Source: Methanomassiliicoccus sp. (GTDB taxonomy: Archaea; Thermoplasmatota; Thermoplasmata; Methanomassiliicoccales; Methanomassiliicoccaceae). From it: 64,000 bases of DNA. Below, one piece after another: positions 1-64,000 of this stretch; within the stretch, counting starts at the first letter, position 1; every line of letters starts with the position of its first letter. Where the stretch lies: positions 186,001 to 250,000 of the forward strand of contig JADFDJ010000001.1 of NCBI GenBank assembly GCA_018262895.1. Direction: 5' to 3'. The translations under genes were made by a program, and so were the position numbers. The notes beneath the pieces were generated by a model. That model saw only the letters and a list, made by a program, of their open reading frames with translations, did not search any database and was not told the origin of the DNA.

Positions 1-2767
1 TGGCGTTGAGCTGCAGGGCCGCGTCAAAGGCCTCCAGTGCTTGGTCGTAGTTGCCCAGGGTGGCCAGGGCTCGGCCTTGGTCCATGCGGAAGGTGTGGTT
101 GGCGGGGGTGATGCTTGCCGCCTGGTTGAAAGCCTCAAGCGCTCCGACCGCATCTCGTGACAATAGCAGGGCCCTGCCTTTGTTGTCAAGCATGACCGAG
201 TCTCCGGGGTCCATCTTCCACCCGCGGTCGAAGGCCTCGGCCCCTCCCTGATAGTTACCAAGGTCCATCAGAGCGATGCCTTTCTTGTTGAACAGGGTCT
301 TATCACTGGGATCGAGCCTCAACGCGTAGTCGTACTCGATCAAGGCCTCCTGTGTCCGGCCCAGCGCCTGCAGGGCGTCACCGCGGTCGGTGTGGGCCGA
401 CTTGGAGCGGGGCTCGATCTGCAGCAGGAGGTTGCAGGCATCGATGACCCCAGAGTAGTCCCCCTTCAGCATGAGGGCCTCCTTCTTCTTCTCCAGGACC
501 AGGTCGTCCCGGGGGTTGCCATCCAGGACCTTGTTATAGGTCTTCAGGGCTTCGTCCACCCTTCCCAAGGTCTGGAGGGAGGTGGCCTTGTCCATCGCGG
601 CTGCCTTGTTCTTGGGATCGAGCTTCAGTATCTGGTCGCAGGTGGGGATCACCTCGTCCACCCTTCCCAGGAGCTTCAGGGACTCCTTCTTGGCCTCCAG
701 GACCTCAAGGTCCTTGTGGCCCAGGGCCAAGGCGCGGTTGTAGGAGTTCACGGCCTCCGCGTGCATGCCCATCTTGGCCAGGGAGCGCCCTCTCTGCACC
801 TGGGCGAACTTGTTGTCCTCGTCGATGGAGATGGCCCGATCAAAGCACTCTATCGCCTCGGAGTGCTTGTCCATCATTGCCAGGGCCACTCCCTTGCTGA
901 CAAGTATGTTAAAGTCCTGAGGGTCCAGCTTGAGGGCCTCATCGTAGGATACGATGGCCTCCTCGTGCCTACCGTCGGACACCAGGGCCATTCCTCGGGA
1001 CCACCACAGCCTCTTGTCGGCCGGGTCCAGGGAGATGGCCTTTGCCAGAGCCTCGGCCCCCTCTGAGAACCGTCCCGTCGCGTACAGGGTGTCCCCCTTG
1101 ATCATCCAGAAGCTGGGGTCCGAGGAGAACAGCTGCGTGCCGTCCAGGGATTTCTCCAGGGCACGGTCGTACTTCTTCTGGTTGAACAGCGAGATGCAGA
1201 GGTTCCGCAGGGCGTCCTGGTTCCCTGGCTCCAGTTGCAGGGTCTGATCGTACAGCTGGCTGGCCTCCTCCCTCCTTCCGGAGCGGTCCAGGGCAACGGC
1301 CGCGTCCACCATGGCGCTGGTGTTCTGAGGATTGATCTCTAGTATCCGCTCGCAGACCTCCAGGACATCCTTGTCCTTGCCGGTGCCCTTGTATGCCTCC
1401 TTCAGCGCCAGGAGGACCTTCTCCTTGTCCTCGTGTGTCTTGAGGGCCTTCTCCAGCATCTTGATGGACTCATGGAACCTGAGGGCCCTGCCGTAGGCCA
1501 CTCCGAGATCGTACATGGCCTGAGGGTCGTGTGGTTTATCGGCCAGTATCTCCTCGCAGAACTTGACGGTCTCGTCCCCCATGCCCAGGGCTGCGGTGAT
1601 GTCCCTCTTGCGGGAGAGCAGCTCCGGCTCCTTGGGGAACTGGAGCAGGGCTGCGTTCACCGCATCCAGTCCCTCCTTGAAGCGCTGTGTCTTGACCAAT
1701 GCGGTGATCTTGCTCTTGTGGACGGCGAGCTCAGGCTTATGTGCCAGCAGCAGAGAGGCTGCATCTATCATCTCCGGCCATCTCTCCAGGGATTGTAGGG
1801 TCCGGTAATGGCCCTCCAGAGCGGGGAGATAATCAGGGTCGAGCTTCAGCGCGTTAGCATAGACCATCTCCGCTTCTTCATTACGCTTGAGCTGCTCCAG
1901 CAATGGGCCGACCTCGGCCCATGTCTCCTTCCGTTCCACATCTGCCCTCAGCGCCTCCTTGTAGAATTTCACCGAGCCCTCCGGATCCCCGGCGGAGCGG
2001 AGCACCTGGGCCTTCCCAAGGTTGGCGCTGAACGATCCCGGCTCAATGTCCAGCACCTTGTCGTAGATGGCAGAGGCCTCGTCGAAGCTGCGCTCCTCCA
2101 TCAAGATCTTGGCCTTGACCAGCATCACATCCAGGTTCTCAGGGTCATGAGAGAGAACGTCGTCCAGGGCTTTGAGGGATTCATCGTATCGCTTACTGCG
2201 TAGCAGAGCCTCGGCCTTGGCCACGGTCCAGGTCCTCTGGTCATCAAGTGAGATGAGCGCATCGTAGGCATCGATGTCCGACGGGTCCATTTCAACTACC
2301 TTCTTCAGCACGGTGGCCGCCTGCTCTTTATCACCTGACTGCTCCAGGACCTTGGCCTTATCGAAAAGCAATTTCTTATCGTTGCCTTTAAGCTCGATCG
2401 CCCGGTCCATCTGGGAGATGGCTTCCGCGGGAGATCCCTTGGCTGCGAACGCCCGTGCCCTAGCGGACATAGCAGAAGGATTGGATGGGTTCAACGTCAG
2501 CGCTTTGTCTGCCGTTGATAGGGCATCATCAAAGGATCGGGCCTTGATCATCACTCCTGAAAGGACGATAAGAAGATCAGCATAATCTTTGGAGTGGGGG
2601 CTCTCCTTGATACCTTCCCGAGACAACAGTTCTTTGACCGTCTCGAGCTCGGCCAGTGCTTCCTGAACGTGCCCTTTTTCAATAAGCAGGTCAGCGTTCT
2701 CGACCAGCTTTCGAGCTCTATAGAGCCCTCTAAGCTCCTTATCGCGGAGCGATTCTAGAAATCCCAT
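1..2767 (-). CDS. giant TPR-repeat protein, partial (C-terminus beyond left edge)
   Basis: This reading frame stays open for 922 codons from the ATG at 2767 to the window edge, so the stop codon is outside. The translation is almost wholly a run of degenerate 34-residue tetratricopeptide units, for example MDQGRALATLGNYDQALEAF near the edge and ALTLNPSNPSAMSARARAFA near the N-terminus; over twenty units would fit. No signal peptide or membrane segment is seen, so it is probably a cytoplasmic scaffold. The start is supported by a GGTGAT site five bases upstream; a second ATG at 2772 hits a stop at once. TPR arrays bind proteins, but the partner is unknown. The very many plus-strand open frames here are antisense shadows. 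Confidence 0.88.
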   Translation of the reverse strand, partial: MGFLESLRDKELRGLYRARKLVENADLLIEKGHVQEALAELETVKELLSREGIKESPHSKDYADLLIVLSGVMIKARSFDDALSTADKALTLNPSNPSAMSARARAFAAKGSPAEAISQMDRAIELKGNDKKLLFDKAKVLEQSGDKEQAATVLKKVVEMDPSDIDAYDALISLDDQRTWTVAKAEALLRSKRYDESLKALDDVLSHDPENLDVMLVKAKILMEERSFDEASAIYDKVLDIEPGSFSANLGKAQVLRSAGDPEGSVKFYKEALRADVERKETWAEVGPLLEQLKRNEEAEMVYANALKLDPDYLPALEGHYRTLQSLERWPEMIDAASLLLAHKPELAVHKSKITALVKTQRFKEGLDAVNAALLQFPKEPELLSRKRDITAALGMGDETVKFCEEILADKPHDPQAMYDLGVAYGRALRFHESIKMLEKALKTHEDKEKVLLALKEAYKGTGKDKDVLEVCERILEINPQNTSAMVDAAVALDRSGRREEASQLYDQTLQLEPGNQDALRNLCISLFNQKKYDRALEKSLDGTQLFSSDPSFWMIKGDTLYATGRFSEGAEALAKAISLDPADKRLWWSRGMALVSDGRHEEAIVSYDEALKLDPQDFNILVSKGVALAMMDKHSEAIECFDRAISIDEDNKFAQVQRGRSLAKMGMHAEAVNSYNRALALGHKDLEVLEAKKESLKLLGRVDEVIPTCDQILKLDPKNKAAAMDKATSLQTLGRVDEALKTYNKVLDGNPRDDLVLEKKKEALMLKGDYSGVIDACNLLLQIEPRSKSAHTDRGDALQALGRTQEALIEYDYALRLDPSDKTLFNKKGIALMDLGNYQGGAEAFDRGWKMDPGDSVMLDNKGRALLLSRDAVGALEAFNQAASITPANHTFRMDQGRALATLGNYDQALEAFDAALQLNA

Positions 2768-2801
2768 CCCATCACCTTTCTTTCGAGAAGCATCGGTGTA
2801 G

Positions 2802-2815
2802 TTGCATAAAAAGGC
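2802..2815 (-). promoter_or_regulatory. TATA-like box of the TPR gene
   Basis: Read on the minus strand this is GCCTTTTTATGCAA, an archaeal box A-like sequence about 40 bases before the ATG at 2767. It would place the transcription start around 2780, leaving a short leader that contains the GGTGAT ribosome site. Inferred from sequence only. Confidence 0.45.
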
Positions 2816-2953
2816 TTTTCTATAAGTTGCGAAGAAATGTTTTTTGGCCACACGGTGTCGGACGGGCCCGTTCAAAATATATTTGATTTAATTATCTGGC
2901 AATGCATTATTATCAACGTCGGCCGATGTACTACAAATCATTAAATACAAGTG

Positions 2954-2989
2954 AACTATATTACCTTTCTTGTCGGACTACTGTCGGAC
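2954..2989 (+). promoter_or_regulatory. TATA box with tandem TGTCGGAC operator-like repeats
   Basis: A TATA-like AACTATATTAC lies at 2954-2964. Two identical copies of TGTCGGAC follow at 2971-2978 and 2982-2989, eleven bases apart, which is one helical turn. A third copy is at 2856-2863. The pair lies between the box and the expected transcription start, where a bound repressor would block initiation. The same octamer, inside the palindrome TTGTCGGACAA, sits at the start site of the RHH regulator gene near 51010. Confidence 0.4.
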
Positions 2990-3181
2990 ACAATATCTTA
3001 GATGGGATGCAACAAAAACAGGCACGGATCGTTCCGCTGACATGACATCGGTCCTGTTAAGGGTCGTTGGGTTGAGTTGTCAGGATGGGAGACAACAAGG
3101 CTGATCGTGGCGGTGGTGTGAGCACGGCCCCCTTTGGAGGAAGCGCAGGATGGGGCGCTTCCTCTACACCTTAATTTTTTT
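2988..3181 (+). ncRNA. candidate structured small RNA with two identical hairpin loops
   Basis: No credible ORF occupies this stretch. It holds two stem-loops: GTTGTC/GACAAC at 3076-3081 and 3091-3096, and a 12-bp stem (core GAGGAAGCGC/GCGCTTCCTC) at 3135-3146 and 3155-3166. Both loops read AGGATGGG, and in both the loop is preceded by C. The second hairpin is followed by a run of T at 3175-3181, as expected for an archaeal 3' end. A TATA-like box at 2954-2964 predicts a start near 2988. The layout suggests a small regulatory RNA of about 190 nt; function is unknown. It could also be just a terminator plus chance structure. Confidence 0.4.
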
Positions 3182-3461
3182 ATCATGTACCTTTAGATCT
3201 TCTGCCTTCTATCTCAAGGCGAATATTGAAATCAATATGGAAGGTATGATCGAGGATGCTCTAGAGGGCCGGTCCAGGTTGAACATGTGATCGGACGCTC
3301 CCATACATTATACGTGAACCATACCCAGACACCTTTCGACCTTCTGAACATATGAAGGTGGCGACCTCTGGCCCACGTATGCCATTTCTGGCAGCAAGCC
3401 TTAGGCCAGTGCCTTTGTGCTCAATAATCCTTTTAAAGGGGAAGTGAATTAGGGTGGGCGC

Positions 3462-3537
3462 GCAGGTGTAATCTAGTTGGTTAGGATTTTAGCCTTCCAA
3501 GCTAAACGCCCGGGTTCGAATCCCGGCACCTGCACCA
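3462..3537 (+). tRNA. tRNA-Gly (anticodon UCC)
   Basis: A full cloverleaf is visible: acceptor GCAGGTG pairs with CACCTGC, anticodon stem TTAGC/GCTAA closes the loop CTTCCAA with anticodon TCC, and T-arm CCGGG-TTCGAAT-CCCGG is intact. Discriminator A and an encoded CCA end the gene. There is no intron. A CTTTTAAAGG box at 3430-3439 is correctly placed as the promoter. Confidence 0.95.
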
Positions 3538-3655
3538 TCACCTCTCTCTTCTGATGTACATCGTCCCATCGAACTTCAGTTCATGGCCAATCTCAACGGG
3601 CCGATCCTATGGTCCTATACGGACAAAGGGGGCCTACGTCGGCCCTCTGCCTTCA

Positions 3656-4036
3656 TCACTTCGCTTTCACCTCACCGACCTGGGCACACTTTGTTAGCAC
3701 CTGGAACCTGGTCAGCGTCTGAGGGATAAGAACCTTGGCGCAGTTCTTGATGGACATGACGCGCTTATCGAACAGGTTCCAATCGATATCGTCGGTGAAC
3801 TCCAGTGCCTTGATGTTGTGGAACAGCACCGGGCCTTTCAACGACTCAAGGTCCTTCCGGGAGACATTGAGGCTGGCTAGGTTTCCGATGCGATAGTTCG
3901 TCGTGCCGACATCATCTATCAGGGCGCGCATGACGATGGTGGTCAGCTCCCCTATGGAGAGGTTGCGCTTCTTGGCCTCTGCGGTAAAGTTGGCGTATAC
4001 ATCGTCGTCGATCCCACGGATGGTCACGTCTGTCAT
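3656..4036 (-). CDS. ribbon-helix-helix domain protein with C-terminal extension
   Basis: A 126-residue protein. Residues 1-45 match the ribbon-helix-helix pattern: a short strand (DVTIRGIDDDVY) followed by two helices (ANFTAEAKKRNLSIGELTTI). This fold binds DNA as a dimer and is common in antitoxins and small repressors. The remaining 80 residues are unlike anything I recognise. The start follows an AGGTAG site and lies five bases after the stop of the upstream membrane-protein gene, so the two are probably co-transcribed. No toxin-like gene adjoins it. The name rests on the N-terminal domain only. Confidence 0.7.
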   Translation of the reverse strand: MTDVTIRGIDDDVYANFTAEAKKRNLSIGELTTIVMRALIDDVGTTNYRIGNLASLNVSRKDLESLKGPVLFHNIKALEFTDDIDWNLFDKRVMSIKNCAKVLIPQTLTRFQVLTKCAQVGEVKAK

Positions 4037-4041
4037 ATGGA

Positions 4042-4383
4042 CTACCTGCCCCTCTTCTCATGATTCCCGCGCGTGGCGTACGCAGCGGCCAGGAAGAATG
4101 CCCCCACGAACATGGCCAATACCGGGAAGATGGTGTACCATGGGAACCTGTAGCCGAGTATGTCCAGGAACCAGAAGGCCCCTATGAGCAGCAGGCCTGC
4201 CCCAATCACCGAGCCGAACCATCTGACGGCCCTTCCCTCGCTCGGGTCCATTTCGACCATGGGAACGTAGGTGTCCTTAGGATCCGTTGTTCCCTCGGCA
4301 CCCTTTTCCAGGAGCTGGCGTCTAACGTTCTCGCGAAACTTGGTATCGCTTCCAATATCGTCTGGTGTCGTGTTGTCTGTCAT
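4042..4383 (-). CDS. small membrane protein with two predicted helices
   Basis: A 113-residue protein. An N-terminal hydrophilic part rich in acidic and basic residues is followed by two hydrophobic segments (around WFGSVIGAGLLLIGAFWFLD and FPWYTIFPVLAMFVGAFFLA) and a basic tail. I chose the ATG at 4383, which has GGTGA six bases upstream; a longer version starting at 4395 is possible. The leader contains three closely spaced GGTGA-like repeats. A TATA-like stretch lies near 4429-4440. It precedes the RHH gene in a likely two-gene operon. Function unknown. Confidence 0.65.
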   Translation of the reverse strand: MTDNTTPDDIGSDTKFRENVRRQLLEKGAEGTTDPKDTYVPMVEMDPSEGRAVRWFGSVIGAGLLLIGAFWFLDILGYRFPWYTIFPVLAMFVGAFFLAAAYATRGNHEKRGR

Positions 4384-4973
4384 ATTTGTCACCAAATCAC
4401 CATTTCACCAAAGTAGTAAAAGCACCAATGAGTATTTATTTTTTATCCTTGCCCCTCCCTCTTCCTATCCGAGATCAGTTCAATGTGGGGCGACTGGGAC
4501 ATGGTCTCGAAAATTGACTGACTGTCAATAAATCCCATAATAGAGATCCAGGAAGGGTCATGAGAATGGCATAAACAGCTGGATCATCGCAAGAGAATGG
4601 AGCGTCCGCTTATATTTCGAAAATGAAAGATACGATGACCCGGTATCCGGTGTGATCAGGCGAAGACATCGAGGGTCATGGTGCTGCTCGATGACCATCT
4701 ATGCTTAGGACCAAAAGAAAAATGGAAGGGATTTACGAGCGGGGTTGGGCAAACCCCGGGCTCGTTTGGGGATGACACAATCTCGATATCACAACGTACA
4801 CCGTTGGCGCGGTAGACTTCTTCCCAACTGTTGTCTTCCTCATCACCAGTGTCCATTGTCACATCACTGATCATGAGAACTGTTCTTCTTTTAATATGCA
4901 GAACGGCCGGAGGTGACCGAAAACCGGAACCTCGTGTCGCTATCTGGACATTACCGGTGGGGCCGAAACCCGC
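4384..4973. other. intergenic region without a convincing gene
   Basis: It holds the presumed promoter of the membrane/RHH pair near 4430 and otherwise no RNA gene or conserved ORF that I can support. A 72-codon minus-strand frame at 4656-4874 looks unconvincing in its C-terminal half. Confidence 0.5.
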
Positions 4974-6701
4974 TTACTTCCTCTTCCGCTTATGCCGGAC
5001 CCGCACCGCCTCTCCCCGCTTCAACCGCACCATCTCCTCGCCGGACATGGCTGCCACGCCGACCCCCTCGACCTCCCCGCCCCGCATTATCACGACCTCG
5101 TCCCCTGAACGGATCCTTTCATCAGCGTCGTTGATCCCGACAGCGAACAGATTACCGCCCAGATCAAAATCACCCATGCGGACGATGTTGATGTCCTGTT
5201 CCCTCAGGACCTCACCGCCCTCCATGGTGAGGGAGAGCATGCCACGCTCCGGCGTGAGCATGCCAAGCTGAACGCCGTCGCGGAGGAATTTCAGATAGGG
5301 GTACTTTCCCACGACCGTGCACCCGTCGAGGAGAGCCCCTCCTTCCTTGCCGAACTGATATCGAGCCTGTGAGCGGAGGAACTCTACCCGGTCCTGGGCC
5401 CGAGGGGCCTTGTCTACGCTCGCGCAGGCCTCCATCAGCTCCTTCCTCAGACGTTCCAGGGACTCCGGGGCCGTGGTACCCTGACCCTGTGTCGTATCCA
5501 CGCAATCTAAGACCTCGCTCACGAACCCGCTCTCCGAGCCGAGATGGGAGATGGTCCTATGGAACCCGAAGCTGGCAGCCCTTCGTACCAGCTCCTGTAT
5601 CATGCAGACCTCCTCATGGTCCCAGTTACCTGTGACGGGTATGTCGTACTGGGAGGCGGGATAGAACAGCTCCAGTTCACGGGGTACCGCACCCAATGGA
5701 GAGGTCAGTATCAGCTCCTGCACGGCGCAGGAGTTAGGAATGGAGAGCAGCACCTCCTCGAACATCCGATGGCTCTTGGAAGTGTAGTACGGCTTCTTGG
5801 CCGAACAGGGTATGAGCAGGAGGACCTTCTTGTGAGGGGCGGGTTCCCACCTCTCCATGATCCTCCGGCGGAACCTCCATACGTCCGGCCGGAACAATGA
5901 GGCCTTGGAATTGCTGTAGAAGCGGGGACCGACGACCGGGGTGAGCCTCTCCTGGTGCTCGTAATGCTCCAGATCGAACAACCGCAGCACTGCCACCATC
6001 CAGGGGCTGGCGGTGACCCTTGTTTCCACCAGCTCCCGGAGACGGCCGACACGGAGCATATGCCGGACCAGCATCAACTCCGACCAGGCCGACCGCAGGT
6101 TGTGCGCCTCCACGGTCCCGGCGCTCTCCAAAAGCCATCCGGCGTCCACGGCCTTGACGGACCCCTCTGTCAGCAGCAGCCTTTCCCTGGCTGCCTGATA
6201 GAGGAGAAGCGAGGAGTCGAACAGGTCCACTCCTAGGTAAGTGAGAAGGGCCAGGTTCGAAGGCTCCATCAATCCCGGGGCGTATATGAGCTTGGACGGG
6301 CCCGCGGCCTTCCGCAGAGCCACCATGTTCTCCACGAAAGTACGTGCGTCCCTCCGCAGCTCGAAGGCGTTTCCCAGCACGAAGACCTCTTCCTGCCGCT
6401 CCCACAGCCTCTCGCAATTTTTCCCCCGCACGACAACTACGTGGGCACCCTCTTCCACTGATGTGGCCTCTCGGAATGCGTCGACAGGCTTGACCATCCT
6501 TTGCTCGAAGCTGCCATGCTCCTCTCCTCCAGATCCCCTGAGGGAGATGCGTTCACCGCTGGTTACGGTGAGCTCAGCGTAGCTAGGGGGCCGGTGGACC
6601 TGGGACTCCACGAACATGATGTTGGGGAGATCGACCTTGGTCTGTCCGAACGACCATCTGCCGGATCGGGCAGGTCCAGAGCGGTCGACGATATCGAGCA
6701 T
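4974..6701 (-). CDS. arcS: archaeosine synthase ArcS (TgtA2-type, PUA domain)
   Basis: A 575-residue protein of the paralogue family of archaeal tRNA-guanine transglycosylase that converts preQ0 at position 15 of tRNA into archaeosine. The diagnostic motif IPCSAKKPYYTSKSH lies near residues 297-311. The N-terminal TGT-like barrel half is followed by the ArcS core and a C-terminal PUA RNA-binding domain (about 495-570) ending in a basic tail. Length is typical of ArcS. A TATA-like CCTTTTAAACACC on the minus strand at 6739-6751, inside the end of the upstream DsrE-like gene, suggests its own promoter, about 40 bases before the ATG. Confidence 0.9.
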   Translation of the reverse strand: MLDIVDRSGPARSGRWSFGQTKVDLPNIMFVESQVHRPPSYAELTVTSGERISLRGSGGEEHGSFEQRMVKPVDAFREATSVEEGAHVVVVRGKNCERLWERQEEVFVLGNAFELRRDARTFVENMVALRKAAGPSKLIYAPGLMEPSNLALLTYLGVDLFDSSLLLYQAARERLLLTEGSVKAVDAGWLLESAGTVEAHNLRSAWSELMLVRHMLRVGRLRELVETRVTASPWMVAVLRLFDLEHYEHQERLTPVVGPRFYSNSKASLFRPDVWRFRRRIMERWEPAPHKKVLLLIPCSAKKPYYTSKSHRMFEEVLLSIPNSCAVQELILTSPLGAVPRELELFYPASQYDIPVTGNWDHEEVCMIQELVRRAASFGFHRTISHLGSESGFVSEVLDCVDTTQGQGTTAPESLERLRKELMEACASVDKAPRAQDRVEFLRSQARYQFGKEGGALLDGCTVVGKYPYLKFLRDGVQLGMLTPERGMLSLTMEGGEVLREQDINIVRMGDFDLGGNLFAVGINDADERIRSGDEVVIMRGGEVEGVGVAAMSGEEMVRLKRGEAVRVRHKRKRK

Positions 6702-6744
6702 GAACGCTGATTGGGCTCTTCCTTAAAAAACCATGTGAAGGTGT

Positions 6745-7104
6745 TTAAAAGGTGTTCACCAGCTGGTAGGAGCCTATCACTTCTCTGGCCTGGTCCCAAG
6801 TGATCATGTTGACTCCTTCCAGGACCTCCGCCTCGCCTACCCTTTGGTGCAGGTCCTGCTCCACGCAGTAGATGACCCCTTCCAGGTCCATGAAGTCCTG
6901 GAGCGCGGCCAGGTTGGACGGCATTCCTACCGCCTCCGACCTCTGCCCCATGCATGCGTTCAGGGTCCCGTCCCCTATAAGAAGGATAGCAGCGTTCTCC
7001 ATTATGCCGCTGACCTTGCATCCCAGGGCCAGCCTCGCGCCCGCGAAGGCCTCCTCCAGCCCATAGGGTCCCTTGGTGATCAAAACCAACAAGCTTTCGG
7101 CCAT
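6745..7104 (-). CDS. DsrE/DsrF-like sulfur relay protein (TusC-like)
   Basis: A 119-residue small alpha/beta protein of the DsrE/F/H superfamily. N-terminal LLVLITKGPYGLEEAFAGAR is the typical first strand and helix, and a central region carries Cys residues (NACMG, VIYCVEQDL) that could carry persulfide. It is the last gene of a five-gene minus-strand operon, four bases after the preceding gene. In bacteria the TusBCD/DsrEFH complex passes sulfur from TusA. The assignment to the C/F branch is from size and order and is not certain. Confidence 0.7.
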   Translation of the reverse strand: MAESLLVLITKGPYGLEEAFAGARLALGCKVSGIMENAAILLIGDGTLNACMGQRSEAVGMPSNLAALQDFMDLEGVIYCVEQDLHQRVGEAEVLEGVNMITWDQAREVIGSYQLVNTF

Positions 7105-7108
7105 CCTC

Positions 7109-7474
7109 TCACCTCGCTATCGTGACCAGCCGGTCGGCCTCAGAAGCCATGCGGGAGAAGTCATTGGTTATGCTGCCTATCTTGGTGCCCGATATCTCCT
7201 CCCCCCTCTTGAAGCCCCTGGCGATGCAGCAGGTCTCGCACACCGCCACCTCCAGCCCTTCCTTGGCCAGGGCCTCCACTTCCTTTCCCACGTTGGGAAA
7301 GCGCTTGGGGTCCTGCCCTTCCTTTATCAGGAAGACGCCTTCCCCGTATCCGAACATCATGACCTTGTGACCTTTATCCAACGCCGCCTTTGCCAGCTTG
7401 ACCGCGACGTTGGTGTCCATGTTCATCATGGTGCCGGTCCTCAGTTGAATGCACAAAGTACCCATTTCCCGCAC
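7109..7474 (-). CDS. DsrE-family sulfur relay protein (TusD-like)
   Basis: A 121-residue DsrE-superfamily protein. The first strand and turn (GTLCIQLRTGTMMNMDTNVA) and the nucleotide-like KVMMFGYGEGVFLI segment match the fold. A conserved-looking CETCC cluster near residue 80 lies where DsrE and TusD carry the sulfur-accepting Cys. It is separated by one base from the upstream gene and four from the downstream gene, so translation is likely coupled. Expected role: acceptor in a cytoplasmic persulfide relay. Confidence 0.72.
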   Translation of the reverse strand: MREMGTLCIQLRTGTMMNMDTNVAVKLAKAALDKGHKVMMFGYGEGVFLIKEGQDPKRFPNVGKEVEALAKEGLEVAVCETCCIARGFKRGEEISGTKIGSITNDFSRMASEADRLVTIAR

Positions 7475-7475
7475 C

Positions 7476-7784
7476 TCACAGGGTTATCGTCTTGTCATAG
7501 TCTTCCATGATCAGATCGACGGCCCTTGGGTAATCGATCTCTTGGAAGCCATCTTCTGGCCGCAGCCTGAAACCTCGCGCCTGCAGATCTTCCCCCATGA
7601 CGAATATCTCGTCCGCCGCATCGACGATCTCATCCTTCTTGTCCTTGAAGACCGCGTACAATGTGGCATCCTCCAGGAGCAGCGCTCCTATCTTATCATC
7701 CCCTCCCAGGGCTGCCATGGCATCAAGTGAATGGTACTCGTGAGGGGCCTTCAACAGTACGAACAGGATGGACATGGAACTCAC
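7476..7784 (-). CDS. DsrH/TusB-like protein
   Basis: A 102-residue protein. It begins with MSSMSILFVLLKAPHEYHSL, and the pattern of hydrophobic strands with GALLLEDATLYAVF fits the DsrH/TusB family, which is near 95-100 residues. The start overlaps the stop of the upstream DsrE2-like gene by four bases. It lacks an obvious catalytic Cys, as is common for DsrH. With its two downstream neighbours it could form a TusBCD-like heterohexamer. Confidence 0.68.
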   Translation of the reverse strand: MSSMSILFVLLKAPHEYHSLDAMAALGGDDKIGALLLEDATLYAVFKDKKDEIVDAADEIFVMGEDLQARGFRLRPEDGFQEIDYPRAVDLIMEDYDKTITL

Positions 7785-8191
7785 CCGATGAAGTACTGCA
7801 TGTCAGAGTCCGCGGCCAGGTCCAGGAACCCTGCGGCGCCCAGGACCTTCACACCATCCACCATCTTGTCCTGGGTGACGTTCATAAGCTCCATGGTGGT
7901 GCTGCAGCCATACAGGTTCACGCCCAGGTCCAAGGCCATCGTCAGCTGGTCTGAGAAGTTGCCCACACCAACGTTGGCCATGCGCTTCACGAACGTTCCT
8001 GTGAACAGGCGGTAGATACCGGCCAGCTTCGGCTTTGCACCTTTTTTCAGGAGGTTCAGGCCAAAGAATGAGAAGAACATGTGCACCTCCATCCCCATGC
8101 TGGCAGCGGTGTTGGCGATCATCATCGCCATCATGCCCTTGTCGAATGTTCCCTCGGAAACGACGATCACCAATTTCTTAGTATCTGACAT
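7781..8191 (-). CDS. DsrE2-like sulfur carrier protein
   Basis: A 136-residue protein of the DsrE2 (DsrE/DsrF/DrsH-like) family. The start MSDTKKLVIVVSEGTFDKGM, the hydrophobic MHFFSF-like stretch (VHMFFSFFGLNLLKKG) and the C-terminal NLYGCSTTMELM with one Cys are family hallmarks. DsrE2 and TusA are often encoded together and exchange sulfur. It follows tusA by 94 bases and overlaps the next gene by four. The partner downstream of the relay is not evident in the window. Confidence 0.8.
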   Translation of the reverse strand: MSDTKKLVIVVSEGTFDKGMMAMMIANTAASMGMEVHMFFSFFGLNLLKKGAKPKLAGIYRLFTGTFVKRMANVGVGNFSDQLTMALDLGVNLYGCSTTMELMNVTQDKMVDGVKVLGAAGFLDLAADSDMQYFIG

Positions 8192-8285
8192 ATTAATGCC
8201 TCCATCTTTTTCCTAAGTCCCGCCCATGCATCACGCATTTCCCATGACAAGCCTCAGGACATCATGCCTTGTCTTCCGCAAGGCC

Positions 8286-8510
8286 TCACTTGAGCTTCTT
8301 TATGCGGTAGATGTAGACACCGTTCTCTTCCCGGGCCTCCACCAGCTCGTTACCGGTCCTCTGACACCATGCTGGCACGTCCGCCTTGGATCCTACGTCG
8401 GTCGCCAGAAGCTCTATCTCGTCTCCAACCTTCATTATCTTGAACTTTTTTGCCAACTGGACGATGGGCATGGGGCACATCAGCCCCTTCGCATCCAATA
8501 CTTCCACCAT
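8286..8510 (-). CDS. tusA: TusA/SirA-like sulfur carrier
   Basis: A 74-residue protein carrying the TusA signature GLMCPMPI with the persulfide-bearing Cys in CPxP. I chose the ATG at 8510, giving MVEVLDAKGLMCPMP; an upstream in-frame ATG at 8534 would add eight residues not typical of the family. It is the first gene of the five-gene operon. TusA delivers sulfur from a cysteine desulfurase or other donor to DsrE-type acceptors. A TATA-like box near 8549-8558 would serve it. Confidence 0.85.
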   Translation of the reverse strand: MVEVLDAKGLMCPMPIVQLAKKFKIMKVGDEIELLATDVGSKADVPAWCQRTGNELVEAREENGVYIYRIKKLK

Positions 8511-8545
8511 AGCTTCACATCCACGGTTTTGCACGGTTGTTCACT

Positions 8546-8575
8546 AACTATATATAACCGATGCTTTATAATCCT
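8546..8575. promoter_or_regulatory. divergent promoter region, tusA operon and regulator
   Basis: Two TATA-like boxes lie close together: TATATATAAC around 8549-8558, which on the minus strand precedes tusA, and TTTATAAT at 8565-8572 for the plus-strand regulator. The shared region makes direct control of the sulfur operon by the regulator plausible. No clear operator palindrome was identified. Confidence 0.4.
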
Positions 8576-8613
8576 TTGCCATGAACGATAAGGAAAAGCG
8601 GGGTGCCAGCTGA

Positions 8614-8988
8614 TTGTCACCACAGAAGTCCATATCGTCCATATCATCATGCAAGGACATCGTCCAGTGCGCTTTCAGCCTAAATGATTTCGAGGTGGAG
8701 GTGTTCCGCTCCGCCTTCAAGCACGGGCCCATGCGGGCTGACGAACTGGCCGACCTTATGGGGGTGGAGCGTTCCAAGGTTTACAGGGCGTTACAGAAGC
8801 TTCTGAGCTGCGGCATGTGCATACGTGAGACCAAAAGCCTGGAGAAGGGAGGCTACTACCATGTCTACAGCACCATCGACCGTGATGTCCTCAGATCGAA
8901 GATGGAGCGCTGTATCGGAGAATGGAACGAGCGCATGAGGGATGCGATGGCACGATTTGATGAACGCTCTCCGGGCGACATCATATGA
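8614..8988 (+). CDS. TrmB-type winged-helix transcriptional regulator
   Basis: A 124-residue protein. Residues 20-85 form a winged helix: FEVEVFRSAFKHGPMRADEL, then LMGVERSKVYRALQKLLSCG as recognition helix, then a wing. This resembles the TrmB-type DNA-binding domain. The frame is closed by a stop directly before the TTG at 8614, so TTG is the only sensible start. It contains several Cys (CKD, QCAF, SCGMC, ERC), which could sense redox or sulfur state; that is inference. It is divergent from the tusA-dsrE operon and probably regulates it. Confidence 0.72.
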   Translation: MSPQKSISSISSCKDIVQCAFSLNDFEVEVFRSAFKHGPMRADELADLMGVERSKVYRALQKLLSCGMCIRETKSLEKGGYYHVYSTIDRDVLRSKMERCIGEWNERMRDAMARFDERSPGDII

Positions 8989-9059
8989 CGGCCTTTGATG
9001 AAGTTGCATCTCGACCATATCGGAGCATATCTTTCCAGGTGCTGTCGGTCCAGGGAAGC

Positions 9060-10118
9060 TCATAAAGGTCTGCGGACCTCCAATAAGGTCGGACCGGCCA
9101 TGCGGGCGATGCGCTCGGCAAGGTCTGTCAGACAACCATCGAAGACCGTATCATAGCCTCCTCGGAATATCTCCTCCCGGACCTTTTCACCCAGCTGGTC
9201 ATCGTTGCCCGGCATCAGCATCACCATCGTAGAGCCTGGAGCGGAGGACGTGTCGGCACATATGCCGTCCTCGTCGCCGTCCACGATGCCTATGACAGGC
9301 ACTCCCAGGCGAGCAAGAAGGGCAGAACAGACACGGGTGGTATCGTCACCCACGGTGACCGCGGCCTTCGCCCCCCTGGCCCTGAATATGGAGTCCTCCG
9401 CCCTGTGATCGACCAGGATAAGCCTGTCCCCACCCGAGGGTTTGCCCAGCCGGGTCAGTGACCTCGTCCTGCGGACCGAGCCCGAGCGTATGATCGCGCC
9501 CTCCAAGCTGTCGACCCTCACTTTCTCCAACCCATGGGCCTTCACATCGACCCCCTCGAAGGATAGTTTGCCTGAGCTCATCCATATGGTGACCTTTTCG
9601 GAGACGGCACGGCCGATCACCGTGCCGTTTATCCATATGTTCTCTCCCGGCTGCACCCCGCTTAGCGACCTGGACCCTTGATGCGGCACCCCGGCGGAAG
9701 TTGGCATATGCTCTTGCAGGCCGTGCTCCTGAAGCAAGTTCGTCAGGCCCTCATCGATGCTGCCCTCCCAGACCACGAAGAAGTCCCGGTCTACCTGCAC
9801 AAGAGGAACGGAAAGGGATGCGTGGACCTTTTCCCACACCATCCGGCCGAATGCCAGCCCTGAGGCCCGCGTCTTGCCCCAGTTCAGTAGGATTATGATA
9901 TCGCATCGTCGCCCCATCCTAACCACGGACTTGGACACAAGCTCGCGGCCAGCGACGCGGATCCTTCCCTCCATTCCCGCATCGAGCACGGCCGCTAGTC
10001 CCATGGCCCCCCCGAGGGTGGCCTCCACCTCGTTGTCCCCTGAAAGAGAGTCGAGCATCCTGGCGGCCATTCCCGAATCTATGGCCTCTGGTCCATGCAC
10101 GACGACCCCGTACCTCAT
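9060..10118 (-). CDS. DUF2117 family archaeal protein
   Basis: A 352-residue protein. The start MRYGVVVHGPEAIDSGMAA and the following LGGAMGLAAVLDAGME match the archaeal DUF2117 family as I know it. This family is found mainly in methanogens and has no established biochemical role. It appears soluble, with a conserved C-terminal part (DRLILVDHRAEDSIFRA, VPVIGIVDGDEDGICAD) that looks like a nucleotide- or metal-binding alpha/beta domain. It stands alone between the winged-helix gene and pyrB. Confidence 0.75.
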   Translation of the reverse strand: MRYGVVVHGPEAIDSGMAARMLDSLSGDNEVEATLGGAMGLAAVLDAGMEGRIRVAGRELVSKSVVRMGRRCDIIILLNWGKTRASGLAFGRMVWEKVHASLSVPLVQVDRDFFVVWEGSIDEGLTNLLQEHGLQEHMPTSAGVPHQGSRSLSGVQPGENIWINGTVIGRAVSEKVTIWMSSGKLSFEGVDVKAHGLEKVRVDSLEGAIIRSGSVRRTRSLTRLGKPSGGDRLILVDHRAEDSIFRARGAKAAVTVGDDTTRVCSALLARLGVPVIGIVDGDEDGICADTSSAPGSTMVMLMPGNDDQLGEKVREEIFRGGYDTVFDGCLTDLAERIARMAGPTLLEVRRPL

Positions 10119-10387
10119 GGAACTACCTCATAACGCTGGAGGTCATCACACTTGCGGTAGGCGCCGCCGACCCCCTCGATTCTCCGATCCCGTCCAGGGT
10201 TCAGAAGGATCGTGTGTTCCTGTTTCACCGCTATGCCAACGAGAAAGGGACCCTTGACCGTTTCCCTGTGCGGTCGAACCGTCAAGGCCCAGCGCCCGGA
10301 TCGGTGTGCTCCATTCCAGCCCATTCCGGGCAACCCAGTAAACCAGGGGATTGGATAGCTATTATTACCCCCCTTGGACATTCTCAA

Positions 10388-11329
10388 ATGACCTCCATGA
10401 CGTTCAAAGGAATGGATATCGTGTCCATCCGCGACCTGACCATCGACCAGATCGAACAGGTCCTGGACCTTTCCGAAAAGATGATACCATATGCCACAGG
10501 CGAGAAGATCACCAAGGCCTTGGACGGCAAGATCCTGGCCAACCTGTTCTTCGAGCCCTCCACCCGCACCCGGCTGTCGTTCGAGAGCGCCATGTCCCGC
10601 GCAGGTGGAAAATGCATAGAGATCACCTTGCCCCAGACGTCCTCCACCGTTAAGGGAGAGACACTGGCCGATACCATCAGGATGGTGGAGGCCTACTCCG
10701 ATGCCATAGTGCTGCGCCATCCGCACGAGGGCGCCTCAAGACTGGCCGCTCATTTCTCAAAAAAGCCGGTCATCAATGCCGGGGACGGTGCCGGTCAGCA
10801 CCCCACACAGACGCTTCTTGACCTATTCACCATAAAGCAGCAGCTGGGGGGTATCTCCGGAAAGAATGTGGTGCTGGTCGGAGATCTCAAATACGGTAGG
10901 ACCGTCCACTCCCTGGCGGAGGCGCTGGCGATGTTCGGTGCGGAGCTCACGTTCGTAGCCCCGCCCCTCCTGCAGATGCCCAACGAGACGGCCAAGCTCC
11001 TCGAGAACGAGGGTGTGAAGGCCCGTCTGTGCTCGAACCTGGAGGACGTCATCGCCGATGCTGACGTTCTGTACGTCACGCGCATACAGAAGGAGAGGTT
11101 TCCCGACCTGTCAGAATACGAGAAGGTGGCTGGATGCTACCGCATTGACAACATATTGTTGAGAGAGGCCAAGAAGAGCCTGGTCATCATGCACCCTCTG
11201 CCCCGAGTGGACGAGATCGCCCCCGAGGTGGACATGACCGAGAACGCCAAGTATTTCCAGCAGGCCTTCAACGGGGTGCCGGTGCGAATGGCTCTGCTGA
11301 CCATGATCCTAGGAGGGGAACTGAGATGA
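10388..11329 (+). CDS. pyrB: aspartate carbamoyltransferase catalytic subunit
   Basis: A 313-residue enzyme that makes N-carbamoyl-aspartate from carbamoyl phosphate and aspartate in pyrimidine synthesis. The carbamoyl-phosphate site FFEPSTRTRLSFE, the HPTQTLLD motif, and VLVGDLKYGRTVHSL are present. The open frame extends upstream to 10214 but that part is not conserved; I chose the ATG at 10388, about 25 bases after a TATA-like stretch, implying a leaderless message. ATG at 10397 or 10412 is possible. It overlaps pyrI by four bases, as in other archaea. Confidence 0.95.
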   Translation: MTSMTFKGMDIVSIRDLTIDQIEQVLDLSEKMIPYATGEKITKALDGKILANLFFEPSTRTRLSFESAMSRAGGKCIEITLPQTSSTVKGETLADTIRMVEAYSDAIVLRHPHEGASRLAAHFSKKPVINAGDGAGQHPTQTLLDLFTIKQQLGGISGKNVVLVGDLKYGRTVHSLAEALAMFGAELTFVAPPLLQMPNETAKLLENEGVKARLCSNLEDVIADADVLYVTRIQKERFPDLSEYEKVAGCYRIDNILLREAKKSLVIMHPLPRVDEIAPEVDMTENAKYFQQAFNGVPVRMALLTMILGGELR

Positions 11330-11781
11330 AGGATTTCAGGGTCACACCAATAAGGAACGGGACGGTGATAGACCATATCGAGTGCGGGCAGGCCCTCAAG
11401 GTCCTGCGCATCATCAAGGTCACTGGTGACGTCCGCTCGACAGTGTCGGTCCTCATGCATGTCCCTTCAAAGAAGGAGGGCTGGAAGGATGTGGTGAAGG
11501 TCGAGGACCGGGAGCTCGATCCCCGGGAGGTCGACAAGATCTCCCTCATCGCTCCCAAGGCGACCATCAACATCATCCGGGACTTCAACGTCGCTGAGAA
11601 GTACAGTGTCACCATGCCCGATGTCGTCAAGGGGATAATCAAATGCGGTAATCACAACTGCATCACTAACAAGAACGAGCCTGTGGAGCCTGAGTTCATC
11701 GTGGAGTCCAAGCTTCCGGTCGTCCTTCGATGCAAGTACTGCGACCGCAACCAGGAGGACTTCGCCGAGCGGCTGGCATAG
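11326..11781 (+). CDS. pyrI: aspartate carbamoyltransferase regulatory subunit
   Basis: A 151-residue regulatory chain. It has the N-terminal nucleotide-effector domain (VTPIRNGTVIDHI) and the C-terminal zinc domain with four Cys in CGNHNC and CKYC. It binds PyrB trimers and mediates allosteric control by nucleotides. Its ATGA start overlaps the pyrB stop, so translation is probably coupled. Confidence 0.95.
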   Translation: MKDFRVTPIRNGTVIDHIECGQALKVLRIIKVTGDVRSTVSVLMHVPSKKEGWKDVVKVEDRELDPREVDKISLIAPKATINIIRDFNVAEKYSVTMPDVVKGIIKCGNHNCITNKNEPVEPEFIVESKLPVVLRCKYCDRNQEDFAERLA

Positions 11782-11849
11782 GAGTCAACTAAAAAGGTCG
11801 ATGAAAGGAAATGGGGAGCTAGGGATGGTCCCCGCACCAAGGTCGACCG

Positions 11850-12239
11850 TCACCGTAGCCAAACGAGCTCTTCCTTGGTCCTGGTGACGATGCGGTTCAT
11901 GCTCTCGAGGATCACCTGGTCATCAAGATCGCGGTCCACCGTAGCCACTATCAGGAGGCTCGATGAAAGCTCGGAGATGAACAGCTTGGTGTTTCTGAAC
12001 ACCGCGATGAGGTACTCGATCTTATCCTTGAAAATATCGTTCTTGGTGGCCTCAGCGGCCGAGAACATGATAGCGGCCATGGCCGAGAAGGTTTCTGCCC
12101 TAGCAGAGGATGCAGCCTTGCCAGCTATCATTAGACCTGTCTTTGATACGATAGTGATGCTCTGAACGTTCTTCCCCTGGGGGAACTCCCCACGGATGAT
12201 CTCGTCAAGGATGTTCTCGACAGACTTGGCGTCCTGCAC
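11850..12239 (-). CDS. roadblock/LC7 domain protein
   Basis: A 129-residue protein with the roadblock/LC7 fold: SITIVSKTGLMIAGKA, then MAAIMFSAAEATKND, then LFISELSSSLLIVATVD. Such proteins pair with small Ras-like GTPases of the MglA type in prokaryotes. No GTPase is next to it. The 1475-residue VCBS/PKD surface protein about 1.6 kb away has a C-terminal cytoplasmic domain with loosely similar strand patterns, which may or may not be related. Confidence 0.8.
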   Translation of the reverse strand: MQDAKSVENILDEIIRGEFPQGKNVQSITIVSKTGLMIAGKAASSARAETFSAMAAIMFSAAEATKNDIFKDKIEYLIAVFRNTKLFISELSSSLLIVATVDRDLDDQVILESMNRIVTRTKEELVWLR

Positions 12240-12434
12240 AGACCTTCCTCCACCCAGTGAACCCTTGTTCCCCTAGGTCGTGGCGTATAAGAGGGAGCAT
12301 GATTATATCCTTTCCGCATTTGGTATCCTGGTTCTATACTAACTAACAGCTTCGTTCCTTTCTTGGCCGCTTCCCCGGATGGAGAAGAAAAAAGACATGT
12401 AGGACATCGCCAATGCTTTCGGACAAGGCGGTCC

Positions 12435-12962
12435 ATGAACAAGGTCCTCGTGGTAACGGGAATGCCTGGTGCAGGCAAGGAGGAGTTCGTCAAGGTGGCG
12501 CAGCGGAAAGGCTACGCCGTGATACGCATGGGGGATGTCGTCCGTAAAGAGGCGGAACGGCAGGGCGCGGTCATGGACGATAAGGGGATCGGGGGATTTG
12601 CCTCCTCAGAGCGGCGGGTGCACGGGCCGGAGATTTGGGCGCGCCGGTGCCTGGACATACTGGGACCGGGGCCGACGGTCATCGATGGGTCCCGCAGCCT
12701 GATGGAGATGAGGGCTTTCCGTTCCGCCCTCGGCGAGGACACCAGGCTGGTGGCCGTGCACAGCTCCCCGGCCTCCCGCTTCGAGCGGCTGCGTAGACGC
12801 AACCGTTCCGACGCTCCCCGTAACATCCAGGAGTTCGAGGATAGGGACGAGAGGGAGCTGGGTTGGGGCCTGGGCTCCCTGATTGCCATGGCCGACATCA
12901 TGCTGGTCAACGAGGGCACCTTGGAGCAGTTCCACGCTCTTGTGGAGAAGGAGTTGGAATGA
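12435..12962 (+). CDS. UPF0200-type nucleoside-kinase-like ATPase
   Basis: A 175-residue P-loop protein: VLVVTGMPGAGKEEF is the Walker A at the N-terminus, followed by GYAVIRMGDVVRKEAERQG and a lid-like arginine-rich segment (SRFERLRRRNRSDAP). This is the archaeal UPF0200 group, related to dephospho-CoA and adenylate kinases; the substrate is not established. I chose the ATG at 12435, where the P-loop strand begins, over an upstream frame extension to 12363. The next gene starts one base after its stop. Confidence 0.78.
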   Translation: MNKVLVVTGMPGAGKEEFVKVAQRKGYAVIRMGDVVRKEAERQGAVMDDKGIGGFASSERRVHGPEIWARRCLDILGPGPTVIDGSRSLMEMRAFRSALGEDTRLVAVHSSPASRFERLRRRNRSDAPRNIQEFEDRDERELGWGLGSLIAMADIMLVNEGTLEQFHALVEKELE

Positions 12963-12963
12963 T

Positions 12964-13263
12964 ATGGTGAAGTACAGGCTGGTCCGGCTCTGCAAGGAGG
13001 ACGCAATGTCGGTGGTGCCCCTGGAGATGTACCGCTACGATCTGGAATCCGCCACAAAACTTCTGAAGGAAAAAGGATACGAGGTCGTGGCCCAGGGACC
13101 GATGGTCATCATCAGGGACCTGGACCACGAAGCCACTTTCTATCCCAGTGGCCGCATCCTCCTCTCTCATGTGGAGAACAAGGAGGTGGCGGCTTCGGTG
13201 GCCAACAGGATCTACGATATTGTCGAGGGTTCGATGGAGCCGGTGCCTTCCAGAAGGTCCTGA
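12964..13263 (+). CDS. small conserved-looking protein, TBP-lobe-like
   Basis: A 99-residue protein. The central pattern MVIIRDLDHEATFYPSGRIL followed by a long helix (ENKEVAASVANRIYDIV) resembles one lobe of the TATA-binding protein (strands, a SGK-like turn, then a helix). That is pattern recognition, not an alignment. It starts one base after the UPF0200 gene, so the two are an operon. Its 3' end overlaps the convergent regulator gene by 52 bases. Function unknown. Confidence 0.7.
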   Translation: MVKYRLVRLCKEDAMSVVPLEMYRYDLESATKLLKEKGYEVVAQGPMVIIRDLDHEATFYPSGRILLSHVENKEVAASVANRIYDIVEGSMEPVPSRRS

Positions 13264-13613
13264 GCCATTTCCTGGCGCATAGGTGCTTTCACCTGCTTCT
13301 CGAGGTCCTCGGGGCCAAGGCGCAGATCGGTTATGGTCCCGTCGCGGTAGCAGACGATGAGCTTCAATCGGTCCTCTTCCAGGCGGAGCTCGATGGAGCG
13401 CAGGTTGGATATGTAGGACATCTCCCGGCGGTCGATGCTCGCCCGGCTGATGATCTTGTTCTGCTCCATCTCCTTTATCATGCGGTAGCAGCGGGACATC
13501 GACATCCGGCTCGCGGAAGCGATCTCCTTGGCCGACCTCGGCTTGATGTCGATGGCCGATAGAATTCTCCTGCTGTCCAAATCACAGGTTAGCTGTGCTA
13601 TGTCGAAGTACAC
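13212..13613 (-). CDS. winged-helix transcriptional regulator
   Basis: A 133-residue protein if started at the GTG at 13613, which has GGATGG upstream; the frame continues to 13736 but that part crosses the TATA-like TTTATATTTATTTATC. The N-terminal half is an ArsR-like helix-turn-helix: DSRRILSAIDIKPRSAKEIA, ASRMSMSRCYRMIKEMEQNK, then a wing. The C-terminal half has beta strands (SIELRLEEDRLKLIVCYRDG). It is followed on the other strand by a gene that overlaps its end. Target genes are unknown, perhaps its neighbours. Confidence 0.75.
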   Translation of the reverse strand: MYFDIAQLTCDLDSRRILSAIDIKPRSAKEIASASRMSMSRCYRMIKEMEQNKIISRASIDRREMSYISNLRSIELRLEEDRLKLIVCYRDGTITDLRLGPEDLEKQVKAPMRQEMAQDLLEGTGSIEPSTIS

Positions 13614-13812
13614 TTTTGCATCCCATCCTAAGATAAGGACCGATAAATAAATATAAAGGAGTTGGTCCCCGATTATCCATCCTGATAGCCTGGCATGATT
13701 TTTTAATTGTCCAGTGTCATATAATTCTCGATTCATTTTTTGAAATTAGTATTCACCCAGGTAGAATTAAATACGCTGGCCTTCTGCCTTCATATAAAAG
13801 GTGGGAGAGATA

Positions 13813-16800
13813 GTGGGGAAGAAGAGCGCGTCCCTCTGGATAGTGCCAGTCCTTGCTGCAGCCCTGCTGCTGGCGGTCCCTGCGTCGATTCCCACGGCGG
13901 GGGTTCCCGAGGTCAACGACTCGGCCTCTTCCGCCGTCCCGTATGGTGTTGATACAATCTTTTCGGAGGGGACCATATTCGATTCTCATCACGAGGTCAT
14001 TGACCTGCCCGATGGCATAAGGGACATGGCCTTGGGGGAGCTGGACGGGGACGGCATCACGGATGTGGCCGTCGCCAATGCAACTACCATCCTTATCTAC
14101 CATGGGCTCGGGGACGGCGTCCTTGACTCCACCCCCGTGACCCTGACCCGGGGAGGTATGGACGACATTCGGAGCCTGGCCGTCGGAGATCTGGACGGGG
14201 ACGGCAAGGATGATGTTGCTGCTGCCTATACTGACATCAACGGGGACAACCCCAAGGTGACCCTGTTCTACCAGGTTTTTAGCTTCACCACAGCGCTGGA
14301 CGTAGGCATCTTTCCTAATCCCCAGCAGGTGGTCATAGGCCACTTCGAGACCACTGGCTACAACGACCTGGCGGTGGCCTGCCGGGGGGATCCCAGCGAG
14401 AGCATCAACGCCAACATCTCCCTCATCCGTTGGCCCTTCACCCAGGCATATCATCAGGTCCAGATCGGCGTGTCCCAACTGACCGATCTCACCTTCCTCG
14501 CGGCGGGGTACGACGGTCCGGACTCTCGCATCGACCTCGTCGCCGGAGAGTCGGGCGGGGACCGGGTCCTGGTCCTAACCCAGCCCGCCACCTTCTCCTC
14601 GGCCTGGAGCTCAAGGACAGTGGAGATCGGAGGATCGCTGACGGACGTTCAGATGGTGAACTATACTGGCACCGGACCCAGGGACCTCGCGGTCATCAAC
14701 TCAGGTGAGGACCGGGTGGAGATCCGAGCTAATGCTGGTGCGGGTATCCCCGCCTCAGCCACGGCCATCGTCGACCAGGTGGGGGATGCCGTCGCCATGT
14801 CCTTTGGGCACATCTCCGGCGCGAGCCTCCCCGACCTCATGCTGGTATCGCGGGACGATACCTGCCGCGTGTACACCAACGGGGGGGGCGCGGTGGACGC
14901 TGACCTTGACCATCGTTTCCCTATTGAAGAGAGCCCGCTGGAAATGCTCGCGCTCGATCACGGCTCCAGTATCTCCGGTATATACGTCCTGTCGAACGGA
15001 GGGGCGGGAGACTCGCCCTCCGTAATCTTCTACCCATACGTGAACGGCACTATTGGGAACGCTGATATGAACATCTTCCATGATGGTGGACGGCTCACCG
15101 AGGTATGTGCCGGCAACCTCTCCTTCGATGCCGTGGTGGCCATCGTGGAGGGCCAGCAGCTGGTCGTCATCTGTGATCATGTCGGAAATGTGCTGGCCAC
15201 GCTCCCCACGCAGGCAGGTCCATGCGGGCTCCGCATCGGCGACCTGGACGGAGACGGCACTGGCGACCTGGCGGTCCTTAATGGGGATGCGAGCACCGTC
15301 AGCGTGTTCAGAGGTGGCAGCGACATAATGACAAAAACAGCCCCCGATGCCATCATCGCACTGGGCCTGACGTCCTCCCGGTCCATCTGCGGAGGGCCCA
15401 TCGGTGCTCTGAACGAGAACGTACTGGTAGTGGGCGGCAGCGACGGCCTGGAGATCGTCTACCATCCCTTATCGACGCCCTTCCTGGAAAGGATCGGAGC
15501 GAGCACGGCTGGAAACCGCACCGCTGTGTCCATTGGAAAGCTCGCATCCACATCCGCTGGAGGAGGGGTCGCGGCCCTCAATGAGGATACCGGACGCATA
15601 GAGATATACCTCGTAAAGGGCTCCCCCTCCATCGGGGATTGCTACCCTGATAATCCCAACGCCTGGCTCAACATGGTGGGCCGCGCGCCCACCTCCATGA
15701 CGGTGGGGGATTTCAACGGCGATGGACGTGACGATGTGGCGGCGGGATCGGCCCTGGGGCAGGTGAGAGTGTTCCTGAACAGCGCCCTGGGGTTCTACAG
15801 CGACACCCCGGCCTCCAGCACCGCTCTCCTAACAGGAGCTGTTTCAAATCTGAGCACCGCCGACCTCAACGACGACGGTCTGGACGACATCTCCGTGGGA
15901 TACTCCTCCATTTCCCAGGTGGGACTCCTCCTAAGTACGGGTACTTCGTTCTCCAACAACATCAACCTCTCCGCCGGAGGGAGGGCGGCGGGCATCTTCG
16001 CCGGGGACATTAACGGAGACCTGCGTGACGACCTGCTGGCGTCCTCTTCTTCGAGCGGGGCGCTAAGCATATGGTTCCAGAGGAACCTGTCCCCATCGCC
16101 CCAAGCGTGGCTCTCCGACCTTACCCCCGTTGAGGGCACATCCATGGCCTTCGATGCCGGCAACAGCACCGATTCCTTCTCCGACAGGACCTCGCTGACG
16201 TACCTCTGGGATTTCGGTGACGGCAACACCTCATTATCCGCCAGCGGGCATCATGCCTACGGCGCCAACGGCTCCTACGGCGGCCACCTTGAGGTCACCG
16301 ACCGGGCGGGAGCGAAAGGGCGGATGGACTTCCAGGTCCTGGTCGAGGATGCCGGGCCCACGGCGGCCGTGTACCTGTCCTCCACGACCGTCCATGAGGG
16401 AGGTCTGATCGGCTTCTACGACGACTCCTCGTCCTTCCCCGACAGAATAACGACGTATCTATGGAACTTCGGAGACTCCAGCCCGGCAGTGACCACACGT
16501 GATGCGGAGCACCACTACCTGACCAAGGGCACGTACGTGGTCACGCATACGGTTTGGGACGAGGACGGCGATGTCAGCACGACGAACGTTACCGTGGTGG
16601 TCCAGGACCTGCCACCGATGGCCTCGTTCAGTTCGCCCAAGTACACGTTCTCCGAGGGTGAGCCCGTCCTATTCACCGATGCTTCCTACGCCTACGACGG
16701 CATCGCCTCCTGGTCATGGGACCTTGGGGACGGACGGGTGCTTACGTCTCAGAACATCACCTTATCGTACCCCGGTCCGGGACAGTTCATCGTAACGCTG

Positions 16801-18240
16801 ACGATCACCGACCAGGAGGGGTTGGCCTCATCGTTCAATCGTACCATCACCGTACTGGGGACCGATCCTGGGGCGGGAGAGCTGGTCACCGTGGGGGGAG
16901 GCGTCAGCTTCCCCATGGACGAGCCCATAACCTTCCGGGTGTCCGCGTGGCAGTCCTACCTGCCGATCGTCAGGTACGCGTGGGACCTTGACTACGATAC
17001 CTCATCTGGGTTCAACGAGACCCCGGGCATCTCGGTCAATCAGACCACCTGCTCGTTCCCAGCGCCTGGAGAGTACCGGGTGGGCGTACGCATATACGAC
17101 TCCAACTCGTACACCGAGCGCTTCCTGACGGTGGCCATCAACAACGTTCCGCCGACCGCCAGGTTCGTCAGCCAGATCTCAGGTTCAGGGCAGGTGACGT
17201 TCGACGGGAGCGGCAGCATGGACTCGGCCACAGACGTCCCCGGGCTGGAGTACCGCTGGTACTTCGGTGATGGCAGCGGCTGGACCTCGTGGTCGAACGT
17301 CAGCGATGCGTCGCACCAGTACTCGACGGACGGCATCTACCAGACATCTCTGGAGGTGCGGGACCGATGGGGGGAGGTGGACTCCGCGACCGTTAATGTC
17401 GTCGTGGACACCAGCGCGCCCTCCATCGACCTGGACGATGCCGCGGTGCTGACCGAGGCCTATGCGGGAGAGGAAACGGTGGTCCGGGTGAAGGTCACCG
17501 ATGTCTCAGACATAGAGCGTGTCCTCCTTGTCTACGAGTGCGGGGAGATCAACGGGACGCTGGTCATGAGCAGGATCGCCGGGACCGACAACTACGTGGC
17601 CACCATCCCTGCCCTGCCCCGGACCGGTGCGCTGAGCTTCCATGTGGAGGCCGAGGACGCGGGCGGGCATGGTTCTCTGTCCGCGACCTTGAACGTCAGG
17701 GTGGTGGAGAGGCCGGACAGCACATGGATGCTGGCAATCGTGGCGGCAGCGGCGGTCGTCGTCGTGCTGCTCCTGCTGTACTACCGGAGGACCACCATGG
17801 TGGTCGATGAGGTGTTCATGATATACCGTGACGGTAACCTCATGGCCCACCAGACCAGGAGGCTGAGGCCAGGAATGGACGATCAGATCATGGGGAGCAT
17901 GCTGGTGGCCATCCAGGACTTCGTGCGGGACTCCTTCAAGGAGGAGGCCTCCACCGGACTCAACCGTATGGACTTCGGGGAGAGGAAGGTCCTGGTGGAG
18001 AAGGGAGAGAACATCTACCTGGCGGTGGTGCTCCACGGCAAGCGCGAGGGAAGGGTGCCTCACATCATGAGGGAGGCCATCGCCCATGCCGAGGAACGGT
18101 TCTCCGAGACCCTCGGCGATTGGGACGGGGACATGGACAAGGTGAGGGGCATCAATGAGGAGGCCAGCAGGCTCCTGCAGGGAAGCGTCCTGGACCTCGC
18201 TCCCGTGGAAAAAGAGCAAGGCCCCGAGGGCCGCGATTAA
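13813..18240 (+). CDS. large VCBS/FG-GAP and PKD repeat surface protein with cytoplasmic domain
   Basis: A 1475-residue membrane-anchored protein. Residues 1-30 form a signal peptide (LWIVPVLAAALLLAVPASIP). About 40-760 hold many FG-GAP/VCBS blades with LDGDG calcium-type loops. About 770-1210 hold about five PKD domains with WDFGDG-type motifs. A Cadherin-like stretch precedes one transmembrane helix near 1303-1323 (MLAIVAAAAVVVVLLLLYY). A cytoplasmic domain of about 150 residues follows (VDEVFMIYRDGNLMAH). I chose GTG 13813 because GGGAG lies five bases before it; GTG 13801 is the alternative. The layout suggests adhesion or sensing with a signal to the inside. Confidence 0.88.
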   Translation: MGKKSASLWIVPVLAAALLLAVPASIPTAGVPEVNDSASSAVPYGVDTIFSEGTIFDSHHEVIDLPDGIRDMALGELDGDGITDVAVANATTILIYHGLGDGVLDSTPVTLTRGGMDDIRSLAVGDLDGDGKDDVAAAYTDINGDNPKVTLFYQVFSFTTALDVGIFPNPQQVVIGHFETTGYNDLAVACRGDPSESINANISLIRWPFTQAYHQVQIGVSQLTDLTFLAAGYDGPDSRIDLVAGESGGDRVLVLTQPATFSSAWSSRTVEIGGSLTDVQMVNYTGTGPRDLAVINSGEDRVEIRANAGAGIPASATAIVDQVGDAVAMSFGHISGASLPDLMLVSRDDTCRVYTNGGGAVDADLDHRFPIEESPLEMLALDHGSSISGIYVLSNGGAGDSPSVIFYPYVNGTIGNADMNIFHDGGRLTEVCAGNLSFDAVVAIVEGQQLVVICDHVGNVLATLPTQAGPCGLRIGDLDGDGTGDLAVLNGDASTVSVFRGGSDIMTKTAPDAIIALGLTSSRSICGGPIGALNENVLVVGGSDGLEIVYHPLSTPFLERIGASTAGNRTAVSIGKLASTSAGGGVAALNEDTGRIEIYLVKGSPSIGDCYPDNPNAWLNMVGRAPTSMTVGDFNGDGRDDVAAGSALGQVRVFLNSALGFYSDTPASSTALLTGAVSNLSTADLNDDGLDDISVGYSSISQVGLLLSTGTSFSNNINLSAGGRAAGIFAGDINGDLRDDLLASSSSSGALSIWFQRNLSPSPQAWLSDLTPVEGTSMAFDAGNSTDSFSDRTSLTYLWDFGDGNTSLSASGHHAYGANGSYGGHLEVTDRAGAKGRMDFQVLVEDAGPTAAVYLSSTTVHEGGLIGFYDDSSSFPDRITTYLWNFGDSSPAVTTRDAEHHYLTKGTYVVTHTVWDEDGDVSTTNVTVVVQDLPPMASFSSPKYTFSEGEPVLFTDASYAYDGIASWSWDLGDGRVLTSQNITLSYPGPGQFIVTLTITDQEGLASSFNRTITVLGTDPGAGELVTVGGGVSFPMDEPITFRVSAWQSYLPIVRYAWDLDYDTSSGFNETPGISVNQTTCSFPAPGEYRVGVRIYDSNSYTERFLTVAINNVPPTARFVSQISGSGQVTFDGSGSMDSATDVPGLEYRWYFGDGSGWTSWSNVSDASHQYSTDGIYQTSLEVRDRWGEVDSATVNVVVDTSAPSIDLDDAAVLTEAYAGEETVVRVKVTDVSDIERVLLVYECGEINGTLVMSRIAGTDNYVATIPALPRTGALSFHVEAEDAGGHGSLSATLNVRVVERPDSTWMLAIVAAAAVVVVLLLLYYRRTTMVVDEVFMIYRDGNLMAHQTRRLRPGMDDQIMGSMLVAIQDFVRDSFKEEASTGLNRMDFGERKVLVEKGENIYLAVVLHGKREGRVPHIMREAIAHAEERFSETLGDWDGDMDKVRGINEEASRLLQGSVLDLAPVEKEQGPEGRD

Positions 18241-18359
18241 GCTTCCAGGTGACAGGTCCTTCGCTCGTGACCGGGAGCCCGCAGGGCGCGGATGCTCCCC
18301 CACCATCCACCCTCGCTCCCGCTGACAACATTAATATGCGACCTCCCTGTTGAACTCTC

Positions 18360-19088
18360 ATGCTGAGCCTGGAAAGCCTGGCCATAGTGCTGGCGTTATG
18401 CGCAGTGCTGTCGGTCCTCTCCTACTGGTTCGGCCTTCTGACCTTGAGCGGCTCCATAGCTTCCTTCCTGGTGGGCATCGTCATTGGAGGGCTGGGCTCC
18501 GTAGGCTGGCTTCTCACCCTCATCGTGTTCACGTTCATGGGGTTCTTCGTCACCAAGTTCCGATTCCAGATCAAGGAGACCAAGGGCCTCCAGGAAGGGA
18601 AGAAGGGGGAGAGGTCGTACCGTAACGTCCTCGCGAACGGGCTGGTGCCGGCGGCGGTGGCCGTCATATCCTTCCTCCTGGGAGAGCAGGAGTCGACCCT
18701 GGCATCAATAGCCTACATATCCTCGATAGCCGTGGCCGCCGCTGATACCACGGCCAGCGAGCTGGGCGTCCTGTCCGATCGCGCATACCTCATAACGACC
18801 GGAAAGCGGGTACCGCCAGGGACCGACGGGGGAGTGTCCGTCCTGGGCACATCGTGGTGCATCGTGGCCTCCATCGCCGCGTCCTACATCGGCTGGCTCT
18901 TCGCCTTCCAGCAGCTGTTCGATCCCCTGCTCGTCATCCCCGTGGTGATGGGCGTGGTGGGATGCATGATGGACAGCCTAATAGGGGCCACGCTGGAGAG
19001 GGGGGGGATGGTGGGGAAGCTGCAGAACAACATCATGTCCATGGCCTTCGGGGGCGCCGTCGCTGCCTTGATCTATGTTCTCCTGTGA
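18360..19088 (+). CDS. DUF92 family membrane protein
   Basis: A 242-residue protein with about six hydrophobic helices. The TKFRFQIKETKGLQEGKKGE loop, AAADTTASELGVLS and GTDGGVSVLGT are signatures of the DUF92/TMEM19 family. Plant relatives (VTE6) are phytyl-phosphate kinases, so a prenyl-phosphate role is possible. That fits the isopentenyl phosphate kinase, isomerase and prenyl synthase encoded about 1.2 kb downstream, but is inference. A TATA-like CATTAATATGCG about 25 bases before the ATG indicates a leaderless message. Confidence 0.88.
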   Translation: MLSLESLAIVLALCAVLSVLSYWFGLLTLSGSIASFLVGIVIGGLGSVGWLLTLIVFTFMGFFVTKFRFQIKETKGLQEGKKGERSYRNVLANGLVPAAVAVISFLLGEQESTLASIAYISSIAVAAADTTASELGVLSDRAYLITTGKRVPPGTDGGVSVLGTSWCIVASIAASYIGWLFAFQQLFDPLLVIPVVMGVVGCMMDSLIGATLERGGMVGKLQNNIMSMAFGGAVAALIYVLL

Positions 19089-19102
19089 ACCGGCCAAGGA
19101 AA

Positions 19103-19113
19103 TCCTTTTATAC
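19103..19113 (+). promoter_or_regulatory. 5S rRNA promoter TATA box
   Basis: CTTTTATACAA about 25 bases before the 5' end of the 5S rRNA is a strong archaeal box A. It gives this rRNA gene its own promoter. Confidence 0.6.
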
Positions 19114-19133
19114 AACCGCCTTATTCTGAGCTT

Positions 19134-19258
19134 TGGTGTGACGGCCATAGCGGCGGGGATACACCCGGTCCCATTCGAACCCGGTAGTTAAGCCCGCCAA
19201 CGTTCCATGCTGTACTGCGGTGCGCGAGCCCGCGGGAACCATGGGGCGCTGTCAGCCA
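19134..19258 (+). rRNA. rrf: 5S ribosomal RNA
   Basis: The core GGCCATAGCGGCGGGGATAC, ACCCGGTCCCATTCGAACCC and GTAGTTAAGCCCGCC is characteristic of archaeal 5S rRNA. The 5' TGGTGTGAC end pairs with the 3' GTCAGCCA end with one bulge to form helix I. Ends are set by that helix and could be off by a few bases. There is no 16S or 23S gene nearby; unlinked 5S is known in Thermoplasmata. Confidence 0.93.
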
Positions 19259-19347
19259 CTTTTTATCTCTTATTTTGGTTTTATATTAATTGCATCGAAA
19301 ATATTTTTACCCCATGGCCACGATGCTCGGTCAGGTTCGGTGTCGGA

Positions 19348-20181
19348 ATGGACCTTCCTTCGGAGACATTGATACTTATCGTGGCCGTGGTCATCATAGC
19401 TGCCGTGGCCTTTCTGGAGCTGCGATATCTGCGTACCAAGAAGCACGTGAAGGTCGACCAGTACCTGGAGCAGGACGATGCCTACAACGCCGTGACCACA
19501 ACACGGGCAGTGGCGGGTTCCCTGGCCAATATGGGTAAGGACACCTCCGAGGCCGATGTGCTCATCTATCAGGCCGAGGCGGCCTATGACCGCCGGGAGT
19601 TCGTTCGATGCCTGGAGCTAGTCGGCAAGGCGAAAAACGCCCTCAAGAGCTGCAAGGAAAAGGACCTGCTCACCGCCCCTGTTGAGGAGCCCAAGCCCGT
19701 GGACAAGGAAAGCTCCAAGGAGGAGAGCAAGGTCGTTCCCGCCAACGAGTGCAAGAAGATGCCCCAGAACTACCTGGAATCCAAGTTCATCATAGACACC
19801 GTGAAGGGCCTCCTCCCTGACGCCTTCGCCGAGCAGAGGGAGGCGGGGCAGAAGGAAATCGACATCGCCCAGGCGCGATTCGATGCCGGTGACTACTCCG
19901 AGGCCTTGAAGGCCGCCCTGAGGGCTAAGCGCATCCTCTCCCCCCCGGCCCCCTCGAAGGACAAGATACCTAACGTTCCAACAGAGGTCATCAAGGCGCA
20001 GCCCGCGCCCAAGGGATCCCTCAATATCTGCTTCAACTGCGGGGCCAGGATGAGCCCGGAAGATGATTTCTGCCCATCATGCGGCACCAAGGCGGGGTTG
20101 AGGACGTGCAAGGGCTGCCAAGCCGTGGTCACCGCCGATGACATGTTCTGCCGCCGGTGCGGGATTAAGGTAGAACGGTGA
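19348..20181 (+). CDS. membrane-anchored protein with C-terminal double zinc ribbon
   Basis: A 277-residue protein. Residues 7-27 form one transmembrane helix (LILIVAVVIIAAVAFLELRY). Residues 40-230 are helical and polar with TPR-like pairs (ADVLIYQAEAAYDRREFVRC and QKEIDIAQARFDAGDYSEAL). The C-terminus has two zinc ribbons: CFNCG/CPSCG and CKGC/CRRCG. I chose the ATG at 19348; the frame runs back into the 5S gene. Such zinc-ribbon membrane proteins are common in archaea, with unknown roles. Confidence 0.78.
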   Translation: MDLPSETLILIVAVVIIAAVAFLELRYLRTKKHVKVDQYLEQDDAYNAVTTTRAVAGSLANMGKDTSEADVLIYQAEAAYDRREFVRCLELVGKAKNALKSCKEKDLLTAPVEEPKPVDKESSKEESKVVPANECKKMPQNYLESKFIIDTVKGLLPDAFAEQREAGQKEIDIAQARFDAGDYSEALKAALRAKRILSPPAPSKDKIPNVPTEVIKAQPAPKGSLNICFNCGARMSPEDDFCPSCGTKAGLRTCKGCQAVVTADDMFCRRCGIKVER

Positions 20182-20268
20182 GCCGCGCCCTTCGTGCCTT
20201 GAGGAATATCGGCTGTCGTTCCACTATTACTTTTTTATATAGCCGGGGTAATGCTCCAGACGTTCTCC

Positions 20269-21042
20269 ATGATGCTGGTGAAGTTAGGAGGCAGCGTCAT
20301 CACCGACAAGATGGCCTATCGCACCCTCCGGGACGAGGTCCTCCGAAGATTGGCGGAGGAGATCTCTTCCTCTGGGGAGAGAGTGATCGTCGTGCACGGC
20401 GCGGGGTCGTTCGGCCATGTAATGGCCGCCCAGCACCGGCTTCAGAACGGTTTCCGCGATAACGCCCAGCTCCTGGGCGCGGCCCAGGTGATGGAGGACG
20501 TGAGGGCCCTGAACCTCGCGGTCATAACCGCCCTGAGGAAAGCGGGGGTTCCGTCCGTGTCCCTGCCTCCCTCTGCGGTGGCGCGCCTCTCCGAGGGGGA
20601 GCTCTCAATGCTGGACCTTTCAGTGTTCCGAAGGTATGTGGACCTGGGGATCGTTCCGGTCACCTTCGGGGATGTGGCCCTGGACGATAGGCGGGGCTTC
20701 GGCATCTGCTCCGGGGACCAGCTGATGGAATCACTGGCCAAGGAGTTCTCTCCGCGAAGGATCATATTCTGCACGGACGTCGACGGGGTCTTCGACAGCG
20801 ACCCCAACATCGAGTCGGGAGCGATCATGCTGCAGAACGTGGACCGCGGCACACTCGATCGGCTGCCTCGCACCCAGAGGTGCGCGGACGTGACCGGGAG
20901 CATCTTCGCCAAGCTAGAGACCATGCTGAGGATGACCTCCTTCGGAGGGGAGGCCGTGGTCATAAACGGGCTCAAGCCAGGCCGACTGGCTGCCGCCCTC
21001 AAGGGAGAGGAGGTTGTCGGCACCAAGGTCACGGGGGCCTGA
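20269..21042 (+). CDS. ipk: isopentenyl phosphate kinase
   Basis: A 257-residue amino-acid-kinase-fold enzyme that phosphorylates isopentenyl phosphate to IPP in the archaeal mevalonate pathway. The N-terminal VKLGGSVITDK and the diagnostic VVHGAGSFGH, whose His binds the substrate phosphate, are present, with FCTDVDGVFD near the C-terminal nucleotide site. A TATA-like TTTTTTATATAG at 20231-20242 points to a start at 20269 or 20272, with little or no leader. The next gene begins two bases after its stop. Confidence 0.93.
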   Translation: MMLVKLGGSVITDKMAYRTLRDEVLRRLAEEISSSGERVIVVHGAGSFGHVMAAQHRLQNGFRDNAQLLGAAQVMEDVRALNLAVITALRKAGVPSVSLPPSAVARLSEGELSMLDLSVFRRYVDLGIVPVTFGDVALDDRRGFGICSGDQLMESLAKEFSPRRIIFCTDVDGVFDSDPNIESGAIMLQNVDRGTLDRLPRTQRCADVTGSIFAKLETMLRMTSFGGEAVVINGLKPGRLAAALKGEEVVGTKVTGA

Positions 21043-21043
21043 A

Positions 21044-22105
21044 ATGAAGGACATCGAGCAGAGAAAGGCAGACCACATACAGGTGACGATGGAGGAGGAC
21101 GTGGCGTCCCGTCATGACTACTGGGACGACGTCAAGCTGGTACACAACGCCCTGCCGGAGATCGACCTGGAGGAAGTAGACACCTCCACCGTCCTGTTCG
21201 GAAGGAAGCTCTCCTGCCCCCTGATGGTGACGGCCATAACCGGCGGCTACCCTCAGGCGGAGAAGATCAATGAGAACCTGGCCAAGGCGTGCTCGGAGCT
21301 CCAGATCGGCCTGGGGGTAGGCAGCCAGAGGGCAGCGCTGGAGAAGGGTTCCCTGCGGAGCTACGAGGTCATCAAAGAGTATGACGTGCCCCTCAGGGTG
21401 GCCAACCTGGGCGCGCCCCAGCTCGTCCCTCAGAGGAGGAAGAGGACCTACGGGCCGGAGGAGGCCCGTAAGGCCATCGACATGATCGAGGCTGATCTTC
21501 TGGCCATACACCTCAACTTCCTGCAAGAGGTGGCCCAGCCCGAGGGCGATACCAACGCCCGGGGCTGCTTCGACGGAATACGCTCCCTGTCCCGGGACCT
21601 TCCCATCCTGGTGAAGGAGACCGGGGCGGGCATCTCCCGGAATGTCGCCCTCCGCCTGAAGGGTATCGGAGTGAGAGGGCTGGACGTTGCCGGAGCAGGG
21701 GGCACCAGCTTCTCCAAGGTGGAGGGCAGGAGGGCCGCCAAGCTGGGGGACCGCAGGAGCGAGCGGATAGCCGAGACCTTCGCGGAGTGGGGCATCCCCG
21801 CCCCGGTCTCGGTCATGTGGGCGGACGTGGGCCTGCCGGTTATCGCCAGCGGCGGGATCGTGAACGGCCTGCAGGCGGCCAAGAGCATGGCCGTGGGGGC
21901 GCACTGCGCGGGCACGGCGAGAGCGGTCCTAAGAGAGGCGCTGGAGTCCCCGCAGGCGGTGAAGGAGCGCCTCTCGCTGATGATGGACGAGATGAGGATC
22001 ACCATGTTCCTGACCGGCTCCAGGAACGTCCGGGAGCTAGGGAGGGTGGGCTACATGCTCACCGGTGCCAGCAAGGAGTGGGCGAGCGCGGACCTGGAGG
22101 GTTGA
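21044..22105 (+). CDS. fni: type 2 isopentenyl-diphosphate delta-isomerase
   Basis: A 353-residue FMN-dependent isomerase that interconverts IPP and DMAPP. The N-terminal RKADHI, VTAITGGYP, the glycine-rich LGVGSQRAAL, HLNFLQEVAQPEGD with the catalytic-region Gln and Glu, and VAGAGGTSF are all family motifs. The start ATG lies two bases after the ipk stop, in a tight operon order ipk-fni-prenyl synthase that is common in archaea. Confidence 0.95.
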   Translation: MKDIEQRKADHIQVTMEEDVASRHDYWDDVKLVHNALPEIDLEEVDTSTVLFGRKLSCPLMVTAITGGYPQAEKINENLAKACSELQIGLGVGSQRAALEKGSLRSYEVIKEYDVPLRVANLGAPQLVPQRRKRTYGPEEARKAIDMIEADLLAIHLNFLQEVAQPEGDTNARGCFDGIRSLSRDLPILVKETGAGISRNVALRLKGIGVRGLDVAGAGGTSFSKVEGRRAAKLGDRRSERIAETFAEWGIPAPVSVMWADVGLPVIASGGIVNGLQAAKSMAVGAHCAGTARAVLREALESPQAVKERLSLMMDEMRITMFLTGSRNVRELGRVGYMLTGASKEWASADLEG

Positions 22106-22107
22106 AG

Positions 22108-23103
22108 ATGGATGTAGTCAAGGAGATAAATTCAAGGGCCAAGAGATTGAACGTTCAGATCATGGACTATCTCGATGGCCAGAACGACAGCAAGCTTATG
22201 AAGGCCGTGAGGCACTACCCCGAGGCCGGAGGAAAACGTCTCCGGCCGATGCTCGCCCAGGTAGTGGCGGAAGCAGTGGGAAAGGCCGGGGACAGGGCGC
22301 TGCCCTTCGCCTGCTCCCTGGAGATCATCCATAACTTCACCCTGGTCCACGATGATGTCATGGACAACGACCCCGTGAGGAGGGGGCGCCCCGCTGTCCA
22401 CGTCCTCTTCGACGTTCCCACGGCCATCATCGCAGGTGATGCCCTCTTCGCCCGGGCCTTCGAGATAATCGCCGACACCGAGGTCCCGCCGCAGAACATC
22501 AAGCGGCTTATAAGGAGCACTGCACACACAGTGTGGCTCATCGCCGAGGGTCAGCAGGAGGACATGGACTTCGAGAACATCCCCGCTGAGGAGCTGGCGA
22601 TGGAGGACTACATGTCCATGATAAACAAGAAGACGGCGGTGCTGTTCGAGTGCGCGGCCGAGGGCGGCGCCCTCATCGCCGGGGGCACCGAGGACCAGGT
22701 CGCCGCCATGAGGGAGTACGCGCACCTCCTGGGGATGGGGTTCCAGGTCTGGGACGACGTCCTGAACCTGACCAGCGACGAGAAGACCATGGGGAAGCCG
22801 GTGGGCAACGACATCCGCAACGGGAAGCGCACCCTCATCGTGCTGCACGCCCTGCACACCCTGGACAAGGACGACGAGCGCAGGAGGACGCTCCTCCAGG
22901 CGCTGGGGAACGAAAAGGCGACGAGGGAGGAGATCGCCGACGCCATCGCCGCACTGCATGCCAGCGGAAGCATAGACCACGCCCGGGCCCTGGCCCAGGA
23001 CTATTCCCGCAGGGCCAAGGAGCTGCTGGATTGCCTCCCTCCGAGCGAGGAGAAGGAGTTCCTCGCCGGCCTAATGGACTTCGCCGTGGGCAGGGACGCC
23101 TAA
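22108..23103 (+). CDS. geranylgeranyl/farnesyl diphosphate synthase
   Basis: A 331-residue trans-prenyltransferase that makes the isoprenoid chains of archaeal lipids. GGKRLRP and the first aspartate-rich motif DDVMD are present. The second motif reads DDVLN rather than DDxxD, with Asn as the last residue, followed by GKPVGNDIRNGKRT. This substitution may be tolerated but is worth noting. Start is two bases after the fni stop. It ends in a 4-bp tail-to-tail overlap with radB. Chain length cannot be told by eye. Confidence 0.92.
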   Translation: MDVVKEINSRAKRLNVQIMDYLDGQNDSKLMKAVRHYPEAGGKRLRPMLAQVVAEAVGKAGDRALPFACSLEIIHNFTLVHDDVMDNDPVRRGRPAVHVLFDVPTAIIAGDALFARAFEIIADTEVPPQNIKRLIRSTAHTVWLIAEGQQEDMDFENIPAEELAMEDYMSMINKKTAVLFECAAEGGALIAGGTEDQVAAMREYAHLLGMGFQVWDDVLNLTSDEKTMGKPVGNDIRNGKRTLIVLHALHTLDKDDERRRTLLQALGNEKATREEIADAIAALHASGSIDHARALAQDYSRRAKELLDCLPPSEEKEFLAGLMDFAVGRDA

Positions 23104-23771
23104 CAGCTGATGCCGTTGAAGGTGAGGGCGAAGTCCGCCTCCAGACCCTCTGGCAGGTGACGGGCCTTCATGAGCACCGCCCTTCTCTTTCCCCCCGGTC
23201 CGGCCTTGTCCACGCGGACAATCATCTTGGCATTGTGGAGCAGCGCGTGCCCTCCCAGGGCCTCGTAGGTCCCTGTCCCCACGTCCGTGTATACCTGCGA
23301 GGTGACCACCACGGGGATCGCCCTCTCGCGGGCGAGATTGGTAAGCTTCGTTGACTGTCCCGCCAGGGACTTCCGGTCTCCTCGCTCCTCCTCCCTGCTG
23401 GTGAGCCGGTAGTGCATGCTTATGGAGTCGACTATCACCAGACCCACGTCCAGGTTCCCCTGAACCAGCTTGATGGCCTTGTCCACCATCCTCTCCTGCT
23501 CGTCGAAGCCGCTGATCGCGGAGAAGAGTATGTTCCTAACCACCGACTCGAAGTCCTCCCCGCAGATCTGCCTCAGCCGCTCCAGGGACACGCCCTCGGT
23601 GTCTATGTAGATCACTTTCTTCCCGGCCCTGGCCATGTCCCGGGCGAGGATCAGGCAGAGCGTGGTCTTCCCCGTGCCGGCCTCGCCGTAGAACAGCGTC
23701 AGGCAGCCGGGCTCCACTCCCCCGTCGAGCATGGCATCCAGGCTACCGCATCCCAAGGGCAGCTTTCCCAT
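23100..23771 (-). CDS. radB: DNA repair and recombination protein RadB
   Basis: A 223-residue RecA/RadA paralogue found in Euryarchaeota. Walker A is GEAGTGKTT near residue 27, and Walker B is VGLVIVDSIS. It lacks the N-terminal helix-hairpin-helix domain of RadA, as expected for RadB. It is thought to modulate RadA and Holliday-junction resolution. Its stop overlaps the prenyl synthase stop on the other strand. Confidence 0.93.
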   Translation of the reverse strand: MGKLPLGCGSLDAMLDGGVEPGCLTLFYGEAGTGKTTLCLILARDMARAGKKVIYIDTEGVSLERLRQICGEDFESVVRNILFSAISGFDEQERMVDKAIKLVQGNLDVGLVIVDSISMHYRLTSREEERGDRKSLAGQSTKLTNLARERAIPVVVTSQVYTDVGTGTYEALGGHALLHNAKMIVRVDKAGPGGKRRAVLMKARHLPEGLEADFALTFNGISC

Positions 23772-23931
23772 GTCGTTTTAGGATGTGTTCATGGGTGATA
23801 ATCTTTCTCTCCGGCGACCAATGGAGCTCGTTCCCACAGGCCCGAAGGGTCAGGCCCCGGCTCGCCGTTGACCGGCCGCATATTACGTTTAATCACAACG
23901 AACTGCTAGGGGACCCTCCCTCCTTTTTGAC

Positions 23932-25794
23932 ATGGAAGCCTGCGATGTTGACCAACGTATCGAGGAGGTGCAGGCCTCAGGCCTGTTCCCCCATTCAGTG
24001 GTCCGCGGGGGACAGGAAAGGTTCCTCGAGGACGCCAGGATGTGCATGGCCCAGAGAACGCACCTGCTCGCCCACGCCCCCACAGGGCTGGGGAAGACCG
24101 CGGTGGCCCTGACCGCGGCGGTGGAGACGGCCATGGCCTCCGACGGGGCGGTGCTCTTCCTCACCTCCCGCCAGTCGCAGCACGCCATCGCTGTGGAGAC
24201 CGTGAGGGCGATGTGGAGGAAGGAGCAGGTCACCGCCGTCGACCTCATCGCCCGCGAGGACATGTGCCTTGCCAATAGGAACGGGGGAAATGTGCCCTGC
24301 AGTTCTGGGTCCCGATGCTACTTCGACCGCGATCCCGATGGTCCCCGGTCGATCCTCCTTGACTACCCACTCCATGTCCAGGAGGCTATAGGGGCCTGCC
24401 TGCGGTCAGGCATCTGCCCCTACCGCGCGGCGATGGAGGCGGCGAGAGAGGCCAGGGTGATCATCGGTGACTATAACCAGATGTTCTGCCGCGGTCCCGA
24501 CCTCCTGCAGCGCCTGGGACGGAGGGAGGAGGACGCCATCCTCATCATCGACGAGGGGCACAACCTCCCATACCGGATCATGGACTCGGGAAGCGGGCAC
24601 GTCACCTCCGCCTCGCTGAGGAGGGTGCGCGCCGCCACGTCGCTCAAGCATTTTAAGGAGGACCTGGACGTTCTTTCTGATTCTCTTCATAGGCTCGCCC
24701 GCAGAAGGCCGGATCACATCATCGCAGAGGACCTTGACGGGCCCCTGAAGCGTTGCTCAGGGGTGGACGCGGGAGGCCTGGCTGTGGAGCTGGAAGCGGC
24801 CTCCCGGGGAGACCCGGACGTCCGCGGGGTGGTGGACTTCCTTCACGCCTGGAGCGCCCCCGAAGAGGTCACCGTCCGCTACCTCGAGGGGGACGAGCCA
24901 TGCCTCAAGGTAAGCCTGATCGATCCCGCCCCCCTCGCCTCGCCCGTCATCGCCCGGGTCCGGTGCGCGCTCCTCATGAGCGGCACGCTGCACCCTCCGG
25001 AGATGTTCGCGGACCTTTTAGGCATGAGGAACGCAGTGTGCCGCAGCTACCCATCCCCCTTCCCGAGGCAGAACCGCCTGGTGGTCGCCGGCGGCAAGGT
25101 CTCATCACGCTTCCGGACACGGGGACCGGCGATGTACGCCCAGGTGGCCGGGGAGGTGGCCCGGTGCATGAGCGATGTGCCGGGCAACGCGGCGGCCTTC
25201 TTCCCCTCCTACGAGTTCATGGGGCAGGTGGAGGGGCATCTGGCAGGGATGGCCCCGGGGAGGAGGCTCCTGGTGGAGCGCCGGGAGCACGGTAAGAGGG
25301 AGCGCGAGGCCATCCTCCGGCAGTTGCACGAGGGCACGAACCTCCTCATGGGGACCATCAGCGGCTCCTTCTCAGAAGGTGTGGACTTCCCCCACAACAT
25401 CCTCAGCATGGTGATGGTCGTCGGCCTCCCCCTCTCCCCGCCCTCGCGGGAGATGGAGGCCATGCTCGAGCGCATGGAGGGCAGGTTCGGCACCCGCAAG
25501 GCGAACCTGTACGTGCAGGTGTATCCAGCGGTATCCAGGGTCCTGCAGGCCGCGGGGAGGGCCATCAGGTCCGAGACCGACAGGGCGGCCATCGTCCTTC
25601 TGGACGACCGCTACCTGCTCCCCCACGTGCGCGCAGCCTTCCCCGGCGACCTCTCGATATCGTGTCCCCAGGACCTCTCGGGGGAGGTGGCGGCGTTCCT
25701 CTCCTCAGCTGGCCGCGGGGACGGTGCCCTCCCGGCCGAGCCCATCGCGGCGGACCTGGGAGACAGCTCTACCGAGCCTCCTTGTTCCATGTAA
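23932..25794 (+). CDS. XPD/Rad3-like iron-sulfur DNA helicase
   Basis: A 620-residue superfamily 2 helicase. Walker A is APTGLGKTAV near residue 48, and the DEGH form of the DEAH box is in LIIDEGHN near 205. Four Cys between the two (MCLAN, PCSSGSRC, GICPYR) sit where XPD binds its 4Fe-4S cluster. C-terminal motifs VI-like QAAGRAIRSETD and GSFSEGVDF are present. It would unwind 5' to 3' in repair. Length and motifs fit archaeal XPD. Confidence 0.92.
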   Translation: MEACDVDQRIEEVQASGLFPHSVVRGGQERFLEDARMCMAQRTHLLAHAPTGLGKTAVALTAAVETAMASDGAVLFLTSRQSQHAIAVETVRAMWRKEQVTAVDLIAREDMCLANRNGGNVPCSSGSRCYFDRDPDGPRSILLDYPLHVQEAIGACLRSGICPYRAAMEAAREARVIIGDYNQMFCRGPDLLQRLGRREEDAILIIDEGHNLPYRIMDSGSGHVTSASLRRVRAATSLKHFKEDLDVLSDSLHRLARRRPDHIIAEDLDGPLKRCSGVDAGGLAVELEAASRGDPDVRGVVDFLHAWSAPEEVTVRYLEGDEPCLKVSLIDPAPLASPVIARVRCALLMSGTLHPPEMFADLLGMRNAVCRSYPSPFPRQNRLVVAGGKVSSRFRTRGPAMYAQVAGEVARCMSDVPGNAAAFFPSYEFMGQVEGHLAGMAPGRRLLVERREHGKREREAILRQLHEGTNLLMGTISGSFSEGVDFPHNILSMVMVVGLPLSPPSREMEAMLERMEGRFGTRKANLYVQVYPAVSRVLQAAGRAIRSETDRAAIVLLDDRYLLPHVRAAFPGDLSISCPQDLSGEVAAFLSSAGRGDGALPAEPIAADLGDSSTEPPCSM

Positions 25795-25826
25795 ACCTTA
25801 ATTAGGCCCAGGCCATTGGAGCGGAC

Positions 25827-26441
25827 ATGGAGATCATCCGTCGCGGGGCCGAGGCCGAGATACGCCGGGACGTCTGGCTGGGCAGGGACGTCATAGTAAA
25901 GAGCAGGGTGCCCAAGGGATACCGGCACTCAGACCTGGACCGGGCCCTGCGGGCCAGCCGGACGCGCAACGAGGCCCGCCTCATCAATGAGGCGAGGCAG
26001 GTGGGGGTGCCCACTCCCGTGATCTACGACATCGACCTCCTGAACGCCGAGATCACCATGGAGGAGGTCCGCGGCCCCCGGGTCAAGGACGAGCTCGACC
26101 GCGCCGGGCCTGAGGAGGTAAGGGAGCTATGCCGGCACATGGGCAGGCTCATCGCCATGCTCCACAAGGGGGGCATCGTCCACGGGGACCTCACCACATC
26201 CAACATGATCATGTCCGGCGGCCGCATGTGGTTCATCGATTTCTCCCTAGGCACCAGGTCCGGTACCGTGGAGGAGAAGGGGGTGGACCTTCACCTCCTC
26301 AAGGAGGCGTTCCAGTCCGCCCATTCCACCCTTCTGCCCATGTTCCCTATCATACTCGAGGCCTACCGGCAGAACTACGAGGGTGCGGAGGAGATAATCC
26401 GCAAGATGAAGGAGATCGAGGGGAGGGGCAGGTACACATGA
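25827..26441 (+). CDS. bud32: KEOPS kinase/ATPase subunit Bud32
   Basis: A 204-residue small protein kinase-like ATPase. VHGDLTTSNM contains the catalytic Asp, and FIDFSLG is the metal-binding DFG-like motif. It acts with Kae1 in threonylcarbamoylation of tRNA A37. Many euryarchaea fuse Kae1 to Bud32; here it stands alone. It overlaps the next gene by four bases (ATGA). Confidence 0.93.
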   Translation: MEIIRRGAEAEIRRDVWLGRDVIVKSRVPKGYRHSDLDRALRASRTRNEARLINEARQVGVPTPVIYDIDLLNAEITMEEVRGPRVKDELDRAGPEEVRELCRHMGRLIAMLHKGGIVHGDLTTSNMIMSGGRMWFIDFSLGTRSGTVEEKGVDLHLLKEAFQSAHSTLLPMFPIILEAYRQNYEGAEEIIRKMKEIEGRGRYT

Positions 26442-27007
26442 GGCTGACGCTGATCACGTCCAACAAGGGCAAGCTGGCGGAGTTCCGCTCGGCCCTGGCC
26501 CCACTGGGGCTCGAGGTCCTGCACTCCGACGAGGAATGCGACGAGATCCAGGCGGACACCCTGGAGGAGGTTGTGCGCTCCTGCCTCGCCCAGCTCAAGG
26601 AGCGGGGGCTGGTGAACATGGTCATAGACGATTCCGGCCTCTTCGTGCACGCCCTCGGGGGGTTCCCAGGAGTGTACTCCGCCTACGCCCTTAGGACCAT
26701 AGGCATGGACGGCGTCCTGCGCCTCCTGGAGGGCCGCGAGGACCGCAGCGCCCACTTCGAGTGCTGCATCGGCGCGTCCATCGACGGCGAGGACATCATC
26801 GTCCACGGGAGGTGCGAAGGCACCATCGCCAAGCGGCCGTCCGGCCACGAGGGCTTCGGCTTCGACCCCATATTCGTGCCCTCTGGCTTCGAGCGGACCT
26901 TTGCCGAAATATCAATAACCGAGAAGAATGGTATCTCCCACCGCGGCAGGGCCGTCCAGGCCTTCGCCGAGGAACTACGGGGAAGACTGAATGAAGCTCA
27001 CAGGTAG
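26438..27007 (+). CDS. rdgB: XTP/dITP pyrophosphatase (RdgB/HAM1 family)
   Basis: A 189-residue house-cleaning nucleotide pyrophosphatase that removes deaminated purine triphosphates. LITSNKGKLAEFR is the N-terminal substrate motif, and VIDDSGLFVHALGGFPGVYS plus GFGFDPIFVP are the other family blocks. The start ATG overlaps the bud32 stop; linkage of these two genes is common in archaea. Its 3' end overlaps the epimerase start by 17 bases. Confidence 0.94.
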   Translation: MRLTLITSNKGKLAEFRSALAPLGLEVLHSDEECDEIQADTLEEVVRSCLAQLKERGLVNMVIDDSGLFVHALGGFPGVYSAYALRTIGMDGVLRLLEGREDRSAHFECCIGASIDGEDIIVHGRCEGTIAKRPSGHEGFGFDPIFVPSGFERTFAEISITEKNGISHRGRAVQAFAEELRGRLNEAHR

Positions 27008-27947
27008 GAAGATATTGGTCACCGGGTGCGCGGGGTTCATCGCCAGCCACCTGGCGGAGGAACTGCTCGCCCGCGGCAATGACGTCGTCGGCGTCGATAA
27101 CCTCTCCGCGGGGAAGCGGGAGTTCATGTCCGGCATGATGGGCAACGACGCCTTCACCTTCATCGAGGGCGACCTCCTGACCATGGACCTGGGCAGGGCC
27201 CTGGAGGGCGTGGAGGTGGTGTGCCACCTGGCGGCCAATCCCGACGTCCGCTTGGGGGCCAAGAACACCCATATCCACTTCGAGCAGAACATCCAGGTCA
27301 CCTACAGGCTCCTGGAGGCAGGAAAGGACCACGGGGTCAAGGACATCATGTTCCCCTCCACCTCCACCGTCTACGGGGAGACCGAGGTGATACCCACGCC
27401 GGAGAACTACGGCCCCCTCGTCCCCATTTCTGTGTACGGCGCGTCCAAGCTGGCGTGCGAGGCTTTAATATCCTCTTACTGCCACACCTTCGACCAGAAC
27501 GCCGTCATCTACCGCTTCGCCAACGTCGTGGGGACCAGGTCCACGCATAATGTGCTCCATGACTTCATCCGCAAGCTCCGGGAGGATCATAGCTCGCTGG
27601 AGATACTGGGTGCCGAGCCAGGTACCATCAAGTCCTATGTCCACGTGAAGGACTGCGTGCGGGGCATGGTCGCAGGTGCGGAGGCATCGGACGCACAGGT
27701 GGAGATCTACAACATCGGCTCCCGGGACTGGATGACGGTCAAGGATATCGCCGATATCGTGGTCGAGGAGATGGACCTGCCCAACGTGGAGTACCACTGG
27801 ACCGGAGGGGTCAAGGGAGGCCGGGGCTGGGTCGGGGACGTGAAGAAGATGCTCCTGGCCGTGGACAAGCTGGAGGCCCGGGGCTGGTCGCCTGAACTGG
27901 GCAGCCGAGAGGCCATCCGCAGGGCGGTCCAAGAGATACTTGCCTAG
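26991..27947 (+). CDS. NAD-dependent sugar epimerase/dehydratase
   Basis: A 318-residue short-chain dehydrogenase of the extended GalE type. Its dinucleotide motif GCAGFIAS is at residues 12-19 (usual form GxxGxxG). The catalytic STVYGE region and YGASK (Tyr, Lys) follow. It most resembles UDP-glucose 4-epimerase, but substrate cannot be told from sequence alone. It is translated from a start inside the end of the XTPase gene, so likely one operon. Confidence 0.88.
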   Translation: MKLTGRKILVTGCAGFIASHLAEELLARGNDVVGVDNLSAGKREFMSGMMGNDAFTFIEGDLLTMDLGRALEGVEVVCHLAANPDVRLGAKNTHIHFEQNIQVTYRLLEAGKDHGVKDIMFPSTSTVYGETEVIPTPENYGPLVPISVYGASKLACEALISSYCHTFDQNAVIYRFANVVGTRSTHNVLHDFIRKLREDHSSLEILGAEPGTIKSYVHVKDCVRGMVAGAEASDAQVEIYNIGSRDWMTVKDIADIVVEEMDLPNVEYHWTGGVKGGRGWVGDVKKMLLAVDKLEARGWSPELGSREAIRRAVQEILA

Positions 27948-29113
27948 AGAATGTCCAGGAGGCCCCGGGAGTACGTCCGGCCGGTGGCGTCCAGGGCGAT
28001 GAGGTAGCTCGAGAGCAGCGTCCAGCTCCCGCTCGTGGACGTAGGCTCGGACTGCGCCGGCAATCCTCCGGCATAAGGGAACCCGGTGGGATCGATGACC
28101 AGCCAGTATCCGTTTCTGTCCTGCAGGTAGGCCATCCTGAACACGGACGCATCCAGCCCGTAGTAGCTGGCCAGCGACGCTCTGACCTTCAGAAGGTCCG
28201 CGTAGGTGGAGGCCACGAAAACGGTTGGGAAGGCATGCTCCTCGATCAGGTTCACGCGGGCGTTGCCGCCCAGCGCCCCGATGATGCTGCACAGCAGGAT
28301 GGCATGGTCCTCGCAATCGCCCTCCCTGGACGACAGCGTCTCCTGGGCGGTCTTCCAGTAGTCCTCCGAGCCCTCGTTCACATACTCTATGTTCTCCCTC
28401 ATCCAGGTGAAGGCCTCCGCGATCTGCAGGACGCTGTAGTTGCCGGGATAGGCGGCCCTTATGGCGGCCACGGGAGAGGACACGACCGAGTAGTCCACGC
28501 GCTCGTTGATGCGATTATAGTACTGCTCGACGTTGTACTGGACCTCCTGTTCCCGGGGGGTCGCCAGACTGGTGATGGTCACGGAGTTGGAGTTACTGGG
28601 AAGGGCCCCCGCATCGTACCATTGGGTACCTGCTAAGTTGGACACGGCCGCCTTGATGATTATCTGATACTCGGCGCTTCCCGTCGCAGGAGCACCGAAG
28701 ATCAGCAGTCCCAACTCAGCCCTGTCCCCGGGCTCTATGGTCGCGCTGCAGTTGCGGTAGTAGGAGCTGCTGCCTCCGCTCACCCATTTGAGACCGAACG
28801 AGTAGATGAAAAGCTTCCCGGGGTTGTTGTTCTCCACCCACAGGTCCAGCGCCCCACCATAACCAGCGTAGATGTCCTCGGTGATGTTCCAGTAGAGGTT
28901 TGTCTCCTCCACGGCTATGGGCACCGAGGTCGTACCGTTGGGCAGGGAGCTGTTGACCGCCGAGAGCGTGGACGCCCATGGTACCACCAGGTCCTGGGAG
29001 CTGTAACCAATTGTTTCTTCGTCCTTCATGACGACAAGATAGTAGTAACCGGCGGATACCAGCAACAAAACTGCTACGATCGCTATCGCAGCAATGACCC
29101 ACGCCCGGCGCAT
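27944..29113 (-). CDS. membrane-anchored transglutaminase-like domain protein
   Basis: A 389-residue protein. Residues 5-27 form a signal anchor (VIAAIAIVAVLLLVSAGYYY). The middle is beta-rich and probably extracytoplasmic. The C-terminal transglutaminase-like domain has the Cys in REGDCEDHAILLCS, His in EEHAFPTVFV and Asp in LVIDPTGFPY, which fit a Cys-His-Asp triad. Archaeal members may act as cysteine peptidases or cross-linkers; activity unknown. It ends tail to tail with the epimerase, overlapping by four bases. Confidence 0.85.
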   Translation of the reverse strand: MRRAWVIAAIAIVAVLLLVSAGYYYLVVMKDEETIGYSSQDLVVPWASTLSAVNSSLPNGTTSVPIAVEETNLYWNITEDIYAGYGGALDLWVENNNPGKLFIYSFGLKWVSGGSSSYYRNCSATIEPGDRAELGLLIFGAPATGSAEYQIIIKAAVSNLAGTQWYDAGALPSNSNSVTITSLATPREQEVQYNVEQYYNRINERVDYSVVSSPVAAIRAAYPGNYSVLQIAEAFTWMRENIEYVNEGSEDYWKTAQETLSSREGDCEDHAILLCSIIGALGGNARVNLIEEHAFPTVFVASTYADLLKVRASLASYYGLDASVFRMAYLQDRNGYWLVIDPTGFPYAGGLPAQSEPTSTSGSWTLLSSYLIALDATGRTYSRGLLDIL

Positions 29114-29224
29114 ACTTATCCAATGACCAGGGGTATAAAGAGCCTTACGGGATGATTATCAAGGGGTCCTGGCCCGACGTAATGATAACCTTTATTGGGG
29201 GGATAGCATTACCACCGCTAACAC

Positions 29225-29299
29225 GGGTCTGTGGGGTAGCTTGGTCCATCCTTGGGGCTTTGGGAGCCTTAGACCCCGATTCAAATTCGGGCAGACCCA
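29225..29299 (+). tRNA. tRNA-Pro (anticodon UGG)
   Basis: Acceptor GGGTCTG pairs with CAGACCC. Anticodon stem GGGGC/GCCTT closes loop TTTGGGA with anticodon TGG. T-arm is CCCGA-TTCAAAT-TCGGG. CCA is not encoded and no intron is present. A possible box A, ACCTTTATTGG, is near 29187-29197. Confidence 0.93.
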
Positions 29300-29976
29300 C
29301 TTTCTTCTTCTCACCAGATCTCATCTCTATTAAAGTGGATGAAAATGGCTAGCCAAACCAAACCCAAAACTTCCCAGACAATGCAAGGGCAAGTAGACGC
29401 AGTTCACCCTCAGTAGCCCATAAGTAAATGAAAAAGGGGCCGGCTCTAAAAATTAACATACCGCTCCCTATAACCATTCTGTCAATGCTTTTCTGGCCAA
29501 AATATGGGCGACTCATGCTTCTCTTTCCTCTATACTGTCGAAGAAAATGCGAGACATCGTATATTTGTCCCAATATGTTCGTGATCTTTCACTTTCCTGA
29601 GCAGGCTGCGAAGGACCTCAGATGAGCATTAAACCATTGTATGAGTGATGTAAAATGATTCGTTGCTATGCGATTAGGCGTATTTTTTTATGTTCGACCA
29701 AGTTTTTCGTCTTCTGGGAACATACCAAAGAAAAATTCACCAACCTTTGCTGTCTTCCGATCGTCTTGTGACGCCCAATCGGGCTTGTTTTTATTGAATA
29801 TGGATCATTCTTTTCAATCTCCGTTTGGCCCGGACCCTCGAACAACGCTAACATACTCAGAAGAGGGCCAGGTCGGCATATTCGCATGAAAATTATCACA
29901 ACGTTATCCAAAGGACGAGCGAGATGCATAAGTCATTGTAAGTGGATATCTTCTCTGTTGGTATGATTGACCATCA
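29300..29976. other. intergenic region with no supported gene
   Basis: AT-richer than the flanking genes. Short open frames of 60-90 codons occur on both strands but none shows a recognisable domain or a good ribosome site. I see no tRNA, hairpin-plus-T-run or repeat array here. Confidence 0.5.
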
Positions 29977-31293
29977 ATGAGGATGGTGCAAGTGACTGAT
30001 ATCACCACACCGCATGATCTGGATATCCGGAGCAGGCCATTCTACAAGTTGCTCCTGGTATCGGGAATGGTGGGGGTGACGGGCGCTCTCCTTACCTTTG
30101 CATTCTTCCTGGTGCTCAAATTCGGAACGGCAGTGGTCTGGGAGCTCGTGCCGCAAGCCTTCGGCCTGAACGAGGGGGTCGACTCACCCTTGTTCATCCT
30201 TTCCGCCTGCCTCCTGGGTGGTTTGTTGGTCGGTTTCATCACCCATCTCACCAGGGTAAAGCCACAGCTGCTGGCCGAGGAGATGGAGGAGATCACCGAC
30301 AATGGGAGGATCGACCCCCGCAGTGGCCTGGTGGGGATGGTTCGCGGTCTGATCGGCCTGATGTTCGGAGGCTCCATCGGACCGGAGGGGCCGCTCACAG
30401 GTGGCAGCGGGGCTCTGGGAACCTGGTTGGCGGAAAGGCTGAGAATGCCGAAGCCAGTAGTGGCTATTTCGACCCTCTCGGGAATGAGCGGGATGTTCGG
30501 GTCCTTCCTGGCATCTCCGTTCGGGTTCGCCATGTTCGCCATAGAGGGAGGGTTGGAGAAGGGTAAGCTCTCATGGAAGCTTCTCCTGCCGAGCATCGTC
30601 GCGGCCTCGGTGGGGTACACTGTCTTCTTCGCTCTCACGGGCTATACGTTCGGAGGGAACTACCAGTTTCCAGGTTACGACGGTTGGAACATCGCGGACC
30701 TGGGGTACGCTGTCGTTCTGGGCATTGCAGGTGGCGCACTCGGTCTATTGTTCATATTCATCTTCCGTCACACGAGGGTACTCACTGGAAGGTGGCGGTC
30801 GCATCCTATCGGGCTTGCGGTCCTCGGCGGCCTCATCCTAGGGGTGGTCGGGATGTTCTTCCCCCTCGTCCTCTTCTCCGGTGATGCTGAGCTGCAGGTC
30901 CTGCTGGACGATGCGGCGGAGTTGGGTCTTATCTCTCTGCTCGCTCTCGCAGTATTGAAGGTTCTGGTTACCGCGATGTGCCTCTCCCTCGGTTGGTCCG
31001 GCGGCTACATCTTCCCCTCCTTCTTCATGGGAGCGGCCCTGGGTCTGGCCATTCACCAGGCATTACCTTTCATCCCGGGTATCGTATGCCTGGTCTGCGT
31101 GATGTCGGGGGTAGCGGTGGCTCTGATGAAGTCTCCCATCGCCCTGGCCCTTATCGTCCAGGCCCTCTTCGATGTCAGATTGGCACCGGTGATCGCCATC
31201 TCTATCCTGGCGGCCTTCCTGTTGACCTACCGACACGATCTGGTCCCCGGTGCAAAGGGGGATAGGACGGAAAACAGCACAGACCTACCATAA
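29977..31293 (+). CDS. ClC-family chloride channel/antiporter
   Basis: A 438-residue protein with about ten to twelve membrane segments. GSIGPEGPL is the ClC selectivity motif with the gating Glu, and GGYIFPSFFMGA is the second ion-binding motif. The Glu in GPEGP fits either a channel gate or a proton-coupled antiporter. No cytoplasmic CBS domains are attached, so it is a short form. It is followed by a small membrane protein gene, perhaps co-expressed. Confidence 0.92.
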   Translation: MRMVQVTDITTPHDLDIRSRPFYKLLLVSGMVGVTGALLTFAFFLVLKFGTAVVWELVPQAFGLNEGVDSPLFILSACLLGGLLVGFITHLTRVKPQLLAEEMEEITDNGRIDPRSGLVGMVRGLIGLMFGGSIGPEGPLTGGSGALGTWLAERLRMPKPVVAISTLSGMSGMFGSFLASPFGFAMFAIEGGLEKGKLSWKLLLPSIVAASVGYTVFFALTGYTFGGNYQFPGYDGWNIADLGYAVVLGIAGGALGLLFIFIFRHTRVLTGRWRSHPIGLAVLGGLILGVVGMFFPLVLFSGDAELQVLLDDAAELGLISLLALAVLKVLVTAMCLSLGWSGGYIFPSFFMGAALGLAIHQALPFIPGIVCLVCVMSGVAVALMKSPIALALIVQALFDVRLAPVIAISILAAFLLTYRHDLVPGAKGDRTENSTDLP

Positions 31294-31348
31294 GCTGCAA
31301 GAAAGGGTATATGTTGCCACCTCCATACTATCTCATCATAGTAGAATT

Positions 31349-32032
31349 ATGACCGAACCAACCTTCTCAAGGGTCAGAGAGTTCTACACCAAGTACCTAC
31401 CACTCGGCGATCGGCTAGGGGAGATGTTCTATGCGGTCTGGATGGTCGTGGTGTCGCTAGGCATCCTGGGGGGGACGGGGTTCGAGGGAGGTGCCATCGC
31501 CTATGTGGTCCTGATAGCCTTCATGGTCAACATAACATGGGGCCTCATAGATGGCATTACCGTGATGTACTCTGGTGTTATCGAGCGAAGAAGGATAGAT
31601 GGCGTGATCCATGATCTTCAGACAGCTAACGATGAAAGCTCAAGGAAGGCCGGAGCCATAGCCTTGGGGGACGGAATAACCAGCATCCTCGACCCCACGG
31701 ACCGGGAGAGGGTCCTGGACATGATCGTTGCCTCAAAGAGAGGCGAGGACCCACAAAAGACGCGATATCGTCCTGGAAGGGAGGATTGGTACTACGCCCT
31801 TGGGATACTGGTCATCGACATTGTACTGGTGGTCCCCCTGATCGCCCCTTTCTTCATGTTCCAAGAGCCTGCGACAGCGCTCCAGGCATCCAGGTTCATA
31901 GCCACAGTGATATTTGCCGGCCTGGGGGCCGCCTATGCAAGGGAGCTCAATCGCAACCGTTGGATAGCTGCCCTGTTCCTGGGCACACTGTGCCTGAGCC
32001 TCTTCTCCCTAGTATATATGGCGGGATGGTGA
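31349..32032 (+). CDS. hypothetical integral membrane protein (VIT-like layout)
   Basis: A 227-residue protein. Two hydrophobic helices near 25-75 (VWMVVVSLGILGGTGFEGGA, VLIAFMVNITWGLIDGITVM) are followed by a charged cytosolic loop and three more helices at the C-terminus. The layout resembles small VIT/DUF proteins, but I do not recognise a precise family. I chose the ATG at 31349; a TATA-like GGGTATATG about 40 bases upstream supports it. Function unknown. Confidence 0.72.
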   Translation: MTEPTFSRVREFYTKYLPLGDRLGEMFYAVWMVVVSLGILGGTGFEGGAIAYVVLIAFMVNITWGLIDGITVMYSGVIERRRIDGVIHDLQTANDESSRKAGAIALGDGITSILDPTDRERVLDMIVASKRGEDPQKTRYRPGREDWYYALGILVIDIVLVVPLIAPFFMFQEPATALQASRFIATVIFAGLGAAYARELNRNRWIAALFLGTLCLSLFSLVYMAGW

Positions 32033-32092
32033 TCGTTCCTTCTACTTGCACCCGCCGATCCCCCGGACCGGAACCGATGGCCGCATGATTCA

Positions 32093-33241
32093 TCATGCTG
32101 AAGGAAGTATCAAGTTGCCATCCATATCGCGGGGCATGCCCACATACCTCAGCACCTCCTCGTCCAGAAGCAGGTCGATCTTAGGTACCACCAGATATAC
32201 TGGCGAGTGCTCGAAGATGTTGGTCTCGACCACATCGTAGATGGCCAAGGGGTAGTAGGAGTATAGCACCGCCTCATAAGATGCACCATCTACCTGGTCA
32301 AGGTTCTTGGACCGTGCATCCTCTATCAACAGATCCAATGGTGCCAGGCACTCGGACCTTAGCTCTTGGACCTCCTGCTCTATAAGGGCCAGGGCCATCT
32401 TGCGGCTTCTTCTGCTCTGAAAGGACCTCATGATGAAGAACTGCGAGGCCAGGATGACCAGGAACAGCAGGATGGGGATGCTGCCGTTGGACCTGAAGAA
32501 CTCAATTATGGAGTCCAGCGTCCTGCCGGGAAGGAGGATGGCCCCTATTCCGATCAGGGATATGACCACGATGATTATCCCGGAAACCGCTATCGCCCAT
32601 ATGTAGGCGGGCCTCCCCTTGGAGTGGGCCGTCAGGATCCTGTACTTAAATGAGCGGGCGATCTTGGTGAAGCCTTGCGATTGCGGGCTCACGATGGTCA
32701 CTAGGACGAAGTACGCCATTATGATCAAGATCTGGAATATCAGGCCTACGGTGAGCTCGATGGGATAGACGTCCTGAAGGACCCCGTAATAGATGGTGAA
32801 CGCCAACCCTGTCCCGAACAGGAGGAAGAATCCCAATGCCAGGGGCACCATTCCCACGAGGAACATGGTGGCCCCGATCTCGAGGGCGAACTTACGTTTC
32901 TTCTTCAGCAGGTATCTCAGAGGGCCCCCGATATCCTTCTTTGATCGTTTAACGCTCTTCTCCACCTTCTTCTCCCCCGGATGTCTGGAGATCGGCAGGA
33001 AGAAGATGAGGTAGTTGAACGAGTACAGTACAAAGGTGACAATGATCCACAGGAGCGGGATCGAGGACCAGAACAGCATGATGACGATGGACAGGGCGAG
33101 CAGGGACCCAGAGAGAACAAGGGACAATTTGTCCCATCTCCTGGGGCTTTCCAGTTCATGATGCAATCTAAGACTGTGGTCTATTTCGTGTTGGATCTGG
33201 GACCTAAGTATGATCACATCCTTGAGATCGACGTTCTTCAT
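32093..33241 (-). CDS. hypothetical multi-pass membrane protein
   Basis: A 382-residue protein if started at the ATG at 33241, which has AAGGA upstream; an in-frame ATG at 33301 lacks such a site. There are about eight hydrophobic segments in pairs (SLVLSGSLLALSIVIMLFWS; FLVGMVPLALGFFLLFGTGL) separated by strongly basic loops (KKVEKSVKRSKKD). The N- and C-terminal parts are hydrophilic and probably cytoplasmic. No catalytic motif seen; family not recognised. Confidence 0.72.
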   Translation of the reverse strand: MKNVDLKDVIILRSQIQHEIDHSLRLHHELESPRRWDKLSLVLSGSLLALSIVIMLFWSSIPLLWIIVTFVLYSFNYLIFFLPISRHPGEKKVEKSVKRSKKDIGGPLRYLLKKKRKFALEIGATMFLVGMVPLALGFFLLFGTGLAFTIYYGVLQDVYPIELTVGLIFQILIIMAYFVLVTIVSPQSQGFTKIARSFKYRILTAHSKGRPAYIWAIAVSGIIIVVISLIGIGAILLPGRTLDSIIEFFRSNGSIPILLFLVILASQFFIMRSFQSRRSRKMALALIEQEVQELRSECLAPLDLLIEDARSKNLDQVDGASYEAVLYSYYPLAIYDVVETNIFEHSPVYLVVPKIDLLLDEEVLRYVGMPRDMDGNLILPSA

Positions 33242-33421
33242 GCATCCTTCATCTCCGCGGTCTGCGATGGAATACTGCGATGGACGATCGGTTGAAAGCA
33301 CATCCCCTCAGAGGGCTCAAGGGAAGGTGGTGGAACATACCACGATCGATAAGGTTCTCGCTGCTATGATAGTAGCATCCTTCATGTTATATTAGATTGC
33401 AGCACACATCTTAATTACTGC

Positions 33422-34291
33422 ATGCCCTCGCTCGAAGAGCTTGTACAGGACCTCTACCATGGCAAGAAGGAGGTGGATGTCCCCAAATCATCGATAACCG
33501 AACCTATCACGAACTGGAAGGTATCGAAGTATAATATCCCCCACAAGGGGAGCAAGGGGGCCATGCGTCTGGGAAGGCTCCACGCCCATGACATGGGGGA
33601 CCATTACTCGGTACATCTGGACATGGTGGACCCGGACACCAGCCCCTACGGACATCTGACCGTGGATGCTCCTTTCCTCTTCTTCATCTACTCCGGCTTC
33701 GCCACCATATGGCAGATGTTCGGGCAAAGTCTTGCCGAGGAGGGTGGCTATTCCCGGGCGAGCGGGTGGTCCTTGGCATTGAGGATCCTATCCGGCCTTT
33801 TCCTGGTCATCCTGGGAATGATCATCGCGATATACCCGGACTTATTGGCCCTGGGTACCGTCCTCCTCCTGAGCATGGCATCGATAGGCTTCGGCGCGTT
33901 CACCTTGATGGAGGGTCTGTTCAAGGGACAAGGCGGAGTGGATAAGGTAAAGATCGCTCTGGGGGCTGTGCTGATCGTCGTCGGGGGAATCGGCTTGGCG
34001 TTCCGTTTGATGATAGCTTTGGCATTAGTGCTGTTTCTGGCCTTCTGGAACCTATCCACGGGCATCTACATGCTGAGGCACAGGAAGGACGGGTCGAGCC
34101 CCTTCATGGGGCATATCTCCATAATTGTGGGGGCAGCCTCACTGGTCCTAGGTGCGCTCTTGATCTTCAACCCCTGGTTCGCGATGGACCTGATATTCTC
34201 CCTGGTAGGGGTCCTGATCGCCTTTTTCGGGGCGACCAGGGTGATATCGGCCGTCGCTCGTAGATCGATGGGGTCGCCTCGAACGGTTTGA
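33422..34291 (+). CDS. HdeD/DUF308-like membrane protein with N-terminal extension
   Basis: A 289-residue protein. The first 85 residues are hydrophilic and His-rich (LGRLHAHDMGDHYSVHLDMV). About six short helices follow in the repeated DUF308 (HdeD) pattern, for example LRILSGLFLVILGMIIAIYP and FFGATRVISAVARR. A TATA-like TTATATTAG about 28 bases before the ATG indicates a leaderless message. It converges on a second DUF308 gene. Confidence 0.78.
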   Translation: MPSLEELVQDLYHGKKEVDVPKSSITEPITNWKVSKYNIPHKGSKGAMRLGRLHAHDMGDHYSVHLDMVDPDTSPYGHLTVDAPFLFFIYSGFATIWQMFGQSLAEEGGYSRASGWSLALRILSGLFLVILGMIIAIYPDLLALGTVLLLSMASIGFGAFTLMEGLFKGQGGVDKVKIALGAVLIVVGGIGLAFRLMIALALVLFLAFWNLSTGIYMLRHRKDGSSPFMGHISIIVGAASLVLGALLIFNPWFAMDLIFSLVGVLIAFFGATRVISAVARRSMGSPRTV

Positions 34292-34348
34292 TCTCTGCAT
34301 ATGGTAGATGGCCGGCCCGCCGGTGATGGCCACGTCCACCTTTTCCTG

Positions 34349-34924
34349 TCATGTCGGGCGGGCCCACAGCGGTCCTTTTATCTCATATCCTCCAATGGCT
34401 ATCAGTATCCCCATCATCAGCACCATCCATCCCACTAGGAGCGTTACAAGCGCCAATGTGACCCCCGGCCAGGCCAACGTCATCAGCCCCAGGACGATCG
34501 CGATGATGCCTATCAGCACTCCCATCCCCTTGCCCATCTTCACGTTGGTCCCGTAAACGGAGCTGCCTATATCCTCCGAGGCCGTCAACACGGCCACGAT
34601 CTCAGTTATCCCCCATATGAATGCCCAAGCGGCCACAAGATAGGTTGCCATGAGCAAGGTCATGCCCGGAAGGACGATGGCCAGGATGCCGATGATGACG
34701 CTGAAGATGCCCTGAATGAGGAACGAGCCCTTCATCACGCCACTCTTCGGACCGGAAACCCCGAACGCGATCTCGAATATGCCCGCGATCACCAGGAACG
34801 CTCCGAATATCTCTACGAACAAGAGGAGAGATAATCCCGGGTAAAAGATGATCACCAAACCAAGGATCATCAGTACCAGGCCTCCAAGTACTCTCCATAT
34901 CCATTTTGTCTTTCCTGTTTCCAT
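34349..34924 (-). CDS. HdeD-like DUF308 membrane protein
   Basis: A 191-residue protein with six hydrophobic helices in three similar pairs, the standard HdeD/DUF308 layout (WRVLGGLVLMILGLVIIFYP, FSVIIGILAIVLPGMTLL). Bacterial HdeD is linked to acid stress; the archaeal role is unknown. I chose the ATG at 34924, preceded by GGGG and, further up, a TTATATAATACG box; a longer start at 34969 lies in that promoter. It is convergent with the other DUF308 gene. Confidence 0.83.
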   Translation of the reverse strand: METGKTKWIWRVLGGLVLMILGLVIIFYPGLSLLLFVEIFGAFLVIAGIFEIAFGVSGPKSGVMKGSFLIQGIFSVIIGILAIVLPGMTLLMATYLVAAWAFIWGITEIVAVLTASEDIGSSVYGTNVKMGKGMGVLIGIIAIVLGLMTLAWPGVTLALVTLLVGWMVLMMGILIAIGGYEIKGPLWARPT

Positions 34925-35401
34925 GAGATCCCCAAGATTATCTATTGGGATAATCGTATTATATAACAACTGCCCTGTAAAAAAGGGCAGGCTTCCAAGG
35001 GCGGCATTGGATGGCCCATTCCATCCGTGGTTCTGGGGCCGATAGCCGAAGTGAGATCGTCCAATATGTTATCGTTAAGAGAGAGTTCATACTAACCACA
35101 AATGTACATGGCCCGATCTGGCCCTATTTGTTTTTCATAGTCGATACGATCTAGCCTCGACCGTGACATGATCAGGAAGAGGGTCTCCCACATTTTTATA
35201 AATGGGAGTTCGGACACGCCCATCCAAAGTATCGCAGAAGTGCTTTGTTTAACATAAAGGAGTAAGAACGGCTGAACGGCCAAGATGAGCTCCTAGATCA
35301 ATGATCGATCAACACCCCTATCGCTCTTAACGGACCGATGGGGGGTGATGCAAAAAATTCTTCGTTTTTCCTTACAAAGGAGGCGGCGGACGGCAAGAAA
35401 A
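34925..35401. other. intergenic region with a palindrome around a TATA-like core
   Basis: No convincing gene. At 35185-35208 the arms CTCCCA and TGGGAG flank CATTTTTATAAA, so a TATA-like core sits within an inverted repeat. Neither direction leads into a sizeable ORF. A GGATGG/CCATCC inverted repeat lies near 35008-35026. The promoter of the DUF308 gene is near 34945-34960. Confidence 0.45.
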
Positions 35402-35478
35402 ATTATTTATACGGATGCGTGGCCTTTACATAATAGGATGTAATATCCAATATCTAGTAATAATTGGATGTATAATCC
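35402..35478 (+). promoter_or_regulatory. promoter with twin GGAT-N5-ATCC palindromes
   Basis: A TATA-like ATTATTTATACG at 35402-35412 predicts a start near 35436. Two short palindromes, GGATGTAATATCC at 35436-35448 and GGATGTATAATCC at 35466-35478, follow with a 30-base period, close to three helical turns. They share the form GGAT-N5-ATCC and lie at and just after the predicted start, upstream of the fasciclin gene. This is the layout of a repressor with two dimer sites. Confidence 0.5.
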
Positions 35479-35493
35479 AGGAATGGTGGATAC

Positions 35494-36039
35494 ATGAGTG
35501 AACATGGAAATACGGAAGGGTCAGCATATCATGAGAACATCGATAGCGCGAACAGCGAACGCCCGATCCCCGAGTTCGGTTCCTGTGGTACCTTGGTGAG
35601 GTATCCCCGAGCCAATTTATACGGTGTTCCCCAGAATGTGATCTCCACCTTGCTTAATTATAACCGGATGGCGAAGGGTCTGGAGACGGCCGCCCTCGAG
35701 ATCGCCCTGAGGACCGGTGGATTGGCATACAGTGACAAAGGCCCCTATACCTGCTTCGTTCCCAGTGAGAAGGCCTTCGCCATGCTTTCGAACGAATGCG
35801 CCGAAAAATTGTTCAGAGACCAGGAGAAGCTTCTCAAGGTGCTGAAGAACCACACTGTCAGGGGAAAGATCATGTACAAGGATATCAAGAAGGCCAGCAC
35901 GATCAAGAACCTTGCCGACAATGACCTCAAGGTCGATACGGCAGAGGAGGCAGGCATCAGCGGCGCCAAGATCCTATATCCCGACATATTGGCAGGTAAC
36001 GGGGTCATACACGTCATCGACACGGTTCTGACGGATTGA
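35494..36039 (+). CDS. fasciclin (FAS1) domain protein
   Basis: A 181-residue protein. From about residue 48 it matches a single FAS1 domain: NVISTLLNYNRMAKGLETAA, then GPYTCFVPSEKAFAML, then LKNHTVRGKIM, then ILAGNGVIHVIDTVL. No signal peptide is visible, so it may be cytoplasmic or released another way. FAS1 domains usually mediate adhesion. The start ATG follows GGTGG. The 5' region carries twin palindromes that suggest tight control. Confidence 0.85.
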   Translation: MSEHGNTEGSAYHENIDSANSERPIPEFGSCGTLVRYPRANLYGVPQNVISTLLNYNRMAKGLETAALEIALRTGGLAYSDKGPYTCFVPSEKAFAMLSNECAEKLFRDQEKLLKVLKNHTVRGKIMYKDIKKASTIKNLADNDLKVDTAEEAGISGAKILYPDILAGNGVIHVIDTVLTD

Positions 36040-36383
36040 AGGACCCTGAGCGATCGGGGAAACGATTTCCATATTCTTTCTTCCATCGACCTCGATCGGA
36101 TCGCCGAATCCTTGTACGACGTGATCTGGAGCTATCTCTATGCTGCGAAAAGTCAACAGACCGTTCTCGGGAACGGCACATATATTATGATCGCTGGATC
36201 TCTGATTATTAATTATGTGCCCAAAGGGATGAGGTAAGGGCTTGCTGTAAGAACCTTGGTCAAAGGTTCACATGACGCTTTGAGTTATACTCTAGGCTGC
36301 ATACTTGAGAGAGGGTTTTCCGAAAAGGGTTCGACGTGTCGCACCGTCGCTCACTTTCCTTATTGATATGTCCCATATTTGTC
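36040..36383. other. intergenic region with no supported gene
   Basis: Lies between the fasciclin gene and the end of the convergent pseudouridine synthase gene. I see no RNA gene, hairpin terminator or conserved ORF in it. Confidence 0.45.
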
Positions 36384-37178
36384 CTACTTCTCGAAGTACT
36401 TTCCCAACGACCTATGAAGGACATTCTGAGGGACCTCCTCGATGCCTCCTGGTGGCAGCTTGCCCAGGGAGAACGGCCCGTACCTCACGCGTATCAACCG
36501 CTTCACCTTCAGGCCGACATATGCCATGATGTTGCGCACCTCGCGGTTCTTGCCTTCGTGGATCGTCACAGAGAGCCAGGTGCTCCCATCCGCCTCCTTC
36601 CCCCTCTCGAACTCGATCTTGACAGGCTCATACCTCATCCCCGAGATGATAGCCCCGTCGGCGACCGAGGCCATCCTCTGGGGGTCGATCTGTCCTTTCA
36701 CGTTCACCTTGTATTGCCTCGGCCAGGCGCTCTTCGGAAGCTCCATGTACCTCGCCAGTTCCCCATCGTTGGTCAGGAGCAACAGTCCCTCAGTATTGAA
36801 GTCCAGTCGCCCCACGCTCACGACGCGGGGCATGCCTGGCGGTAGATCATCGAACACGGTCCGACGTCGTCGAGGGTCCCTCGTGGTGGTGATGGTGCCC
36901 GTCGGCTTGTGGTATCGCCATACGCGGGTCCTCTCGGCCGCCCTCAGGGGCTTCCCGTCGACTGTTATGACGTTCCCGCCGGTGACGTTCAGCGCGGGAG
37001 AGGTCAATACCTCTCCGTCGACGGCCACGCGCCCCTCGGCGATCAGCCTTTCGGCATCGCGTCGCGAGCAGACCCCAGCGCGGGCCAGCACCTTGGCTAT
37101 GCGCTCACCTTCATATGATCGCTCGCTCTCTTTCATCTCCGCCCCGCCACGCTTGCGGCCTGCACCCTGTCCGTGCAT
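36384..37178 (-). CDS. RsuA/RluB-family pseudouridine synthase
   Basis: A 264-residue protein. An S4 RNA-binding domain (RIAKVLARAGVCSRRDAERL, near 26-45) precedes the catalytic domain with GRLDFNTEGLLLLTNDG, whose Asp is the nucleophile. YHKPTGTITTTRDP and the C-terminal EGKNREVRNI complete the RsuA/RluB/RluE/RluF signature. This family is chiefly bacterial and modifies rRNA, so horizontal transfer is likely. The start at 37178 or the in-frame ATG at 37136, preceded by GGCGGAG, is uncertain. Confidence 0.9.
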   Translation of the reverse strand: MHGQGAGRKRGGAEMKESERSYEGERIAKVLARAGVCSRRDAERLIAEGRVAVDGEVLTSPALNVTGGNVITVDGKPLRAAERTRVWRYHKPTGTITTTRDPRRRRTVFDDLPPGMPRVVSVGRLDFNTEGLLLLTNDGELARYMELPKSAWPRQYKVNVKGQIDPQRMASVADGAIISGMRYEPVKIEFERGKEADGSTWLSVTIHEGKNREVRNIMAYVGLKVKRLIRVRYGPFSLGKLPPGGIEEVPQNVLHRSLGKYFEK

Positions 37179-37281
37179 AGTCAGCTCTGAAAGAGGTCGC
37201 GTTTATGTGAGCGTTTCTCTGCGAAGTTCAGTTTTTCTCGCCCTTCAAGGTGATAAGGTGCCCGTCCCCTGTGACGTGACC

Positions 37282-38691
37282 TCAGGTCCTGAAAGCCGAG
37301 ATGAACCCCCGGACCACGTCCCTTGCCGATTCCAGGAGTGGATGCTTGACCACCACCGGCTCGGTCAAGCTCTCCAGCCTCTCGATCCGGAAGTACAGCG
37401 GAGGATGGGTGTCCCAGCGCAGCCAGCTGCTGAGCTTGGAGGCCTCCTCCACCCTGAGCCTCTGGGCCCCGATCTTGCGCAGAGAGCTGGCCATCACCTT
37501 AGGCTTCCCCACCTTCATCACCGACAGCAGATCGGCCCGGGCCTCGAAGAACTTGGCCACGAAGAAGATGACGAAGGTGGATACCAGGAGGTAGAGCAGG
37601 GGGGATAGGAGGAAGACGGGGAACAGCACTGTCAGCCGGAGGATGAACTCGCCTGAGACCAGGGCGAAGAGGAGAAGAGGGTCCCGGCCCCGCAGGTGCC
37701 CCAGCTCGTGGCCGATAACGCTCAGTAGCTCCTCCTCGTCCAGCGTGCTGAGGATGCCCGCGGTCAGCAGGAGGACCCCGCGCTTGAAGCTTATGCCGCT
37801 GGCAGCTGCGTTGGGAGCGGGGTTGTTGGAGATGATTATCTTCGGCAGCGGTGCGTGGAAAGGCTCCGCGGCCCTCTTGACCAGCTCCAGGACGTTCACG
37901 GTCCTCACCCTGATGCTGTCCTCGGAGCAAATGATGCCGAACCTCAGGAGAGTGCCGGATATGGTGGAGCAGTTCGGCTCCTTGCCCTGGGCAAAGGAGG
38001 ATTCGTACACCGCTTCCTTGAGGCCGGTCAGGTCCACCTTCTTGCTCTTGATGAGGTCCACGGACTCCCGGCCGACCCTTATGTCCATGATGTAGACCTC
38101 AGGGCTGGCCTCGGTGATGGTCCATTTTCCCATGACGGCGAAGAGCTTGTCCGCGAAGACGATCAGAAGAAGCTGGACCAGGAGGATCAGGAGAACGGCG
38201 TACAGCCCGAACAGGAGGAACAAAACTATGTTGAAGGCGAACAGGAGAACGTTTAGGAGGAGCAACGTGCGCGAGAACAGCCTGCCGAGGACGCCCTTCG
38301 TCATCGACGGCTTGGCCTCAGGCATTATCTCCTCCCCCTTGACCCAGATGAGAGATATGACCGATTCCCGGAGCTCACCCTCGAGGCTGCGGACCACGGC
38401 CCTGAGGTCCTCGCTCAGCCACCTGACCGCCTCCTCGCTGACACCCTCGGGGCGCGTGGTCCTGACCTGCAATCCCCCCTCCACCCACACCACGGCGTCC
38501 AGCTGCCAGCTGTCCCCGGGACCGGGGACGGTGAAGGCCATGGCAGGCTTTTCCCCTACCCTTCCGCGGCGCACATGCTGGAAGAGCTCAGGATGGAGAA
38601 GGAGATGGTATGATCGCAGCCTCTCGAGGAGCTCTTCCATGCGGTCGGCCGGCAGCTCGGAGGGTATGGAGAAGGAGGCCTGCACGCTCAT
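37282..38691 (-). CDS. M48-family zinc metallopeptidase (HtpX-like)
   Basis: A 469-residue membrane protein. The zinc motif HELGH in VIGHELGHLRGRDP lies near residue 320, with a membrane-spanning pair before it (FNIVLFLLFGLYAVLLILLV) and another after it. An N-terminal 130-residue domain has no known match. The third ligand Glu is probably in FFEARADLLSVM. M48 proteases such as HtpX degrade damaged membrane proteins. The length exceeds HtpX (about 290), because of the N-terminal extension. Confidence 0.87.
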   Translation of the reverse strand: MSVQASFSIPSELPADRMEELLERLRSYHLLLHPELFQHVRRGRVGEKPAMAFTVPGPGDSWQLDAVVWVEGGLQVRTTRPEGVSEEAVRWLSEDLRAVVRSLEGELRESVISLIWVKGEEIMPEAKPSMTKGVLGRLFSRTLLLLNVLLFAFNIVLFLLFGLYAVLLILLVQLLLIVFADKLFAVMGKWTITEASPEVYIMDIRVGRESVDLIKSKKVDLTGLKEAVYESSFAQGKEPNCSTISGTLLRFGIICSEDSIRVRTVNVLELVKRAAEPFHAPLPKIIISNNPAPNAAASGISFKRGVLLLTAGILSTLDEEELLSVIGHELGHLRGRDPLLLFALVSGEFILRLTVLFPVFLLSPLLYLLVSTFVIFFVAKFFEARADLLSVMKVGKPKVMASSLRKIGAQRLRVEEASKLSSWLRWDTHPPLYFRIERLESLTEPVVVKHPLLESARDVVRGFISAFRT

Positions 38692-38782
38692 CGCTCATGT
38701 AAGACCGCTAGGGATAATATGGATGACGGTCACGAGCGATAATGGAGTGAAGGTCCTGCACCCATCTCATCAGCATCTAGGC

Positions 38783-39325
38783 TCACAGGAACCCCAGGTT
38801 GCCGAGGGCGTGAACGACGATGACGATATAGAAAGCGCTGAGAAGGCTGACGTGCACTGCCCGGTTCGTCCTGAGGCTGTAGAACCTCCCCTTGAGACCC
38901 TGCGTTCCGAAGCGCTGGACCATGCCCGTAGCTACCAACAGGACCATGGTCACGTACAGTGCTATTCCCTCCCCCAGGTCCGGGAACGCCTGGGGCGGTC
39001 GGCTCATCTGGCCAGCGAAGTGTATTGATACCAGCAGGAAGGCCAGCAAGAAGCCGAAGTTGTGTATGTCCAGGAGCGTCTTCGTCCTCTTCGGGCATAT
39101 CCGCTTCAGCACGTGATATGCGGGCGCATACACGGCCACGAAAGTGGAACCTATCCAGGTCGTCCAATGGCTGAACCGATATGGACCGACGAGAAGGCCC
39201 ACGGAGATCAGATCGAGCATGATCGCGGCCATCACTATCGCCGTGATGACCAGGAGGCAGAATGCCAGCAGAAGCCGGACGTTCACGTGATGAGCTTGAG
39301 ATGCTCTCCTATTATTACCTAACAC
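38783..39325 (-). CDS. membrane protein with paired His in helices (cytochrome b-like pattern)
   Basis: A 180-residue protein with five hydrophobic segments. His residues fall near the ends of helices 3 and 5 (DIHNFGFLLAFLLVSIHFAG; VHVSLLSAFYIVIVVHALG), a spacing reminiscent of bis-His heme-b binding in ferric reductase or b561-type proteins. I cannot confirm a family. The gene lies 91 bases upstream of the M48 protease gene on the same strand. Methanomassiliicoccales are not known for many cytochromes, so this is a cautious call. Confidence 0.65.
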   Translation of the reverse strand: MLGNNRRASQAHHVNVRLLLAFCLLVITAIVMAAIMLDLISVGLLVGPYRFSHWTTWIGSTFVAVYAPAYHVLKRICPKRTKTLLDIHNFGFLLAFLLVSIHFAGQMSRPPQAFPDLGEGIALYVTMVLLVATGMVQRFGTQGLKGRFYSLRTNRAVHVSLLSAFYIVIVVHALGNLGFL

Positions 39326-39662
39326 CGACGGACCTCAGGTCCGACGATGGAACGAACCCGTTCCCATCACAGGGGAATGTAAAAGAAGGATGGAGATGTG
39401 AAAGACAGGTGCAGAAAAGGTGCACCGTTTTCTTTGGTTTGTTCCGGCGATGAGCGACGGATCGGGGTCCTGAGCACAGGGCCGGTCATCTGCCGCGGAC
39501 GGAGGGGGCGGTCATGGAGCGGACATCATGTTCGCATCGCCCCCTGGCAGCGGCGGACCCCTCGAGCGCGAACCGACGGCACTGCGGGGTGACCATGGAA
39601 CCGAACTGTCCAGGGTTCCTCCGCTTCCTCCTTGGCCTTGCCTTGCTGGGTCCCTGGCGCAT

Positions 39663-42080
39663 CTACTTCACCGTGTTCCCGGACAGGGTGGTCCCCGTCC
39701 CGCCGTTGGAGATGCCCGTGGTGCAGGAATAGCAGACGTTGTTGGTAATGACCCCGTTCTTGACGTCGGAGGTTACGGCTATTCCGGTGCCACAGTGGTT
39801 GACGGTGTTGCCGCTGATCACGATCCCGGTGAGGGGAGAGACATCCCAGGTGCCGACCCAGATACCATAGCCGGAGTGGGCGGAGTCGCCCGAGGTTATG
39901 GTGTTCCCAGTGATGGTCGCGCTCAGGCAGCCCGCGACATAGACCGCCCTGCCGGTCCCGGTAGGCCTGATGACGTTGTCGGTGATCTTACATCCATCGG
40001 CCTTGTGCATGTAGATCCCGATGGTGTTCTTGCCCTTGCCGATGATGGTGCAGCCGTCGATAATGGTCTGCCCTCCGTTGATGGAGAAGCCGTAGTCCAT
40101 GGCCTCGAAGGTGCTGTCATAGTACTCGTTGCCCACCGAGGCCACCGCTCCCTTGGGCCACATGTACGCGGCACAGGTCAGCTGCTTCACGCCGTTGGTA
40201 TACCAGTTGGTCAGGTCGTGGACGTAGCAGTTGCGCACAACGTTGTAGTTGCCCGGCTCCCAGTTTATGCCGACCATGGAGCAGTAGGATATGTCGCAGT
40301 TCTCCACGAGGTTGTGGTCGGAGCCGATGTCGGGGAACATGTTCCCGGCGCACACACCGTTGCCGTACGAGCCGTTGGTGGTGGACTTGGCCAGGTTCCC
40401 TATGTAGGAGATGGTGCAGTTCTTCACGGAGTTGTAGGACGACGCCTGGAAGTTCACACCATGGCTCTTGGGGAAGTGGTGGATGTACATGTTCTCGATG
40501 GTGCAGTAGGTGGCCCTTATGGGCTCCACGGCGCCATACGTGCCGGTGGGCCAGGTGAGGCCCTTGCCGTCCAGCTCCATGTCGCTCAGGGTTACGTGGT
40601 TGATAGCGGCCCCAGACTTGGTGGACATCTGGATCATGGTGATCCCGCCGATGTTCTGGGAGGCGTACAGCTTGGTCTTGTCGACACCGCTACCTATGAG
40701 GTTCTTGTACACGTATATCTTGGCGGTTATCGGGAAGCTGCCCGCGTCCAGCTTCACGGTCTTCCCCGTGGGGCAGTTGTCGATGGCCCACTGGATGGCC
40801 GCAGTAGCTGTTGCCGTACCCGAGGAGGGGTAGACCGTAGATCCCGCGGCGTTCTTGACCACACCGTTCTGAGACACCAGGTAGTAGTAGGAGACTGTGG
40901 TGGTCGAGGGGGCCGTGGCGGCGAAGGTGACGCTCACCGATGAACCATTGTTCATGGAGTCACCCGCGAAGGTGGCCACGAACACATACGTGCCCAGGCT
41001 TGAGGGGGTGTAATCGATCACGAACTCACCGTTGGCATTCGTCACCGTGGTCATCCCGGTGGTGGGGTTGACAACGGAGCCGCTGGGCAGCTGGACCTGA
41101 AGCGTTAGGGTCGCTCCCGCTATGGGGGCAGCCCCTGTCAGAACTCCCTCGGCGTGCATGACCGTGCCGGTCTTGACGCTGCTTGATGCCAGGGTCAGGG
41201 AGATGGAGGTCGCGCTCTTGACGATCACGGGGGCCTCCACATCTACCGATATGGCGGCGCGGGTTCCCTCGAAAGAGGCGTCGCCGGCATAATCGAACTG
41301 GAACTGATATGTTCCCGTGTTGGCGGGGGAAAAGGTCGCGACGAACGATCCATGGGCATCAGTGGAAACCTGGGGACCTTGCGAAGGGGAGACGACGGAG
41401 CCGTCAGGCCGGACCACTGTCACGCCGATCTGGGCTCCAGCCATGATCGTGGCGCCCTGGTAAGTGGTTCCGGTAAGGACCCCTGCGATCTCCACGACAT
41501 CCCCGACCTTAATAGACGAGGATTTTAGCTCTAATGCTATTGATGAGGGGGCCTTCACCACGTTCACTACTTCCTCCTCATGAACCTCGAACTGCAAATT
41601 GCCCGAGGCTTGGGAGTACCGGTTGGTGCCCGCAAATATGGCCAGGACCGTGTAGTTGCCGACACTGGTAGGAACATAATCAAAGCTGAACTTACCGGAG
41701 GCGTCGGCGGTCGCGAACTTGCCCTGAACGGGCACGTCGATGGAGCCGTCAGGGCACAGGACGTGCAGCCTGATGATCGTGCCCTGGACCCATACCATTC
41801 CGGACACTTGACCATCAATATGGACATTGGAATTCAGCTGTACTGCAGGATTTTGGTTGACAAGTGTGATGGAAGTAGCGATCTTGTTATAGCTCAATAG
41901 ATAGCCCAGATCTGCGGTGGCCATGTCGACCGAAGCATTAGAGTTATCATCGTTCAACTTTATGGCCGAGGGGTTATTGGCTGGCAACATGGTCAAAGCT
42001 GATGATGCCACCAATACCGCCATCGCGATCGCTCCAAAACACAAAGCGAGTTTACTATATTTTTTAGATAATTTAGCCAT
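39663..42080 (-). CDS. secreted adhesin: Ig-like repeats plus right-handed beta-helix
   Basis: An 805-residue protein. Residues 1-33 form a signal peptide (YSKLALCFGAIAMAVLVASS). About 60-410 hold three similar Ig-like repeats (VTVVRPDGSVVSPSQGP; LTLQVQLPSGSVVNPTTG), and 430-805 form a right-handed parallel beta-helix rich in Asn and Gly turns (NNVCYSCTTGISNGG). It ends without an obvious anchor. This is the adhesin-like layout common in gut methanogens. The upstream 250 bases are markedly AT-rich, a possible sign of transfer. Confidence 0.87.
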   Translation of the reverse strand: MAKLSKKYSKLALCFGAIAMAVLVASSALTMLPANNPSAIKLNDDNSNASVDMATADLGYLLSYNKIATSITLVNQNPAVQLNSNVHIDGQVSGMVWVQGTIIRLHVLCPDGSIDVPVQGKFATADASGKFSFDYVPTSVGNYTVLAIFAGTNRYSQASGNLQFEVHEEEVVNVVKAPSSIALELKSSSIKVGDVVEIAGVLTGTTYQGATIMAGAQIGVTVVRPDGSVVSPSQGPQVSTDAHGSFVATFSPANTGTYQFQFDYAGDASFEGTRAAISVDVEAPVIVKSATSISLTLASSSVKTGTVMHAEGVLTGAAPIAGATLTLQVQLPSGSVVNPTTGMTTVTNANGEFVIDYTPSSLGTYVFVATFAGDSMNNGSSVSVTFAATAPSTTTVSYYYLVSQNGVVKNAAGSTVYPSSGTATATAAIQWAIDNCPTGKTVKLDAGSFPITAKIYVYKNLIGSGVDKTKLYASQNIGGITMIQMSTKSGAAINHVTLSDMELDGKGLTWPTGTYGAVEPIRATYCTIENMYIHHFPKSHGVNFQASSYNSVKNCTISYIGNLAKSTTNGSYGNGVCAGNMFPDIGSDHNLVENCDISYCSMVGINWEPGNYNVVRNCYVHDLTNWYTNGVKQLTCAAYMWPKGAVASVGNEYYDSTFEAMDYGFSINGGQTIIDGCTIIGKGKNTIGIYMHKADGCKITDNVIRPTGTGRAVYVAGCLSATITGNTITSGDSAHSGYGIWVGTWDVSPLTGIVISGNTVNHCGTGIAVTSDVKNGVITNNVCYSCTTGISNGGTGTTLSGNTVK

Positions 42081-42709
42081 TCCATCATCCCGGAGTTATT
42101 TTCACCTTCTATTTTACAAATTATATTATTCTATGTAATTAAATTTCTTCCAGATTATATTTTTGAATTAGTATAATTTTACCTAATTCTTCCTCAAGGT
42201 CATTAAAATCCGGTGAATACTATATAATCGACTATCCAAATTGCCTTCTATGATTATAAAAAATGATAGCAATTATATTTTTATTCTCTAATAAAAAATT
42301 ACTTAAAGTATTATATTTATAAGTTCCATTAAAAAGATGTGCTCTCAGCCTTCATGACTTTTTATTGGTCTCTGGTGACCACTATGGGTTGACTTAAAGC
42401 CCTAGGAAAATGCCATATTCATGAGGATCAGTTACTGATCGTCCTGCTTTCATTGTCGGTCGATGGGAGGGTGACGATGGGGTTGGCTCAGCCATTATCT
42501 TTGTTCAATACCTCTGACCAAAATCGTGCGCTTACTGACCCCCTTAGAATGGTCCGTTCAGATCGATAAGAGGAGATGCTATCAGAGGCGGTGTACTGGG
42601 GGGATTTATTCCCACATCCTACGCCTGCGGACCTCTCCTGGGACCGCTGCCATTTTTAACGCCCCTTGTGTACAGCGGATTGACGCTAATGTCCAATCGA
42701 GCGATGCTC
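42081..42709. other. AT-rich intergenic region upstream of the adhesin
   Basis: From about 42100 to 42330 the sequence is unusually AT-rich with poly-A/T runs, unlike its surroundings. It should contain the adhesin promoter, but several TATA-like options exist. The remainder up to 42700 shows no convincing gene. Confidence 0.5.
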
Positions 42710-42727
42710 TTAACGAACGTTCGTTAA
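42710..42727. promoter_or_regulatory. 18-bp perfect palindrome, likely operator
   Basis: The sequence TTAACGAACGTTCGTTAA is fully self-complementary. It lies about 45 bases upstream of a TATA-like AGCATAATATAAATATC at 42764-42780 that would serve the SSS transporter. Perfect palindromes of this length usually bind a dimeric HTH protein. A second CGTTCG core occurs at 42834-42839 in the leader. Confidence 0.55.
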
Positions 42728-42920
42728 TACCTTGCCAACCTGTGCCCTGCTCCTTGTTATCATTTAGCATAATATAAATATCTGTACCTTATTTAGACTC
42801 CTTGCTCACCATAGGTAGAGCTTGTTGAACTGTCGTTCGCTGAACACTCCAACTCTCTACCCACCCACTGTGTGAGTTCCATAAAATGATTTAACAGAGG
42901 AGGAGCAGGGGAGGAGAGAG

Positions 42921-44483
42921 ATGGTCGATACGTTCGTGTTCGCAGCATGTGCTATTGCATATCTGGCTGCCACAATGTTCTTGGGATACCTTGGCTACCG
43001 TCATACCAAAGGGGCCGAGGATTTCATGGTCGCGGGAAGAAAGGTGAACCCCATCATTTTGGGATTGTCCTATGGGGCCACATTTATCAGCACTTCCGCG
43101 ATCGTCGGCTTCGGTGGTTTGGCCTCTCTGTACGGGACCGGCCTGATCTGGCTAACAGCCCTGAACATCGGGGTGGGGATATTAGTCGCCTTCGTGATCT
43201 ATGGCAAGAAGACCCGGTCCATCGGACGCAAGCTTGGGGCGGTCACTTTCCCTGACCTTCTAGGCAAGAGGTTCAATTCTCCCTTCATGCAGTATGCGAC
43301 AGGAACACTTATGCTCCTTGCCATGCCGCTTTACACGGCGGCCATAATGATCGGCGGGGCCTGGTTCATCAATACCACGTTCAATATAGATTACAATGTG
43401 GCTCTGATAGGGTTTTCCTTGATCACGGTCACCTACGTGGTCTTCGGTGGATTGCTCGCGGTCATGTATACTGACGCCTTCCAGGGAGCCCTGATGTTGA
43501 TCGGAATGACCCTTCTCCTCGCCTTCACCCTGGTGAACGTCGGAGGTGTGACCAATGGGTTCACGAACCTCAACAATCTTTCATCCCAGGTCCCTGCGTT
43601 CCTGCAGAGCGGCGGTCTCCACTCCTGGACAGCCATGCCGGACCTGGGTTCTAGCATATGGTTCACGCTGGTCACGACCATCGTTCTGGGTGTGGGGATC
43701 GGAGTTCTGGCGCAGCCGCAGCTGAGCATCCGGTTCATGACCGCCAAGGACACCAAGAGCCTCAACCGCGCCGTCATGGTGGGCGGGCCGTTCATCCTGA
43801 TGATGACCGGTGTCGCCTTCACGGTCGGTGCCCTCTCCAACGTCTGGTTCTGGGATAACAGGAGCCAGATAGCATATGCTGCCGCCGGTAACAACGTGGA
43901 CAACGTCATCCCTCTCTACATTAACCTGGCCACTCCGGAGCTCTTCGTCGTTCTGTTCCTGATCGTGCTCCTGGCAGCGGCGATGTCCACTCTAAGCGCG
44001 ATCTTCCACACCATGGGGACGACCGCAGGATATGACATCTATAAGCATATCGCGAAGAAGGACCAGCCGTCCAAGCGAGTGACCCAGGTCGCCACGGCCA
44101 TTATGATGGTGGTCAGCGTGATAGTGGCCTTCCTGATGCCATCCAACATCATCGCTCGCGCCACCGCTATGTTCATGGGCTTGTGCGCATGCGCTTTCCT
44201 GCCTGCGCTCACCTATGGGCTGTACAACAAGAGCCCTTCCGCCTTACCTGCCAAGCTCTCCTTGAGCGCAGGGGCGCTGACCTGGTTCATATGGACGGTG
44301 TTCGTGCACGCTTCCGAGGCGAAACCCCTAGGGATAAGCCAGGCATTGTTCGGTCAGGTTACCGTTCTCGGTAAGCCGTTCGACGTCATCGACCCCTTGA
44401 TCGTAGGTCTGCCTGTGGCAATAATCATGCTCATAATCGGCATCCTCTATGTCCGTAACAAGGGCTCGAAACCGGCCAAGTGA
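42921..44483 (+). CDS. sodium:solute symporter (SSS family)
   Basis: A 520-residue transporter with about thirteen helices. GRKVNPIILGLSYGATFISTSA near residue 35 is the Na+/substrate motif in helix 1, and FGGLLAVMYTDAFQGALM is the conserved SSS signature in helix 5-6. Substrate cannot be assigned; related archaeal members carry carboxylates, amino acids or pantothenate. The leader is about 120 bases with a long purine-rich ribosome site (GAGGAGGAG, GGGAGGAG). The 18-bp palindrome upstream suggests specific control. Confidence 0.92.
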   Translation: MVDTFVFAACAIAYLAATMFLGYLGYRHTKGAEDFMVAGRKVNPIILGLSYGATFISTSAIVGFGGLASLYGTGLIWLTALNIGVGILVAFVIYGKKTRSIGRKLGAVTFPDLLGKRFNSPFMQYATGTLMLLAMPLYTAAIMIGGAWFINTTFNIDYNVALIGFSLITVTYVVFGGLLAVMYTDAFQGALMLIGMTLLLAFTLVNVGGVTNGFTNLNNLSSQVPAFLQSGGLHSWTAMPDLGSSIWFTLVTTIVLGVGIGVLAQPQLSIRFMTAKDTKSLNRAVMVGGPFILMMTGVAFTVGALSNVWFWDNRSQIAYAAAGNNVDNVIPLYINLATPELFVVLFLIVLLAAAMSTLSAIFHTMGTTAGYDIYKHIAKKDQPSKRVTQVATAIMMVVSVIVAFLMPSNIIARATAMFMGLCACAFLPALTYGLYNKSPSALPAKLSLSAGALTWFIWTVFVHASEAKPLGISQALFGQVTVLGKPFDVIDPLIVGLPVAIIMLIIGILYVRNKGSKPAK

Positions 44484-44658
44484 GGCCTGAGGGAGGGTGT
44501 CAAGGGTCGTAGCAGAGGCATCGCTACAGCGGCTGAGAGGGAGCGATGATGATAGCACCCATCAAGTAATGGCCTTATGGGGCGAGAAGGCCGTAGAGGT
44601 CTCAGCCTCGATACCATCTCCGGGGCGTATGTCACTCAGGAAGCCATATTGCGACGGT

Positions 44659-45222
44659 TCAAGGCCGCAAAATCAGCTCCAGTTGGTAGAATTCCGAAAA
44701 GCTCCATCCCCTGTCCTTATGGAAGGAGGGGAAGGCCTCTATCACCTGCTCCTCGCTGAGCCTCTCTTCCAGAGGGGGGCCGAAGCTGGTCTCCCGTCGT
44801 GGGAAGTCTACTATGCTCAACCTCCCTCCTGCCCTCAGACACCGCTGAAGCTCGGAATGGAGCAGGGGCAGGTCATCGACCTCATGAACCACGTTGACCA
44901 GGATCGCACGGTCGATGGAGGAGTCGGTCAAAGGCAGGGGAGGCAGCTCCGCCAGCACGGTCACTATCTTTCCACCATAGCCATCAGGTACGTGCTCCGC
45001 TAGCCGGTCCAGCATGGCCTGCTGGGCGTCGATAGCGTAGACCTTGGTTACGAGGGGTGCGAGGGGGATGGTGATGTAGCCGGTACCGCAGCCCAGGTCG
45101 GCCACGACCTCGGACGGCCGAGGGGACATGCGCCGCACGATATCCTCCGCCGGTTGGACCTTACGCCGGGAGTCATCGCTTAGTCGTTTGCTGTGGTCCG
45201 CAGGAAAACGATGACCGGTCAT
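44659..45222 (-). CDS. class I SAM-dependent methyltransferase
   Basis: A 187-residue protein. Motif I VADLGCGTGYITIPL and acidic loop VYAIDAQQAM bind S-adenosylmethionine; a later ILVNVVHEVDDL block is motif IV-like. Substrate unknown. Its start overlaps the end of the Dph6-like gene by four bases, so the two form an operon. Link to diphthamide synthesis is possible (a methylation step precedes amidation) but DphB is a different fold, so this is weak. Confidence 0.85.
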   Translation of the reverse strand: MTGHRFPADHSKRLSDDSRRKVQPAEDIVRRMSPRPSEVVADLGCGTGYITIPLAPLVTKVYAIDAQQAMLDRLAEHVPDGYGGKIVTVLAELPPLPLTDSSIDRAILVNVVHEVDDLPLLHSELQRCLRAGGRLSIVDFPRRETSFGPPLEERLSEEQVIEAFPSFHKDRGWSFSEFYQLELILRP

Positions 45223-45893
45223 GCCTTCGCCTCCAATCGGGCCTTGATTATCTTTAGGGTCCCGCCGTCACGGACGGCGTACGTCTCGCTATCAATTATC
45301 TGCATGGACTTGGCATGTAGGGGAGAGTCCAACACCGTGGTCTCGTACTCCCCGCCTTCCCCGGCCAGGTTCATTCCCCGCCGTTTGGCCACCTCCCTCA
45401 AGGATCCCAGCATGTCGCTGTCGATCTCCTTGCCTAGCCAGGAGGAGTCCAGTCCATCGGCGGAAACGCTTACAAGGACCGCCTTGATGCCGGAATCCAG
45501 GAGCTCGTCCATAAGCATTCCCTGGTCTTTCCTCCACAGGGGCGAGAACACCCTGAGACCCAGCCCCTCGCATACGTGGTTTATGCGGTCCCACTGGTAG
45601 TCTGAGGCTATGGCTCCTGTCACCACCCCTTCCACTTCCAGTCCCGAAAGGACCTGGCCCAAGGCTTTCAGGTCGTCCTCCTCGGTGCCGGAGCTGTCCA
45701 CTGTCACCAGTCTCTTACCCATGGCCTCCGCCATCAGGGGGAGGACCGCTAGGTTGGGTGTGTGAAAGACCCAGGAGTGAGGATCGCGGGGACGTACGTT
45801 CACAAGGACGACGACCTCATGGCCTTGCCCCTCCATGAGGTAGGTGGCGAGCACTGAGTCCTTGCCTCCCGAGAACAGGGTTGCCAATCTCAT
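45219..45893 (-). CDS. dph6: diphthine-ammonia ligase (Dph6-like)
   Basis: A 224-residue protein of the adenine nucleotide alpha-hydrolase superfamily. N-terminal LATLFSGGKDSVLAT is the PP-loop ATP site. VTGAIASDYQWDRINHVCEG and LAGEGGEYETTVLD are hallmarks of the Dph6 (MJ0570-type) family, which amidates diphthine on elongation factor 2. I chose the ATG at 45893, just before the first strand; the frame extends upstream. It overlaps the methyltransferase gene by four bases. Confidence 0.87.
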   Translation of the reverse strand: MRLATLFSGGKDSVLATYLMEGQGHEVVVLVNVRPRDPHSWVFHTPNLAVLPLMAEAMGKRLVTVDSSGTEEDDLKALGQVLSGLEVEGVVTGAIASDYQWDRINHVCEGLGLRVFSPLWRKDQGMLMDELLDSGIKAVLVSVSADGLDSSWLGKEIDSDMLGSLREVAKRRGMNLAGEGGEYETTVLDSPLHAKSMQIIDSETYAVRDGGTLKIIKARLEAKA

Positions 45894-45969
45894 GCTGTTT
45901 GATGGTCCCCTCTGCCTATAAGCCTTGAGGCGAACCATAATTAATTATCAAGATGCCCATTGGTCCCTC

Positions 45970-46131
45970 ATGTACTGCCCCCGCTGCGAGCGTAGCATCA
46001 AGAAGGACGACCTGGAGCGGTTGAACGAGGAGCTGAAGTTGAAGTTCCAGCGGGACTCCCTGGAACGAGGGGAGTGCCCGGTGTGCGGCACCCGCCTCAT
46101 AGATCTCACCAAGAGGAAGGTGGCACAGTGA
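45970..46131 (+). CDS. small zinc-ribbon protein
   Basis: A 53-residue protein with MYCPRCERSI at the start and CPVCGTRL near the end, giving four Cys in a zinc-ribbon arrangement around a charged helix (ERLNEELKLKFQRDSLERGE). I chose the ATG at 45970 because the upstream extension crosses the Dph6 promoter. Its stop overlaps the GTG start of the creatininase-family gene, so the two are coupled. Possible nucleic-acid or partner-protein binding; unknown. Confidence 0.75.
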   Translation: MYCPRCERSIKKDDLERLNEELKLKFQRDSLERGECPVCGTRLIDLTKRKVAQ

Positions 46132-46832
46132 GGCTGGATTCCTTGTCATCTACAGAGTTCAAGAGGGTCATGGAGGGTCGGCCCATCGTGTTCCTTCCCA
46201 TTGGGGGGACGGAGGCTCATTCATCTCACCTTCCCCTGTGCACCGACTCGGTGCAGCCGGAGTACGTGGCCGACACTGTCGCGGAGAGGCTGAACGGCCT
46301 GGTGGCTCCACCCCTGCGGTACGCGTTCCACTCCTCTACCCGCAACATGCCGGGCACATTGACCCTGGGGTTCGAGACCACCATCCGGGTGGTCTATGAC
46401 ATACTGATGTCCCTGATATCGAACGGAGCGGACAAGCTGGTGGTCATCAGCGGCCATGCGGGGAGCTCCCACATGAACGCCCTGCGGCAGGCATGTGTGG
46501 AGGTGGTCGAGGAAACGGGGGTAAGGCTCATGCTGCTCACCGACTACGACCTGGTCAAGAGGTTTCCCGAGGACCAGCGCGGAGATGGACACGGAGGCAA
46601 GATGGAGACGGCCAGGATGATGGACATAGCTCCCGATCTGGTGAGGCCCCAGGACAAGGTGGGCCGGTACGTTAGCCAGGGCTATATGATATTGTCCGAC
46701 CCGGAGAGGTCCATGCCCGATGGGTTCGTCGGGGACGCGCCCTCGGCCACCGCAGAACTGGGAAGGAGGCTCAACTCCTTCATCATCGATGAGCTTACCA
46801 AGGAGGTCAGGGCATCCTTCGGGGTGGAGTGA
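46128..46832 (+). CDS. creatininase-family amidohydrolase
   Basis: A 234-residue metal enzyme. GGTEAHSSHLPLCTDS carries Glu, His and Asp ligands, SGHAGSSHMNAL another His, and GHGGKMETARMM a Glu. The family includes creatininase and, in methanogens, ArfB, the formylamide hydrolase of riboflavin and F420 synthesis. Either assignment is possible; I would favour a deformylase role but cannot show it. The GTG start lies within the stop of the zinc-ribbon gene, and rpiA follows with a TGATG overlap, so this is one operon. Confidence 0.85.
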   Translation: MRLDSLSSTEFKRVMEGRPIVFLPIGGTEAHSSHLPLCTDSVQPEYVADTVAERLNGLVAPPLRYAFHSSTRNMPGTLTLGFETTIRVVYDILMSLISNGADKLVVISGHAGSSHMNALRQACVEVVEETGVRLMLLTDYDLVKRFPEDQRGDGHGGKMETARMMDIAPDLVRPQDKVGRYVSQGYMILSDPERSMPDGFVGDAPSATAELGRRLNSFIIDELTKEVRASFGVE

Positions 46833-47503
46833 TGAACGGGAAAAAGCTGCAGGCGGCTAAGCGAGCGGTGGAATATGTCCGGGACGGTATGGTCCTGGGG
46901 CTGGGCACGGGATCGACGACCAAACTGGCAGTGGACGAGATCGGCAGGCTGGTCAAGGAAGGCTATGATCTAGTGGGAATCCCGACATCATTGGAGACAG
47001 AGAGGCAGGCCCGATCGCTAGGAATACCGCTTACGACCTTGGACCAGGTGGAGGCCATAGACCTTACTATAGATGGGGCTGACGAGGTCGACCCCGACAT
47101 GAACCTGATAAAAGGATTGGGCGGGGCGTTGCTGCGAGAGAAGATCGTCGCATACCATTCAAAGCGGGAGATCATAATCGTCGACGACTCAAAGATGGTG
47201 GATGTGCTCGGCGTGAGGACCCCGTTACCAGTGGAGGTAGCTCAGTTCAGCCACATTAAGACCAAAAGGACCCTGGAGAGGCTCGGGTGCAAGGCCGTCC
47301 TGAGGGGGGGTGCAGCACCGTTTGCGACGGATAATGGGAACTTCATTTACGATTGTAAGTTCAACGCTATCGAGGACCCGACAGGATTGGAAAGCAAGCT
47401 GAACTCGATACCCGGAGTATTGGAGAACGGCCTGTTTCTCGGTCTGGCGAATTGTGTCGTGGTTGGAACGGATGACGGACCGGTGGTCCAGACAAAACGT
47501 TAG
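46832..47503 (+). CDS. rpiA: ribose-5-phosphate isomerase A
   Basis: A 223-residue isomerase that interconverts ribose-5-phosphate and ribulose-5-phosphate. LGLGTGSTTK, TIDGADEVD and GGALLREKIV are the phosphate and active-site motifs. I used the ATG at 46832 in the TGATG overlap with the upstream gene; a GTG at 46829 is equivalent. Its stop overlaps the convergent regulator gene by four bases. Confidence 0.94.
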   Translation: MNGKKLQAAKRAVEYVRDGMVLGLGTGSTTKLAVDEIGRLVKEGYDLVGIPTSLETERQARSLGIPLTTLDQVEAIDLTIDGADEVDPDMNLIKGLGGALLREKIVAYHSKREIIIVDDSKMVDVLGVRTPLPVEVAQFSHIKTKRTLERLGCKAVLRGGAAPFATDNGNFIYDCKFNAIEDPTGLESKLNSIPGVLENGLFLGLANCVVVGTDDGPVVQTKR

Positions 47504-47874
47504 GTCTGCTGCAGGACAGCCTGCTTCAGAGCCTTAACGTTGTTCTGGATCTCCTCGATCCTCTTCATCTCTTCCTTCTCAAGAGTCTCGATGATCTTGT
47601 CGAACGGCAAGGCCAGTTTATACGAGTGTACCGGTCTCCCCTTTCCTTCCTTCTTTATGTCCCGTTTGATGACCCACTTGCGTCGCCTAAGCTCCTGCAT
47701 GGCGATGGAGACCTCCGGCTGCCTCAAGGCGGTAGATATCTCTATCTCCACCGAGGTGGTCTCCTCCTTTTTACGCAGGAATACCAGCGTCTTGGCGACG
47801 TTCTTAGGCATATCCGTACGCATGAGGAGCTTGACGAGGGTTTCATCCTTTTTTGTGAAGCCTCTCTCATTCAT
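47500..47874 (-). CDS. winged-helix (ArsR/MarR-type) transcriptional regulator
   Basis: A 124-residue protein. KNVAKTLVFLRKKEETTSVE and ALRQPEVSIAMQELRRRKWV form a helix-turn-helix with a recognition helix, followed by a basic wing (KRDIKKEGKGRPVHSYKLAL) and a C-terminal helix that likely dimerises. It is a typical small archaeal repressor. An AT-rich region lies upstream and should hold its promoter. It is convergent with rpiA. Confidence 0.83.
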   Translation of the reverse strand: MNERGFTKKDETLVKLLMRTDMPKNVAKTLVFLRKKEETTSVEIEISTALRQPEVSIAMQELRRRKWVIKRDIKKEGKGRPVHSYKLALPFDKIIETLEKEEMKRIEEIQNNVKALKQAVLQQT

Positions 47875-48067
47875 AATTTATCTTAAGCAATTATTAATCA
47901 ATGCATATATATCATTTTCTATTTCTTTTTTTGAAAATCAACCCTTCTTGAAATCCAGAATATTACATTTCAAACAATTCATCGCATTATTATCAAATCA
48001 AAAAGACAATAAAGAGTTACAATCCTCATCAAAATTCATAAAAAGTGTACAATTCGTTAATCCTGCA
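47875..48067. other. AT-rich intergenic region
   Basis: Poly-A and poly-T rich, unlike neighbouring coding DNA, with no ORF or RNA gene that I can support. It likely contains the promoter of the regulator at 47874 and a TATA-like ATTCATAAAAAGTG near 48033-48046. Confidence 0.45.
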
Positions 48068-48230
48068 TAGCTCAAGGGCGTGCCGGGAACATTTGCACAC
48101 TTATGATAGACACCGGGCAGATAGGGCCCCGGTATGTTATCTATTTTGAGCCCTTTCTTAGGATGGGAACGACCGCTATAAGGGGGACCTCAACGGTCAT
48201 CCGCGATAGCCTAAAAATGGCATATCCAGA
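48068..48230 (+). ncRNA. candidate structured RNA upstream of the L44e gene
   Basis: A GC-rich island of about 160 bases between AT-rich stretches. It contains ACCGGG/CCCGGT around 48108-48135 nested in AGATA/TATCT, an AAGGGC/GCCCTT pairing that closes the first 90 bases, and GACCG/CGGTC within GCTAT/ATAGC further on. A TATA-like box sits 25 bases before it. No ORF with a ribosome site is visible. It could be a small RNA or a regulatory leader of the ribosomal genes. No T-run ends it. Confidence 0.28.
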
Positions 48231-48262
48231 TAGTCATTTCTAACCCACCTCAGGATTGCTAA

Positions 48263-48275
48263 TGTTTTAAATAGA
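48263..48275 (+). promoter_or_regulatory. TATA-like box of the ribosomal protein operon
   Basis: GTTTTAAATAGAT lies about 45 bases before the L44e start and would drive the L44e-S27e-aIF2a-Nop10-PAC2 cluster from a start near 48290. Confidence 0.45.
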
Positions 48276-48314
48276 TAATGCGTATTAGGAGTCCTCACTT
48301 CGTATGGTGTTAAT

Positions 48315-48593
48315 ATGAAGATGCCTCACACTGTCAAAACCTATTGCCCCTGGTGCAAAACTCACACGGATCATGAAGTAGAGAGAGTAAAGAAGAAGAA
48401 AGCCAGCGAACTGAAGTGGGGGCAGCGCAGATTCAGGAGAGCCACCTCCGGATACGGAGGATTTCCCAGGCCAAAGCCTGAGGGAAGGGAGAAGCCTACG
48501 AAGAGGGTCTCCCTACGCTACAGGTGCAAGACCTGCAAGAAGGCGTTGCAGAGGCCTTGCTTCAGGGCCAAGAAGTTCGAGCTGGAGGAATGA
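48315..48593 (+). CDS. rpl44e: 50S ribosomal protein L44e
   Basis: A 92-residue zinc protein of the large subunit near the E site. [20 protein letters not shown] and [14 protein letters not shown] are the L44e signatures with the two CxxC pairs. The start may be M1 or M3. It heads a classic archaeal order with S27e, aIF2-alpha, Nop10 and a PAC2 protein. Confidence 0.96.
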
Positions 48594-48598
48594 TTTTC

Positions 48599-48778
48599 AT
48601 GGCAGAGGTTCAGACCGGTAAGTTTATCAAGGTAAGGTGCCCCGATTGCAGCAACGAGCAGATTACCTTCAAGAACCCCGCTACCAACGTGACCTGTAAC
48701 GTCTGCGGTTCCACCTTGGTAAAGGCTAAGGGCGGAGCGGGAGAGTTGCGAGGAACGCTGGTTGAGGTGGTCGATTAA
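48599..48778 (+). CDS. rps27e: 30S ribosomal protein S27e
   Basis: A 59-residue zinc-ribbon ribosomal protein with CPDCSNEQ and CNVCGSTL. The ATG at 48599 is preceded by GGAGG ten bases upstream, which overlaps the end of rpl44e. An in-frame ATG at 48590 lies too close to that site. Confidence 0.95.
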   Translation: MAEVQTGKFIKVRCPDCSNEQITFKNPATNVTCNVCGSTLVKAKGGAGELRGTLVEVVD

Positions 48779-48780
48779 GA

Positions 48781-49563
48781 ATGGTGCGCTCGAGCGATTT
48801 CCCTGAAGAGAGCGAACTGGTCGTCTGTACGGTCCAGAGCGTTAAGAACTTCGGTGCCTTCGTATCCCTCGATGAGTACGGGAACAAGGAGGGCTTCATC
48901 CACATCAGGGACGTCGCTACCGGATGGGTCAAGTACATCCGCGATTACGTCCGCGAAGGACAGAAGATAGTGTGCAAGGTCTTGGGCGTGGACTCGTCCA
49001 AGGGGCATATCGACCTCTCCCTCAAGTCCGTTAACGAGCATCAGAAGAGAGAGAAGATCCAGCAATGGAAGAACGAGAACAAGGCAGACAAGCTCATCGA
49101 GATAGTGGCCGAGCGCCTCAATATCAAGAAAGAAGAGTCGTATGAGCAGTTCGGCTATGCTCTCATAGATAGCTTCGGAACCTTGTTCGGCGCTTTCGAG
49201 ACGGTGGCGGCCCACCCTGAATCCTTGGAGGAGGAGGGTCTTTCGGGCCCTTGGACAAAAACGTTTATCGACGTTGCCAAGGAGAACGTTACCCCTTCAT
49301 ATGTTCAGATCGATGGGTACATGGATATGACCTGTCCACTGCCGGACGGGGTCGATCGCATCAAGGACGCGTTGATCGCCGGGATCGTCTCCTCAAAGGA
49401 GCAGGTCAAGATCCAGTACATCGGTGCTCCCAAGTACCGTGTGGTGGTGGCCGCGGCCGATTACAAGACCGCTGAAGAGGAAATGAAACAGGTCAGCAAC
49501 ACCATCATCACCCACATGCAATCCTGCGGAGGGAAGGCTACCTTCCACCGCGAGGGAAAGTGA
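48781..49563 (+). CDS. eif2a: translation initiation factor 2 subunit alpha
   Basis: A 260-residue subunit of the archaeal initiator-tRNA carrier aIF2. An N-terminal S1 domain (VVCTVQSVKNFGAFVSLDEY) is followed by a helical middle domain and a C-terminal alpha/beta domain (YRVVVAAADYKTAEEEMKQV). It begins two bases after the S27e stop. Confidence 0.95.
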   Translation: MVRSSDFPEESELVVCTVQSVKNFGAFVSLDEYGNKEGFIHIRDVATGWVKYIRDYVREGQKIVCKVLGVDSSKGHIDLSLKSVNEHQKREKIQQWKNENKADKLIEIVAERLNIKKEESYEQFGYALIDSFGTLFGAFETVAAHPESLEEEGLSGPWTKTFIDVAKENVTPSYVQIDGYMDMTCPLPDGVDRIKDALIAGIVSSKEQVKIQYIGAPKYRVVVAAADYKTAEEEMKQVSNTIITHMQSCGGKATFHREGK

Positions 49564-49638
49564 TATTACTCACAAGCTGATGTATCGATATTGTACGAGA
49601 GCCGTGTCTGACCACGGTCATTCTGGAAAGGTTGAATA

Positions 49639-49830
49639 ATGAGAACGTCGCTCAGAAAATGTCCTCATTGCGTCGAATACACGTTATCGGATCAATGTCC
49701 CAGATGCGGCTCCGGGACAGACACCCCGATACCTCCTAGATATTCCCCCGAGGATCGATATGGAGAATACCGCCGAAGGTTGAGGAAGGAGAGTGGTGAT
49801 CATGGAAAAGATCAAGTCAATATTCAGTGA
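49639..49830 (+). CDS. nop10: H/ACA RNP protein Nop10
   Basis: A 63-residue subunit of box H/ACA pseudouridylation complexes. CPHCVEYTLSDQCPRCG gives the zinc ribbon, and PPRYSPEDRYGEYRRRLRKE is the Cbf5-binding segment. Its last codons overlap the PAC2 gene start by 29 bases. Confidence 0.93.
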   Translation: MRTSLRKCPHCVEYTLSDQCPRCGSGTDTPIPPRYSPEDRYGEYRRRLRKESGDHGKDQVNIQ

Positions 49831-50560
49831 GCAACCGCAGTTCGACGCTCCTATACTGGTGGAAGGACTTCCGGGCGTTGGGAACGTCGGAAAGCTCGCG
49901 GCAGAGCATCTGCTCGATCAGCTCAAGGCTACTAAGTTCGCGGACATCTACTCCTCTTATTTCCCTCCCCAAGTCGTGGTGGACGAGGAGGGGGTCATAA
50001 AGCTGGTCAACAACGAGCTTTACTACTCCAAGGCAGACGGGAAGCACCCTGACCTCATCATCCTCGTTGGTGACTACCAGGGTCTGACGCCGGAGGGACA
50101 GTACGACCTATCCGATCACATCATCCAGCTTTGCCAGAGGTGGGGGGTCAAGACCATCTTCACACTGGGGGGTTATGGGATAGGCAAGATGGTGGAGCAG
50201 CCCCGGGTGTTGGGCGCAGCTACCAGCAAGGAGGTCGTGGAAGAGATGAAGGCCAAAGGGGTCATCTTCTCTAAGGGCGAGCCGGGATCGGGCATCGTAG
50301 GAGCAAGTGGCCTCCTTCTCGGTCTCAGCAAGGTCTACGGCCTTCAGGCCGTGTGCCTTATGGGGGAGACCTCAGGTTACTTCGTGGACCCCAAGGGGGC
50401 AGAGGCGGTCCTGAGGATACTGGCCTCGATCCTGAACGTGGAGATAGACTTCTCCGACCTGGAGTCAAAGGCCGAGCAGATCGACCTGATCACATCTAAG
50501 CTCAAGGAGATCGAGACCCCGGCAGAGCCTAAGAGAGAGGACCTTGGTTATATCGGGTGA
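49802..50560 (+). CDS. PAC2-family proteasome assembly chaperone homologue
   Basis: A 252-residue protein. VEGLPGVGNVGKLAAEHLLD near the N-terminus, LIILVGDYQGLTPEGQYDL and GVKTIFTLGGYGIGK are PAC2/PbaB family blocks. Archaeal members assist 20S proteasome assembly or related complexes. I chose ATG 49802, preceded by GGTGAT; GTG 49793 or 49796 are less likely. A T-rich stretch about 50578-50588 after the stop may terminate the operon. Confidence 0.9.
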   Translation: MEKIKSIFSEQPQFDAPILVEGLPGVGNVGKLAAEHLLDQLKATKFADIYSSYFPPQVVVDEEGVIKLVNNELYYSKADGKHPDLIILVGDYQGLTPEGQYDLSDHIIQLCQRWGVKTIFTLGGYGIGKMVEQPRVLGAATSKEVVEEMKAKGVIFSKGEPGSGIVGASGLLLGLSKVYGLQAVCLMGETSGYFVDPKGAEAVLRILASILNVEIDFSDLESKAEQIDLITSKLKEIETPAEPKREDLGYIG

Positions 50561-50721
50561 CCTCTTCCATCGTCCTTTCTATTTTTTTATAATATTTCTC
50601 ACATTATCGGATACGCCCTTATGATCAAGCGCTGTCAAAGGTCGTGGCGTTTAAATGATAATAAAAAAAGGAGGTCGGAGGAAGACCGAGTTGTTAGTGC
50701 ATCCCATCCCATCTTTCAGCC

Positions 50722-50961
50722 CTACTTCCTCAAGTAATCTGCTTCGAACTGTTCCATGGCGGCGAGGGTCTTTTCTGCCTCCTCCATCTTCTTGACCTTC
50801 TCCATAACTACGTCCACCCGCACGTAGATGAAATCCCTTATGGCCGCCCGAATCGCTTCAGAGCGTGAAGGAAAATCGTCCACCTTCACAAGGAAGTCCA
50901 GCGCTCTGACGTAGCGTTCAGGGAGGCGTATTGTCACCTTCTCCAGTTCTGGTTCTTCCAT
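50722..50961 (-). CDS. RHH (CopG/NikR-like) transcriptional regulator
   Basis: A 79-residue protein. KVTIRLPERYVRALDFLVKV and FPSRSEAIRAAIRDFIYVRV are the strand and two helices of a ribbon-helix-helix domain; the rest is a coiled helix. The ATG at 50961 has GGTGGGAAC before it. The promoter carries a perfect TTGTCGGACAA palindrome at the predicted start site and a hairpin in the leader, so autoregulation is likely. The sequence lacks the NikR metal-binding domain. Confidence 0.88.
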   Translation of the reverse strand: MEEPELEKVTIRLPERYVRALDFLVKVDDFPSRSEAIRAAIRDFIYVRVDVVMEKVKKMEEAEKTLAAMEQFEADYLRK

Positions 50962-50984
50962 GTTCCCACCATGCAACACACAAG

Positions 50985-51042
50985 AGAGGTCGGTTAGACC
51001 TCTTTTGTCGGACAAGAAAATACTATCAGACTATATAATAAT
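50985..51042 (-). promoter_or_regulatory. RHH gene promoter with palindromic operator and leader hairpin
   Basis: On the minus strand a TATA box (ATTATTATATAG, 51031-51042) is followed by TTGTCCGACAA (51005-51015) exactly where transcription should start. A 7-bp inverted repeat AGAGGTC/GACCTCT with a 5-base spacer is at 50985-51003 in the leader. The palindrome contains TGTCGGAC, also found twice at the candidate small-RNA promoter near 2980. Confidence 0.5.
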
Positions 51043-51176
51043 TAGCGGTGTTCATATACAATCGTGATAATGAAAAAACTACTTCCCACGTACGTTTTTT
51101 CCTCATCTGGCTAGGCATCTGGCTAGCTTCTGCAGGGTAAGTTCTAAATATGGATTCCGTAATAGGGATGGTGCCC

Positions 51177-51290
51177 CCCGACTTAGCTCAGTCTGGCTAG
51201 AGCGGCTGACTGTAGTGGGTTTCCGGCTCGTCCGGTAAATCAGCCGCCGATATCAGCAGGCCCCCGGTTCAAATCCGGGAGTCGGGACCA
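51177..51290 (+). tRNA. tRNA-Tyr (anticodon GUA) with 36-nt intron
   Basis: Acceptor CCCGACT pairs with AGTCGGG, D-stem GCTC/GAGC and T-arm CCCGG-TTCAAAT-CCGGG are intact, and CCA is encoded. The anticodon stem GCTGA/TCAGC is closed only if 51216-51251 is removed; this gives loop CTGTAGA with anticodon GTA and the canonical 37/38 intron position. The intron itself contains a second TCAGCCGC that can pair with GCGGCTGA. Confidence 0.93.
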
Positions 51291-51373
51291 TTCTAATCAT
51301 CCATTCCTCACTGCCGCTCACACATCGATCGTCCGTTGTTACAGCGTTTCCCTACCGCCCTTTCACTGGGAGA

Positions 51374-52660
51374 TCAACCCAGCAGGGAATTGGCCGCATC
51401 CTCCGCATCCAGCAACACCTTCTCCTCGTCCATGGTGGTCACGACGCCGTCCAGCATGACCGCCCGGCCATCACAGAGGACGGTCTTCACGTTACCGCCG
51501 CATGAGGAGTATATGAGATTCGATACGATCGTGTCCGCCCTGGCGGGACGAAGGTTGGCGGCCTTACCGTTCAATATCACTAGGTCGGCCCTCTTACCGA
51601 CCTCGATGGACCCTATCAGGTGGTCCATCCTCACCGCCCGGGCCGCTTCTATAGTGGCCAGATCGAGCACCTTCTGGGCCGGGAGCACGGTGGGGTCCCA
51701 GCGGTTGGCTTTCTGCAAAAGGGACAGGGTCTTCATCTCACCGAAGAGGTCCAGGCTGTTGTTAGTTGTGGAACCATCGGTCCCGACAGATACGGTCACA
51801 CCGTTCTGGAACATCTCCGGGAGGGGGGCCACTCCGCCCGTCGCCAGCTTCATGTTGGAACAGGGGCAGGTAGATACTTTGGTACCTGCAGCGGCCAAGG
51901 CCCGCACCTCGTTGATGGTGAGCCACGCGGCATGCGCCGCTACACAGTGATCGTTAAGGAACCCTATGGACGACAGATAGTCCCCGGGCCTCTTGCCCTC
52001 CTTACGCTTGCAGTCAGAGACCTCCTTGCGTGTCTCCGACAGATGGAAGGTGAGAAGGAGATCGTTCTCTAATGCGTAATCGCGGGCGCCGAGGAAGGTC
52101 TCGGTGGAGCACACATAAACTCCCTGGAGGCCCACCGCGGGATAGATGCGTTCCCTTCCCTTGAACTGCTGGTGGAAGCGCTTGCAATTCTCCAGGGGAT
52201 CGCCGCTCTGGGTGGTGAACTGCTGGTCCAGGACAGCCCACCCCAGGATCCCCCGTATGCCTGCCTGATCCACCGCCTTTGCGATGATGTCCTCGGAATA
52301 GTAAAGGTCCAGGAACGTGGTGGTGCCAGAGCGTATCATCTCCACGCAGCCTTGGGCAGCCCCGGCTCGGATATCCCTTTCCGTTCTCTTGGCGTCCACC
52401 GCGAACACCTTGTTCAGGAACTGGGGGAATGGGAGGTCATCAGCTATCGACTTCAGGATGGCCATGGAAACGTGGGTGTGGGTGTTTATCAATCCCGGGA
52501 TGACTATGTCTCCAGCAGCGTCTATCTCCACATCCGCCGAGCCACGCACTGTCCCTCCGACCTGCTCAATGGTCCCGTCCCTCACCATCAAGTCCCCACG
52601 TATGATCTGGCGTTCAGCGTTCTGTGTTACGATGTTAGCATCCCGGATAAGAGTTAGCAT
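51374..52660 (-). CDS. dadD: SAH/5'-deoxyadenosine deaminase-family amidohydrolase
   Basis: A 428-residue amidohydrolase. The metal motif NTHTHVSM, HLSE, AAHAAWLT and GTDGSTTNNSLDLF match the SAH, 5'-methylthioadenosine and 5'-deoxyadenosine deaminases (MtaD/DadD). In methanogens the enzyme recycles 5'-deoxyadenosine from radical SAM reactions. The frame extends upstream to 52867, but I chose ATG 52660 with GGTCAGG before it. It is divergent from an MBL-fold gene. The symbol is a family-based guess. Confidence 0.88.
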   Translation of the reverse strand: MLTLIRDANIVTQNAERQIIRGDLMVRDGTIEQVGGTVRGSADVEIDAAGDIVIPGLINTHTHVSMAILKSIADDLPFPQFLNKVFAVDAKRTERDIRAGAAQGCVEMIRSGTTTFLDLYYSEDIIAKAVDQAGIRGILGWAVLDQQFTTQSGDPLENCKRFHQQFKGRERIYPAVGLQGVYVCSTETFLGARDYALENDLLLTFHLSETRKEVSDCKRKEGKRPGDYLSSIGFLNDHCVAAHAAWLTINEVRALAAAGTKVSTCPCSNMKLATGGVAPLPEMFQNGVTVSVGTDGSTTNNSLDLFGEMKTLSLLQKANRWDPTVLPAQKVLDLATIEAARAVRMDHLIGSIEVGKRADLVILNGKAANLRPARADTIVSNLIYSSCGGNVKTVLCDGRAVMLDGVVTTMDEEKVLLDAEDAANSLLG

Positions 52661-52762
52661 CCTGACCGCCGGACCATCAATATGGAACTTATTTAACGTT
52701 GTCCGTCTGGTAAGTTTGTTAAGAGCGTATGGTGTTAGGGTCCCGTAACAGGTGGGGCATAA

Positions 52763-53602
52763 TTGACCAGCATCACATTCTTGGGGACGGGAGGTGGAAG
52801 GTTCGCCACCATTTATCAGATCCGGGCTACGGGGGGCATATATTTGAATGACGGCCCCCGGATACACCTGGACCCGGGCCCCTCCGCCCTAATGGGGATG
52901 CGGAAGCTAGCGCTGGACCCGGCTAAGACCGACGCCGTCCTAATATCGCATTGCCATCCCGATCATTACGCTGATGCTGAGATGCTCATAGAGGGGATGA
53001 CCAAGGGGGGCTTCAAACGCTCTGGGATGCTTGTGGGAAGCATCAGCGCCATTAAGGGCACCGATGGTTTCAGCCAGGCCGTCTCCGACTACCACCAGTC
53101 CATAGTTGCAGGAGTGGAGACGGTGGAGGCCGGGTCCTCATTCGCAGTGAAAGGTATGGCCGTGGATGCCACAAGGACGGCCCACAGTGATCCTACGGGC
53201 GTAGGTTTCAGGTTCCATACATCATCCGGGGTCATCTCGTACGTCGGGGACACCGAGTACGCGGACTACCTCAAGAATGAGCATGTTGGGTGCAGGGTCC
53301 TGGTCCTGAACCTCACCCGGCCCCTGAACTCACGGGTCCCCAAGCACCTCTGCACCGAGGACGCTGCCCTCCTGGCCAAGGAGATCTCGCCGGAGGTGGT
53401 TCTCCTCACGCACTTCGGGATGCGTCTGGTGCATGAGGGAGTGAAGAAGCAGGCAGAGCATGTGGAGAGGGCCTCGGGGGCACGCACCATAGCCGCTGAG
53501 GACCTCATGACCGTACAGATCGGCAAGACCATTCGCTCCACCCGCTCACGGGGATGGGAGATCATCGGCGACGGCAAAGGGCCTGTGCACCTAGATGCCT
53601 AA
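52763..53602 (+). CDS. MBL-fold metallo-hydrolase
   Basis: A 279-residue protein with TFLGTGGGRFATI at the N-terminus and the metal motif SHCHPDHYAD. Later His and Asp (TAHSDPTGVGF, VGDTEYAD, THFGMRL) complete the binuclear site. It resembles RNase Z-type and phosphodiesterase-type members. Start is TTG with GGTGGGG upstream. Substrate unknown. It lies 94 bases upstream of the GTPase gene but a T-rich gap separates them. Confidence 0.87.
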   Translation: MTSITFLGTGGGRFATIYQIRATGGIYLNDGPRIHLDPGPSALMGMRKLALDPAKTDAVLISHCHPDHYADAEMLIEGMTKGGFKRSGMLVGSISAIKGTDGFSQAVSDYHQSIVAGVETVEAGSSFAVKGMAVDATRTAHSDPTGVGFRFHTSSGVISYVGDTEYADYLKNEHVGCRVLVLNLTRPLNSRVPKHLCTEDAALLAKEISPEVVLLTHFGMRLVHEGVKKQAEHVERASGARTIAAEDLMTVQIGKTIRSTRSRGWEIIGDGKGPVHLDA

Positions 53603-53699
53603 TTTTTTTGACTGGATGTCCATTTTTTTCCCTGTGGAAAATACATTTGGTTGACATAGAGGGAAAAGTTAGTAATACTTATAAGGCGTAAATTCAGTG

Positions 53700-54296
53700 A
53701 TGATAGTCTGTCAAATAGTGGGCTTTTTAGGTAGTGGGAAGACCACTTTACTCGTCCAATTAGGTTCAGAACTGGGCAAGGAAGGGAAGAAGGTCGCCAT
53801 TATTGTAAACGAGATAGGTGAGATAGGGGTCGATGGGGCGGTCATCGACTCTTTCGGGTTCCAGAGCGTGGAGCTCACCGAGGGATGCATCTGCTGCACA
53901 TTGGCAGGAAGCCTTCAGAACACCCTCAAGATCATAAGCAAGGAGTATCAGCCCGACCTGATCATCATAGAGCCCACTGGCATCGCCCTTCCTAACATCA
54001 TAAAGAAAATGGTTCGGATAGCGATGGTGGGTGAAGATGCGATGTACACCATAGGTATCGTGGACGCTTTCAGGGCGGAGAAGCTGTTCAAGGAAGCAGA
54101 GACGTTCTGCAGGACCCAGATCGACGGGGCAGACATCGTGGCCATCAACAAGATCGACCTTATAGACAATGGGGTCCGTGATAAGGTCAGTGATCTGGTC
54201 AGGAACATCACTCCCAAATCAAAGATCGTTTTCATTTCTGCAAAACAGGCCCAGGGGCTGGAGAGCTTGTTGGAATTGCTGAGGGAAGCATCATGA
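53700..54296 (+). CDS. G3E-family GTPase (CobW/HypB/UreG-like)
   Basis: A 198-residue GTPase of COG0523. Walker A is VGFLGSGKTTL at the N-terminus, the G3E Glu is in VNEIGEIG, and the metal-binding CxCC motif reads GCICC in EGCICCTLAG. NKID is the guanine motif. It lacks the C-terminal CobW domain, so it is a short form. Members load Ni, Zn or corrinoid-linked metals into enzymes. It is coupled by an ATGA overlap to the His-rich protein gene and followed by ramA. A TATA-like box 20 bases upstream implies a leaderless message; GTG 53697 is an alternative start. Confidence 0.87.
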   Translation: MIVCQIVGFLGSGKTTLLVQLGSELGKEGKKVAIIVNEIGEIGVDGAVIDSFGFQSVELTEGCICCTLAGSLQNTLKIISKEYQPDLIIIEPTGIALPNIIKKMVRIAMVGEDAMYTIGIVDAFRAEKLFKEAETFCRTQIDGADIVAINKIDLIDNGVRDKVSDLVRNITPKSKIVFISAKQAQGLESLLELLREAS

Positions 54297-54748
54297 GCGA
54301 AGATACCAAGAAGATGGCGAACACCGGGGCTCATGGGATGAAGCTGACCTTCCACGCTCATCCGTCCATCCCTTCCGATGAGTTCGTCTCCCTCATTGAA
54401 GGCTTGCTGAACTCCGTCGGAGATAAGGTCAATGAGATGGGGAAGGTCCTGATAGGACATGCCAAGACATTCATCACCACGCCCCATGGGACCCTTAAGG
54501 TAAACCTCATAGACACCGACCTGGGGGCGGAGACCCTTAACAGACTGTCCTCGCCTGAGGTGGAAGAGGGAGAGATGAAGTTCATGTGCGTGCTCATGGG
54601 CCTATCGGATCATGAGGTCGAGGAGATCATGGAAGGTAGCCTTGAGAACCTGAAGGGCCGCATGGAGTTAATGATCGAGGAGCACGAGCATGAGCACCAG
54701 CATGAGAATCACGAGCATCAGCATGATGAGCACGAGCATCAGCAATGA
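54293..54748 (+). CDS. His-rich C-terminus protein linked to the GTPase and RamA
   Basis: A 151-residue protein. Residues 15-130 look like a compact alpha/beta domain (MKLTFHAHPSIPSDEFVSL; KTFITTPHGTLKVNLIDTD). The last 25 residues contain nine His in alternating H-E/H-Q order, a probable metal-binding tail like those of HypB or nickel chaperones. The gene starts within the stop of the GTPase gene and ends nine bases before ramA. A metal-handling partner of the GTPase is likely. I do not know a named family. Confidence 0.75.
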   Translation: MSEDTKKMANTGAHGMKLTFHAHPSIPSDEFVSLIEGLLNSVGDKVNEMGKVLIGHAKTFITTPHGTLKVNLIDTDLGAETLNRLSSPEVEEGEMKFMCVLMGLSDHEVEEIMEGSLENLKGRMELMIEEHEHEHQHENHEHQHDEHEHQQ

Positions 54749-54757
54749 GGTGATCAA

Positions 54758-56392
54758 ATGGAGAAATACGGACTAGCCATAGATGTGGGAACGAGCGGTA
54801 CGAGAATGCACGCGGTGGACCTGGAGTCCAATAAGATCATCTCCACTGCAATAACTATGCGCCATCCTGTTCCAGGCGCGAACGTCATGGATCACCTAAC
54901 ATTCTGCATAGAGGTGGACAGGGGACTGGCCCATAGATTGCTGATCGACACCTCCAACCGGCTCATGAAGCTTCTGGACATCGACCTGAAAAAGGTGGAG
55001 AGGGTAGCAATTTGCGGCAACCCCATCCAGCTCTCGATCTACCAGGACATGGAGGTTCGCGACCTGGCCTTCGCCATGCCTAATGCGTTGAGGAGCCGTG
55101 GGGTCGAACTGCAGAAGAGGGATGCAGCGGTCCTCAACGCAGCGGATATTGGGCTTGAGCTGCCTGATAAGGTCGAACTGTACATACCTCCTGCCATCCG
55201 GCATGAGATCGGTGCGGACGCCCTGGCCATGATGTACAAGACCAACCTGTTGGACCGGAAGGAGAACGTCCTTGTCACCGACTACGGGACCAACGCCGAG
55301 ATGGCCCTCAAGGTCGGTGATGAGATATACACCGGCTCGGCCGCTGCTGGCCCGGCCATCGAGGGGCAGTCCATAAAGGCAGGGATGCTCGCAGCTCCGG
55401 GAGCCATCAGCGATGTGGATGCGTTCATGGACTGGAAGTGCACCGTTCTCGACGATGCTATCCTGGCGCAGGAAGGAGATACGGTCAATCCCAACACCGG
55501 AACGGTCGTCACAGAGAGCACCATGCACGGGAAGGCGATCGGCATCACTGGTACCGGCGTCATCGCGGCCATCGCGGAGGGTCTTAGCAACGGCCTGATA
55601 AAGATGCCTCACATCAACACCATCGATGGAAAGCTCCATCTTCAGGACGGGGTCATCCTGACCGAGCATGATATTGTCGAGGCTTCAAAGACCTTCGGCG
55701 CCATGAGGGCCGGTCACTTCACTCTTCTGGAGCACGCAGGGCTAAAGTTCGAGGAGCTGGACATCATGTACATGAGCGGAGCGTCTGGTACGTACGTGGA
55801 CGCTCATAAGGCGCAGCGGGTCGGACTGCTGCCGCCGTCCTGCGGCCAGATCTTCCAGTACGGGAACACCTCTTTGGCCCTGGCCCTGGACCTCGTCCGG
55901 AACCCTGGATTGCTGGATAACCTTCAAACTTTGGCCAACTCCATTCGTGCCAACCACGTCATGTTCGCCACCGACAAGGTGTTCGAGACCGTGTTCATCC
56001 AGGAGCTGGCATATTGGACCGAGGGAATGCCCATGGAGATGTACAACATGATGCTTGGCCTCCAGGACATCCAGCCCCTGCCGGACAAGGTCAAGGATGC
56101 CCAGGTCACCCGCACCGTGCTCAGGGACATACCTGATCTCGGCTACAAGGGGCTCAGGGTCCTCAGGGACATAGGCATCTTCATGGAGGGGTCTTTCGAA
56201 GGGTGCATAGGATGCGGCAAGTGCGTCGATGACTGCCCCGAGAATGCGATCACCATGACCCCCATGGACGATAGGTACGAGATGAGGATCGCCTCCGACC
56301 TGTGCAACGGGACCGCCTGCTTGCGTTGCGAGAGGATCTGCCCGGAGAAGGTCTTCAAGGTCAAGGAGCTGCAGAAGAACATTCTAAAGTAA
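54758..56392 (+). CDS. ramA: RamA-like corrinoid methyltransferase activation protein
   Basis: A 544-residue protein. An ASKHA-type ATPase-like domain (LAIDVGTSGTRMHAVDLESN at the start; MSGASGTYVDAH near 350) is followed by two C-terminal 4Fe-4S clusters: CIGCGKCVDDCP and CNGTACLRCERICP. RamA reduces inactive Co(II) corrinoid proteins to Co(I) with ATP in methylotrophic methanogens. The gene directly follows the His-rich gene and is convergent with mtaB. It probably serves MtaC here. Confidence 0.93.
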   Translation: MEKYGLAIDVGTSGTRMHAVDLESNKIISTAITMRHPVPGANVMDHLTFCIEVDRGLAHRLLIDTSNRLMKLLDIDLKKVERVAICGNPIQLSIYQDMEVRDLAFAMPNALRSRGVELQKRDAAVLNAADIGLELPDKVELYIPPAIRHEIGADALAMMYKTNLLDRKENVLVTDYGTNAEMALKVGDEIYTGSAAAGPAIEGQSIKAGMLAAPGAISDVDAFMDWKCTVLDDAILAQEGDTVNPNTGTVVTESTMHGKAIGITGTGVIAAIAEGLSNGLIKMPHINTIDGKLHLQDGVILTEHDIVEASKTFGAMRAGHFTLLEHAGLKFEELDIMYMSGASGTYVDAHKAQRVGLLPPSCGQIFQYGNTSLALALDLVRNPGLLDNLQTLANSIRANHVMFATDKVFETVFIQELAYWTEGMPMEMYNMMLGLQDIQPLPDKVKDAQVTRTVLRDIPDLGYKGLRVLRDIGIFMEGSFEGCIGCGKCVDDCPENAITMTPMDDRYEMRIASDLCNGTACLRCERICPEKVFKVKELQKNILK

Positions 56393-56397
56393 AAAGA

Positions 56398-56427
56398 GGA
56401 GAGGGGCAAACCCTCTCCCGTTTTTTT
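56398..56427 (+). terminator. hairpin plus T-run terminator after ramA
   Basis: An 8-bp stem GGAGAGGG/CCCTCTCC with loop GCAAA is followed by a T-run at 56421-56427. It lies just after the ramA stop and should terminate the plus-strand operon. Confidence 0.7.
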
Positions 56428-56509
56428 CTATCTTATCGTTCCTGCTCTAAAGGTATGGAACTATGGTCCGGACCAAACCATGATCGGGGTCCGTTCATCC
56501 TCGAACTGC

Positions 56510-57913
56510 TCATAACTCATAGTTCTTCGGGTTGAAGAGGGGGACGTCCTTGTAGGCCTTGAGACACATCTCCTGGAAGCGGCCTTCCTCGTCAGGCAGT
56601 GCCGACAGGTCGGTGATTATCTTACGCAGCATGTCCTGCTCATGCTTGGACAATCTCAGCTTTCCTGACTTGTTCTCCTCCTCTATAAGCCTGGCCGCGG
56701 TCATGCCGGCGGCCTTGGAGCGGAGGTAGATATCGTTGCCGTACTCCACTATCGCCTGACCGACCTTGTAGGCGTTGTCGTAGGCCAGGATGAAAGCCTC
56801 CGGGCTCCGGTAGCGGTCCGTGGCCATGTACAGGTCACGGAGGAGCCGGTCCTGCTTCAGCTGCTTGGCCATGTTCATGAGCGCGGCCTCGTACCCTATA
56901 GAGCCCAGCCAGCACTGGACGGACGATCCGCCGAACTCAGGGTGGTACTCCACGGACTCATTGGACCACAGATCGCACACCTGGGCAATGAGGTTTCCCA
57001 TGAGGTCCGCGTGGGCGCACTGGCAGTTCTTACCTTCCTGGGCCGTAGGCTTGCCGGCGATGGCCTTGACGATGGGGCCCTCGTAGCCGCAGTCCTTATC
57101 GGGGCCTGTGGCCCCGCACTCCCATGCCACCAGGGTCTTGGCGGAGGCGATCGCCCGGGTGACCGCAGCGAAGGTGCGGGGTATGTCACGGTCAAGGTAG
57201 CCCCCGGCCATGAACATGGAGGTGTTCGCGCCCGCGCAGTTGGTATCCCCGCCGGCGCGGACCTTGTTCTTCTTGGCGATGTCGACGATCTGGGGCCAGA
57301 TCCACGCCATGTCGATGGAGCCGAGGTAGCCGATGCCGAACAGCCATCCGCGGATGTCCTGGCGCAGGATGGCGTAGTCAGCGACCTCCTTTCCCCCCGT
57401 GGACTCGATGGACAGCAGATCCGCCCCGTTCTCGGCCGCGACCTCGATCGACTCCACGCACTTCTCCGGATAGCTGTGCTTCTTGTCCATGCCGACGCGC
57501 AGGCCCTCCTCCGCAAGACGGGGATCGGCGACAGTATGGCGTATGGACAGGGCGATGCCGTACTCATCATGGTAGTTCTGCATCATCTCCTTCTGGCCTG
57601 CGACCACCGGCTTCTCGTACCTTTGAGGTTCGTTGACCATCTGAAAGATATGCTCGTTCTCCAGCTGCACCGTAGGGAAGCCCAGGGTGATCGCTCTGTC
57701 CAGGATATCCTTGGTGATGTAGTCGACGTACTCCCTCCTAAGGGACTCAGGATTCTTCTCCGCTCCCGGCCTGGGGGCAAAGTTGATCTCCGGGACCACG
57801 ACCCCCGCCCCCACCGTCTGCCCTAGACCATAGGAGACAGGATACCTGGCCTCGCCGAAGACCATCTCATCAGGGGAACCGTACTCCATCCTCGTGTATC
57901 TCTTGATAGCCAT
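56510..57913 (-). CDS. mtaB: methanol:corrinoid methyltransferase MtaB
   Basis: A 467-residue zinc enzyme that moves the methyl group of methanol to MtaC. AENGADLLSIESTGGKE, GDTNCAGANT and AWECGATGPDKDCGYE hold the likely zinc-ligand Glu and Cys residues. The open frame extends upstream through mtaC, but ATG 57913 with GGAGG 7 bases before it is the true start. The mtaC stop lies eleven bases upstream, in the same operon. Its product would be active with MtaC and MtaA; mtaA is not in this window. Confidence 0.95.
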   Translation of the reverse strand: MAIKRYTRMEYGSPDEMVFGEARYPVSYGLGQTVGAGVVVPEINFAPRPGAEKNPESLRREYVDYITKDILDRAITLGFPTVQLENEHIFQMVNEPQRYEKPVVAGQKEMMQNYHDEYGIALSIRHTVADPRLAEEGLRVGMDKKHSYPEKCVESIEVAAENGADLLSIESTGGKEVADYAILRQDIRGWLFGIGYLGSIDMAWIWPQIVDIAKKNKVRAGGDTNCAGANTSMFMAGGYLDRDIPRTFAAVTRAIASAKTLVAWECGATGPDKDCGYEGPIVKAIAGKPTAQEGKNCQCAHADLMGNLIAQVCDLWSNESVEYHPEFGGSSVQCWLGSIGYEAALMNMAKQLKQDRLLRDLYMATDRYRSPEAFILAYDNAYKVGQAIVEYGNDIYLRSKAAGMTAARLIEEENKSGKLRLSKHEQDMLRKIITDLSALPDEEGRFQEMCLKAYKDVPLFNPKNYEL

Positions 57914-57924
57914 TGTGATACCTC

Positions 57925-58710
57925 CTACTCCTTGGCCGCCGTCAGCTTGTCCCAGTTCTCCCGGAGACGCCTCCAGTCGTAGCCCTCCATGGTCTTGTTC
58001 GCAAGCGCGGGGCCCTGTATGGCCTTGGCCGCGAAAACACCTATAGGATAGGACTCCACGAACGCACGGTTCACCGCCCCTCCAGCGCAGATGAACGGGA
58101 TATTGATACCTCTCTCCCGTAGCCTCTCGGAGATCTTGGGGAACGCGGACATCGTGGTGGTCATGAGCGCGGTCCCGGTCAATATCGCCGGCTTTTCGTT
58201 CTCCACCGTGGTGATGACATCCTGTATGGACACGTCCCTCCCCATGTCCACGACCGTGTAGCCGTTGGATTTCAGGAGAACGGCGGCAATGTTCTTTCCG
58301 ATGTCGTGGGGGTCTCCCTCGGCCACATGCATCACCACCTTGCCTCGGGTCTCGCGTGCTCCCTTCATCTGGGACTCGCACAGCTTCACCCCCTTGTCCA
58401 TTACCTCAGCGGCCACCATCACATGCGGAAGGTAATAGATGCCCCGTCCGTAGAGCTCGCCCACTACGTCCATGCCCTTGATGAGGCCGTGCTCGATCAC
58501 CTCCTCTGGGGTGTAGTTCTTCAGGGCCGAAGCCACGTTCTCCGTGATATTCTTGGAACGCATGAACACGACATCCTCGACCACCTTCCGAAGGTAGGGG
58601 TCCTTGGGCACCATCCTCGCCGCCAGCTCCTCAGGTGACTCCTTGGATTCCATCTGGATATCGTATCTTCTCAGAACACGGTCAAAGTTCACACTCTTGA
58701 GATCTAACAT
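57925..58710 (-). CDS. mtaC: methanol corrinoid protein MtaC
   Basis: A 261-residue cobalamin carrier. A helical cap domain precedes the B12-binding domain with EGDPHDIGKNI, in which the His near residue 135 is the lower cobalt ligand, and GTALMTTTMSAF and GGAVNRAF complete the corrinoid pocket. The start is preceded by GGAGG. It is the first gene of the mtaCB operon. The 5' leader contains a hairpin. Confidence 0.96.
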   Translation of the reverse strand: MLDLKSVNFDRVLRRYDIQMESKESPEELAARMVPKDPYLRKVVEDVVFMRSKNITENVASALKNYTPEEVIEHGLIKGMDVVGELYGRGIYYLPHVMVAAEVMDKGVKLCESQMKGARETRGKVVMHVAEGDPHDIGKNIAAVLLKSNGYTVVDMGRDVSIQDVITTVENEKPAILTGTALMTTTMSAFPKISERLRERGINIPFICAGGAVNRAFVESYPIGVFAAKAIQGPALANKTMEGYDWRRLRENWDKLTAAKE

Positions 58711-58734
58711 GCCCGTACCTCCTTACAGCCTATC

Positions 58735-58830
58735 GCGGGGACATTGCTACAATCCGTTCCCCGCTGTGATCGTCCACGAGTTCTATGTTGATTACCTACC
58801 TCGATAAAGCCGTTAGGGGTCATATTTTTT
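58735..58830 (-). promoter_or_regulatory. mtaCB leader hairpin and promoter
   Basis: A 7-bp inverted repeat GCGGGGA/TCCCCGC at 58735-58741 and 58758-58764, with a 16-base loop, lies 25-54 bases before the mtaC ATG. A TATA-like stretch rich in A (AAAAAAATATGACCCC on the minus strand, near 58814-58830) would start transcription close to 58795, leaving a leader of about 85 bases. Long leaders are known in methanosarcinal mta operons. Confidence 0.4.
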
Positions 58831-59055
58831 TGGTGCCTTTCCTCCGCTACCGCTCGGGCCATGAATAAAGGCCGGTAGGACGTTCCCATCTCATGGGATC
58901 GGCAGCGCAAATGTGGTCAAGGATGGATGTCAGCAGGCCCGGCATCTCAAGCTCTACGATATCCTGAGGACCACAAACCCGCCTCTGCTAGTGGCGTTGT
59001 GGTTTTGGGCCCCGTAGAGCAAAAGCCTTTTTCTGGAGACCGTTATCATGCCATC

Positions 59056-60384
59056 ATGGTCCTGGAGGAGGATGTTCTCAAGAAGATATCGCCCACGCCT
59101 GAGAGAAGGAAGGCGATTCAGAGGAGCGTCAACTCCCTGCTGGCAAGGACGAGAGAAGAGGCTGACAAGGAAGGCCTGGGATTGAACGTGACCCTCGTAG
59201 GCTCGGTGGCCAAGGACACTTTCCTTCGGGAGCCGGATATCGACATATTCATCCTTTTCCCAGAGACGGTCTCCCGCGATAGGTTGGAAGCTGTCGGCCT
59301 GGCCATAGGCAAGAGGATACTGAGCGTCCACGAGGAGCGCTATGCCGAGCACCCGTACGTGCACGGGGAGTGGGATGGCCTGGAGGTGGACCTCGTTCCC
59401 TGCTACCACATATCCGATACTGCCCTGCTTAGGTCTGCGGTGGACCGCACCCCCTTCCACACCAAGTACGTTCAGTCCCATCTTAGCGAGGTGCAAAAAG
59501 GGGAGGTACGTCTGCTGAAGCAGTTCGCTAAGGGCATAGGCGTGTACGGGGCCGAGGCCAAGGTCCAGGGCTTCTCCGGCTACCTTCTGGAGCTTCTGGT
59601 TATGAAGTATGGTACCTTCAAGAAGGTGCTGGAGGCGAGCACGGGATGGAACAGGGGCACGGCCTTGTCGCTGGATAAGAAAGGGACAAAAAAGTTCGAT
59701 GAGCCTTTCATCTTCTATGATCCCGTGGACAACAAACGGAACGTGGCCTCGGCCCTATCCCCGAACTGCTTGGCCCTCTTCATCTTCGCAGCACGAGCTT
59801 ACCTGAAGGGACCGTCCGAGCTCTTCTTCTTCCCCCGGCAGCGCGAGCCGCTGGGGCTGAAGCTGATAAGATCGATGCTTGACGAGCGGAGGAGCGGGCT
59901 TCTTCTAGTGAGGATGGAGAGGCCTGCCCTGATAGATGACAACCTCTATCCTCAGGTCAGAAGGAGCCTCGATGGCCTCTGCGCCCTCCTAGCTTCCCAT
60001 GACTTCAGGGTCATAGACCGCGCATACCATGTTGCAGAGGACCTCAGCTTCGTGCTGGAACTGGAAGAGCTTGTCCTCTCTAGGGGTCGGAGGCACTCAG
60101 GACCACCGGCCTGGATCGAGAACGCCTCCTCGTTCCTGGAACGATGGGGGAACGAGGGCCTCAGTCGCCCGTTCCTGGAGGACGGTCACTGGATAGTGGT
60201 GGCCCCCCGGGACTATACTGCTGCGGACGGACTGGTCAGGGCCAGATTATCGACGGCGGCGTTAGGCAGCGATATCAGAAAACAGATGTCCGCGAAGGTG
60301 TTAATGGGGGCGGAGGTGCTGACCGAAGAGAACCGCCCTCTGCTGTCGGCCTTGTTGGATAAGAGGATGAACTGGGAAGTTTGA
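59056..60384 (+). CDS. cca: archaeal CCA-adding enzyme
   Basis: A 442-residue class I tRNA nucleotidyltransferase that adds or repairs the 3' CCA end. GSVAKDTFLREPDIDIFILFP-type residues near 50 hold the two catalytic Asp, and GLEVDLVPCYHI the third acidic residue. The fold continues with FIFYDPVDNKRNVASALS. The frame extends upstream, but I chose ATG 59056, the first start giving the usual N-terminus. tRNA-Pro here lacks CCA, so the enzyme is needed. Confidence 0.93.
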   Translation: MVLEEDVLKKISPTPERRKAIQRSVNSLLARTREEADKEGLGLNVTLVGSVAKDTFLREPDIDIFILFPETVSRDRLEAVGLAIGKRILSVHEERYAEHPYVHGEWDGLEVDLVPCYHISDTALLRSAVDRTPFHTKYVQSHLSEVQKGEVRLLKQFAKGIGVYGAEAKVQGFSGYLLELLVMKYGTFKKVLEASTGWNRGTALSLDKKGTKKFDEPFIFYDPVDNKRNVASALSPNCLALFIFAARAYLKGPSELFFFPRQREPLGLKLIRSMLDERRSGLLLVRMERPALIDDNLYPQVRRSLDGLCALLASHDFRVIDRAYHVAEDLSFVLELEELVLSRGRRHSGPPAWIENASSFLERWGNEGLSRPFLEDGHWIVVAPRDYTAADGLVRARLSTAALGSDIRKQMSAKVLMGAEVLTEENRPLLSALLDKRMNWEV

Positions 60385-60391
60385 GCGCCGC

Positions 60392-60745
60392 TCACATGAA
60401 CGGCTCATTGATAAGAAGGATCCAGACCCCGAGGGCGAGCAGCATGTACAGAGCAAGGTTACCGATCATGGTCTTCTTGTCGATATCGGACATGCTGATC
60501 TTCATGTACCTCAGCACGTAGTTGAGGGTGACGGCCCCTATTAGATAAATTATTAAGCTGACGATCACGCCGACTGCATTGCCTATAAGCGCGGCCGCGA
60601 CACCGAACGCCACAGCTATCACTGCGGTAAGCATCAAGGCCTTGGTACCTACTATGTCCTTCACGAGAAAGGCTTTCTCATCGAACTCTGGAGGGACCCA
60701 CTCGTATTCCGGTTCCTTCTCTTCCTTTCTCTTTTTTCGGGCCAT
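60392..60745 (-). CDS. small three-helix membrane protein
   Basis: A 117-residue protein with a charged N-terminus (ARKKRKEEKEPEYEWVPPEF) and three hydrophobic helices (ALMLTAVIAVAFGVAAALIG, VIVSLIIYLIGAVTLNYVL, LALYMLLALGVWILLI). The start has GGGAG before it. I do not recognise a named family. It is convergent with cca. Confidence 0.75.
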   Translation of the reverse strand: MARKKRKEEKEPEYEWVPPEFDEKAFLVKDIVGTKALMLTAVIAVAFGVAAALIGNAVGVIVSLIIYLIGAVTLNYVLRYMKISMSDIDKKTMIGNLALYMLLALGVWILLINEPFM

Positions 60746-61185
60746 TTAGAAGCTCCCTGATGGAGGCTCCCTAAGAACAATCGAATAATAAATCTTTTCA
60801 AGGACCGTAATAACTGGAAATGAGCTAGGGGCCAGCTCACGGTGAGTGAAACGGGGTCATCGAACCAGAGATAGATAGGGACGAGGCTATTGGACCGCGA
60901 TATGGTTAGAAGCATGGAAGGACGATGCTGTTTTTCCAACAGCCCTATGAACCACATGAATATGGCAATGATAGGCTCTTTTTGATCTTCACTCCCACGT
61001 ATGAGAGGGCTTTCGACCTTGCTTATTATTATAAGAAAAGTTGTGTATCAATCTCTTGCCCTTGATCTCTTTGTTTTTCGGTTTCTTTTGTATATGCTGG
61101 CCATTAAACGTTCGAGGGTACTTTCGACCTACTGGGGGGGCGCTTTTATAGTCAGAGGGAGTTGGGTTGGGTAAGGTGAGCATAA
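60746..61185. other. intergenic region with promoter of radA and no supported gene
   Basis: The end holds the radA TATA-like CTTTTATAGTC at 61143-61153. A 10-base direct repeat CTTTCGACCT occurs at about 61010 and 61122, probably chance. No RNA gene or ORF with a domain is visible. Confidence 0.45.
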
Positions 61186-62127
61186 TTGCCCGCAAACAGC
61201 ATAGAAGAGTTGCCTGGAGTAGGACCCGCAACTGCAGAGAAGCTGCGTGATGCCGGCTATGTCGACCTGATGGCAATAGCGGTGGAATCCCCCAAGGTGC
61301 TATCTGAGGTAGCAGAGATAGGGGAGAGCACAGCAGTGAAGATCATCGCAGCAGCCAAGCAGGCCGCGGACGTCGGAGGGTTTGAGACCGGAGACCTGAT
61401 ATTGGAGAGAAGGAGGAACATCCACAAGCTGACCTCCTGTTCGAAGGCCTTCGATGAGCTGATGGGGGGAGGTCTGGAGACCCAGTCCATCACCGAGTTC
61501 TTCGGTGAGTTCGGAAGCGGAAAGACCCAGATGTGCTTTCAGCTGGCCGTGAACACCACTCGTCCGATCGAGGACGGTGGCCTTGACGGTAACGTGTTCA
61601 TCATCGACACCGAGAACACCTTCCGCCCTGAGAGGATCGTCCAGATGGCAGCCGCCCTGGACATAGACCCAGAGGAGACGCTGAAGAAGATCCATGTGGC
61701 GAGAGCGTTCAACTCCCATCACCAGATGTTGCTTGTGGAGAAGGCGCAGGACCTTGCCCACGACCTCAACGTGCGACTACTGATCGTTGACTCGCTGACG
61801 GCCCACTTCCGTGCGGAATATGTTGGAAGGGGAGCACTGGCCGAGAGGCAGCAGAACCTCAACAAGCACATGCATGACCTCCTCCGGTTCGCCGACCTGA
61901 ACAACGCGGTGATCGCCGTTACCAACCAAGTATCGGCCAAGCCCGACGCTTTCTTCGGAGACCCGACCCGTCCCATCGGAGGCCACATCGTCGGTCATGC
62001 TGCCACCTACCGCCTGTACCTGAGAAAGAGCAAGGGAGGTAAGCGCATAGCAAGGTTAATTGACTCCCCTAACCTTCCCGAGGCTGAGGCGGTCATAAGC
62101 GTTGGCGAAGAGGGCGTCAGAGACTGA
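61186..62127 (+). CDS. radA: DNA repair and recombination protein RadA
   Basis: A 313-residue archaeal recombinase. An N-terminal helix-hairpin-helix domain ([20 protein letters not shown]) is followed by the RecA core: Walker A is [11 protein letters not shown] and Walker [13 protein letters not shown]. It catalyses strand exchange in homologous recombination. The start is TTG with GGTGAG upstream and a TATA box 33 bases before it. Confidence 0.96.
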
Positions 62128-62169
62128 GCACGGCAGAACAGCCATGTTCTCCCACGAAGGAGGGGGGAC

Positions 62170-63174
62170 ATGAGCCTTGTTCCCTATTTTTTTGAGCTTT
62201 CAGGCGAGCATCCCACTCTGCCGTTCGCGGATGCCTTCAGCAGCTGCACTGCTGAATGCGATGGTTTCACGGCCACAGCGTACGGACCTGGGTACGGCAT
62301 CTTCGGACTTGAAGGAGACAAGCTCGCAGGAATAGCTTCCCGACTGGCATTGACGCACCGGCTGGGCAGGCACCTGGGGTCCTGTCCGGTGGAGGAGGTG
62401 AGGGCCTTTGCTAAGAAGCTCGACCTCCCCACCGGCTCCATCGCCGTTCGGGCCAAGAGGTTCCAGGGACAGCATCCTGACCTTGACCTGGGGAAGCTGG
62501 CCGCCGAGGTGGGGGGCCTGGTCGCCAAGGACAGGAAGGTGGACCTGTCCCATCCCGATGTGGACGTTAGGATACTGATCTCGGACATGGCCCATCTGTA
62601 CATTTGCGAGGCGGAGGTGGACCGCTCCGCGTTCGAGCAGCGCAAGGTGGCAGAACGGCCCTTCTTCTCGCCCATCTCCCTCCATCCACGCTATGCCCGG
62701 GCGCTGGTCAACATGACCCTGGTGAAGAGAGGAGAACGGCTACTGGACCCTTTCTGCGGAACCGGCGGAGTGCTCATCGAGGCTGCCTCCATCGGCGTCA
62801 GGGCCTGCGGATCGGACATTTCTCCGGAGATGGTCGAGGGCTGCTTGCAGAACCTGGAGCACTTCGACCTCCCATATGATAGCTTAGAGGTCGCGGACAT
62901 AGGAGATATCGAGGGTACGTTCGGAAAGGTGGACGCTGTGGCCACAGACCCCCCCTATGGGCGGGCGACCAGCACGCGCAGGGAACCGCTGGGAGAGCTG
63001 TACGACCGGGCCCTGGCCTCCCTGGCATCAGTGCTGGACCAGGGTACCCGGGCGGTAATGGTGCTGCCCCGCCCCTGCCCCCAGCGGCTTCAGGGCTTGG
63101 ACCTTGTCCACTGTCACCAGCAAAAAGTGCACCGGTCCCTGGACCGACATTACTGCATCTTCAGACGACGTTGA
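62170..63174 (+). CDS. trmG10: tRNA (guanine-10-N2)-methyltransferase (TrmG10-type)
   Basis: A 334-residue enzyme. The N-terminal part resembles a THUMP RNA-binding domain (about 60-150). The C-terminal methyltransferase domain has LLDPFCGTGGVLIEAASIGV as the SAM site and TDPPYGRATST, the DPPY catalytic motif for exocyclic amino groups. It methylates G10 of tRNA. It overlaps the convergent protease gene by 14 bases. Confidence 0.88.
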   Translation: MSLVPYFFELSGEHPTLPFADAFSSCTAECDGFTATAYGPGYGIFGLEGDKLAGIASRLALTHRLGRHLGSCPVEEVRAFAKKLDLPTGSIAVRAKRFQGQHPDLDLGKLAAEVGGLVAKDRKVDLSHPDVDVRILISDMAHLYICEAEVDRSAFEQRKVAERPFFSPISLHPRYARALVNMTLVKRGERLLDPFCGTGGVLIEAASIGVRACGSDISPEMVEGCLQNLEHFDLPYDSLEVADIGDIEGTFGKVDAVATDPPYGRATSTRREPLGELYDRALASLASVLDQGTRAVMVLPRPCPQRLQGLDLVHCHQQKVHRSLDRHYCIFRRR

Positions 63175-64000
63175 TGGTGAGCACCTGCACCTTATCCAAT
63201 CCCGTGGCCTCGGCCACGAGGGAGATGTCACGAGTGATCTCGCTCACCCCTCCGGGAAGTTGCACCTGGACAGTGACGGTGGCGTTGGTCTCATACCCCA
63301 GGCTCAGGTCCAGGACATTTGTGGCATCCACGGCCGAGGAATTCGACAAGAACAAGGACGCCGACCAGTTCCCCGGTACGTCCTCCAGGGTCAGCCTCAG
63401 CTCGTTATCGACGTTCCCGGTGTTGTTAATGAACACCTGGAACACGACCATCCCTCCCGCGGCCACGGTGGTGTTGTTGCCGCCCAGGGCGGTCATCTCG
63501 AAGGAATAGTCGGGCGTCACCACTATGATGGGCTGAGGAACGAAGGTCACGGTGAGCAGCAGCAGTCCAGCTGTACCGACGACCAGGGTCCGTTTGGGCA
63601 GCTTGCTGATATCGTTCAGGGGCGCGGGGTGATTCAGGCCCAGGAAGAACACCAGCAGCGCGAAGAGGAACCAGCCGTCGTACAGCATCGCGACCAGGAC
63701 CAGTGCCATGAAGGTCACATATCCCAGGTACTTGGCCTTATCCCCCAGCAGGCCGCGGGCCACGTGCCCGCCGTCAAGCTGGCCTACAGGCAGCAGGTTG
63801 ATAGCGGTCACCAGGAAGCCAACCCACGCCGCGAAGGCGGTGGGATGCAGGGCCATGTTCTCGGACATTGGCACCAGCAGGGATAGGAGCTGGTACAGGG
63901 GCTGGATCACGATGTACATGGCCCCGGCCTGCCCGATGCTGCCCTCCACCGCATGGCCGTTCGCGGTCAGGAACAGCCCTATCAATGCCACCGGTATGGT
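63161..64000 (-). CDS. site-2 protease (M50) family protein, partial (N-terminus beyond right edge)
   Basis: The frame is open to the window edge, so the N-terminal part with the HExxH metal site is missing. The visible 280 residues include NLLPVGQLDGGHVARGL, the second metal ligand motif of M50 (LDG), and several membrane helices (VLVAMLYDGWFLFALLVFFL). A C-terminal beta-rich domain with many Asn follows, probably outside the membrane (VFQVFINNTGNVDNELRLT). Such proteases cut transmembrane regulators. Confidence 0.88.
   Translation of the reverse strand, partial: TIPVALIGLFLTANGHAVEGSIGQAGAMYIVIQPLYQLLSLLVPMSENMALHPTAFAAWVGFLVTAINLLPVGQLDGGHVARGLLGDKAKYLGYVTFMALVLVAMLYDGWFLFALLVFFLGLNHPAPLNDISKLPKRTLVVGTAGLLLLTVTFVPQPIIVVTPDYSFEMTALGGNNTTVAAGGMVVFQVFINNTGNVDNELRLTLEDVPGNWSASLFLSNSSAVDATNVLDLSLGYETNATVTVQVQLPGGVSEITRDISLVAEATGLDKVQVLTINVV

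Follow-up and report, generated by a model that had tools for sequence, protein, structure and literature searches.

A putative two-piece COG0523 metallochaperone encoded beside ramA and mtaCB in Methanomassiliicoccales

In a stretch of 64,000 nucleotides (the window, on contig C11 of genome G000 from the order Methanomassiliicoccales), a short G3E/COG0523 GTPase and a His-tailed protein, here called HisP, are encoded immediately upstream of ramA and face the methanol methyltransferase genes mtaCB. Homology identifies HisP as the C-terminal domain of this COG0523 chaperone, encoded separately from it. The locus is real and conserved across Methanomassiliicoccales, with a linkage far above chance. 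On balance, we favor the view that a single G3E/COG0523 metallochaperone is divided between the GTPase and HisP; it would most plausibly carry Zn(II) to MtaB.

The three plus-strand genes form an operon, in which the start of the HisP gene overlaps the stop of the GTPase gene (ATGA) and ramA follows HisP after 9 bp. The mtaCB genes converge on it, with a gap of 117 bp between ramA and mtaB, and are not part of the operon because they lie on the opposite strand. The GTPase start was placed at an ATG; an alternative GTG is located at 53697, and relatives start with MIICQ. RamA (732.6 bits against TIGR04270, cut-off 500) and MtaB (746.6 bits against NF040651, cut-off 720) exceed their model thresholds, and MtaC scores 289 bits against NF040669, below the equivalog cut-off of 450. 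Residues E164, C220, and C269 of MtaB, which we take to be the Zn ligands of Methanosarcina barkeri MtaB, are invariant. An earlier note on this DNA had described a GTPase with GCICC and a protein with a nine-His tail, translationally coupled and followed by a ramA that faces mtaCB. This description holds in all the particulars compared, the nine His of the tail and GCICC among them.

Features of the GTPase–HisP–ramA locus and the facing mtaCB genes, in window coordinates
Feature	Position	Strand	Basis
Short G3E/COG0523 GTPase of 198 aa, consisting of the GTPase domain without a C-terminal domain	53700..54296	+	PF02492 and motifs
GCICC (GCxCC, metal-site motif of COG0523)	53883..53897	+	Residues 62–66 of the GTPase
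HisP, 151 aa, putative detached C-terminal domain of a COG0523 chaperone, with His-rich tail	54293..54748	+	ATGA overlap, hhalign, AlphaFold2, PDB fold matches
GHxK motif of HisP, here GHAK	54455..54466	+	G, H, and K invariant
His-rich tail of HisP, EEHEHEHQHENHEHQHDEHEHQQ	54677..54745	+	Nine His among the last 23 residues
ramA, encoding a reductive activase of corrinoid proteins; [4Fe-4S] domains at the C-terminus	54758..56392	+	TIGR04270; PF14574, PF17651, Fer4
mtaB, methanol:corrinoid methyltransferase	56510..57913	-	PF12176, NF040651, match to 2i2x_A
mtaC, methanol corrinoid protein	57925..58710	-	PF02607, PF02310, NF040669

The GTPase matches the CobW/HypB/UreG nucleotide-binding family PF02492 (E = 4.9e-40; 137.5 bits, cut-off 20.7). 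Its motifs GFLGSGKT, GCICC, EPTG, NKID, and SAK are intact, and the G3E/COG0523 signature (Walker A, Walker B Glu, NKxD, and GCxCC) is complete. Most, but not all, COG0523 proteins carry a CobW_C domain (PF07683) in the same chain; a Pfam search found this domain neither in the GTPase, whose chain ends at residue 198, nor in HisP. The protein resembles HypB and UreG in being a short G3E GTPase, and its separate His-rich partner recalls the pairing of UreG with the metal donor UreE. However, it scores below the equivalog cut-offs of both (52.5 versus 121.2 bits for hypB and 19.3 versus 204.2 bits for ureG), and no hydrogenase or urease genes are among the neighbors identified at the locus. MeaB/MMAA offers an analogy only, that of a G3E GTPase serving a B12 enzyme, and the window GTPase falls under the cut-offs of the corresponding models (PF03308, 18.8 versus 23.1 bits; TIGR00750, 19.5 versus 240.75 bits). 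Escherichia coli YjiA, a Zn-bound COG0523 protein (PDB entries 1nij and 4ixm), has a GTPase domain with GCxCC that is similar to that of the window GTPase (phmmer, E = 4e-17), and its sequence similarity to the window proteins is limited to this domain.

The best NCBIfam match of the GTPase, over its full length, is to NF041053 (119.7 bits, under the cut-off of 180), a CobW-related family that is listed as a UxxC selenoprotein family (PMC13188914); the window GTPase has Cys where that family has Sec. We rejected the possibility that it is a selenoprotein, since its frame is open with GCICC and contains no in-frame UGA/Sec. TGA codons are found within some tblastn matches, several of which look like matches that overrun a stop codon.

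HisP matched no Pfam or NCBIfam family, and a PDB sequence search with it returned nothing credible. In Methanosarcinales, ramA and mtaCB adjoin a COG0523 gene whose product is one protein of 340–410 aa, in contrast to the 198-aa GTPase and 151-aa HisP of the window. In these fusion proteins, the GTPase domain is followed by a GHIK domain and usually then by a His-rich tail, and GC-CC is invariant. Since HisP is homologous to the C-terminal domain of the fusions (hhalign, E = 7.3e-12), the gene pair of the window is best regarded as a split form of the fusion protein. The natural fusion is in turn independent evidence that the GTPase and HisP would act together.

The AlphaFold2 model of HisP (mean pLDDT of 83.9, with most of the core above 90) has a beta-alpha-four beta-alpha-beta order, and its top three matches in the PDB are to YjiA (probability 0.97–0.99, with weak E-values of about 5e-3 and TM-scores of about 0.35). 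As HisP lacks a GTPase domain, the part of YjiA that it matches is presumably the C-terminal domain; the best PDB match of a fusion model is also YjiA (E = 6e-12). A profile comparison of HisP with a small archaeal CobW_C alignment (hhalign) detected no relation, so any kinship of HisP with CobW_C would have to be very remote. Membership in CobW_C at the sequence level is therefore unsupported by profile comparison, even though the fold search points to YjiA. A search of plasmids with the fused C-terminal domain gave no match.

Across all HisP sequences, only the G, H, and K of the GHxK motif are invariant, and the His tail is lost or shortened in several orthologs. At the other extreme is a 258-aa protein with a His/Cys-rich tail (locus L031, from a Methanomethylophilaceae-type genome). 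We rejected the idea that HisP stores metal on its own, given its homology to the C-terminal domain of the fusions and the absence of the tail in several orthologs; the His-rich metal protein of the earlier note is thus no independent protein but, by the hhalign comparison, a chaperone domain, and its His tail is not conserved.

We surveyed 61 Methanomassiliicoccales genomes, collecting genes for the GTPase, HisP, RamA, MtaB, and URO-D-type methyltransferases and computing the distances among them; ranking by similarity to the window GTPase yielded 49 'window-type' GTPases. RamA lies within 1 kb of 40 of these, where about 0.27 would be expected from random placement, a comparison that does not amount to a P-value because the genomes are related and the cases of linkage are not independent. 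MtaB lies within 7 kb of 38 of the 49, and one or the other gene is near 43. Nine COG0523 proteins of greater length encoded in the surveyed genomes served as an internal control, and none is near these genes. The tie of the pair to ramA and mtaBC suggested by the earlier note is thus borne out in the survey.

Presence and absence of the genes separate MtaB from RamA. The window-type GTPase is present in 44 of the 61 genomes, among them all 39 that carry MtaB, and is absent from 17 of the 22 MtaB-less genomes. Four of the five MtaB-less exceptions are on short or truncated contigs, and only genome G051 is a clean case (one exception has an MtaC fragment at a contig end). Since RamA is found in 61 of 61 genomes, the GTPase follows the methanol methyltransferase and not RamA. 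Together with the existence of ramA loci that lack the GTPase, this ubiquity led us to reject the GTPase as a universal RamA partner. In the genome of the window itself, the methylamine region (contig C26) contains two ramA copies and no GTPase nearby, and the second MtaB copy (contig C24) has no GTPase locally; second MtaB copies of this kind imply that a single GTPase would need to act in trans.

A serious rival is a MeaB-like role in which the unit would assist RamA as a chaperone or in repair of the corrinoid, gating cobamide loading or reactivation on MtaC instead of delivering free metal. It is serious because some MtaA and ramA clusters with corrinoid proteins have no GTPase, contrary to the proposition that the GTPase is found in every zinc-type MtaA and ramA cluster, and because the link is tighter to ramA than to mtaB: no other neighbor of the window-type GTPases is as close or as constant as RamA, and ramA and the fusion gene are adjacent in Methanosarcinales. 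Yet we consider such a role unlikely, as the MeaB models remain below cut-off, the window-type GTPase occurs in only 44 of the genomes that all have RamA, the methylamine-region ramA copies do without it, and GCICC is the metal motif of COG0523. The same adjacency, together with the operon shared with ramA in the window, might suggest a role in the maturation of RamA itself, with metal or Fe-S. We give this very little credence, given that other ramA paralogs have no GTPase nearby and that no G3E GTPase is known to assemble [4Fe-4S] clusters.

The pairing of a GTPase with HisP recurs in two further lines, B and C. Line C (GTPases of about 225 aa) adjoins corrinoid proteins and URO-D/MtaA-type enzymes and is sometimes divergent from another RamA, and its HisP is homologous to that of line A (hhalign, E = 1e-13). 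Its C1 GTPases lie beside corrinoid proteins and its C2-type GTPases are separated from a divergent RamA by about 175 bp, positions that would also suit a corrinoid chaperone. Among all 91 remaining short GTPases, 35 have RamA within 1 kb or a URO-D gene within 4 kb. Line B, which includes the second GTPase copy of the window's own genome (C5), is found near genes for OsmC-like proteins, nicotinate phosphoribosyltransferase, and enolase and away from corrinoid genes. Members of family f2 (Methanomethylophilaceae-type) form their own clade in the tree, with a deep placement that lacks resolution, and some of these window-like GTPases have no detectable HisP. Three Methanomethylophilaceae-type genomes carry an unlinked GTPase/HisP pair, in two cases beside NMT1-type ABC transporter genes.

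The neighborhoods of line B and of the f2 pairs, along with the zinc homeostasis role of other COG0523 subfamilies (PMC2770081), would fit a chaperone of zinc or nickel homeostasis in general (metal sparing), kept near methyltransferase genes by happenstance. The proximity of 43 of the 49 window-line GTPases to RamA or MtaB and their occurrence in every MtaB-bearing genome make this explanation quite improbable. The earlier note had counted it against a dedicated module if the pair should occur mostly away from corrinoid genes or next to nickel or zinc transport genes; this applies in part, to line B and to the unlinked pairs of the three Methanomethylophilaceae-type genomes, two of them beside the NMT1-type ABC transporter genes.

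In the mechanism that we infer, the GTPase and HisP would form a complex. GCICC, near switch I of the GTPase, would hold a divalent metal, and HisP would supply the missing C-terminal domain, docking the client and relaying the metal, while its His tail would store or buffer metal; GTP hydrolysis would then release the metal into the client. Among possible clients, the methanol:CoM methyltransferase system would be the likeliest, and Zn(II) the likeliest cargo, destined for MtaB and, in the sister lines, for MtaA-type URO-D enzymes. Three observations lead us to favor zinc delivery to MtaB/MtaA: across genomes the GTPase tracks MtaB and not RamA, a sister line adjoins URO-D enzymes, and no GTPase accompanies the methylamine-region ramA copies of the window's own genome. 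Several observations count against a split zinc chaperone, namely the GTPase-less MtaA and ramA clusters, the f2 GTPases without HisP, the absence of corrinoid neighbors in line B, the missing sequence match of HisP to CobW_C, and the second MtaB copies without a local GTPase. More tentatively, and with some doubt, we suggest a broader generalization: methylotrophic methanogens would possess a dedicated GTP-driven metal-loading machine for methanol methyltransferase, either fused or built from a GTPase and a separate GHxK domain, whose paralogs would each serve a different zinc-type corrinoid-dependent methyltransferase and which may be required for methanogenesis from methanol.

The link between such GTPases and methanol methyltransferases was published in 2009, and the earlier note's suggestion that the module had not been described does not hold for the GTPase. 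Most archaeal COG0523 proteins belong to subfamily 13 and are co-localized with corrinoid methyltransferases (Haas et al. 2009, PMC2770081). In Methanosarcina, this subfamily clusters with mtaA, mtaB, mtaC, and ramM, and a metal chaperone was proposed; MA4382 was detected in methanol-grown cells, MM1072 was co-induced with the ramM homolog MM1071, and MtaA and MtaB are cited as Zn-dependent (PMC2770081). Like MA4382 and MM1072, the window GTPase is a G3E GTPase with GCxCC in this gene context, and we infer from homology and gene context that it probably belongs to subfamily 13. In Haas et al. (2009; PMC2770081) we saw no reference to HisP or to a split form, and a search of the open-access literature found no functional study of the system. 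The two-piece form and the identity of HisP appear to be new.

The fused form is present in 32 of 197 sampled Halobacteriota genomes. At loci L140 and L148, which belong to other genome groups and are independent cases, the gene order is mtaB, mtaA-like URO-D gene, mtaC, fusion, and ramA, and it is reversed at L141; at L137, the fusion gene follows a gene for a fused corrinoid/URO-D methyltransferase. Methanosarcina fusions form a separate clade in a tree whose deep forks lack resolution. For Methanosarcina, where the earlier note had recommended a survey, the unit beside ramA and mtaCB is the fused form of the Methanosarcinales. One scan with MtaB gave 79 named loci, from archaea only, and Haas et al. 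also included cases from Clostridium and Desulfitobacterium (PMC2770081).

HisP defines a domain for which we found no Pfam family and whose conserved core is GHxK, not the His tail. With HisP as a detached C-terminal domain, the chaperone would have two components, each open to purification and titration by itself, and the co-occurrence with MtaB in 39 of 39 genomes makes the methanol versus methylamine phenotype of a mutant a direct test. The finding bears on an open step of methylotrophic methanogenesis, the supply of zinc to MtaB and MtaA, and on whether corrinoid methyltransferases need dedicated maturation.

The genome that contains the window (G000) carries a second pair of genes encoding the short G3E GTPase and the GHxK-domain protein HisP, which belongs to the paralogues located away from corrinoid genes (line B). 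This pair adjoins genes for an OsmC-like protein, nicotinate phosphoribosyltransferase and enolase, and no corrinoid genes were seen near it. No GTPase was found near the second mtaB of the genome.

Directly upstream of the window GTPase, HisP and ramA genes are amidohydrolase and MBL-fold hydrolase genes. Because their predicted 5' ends overlap, at least one of the two probably has a shorter true start.

The Methanomethylophilaceae-type HisPs at L031, L172 and L173 are ~250–270 aa long, with an extreme His/Cys-rich tail in L031; NMT1-type ABC transporter genes adjoin the L031 and L173 pairs. In Methanosarcinales, a second type of GTPase/HisP fusion follows histidine kinases with MEDS (methanogen/methylotroph DcmR sensory) domains, and no ramA was seen near it at either locus. 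HisP shows weak profile similarity to longer COG0523 proteins (hhalign E=5.6e-5), whose AHVK-bearing C-domain may also be related to the GHxK domain.

Two loci from other genomes (L192, L198) have the conserved ramA/URO-D/MtaA cluster without GTPase and HisP, and six have it with them, which suggests that the pair was inserted into, or lost from, this cluster.

Coordinates of the loci and genes discussed
Feature	Location	Strand	Remarks
Second GTPase/HisP pair (line B)	G000:C5:45838-46865 = L013:9839-10875	-	
Second mtaB	G000:C24:117311-118699		
Amidohydrolase gene	window 51374-52867	-	
MBL-fold hydrolase gene	window 52763-53602	+	
Long HisP, Methanomethylophilaceae-type	L031:10140-10916; L172:8344; L173:10501		
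Second fusion type, Methanosarcinales	L130:6380-9117; L134:6101-9579		
Longer COG0523 proteins	L150-L156		~356 aa; GCFCC; AHVK in C-domain
Conserved cluster	L164:7702-12926; similar at L160-L163, L166		divergent ramA, GTPase, HisP, URO-D protein, MtaA
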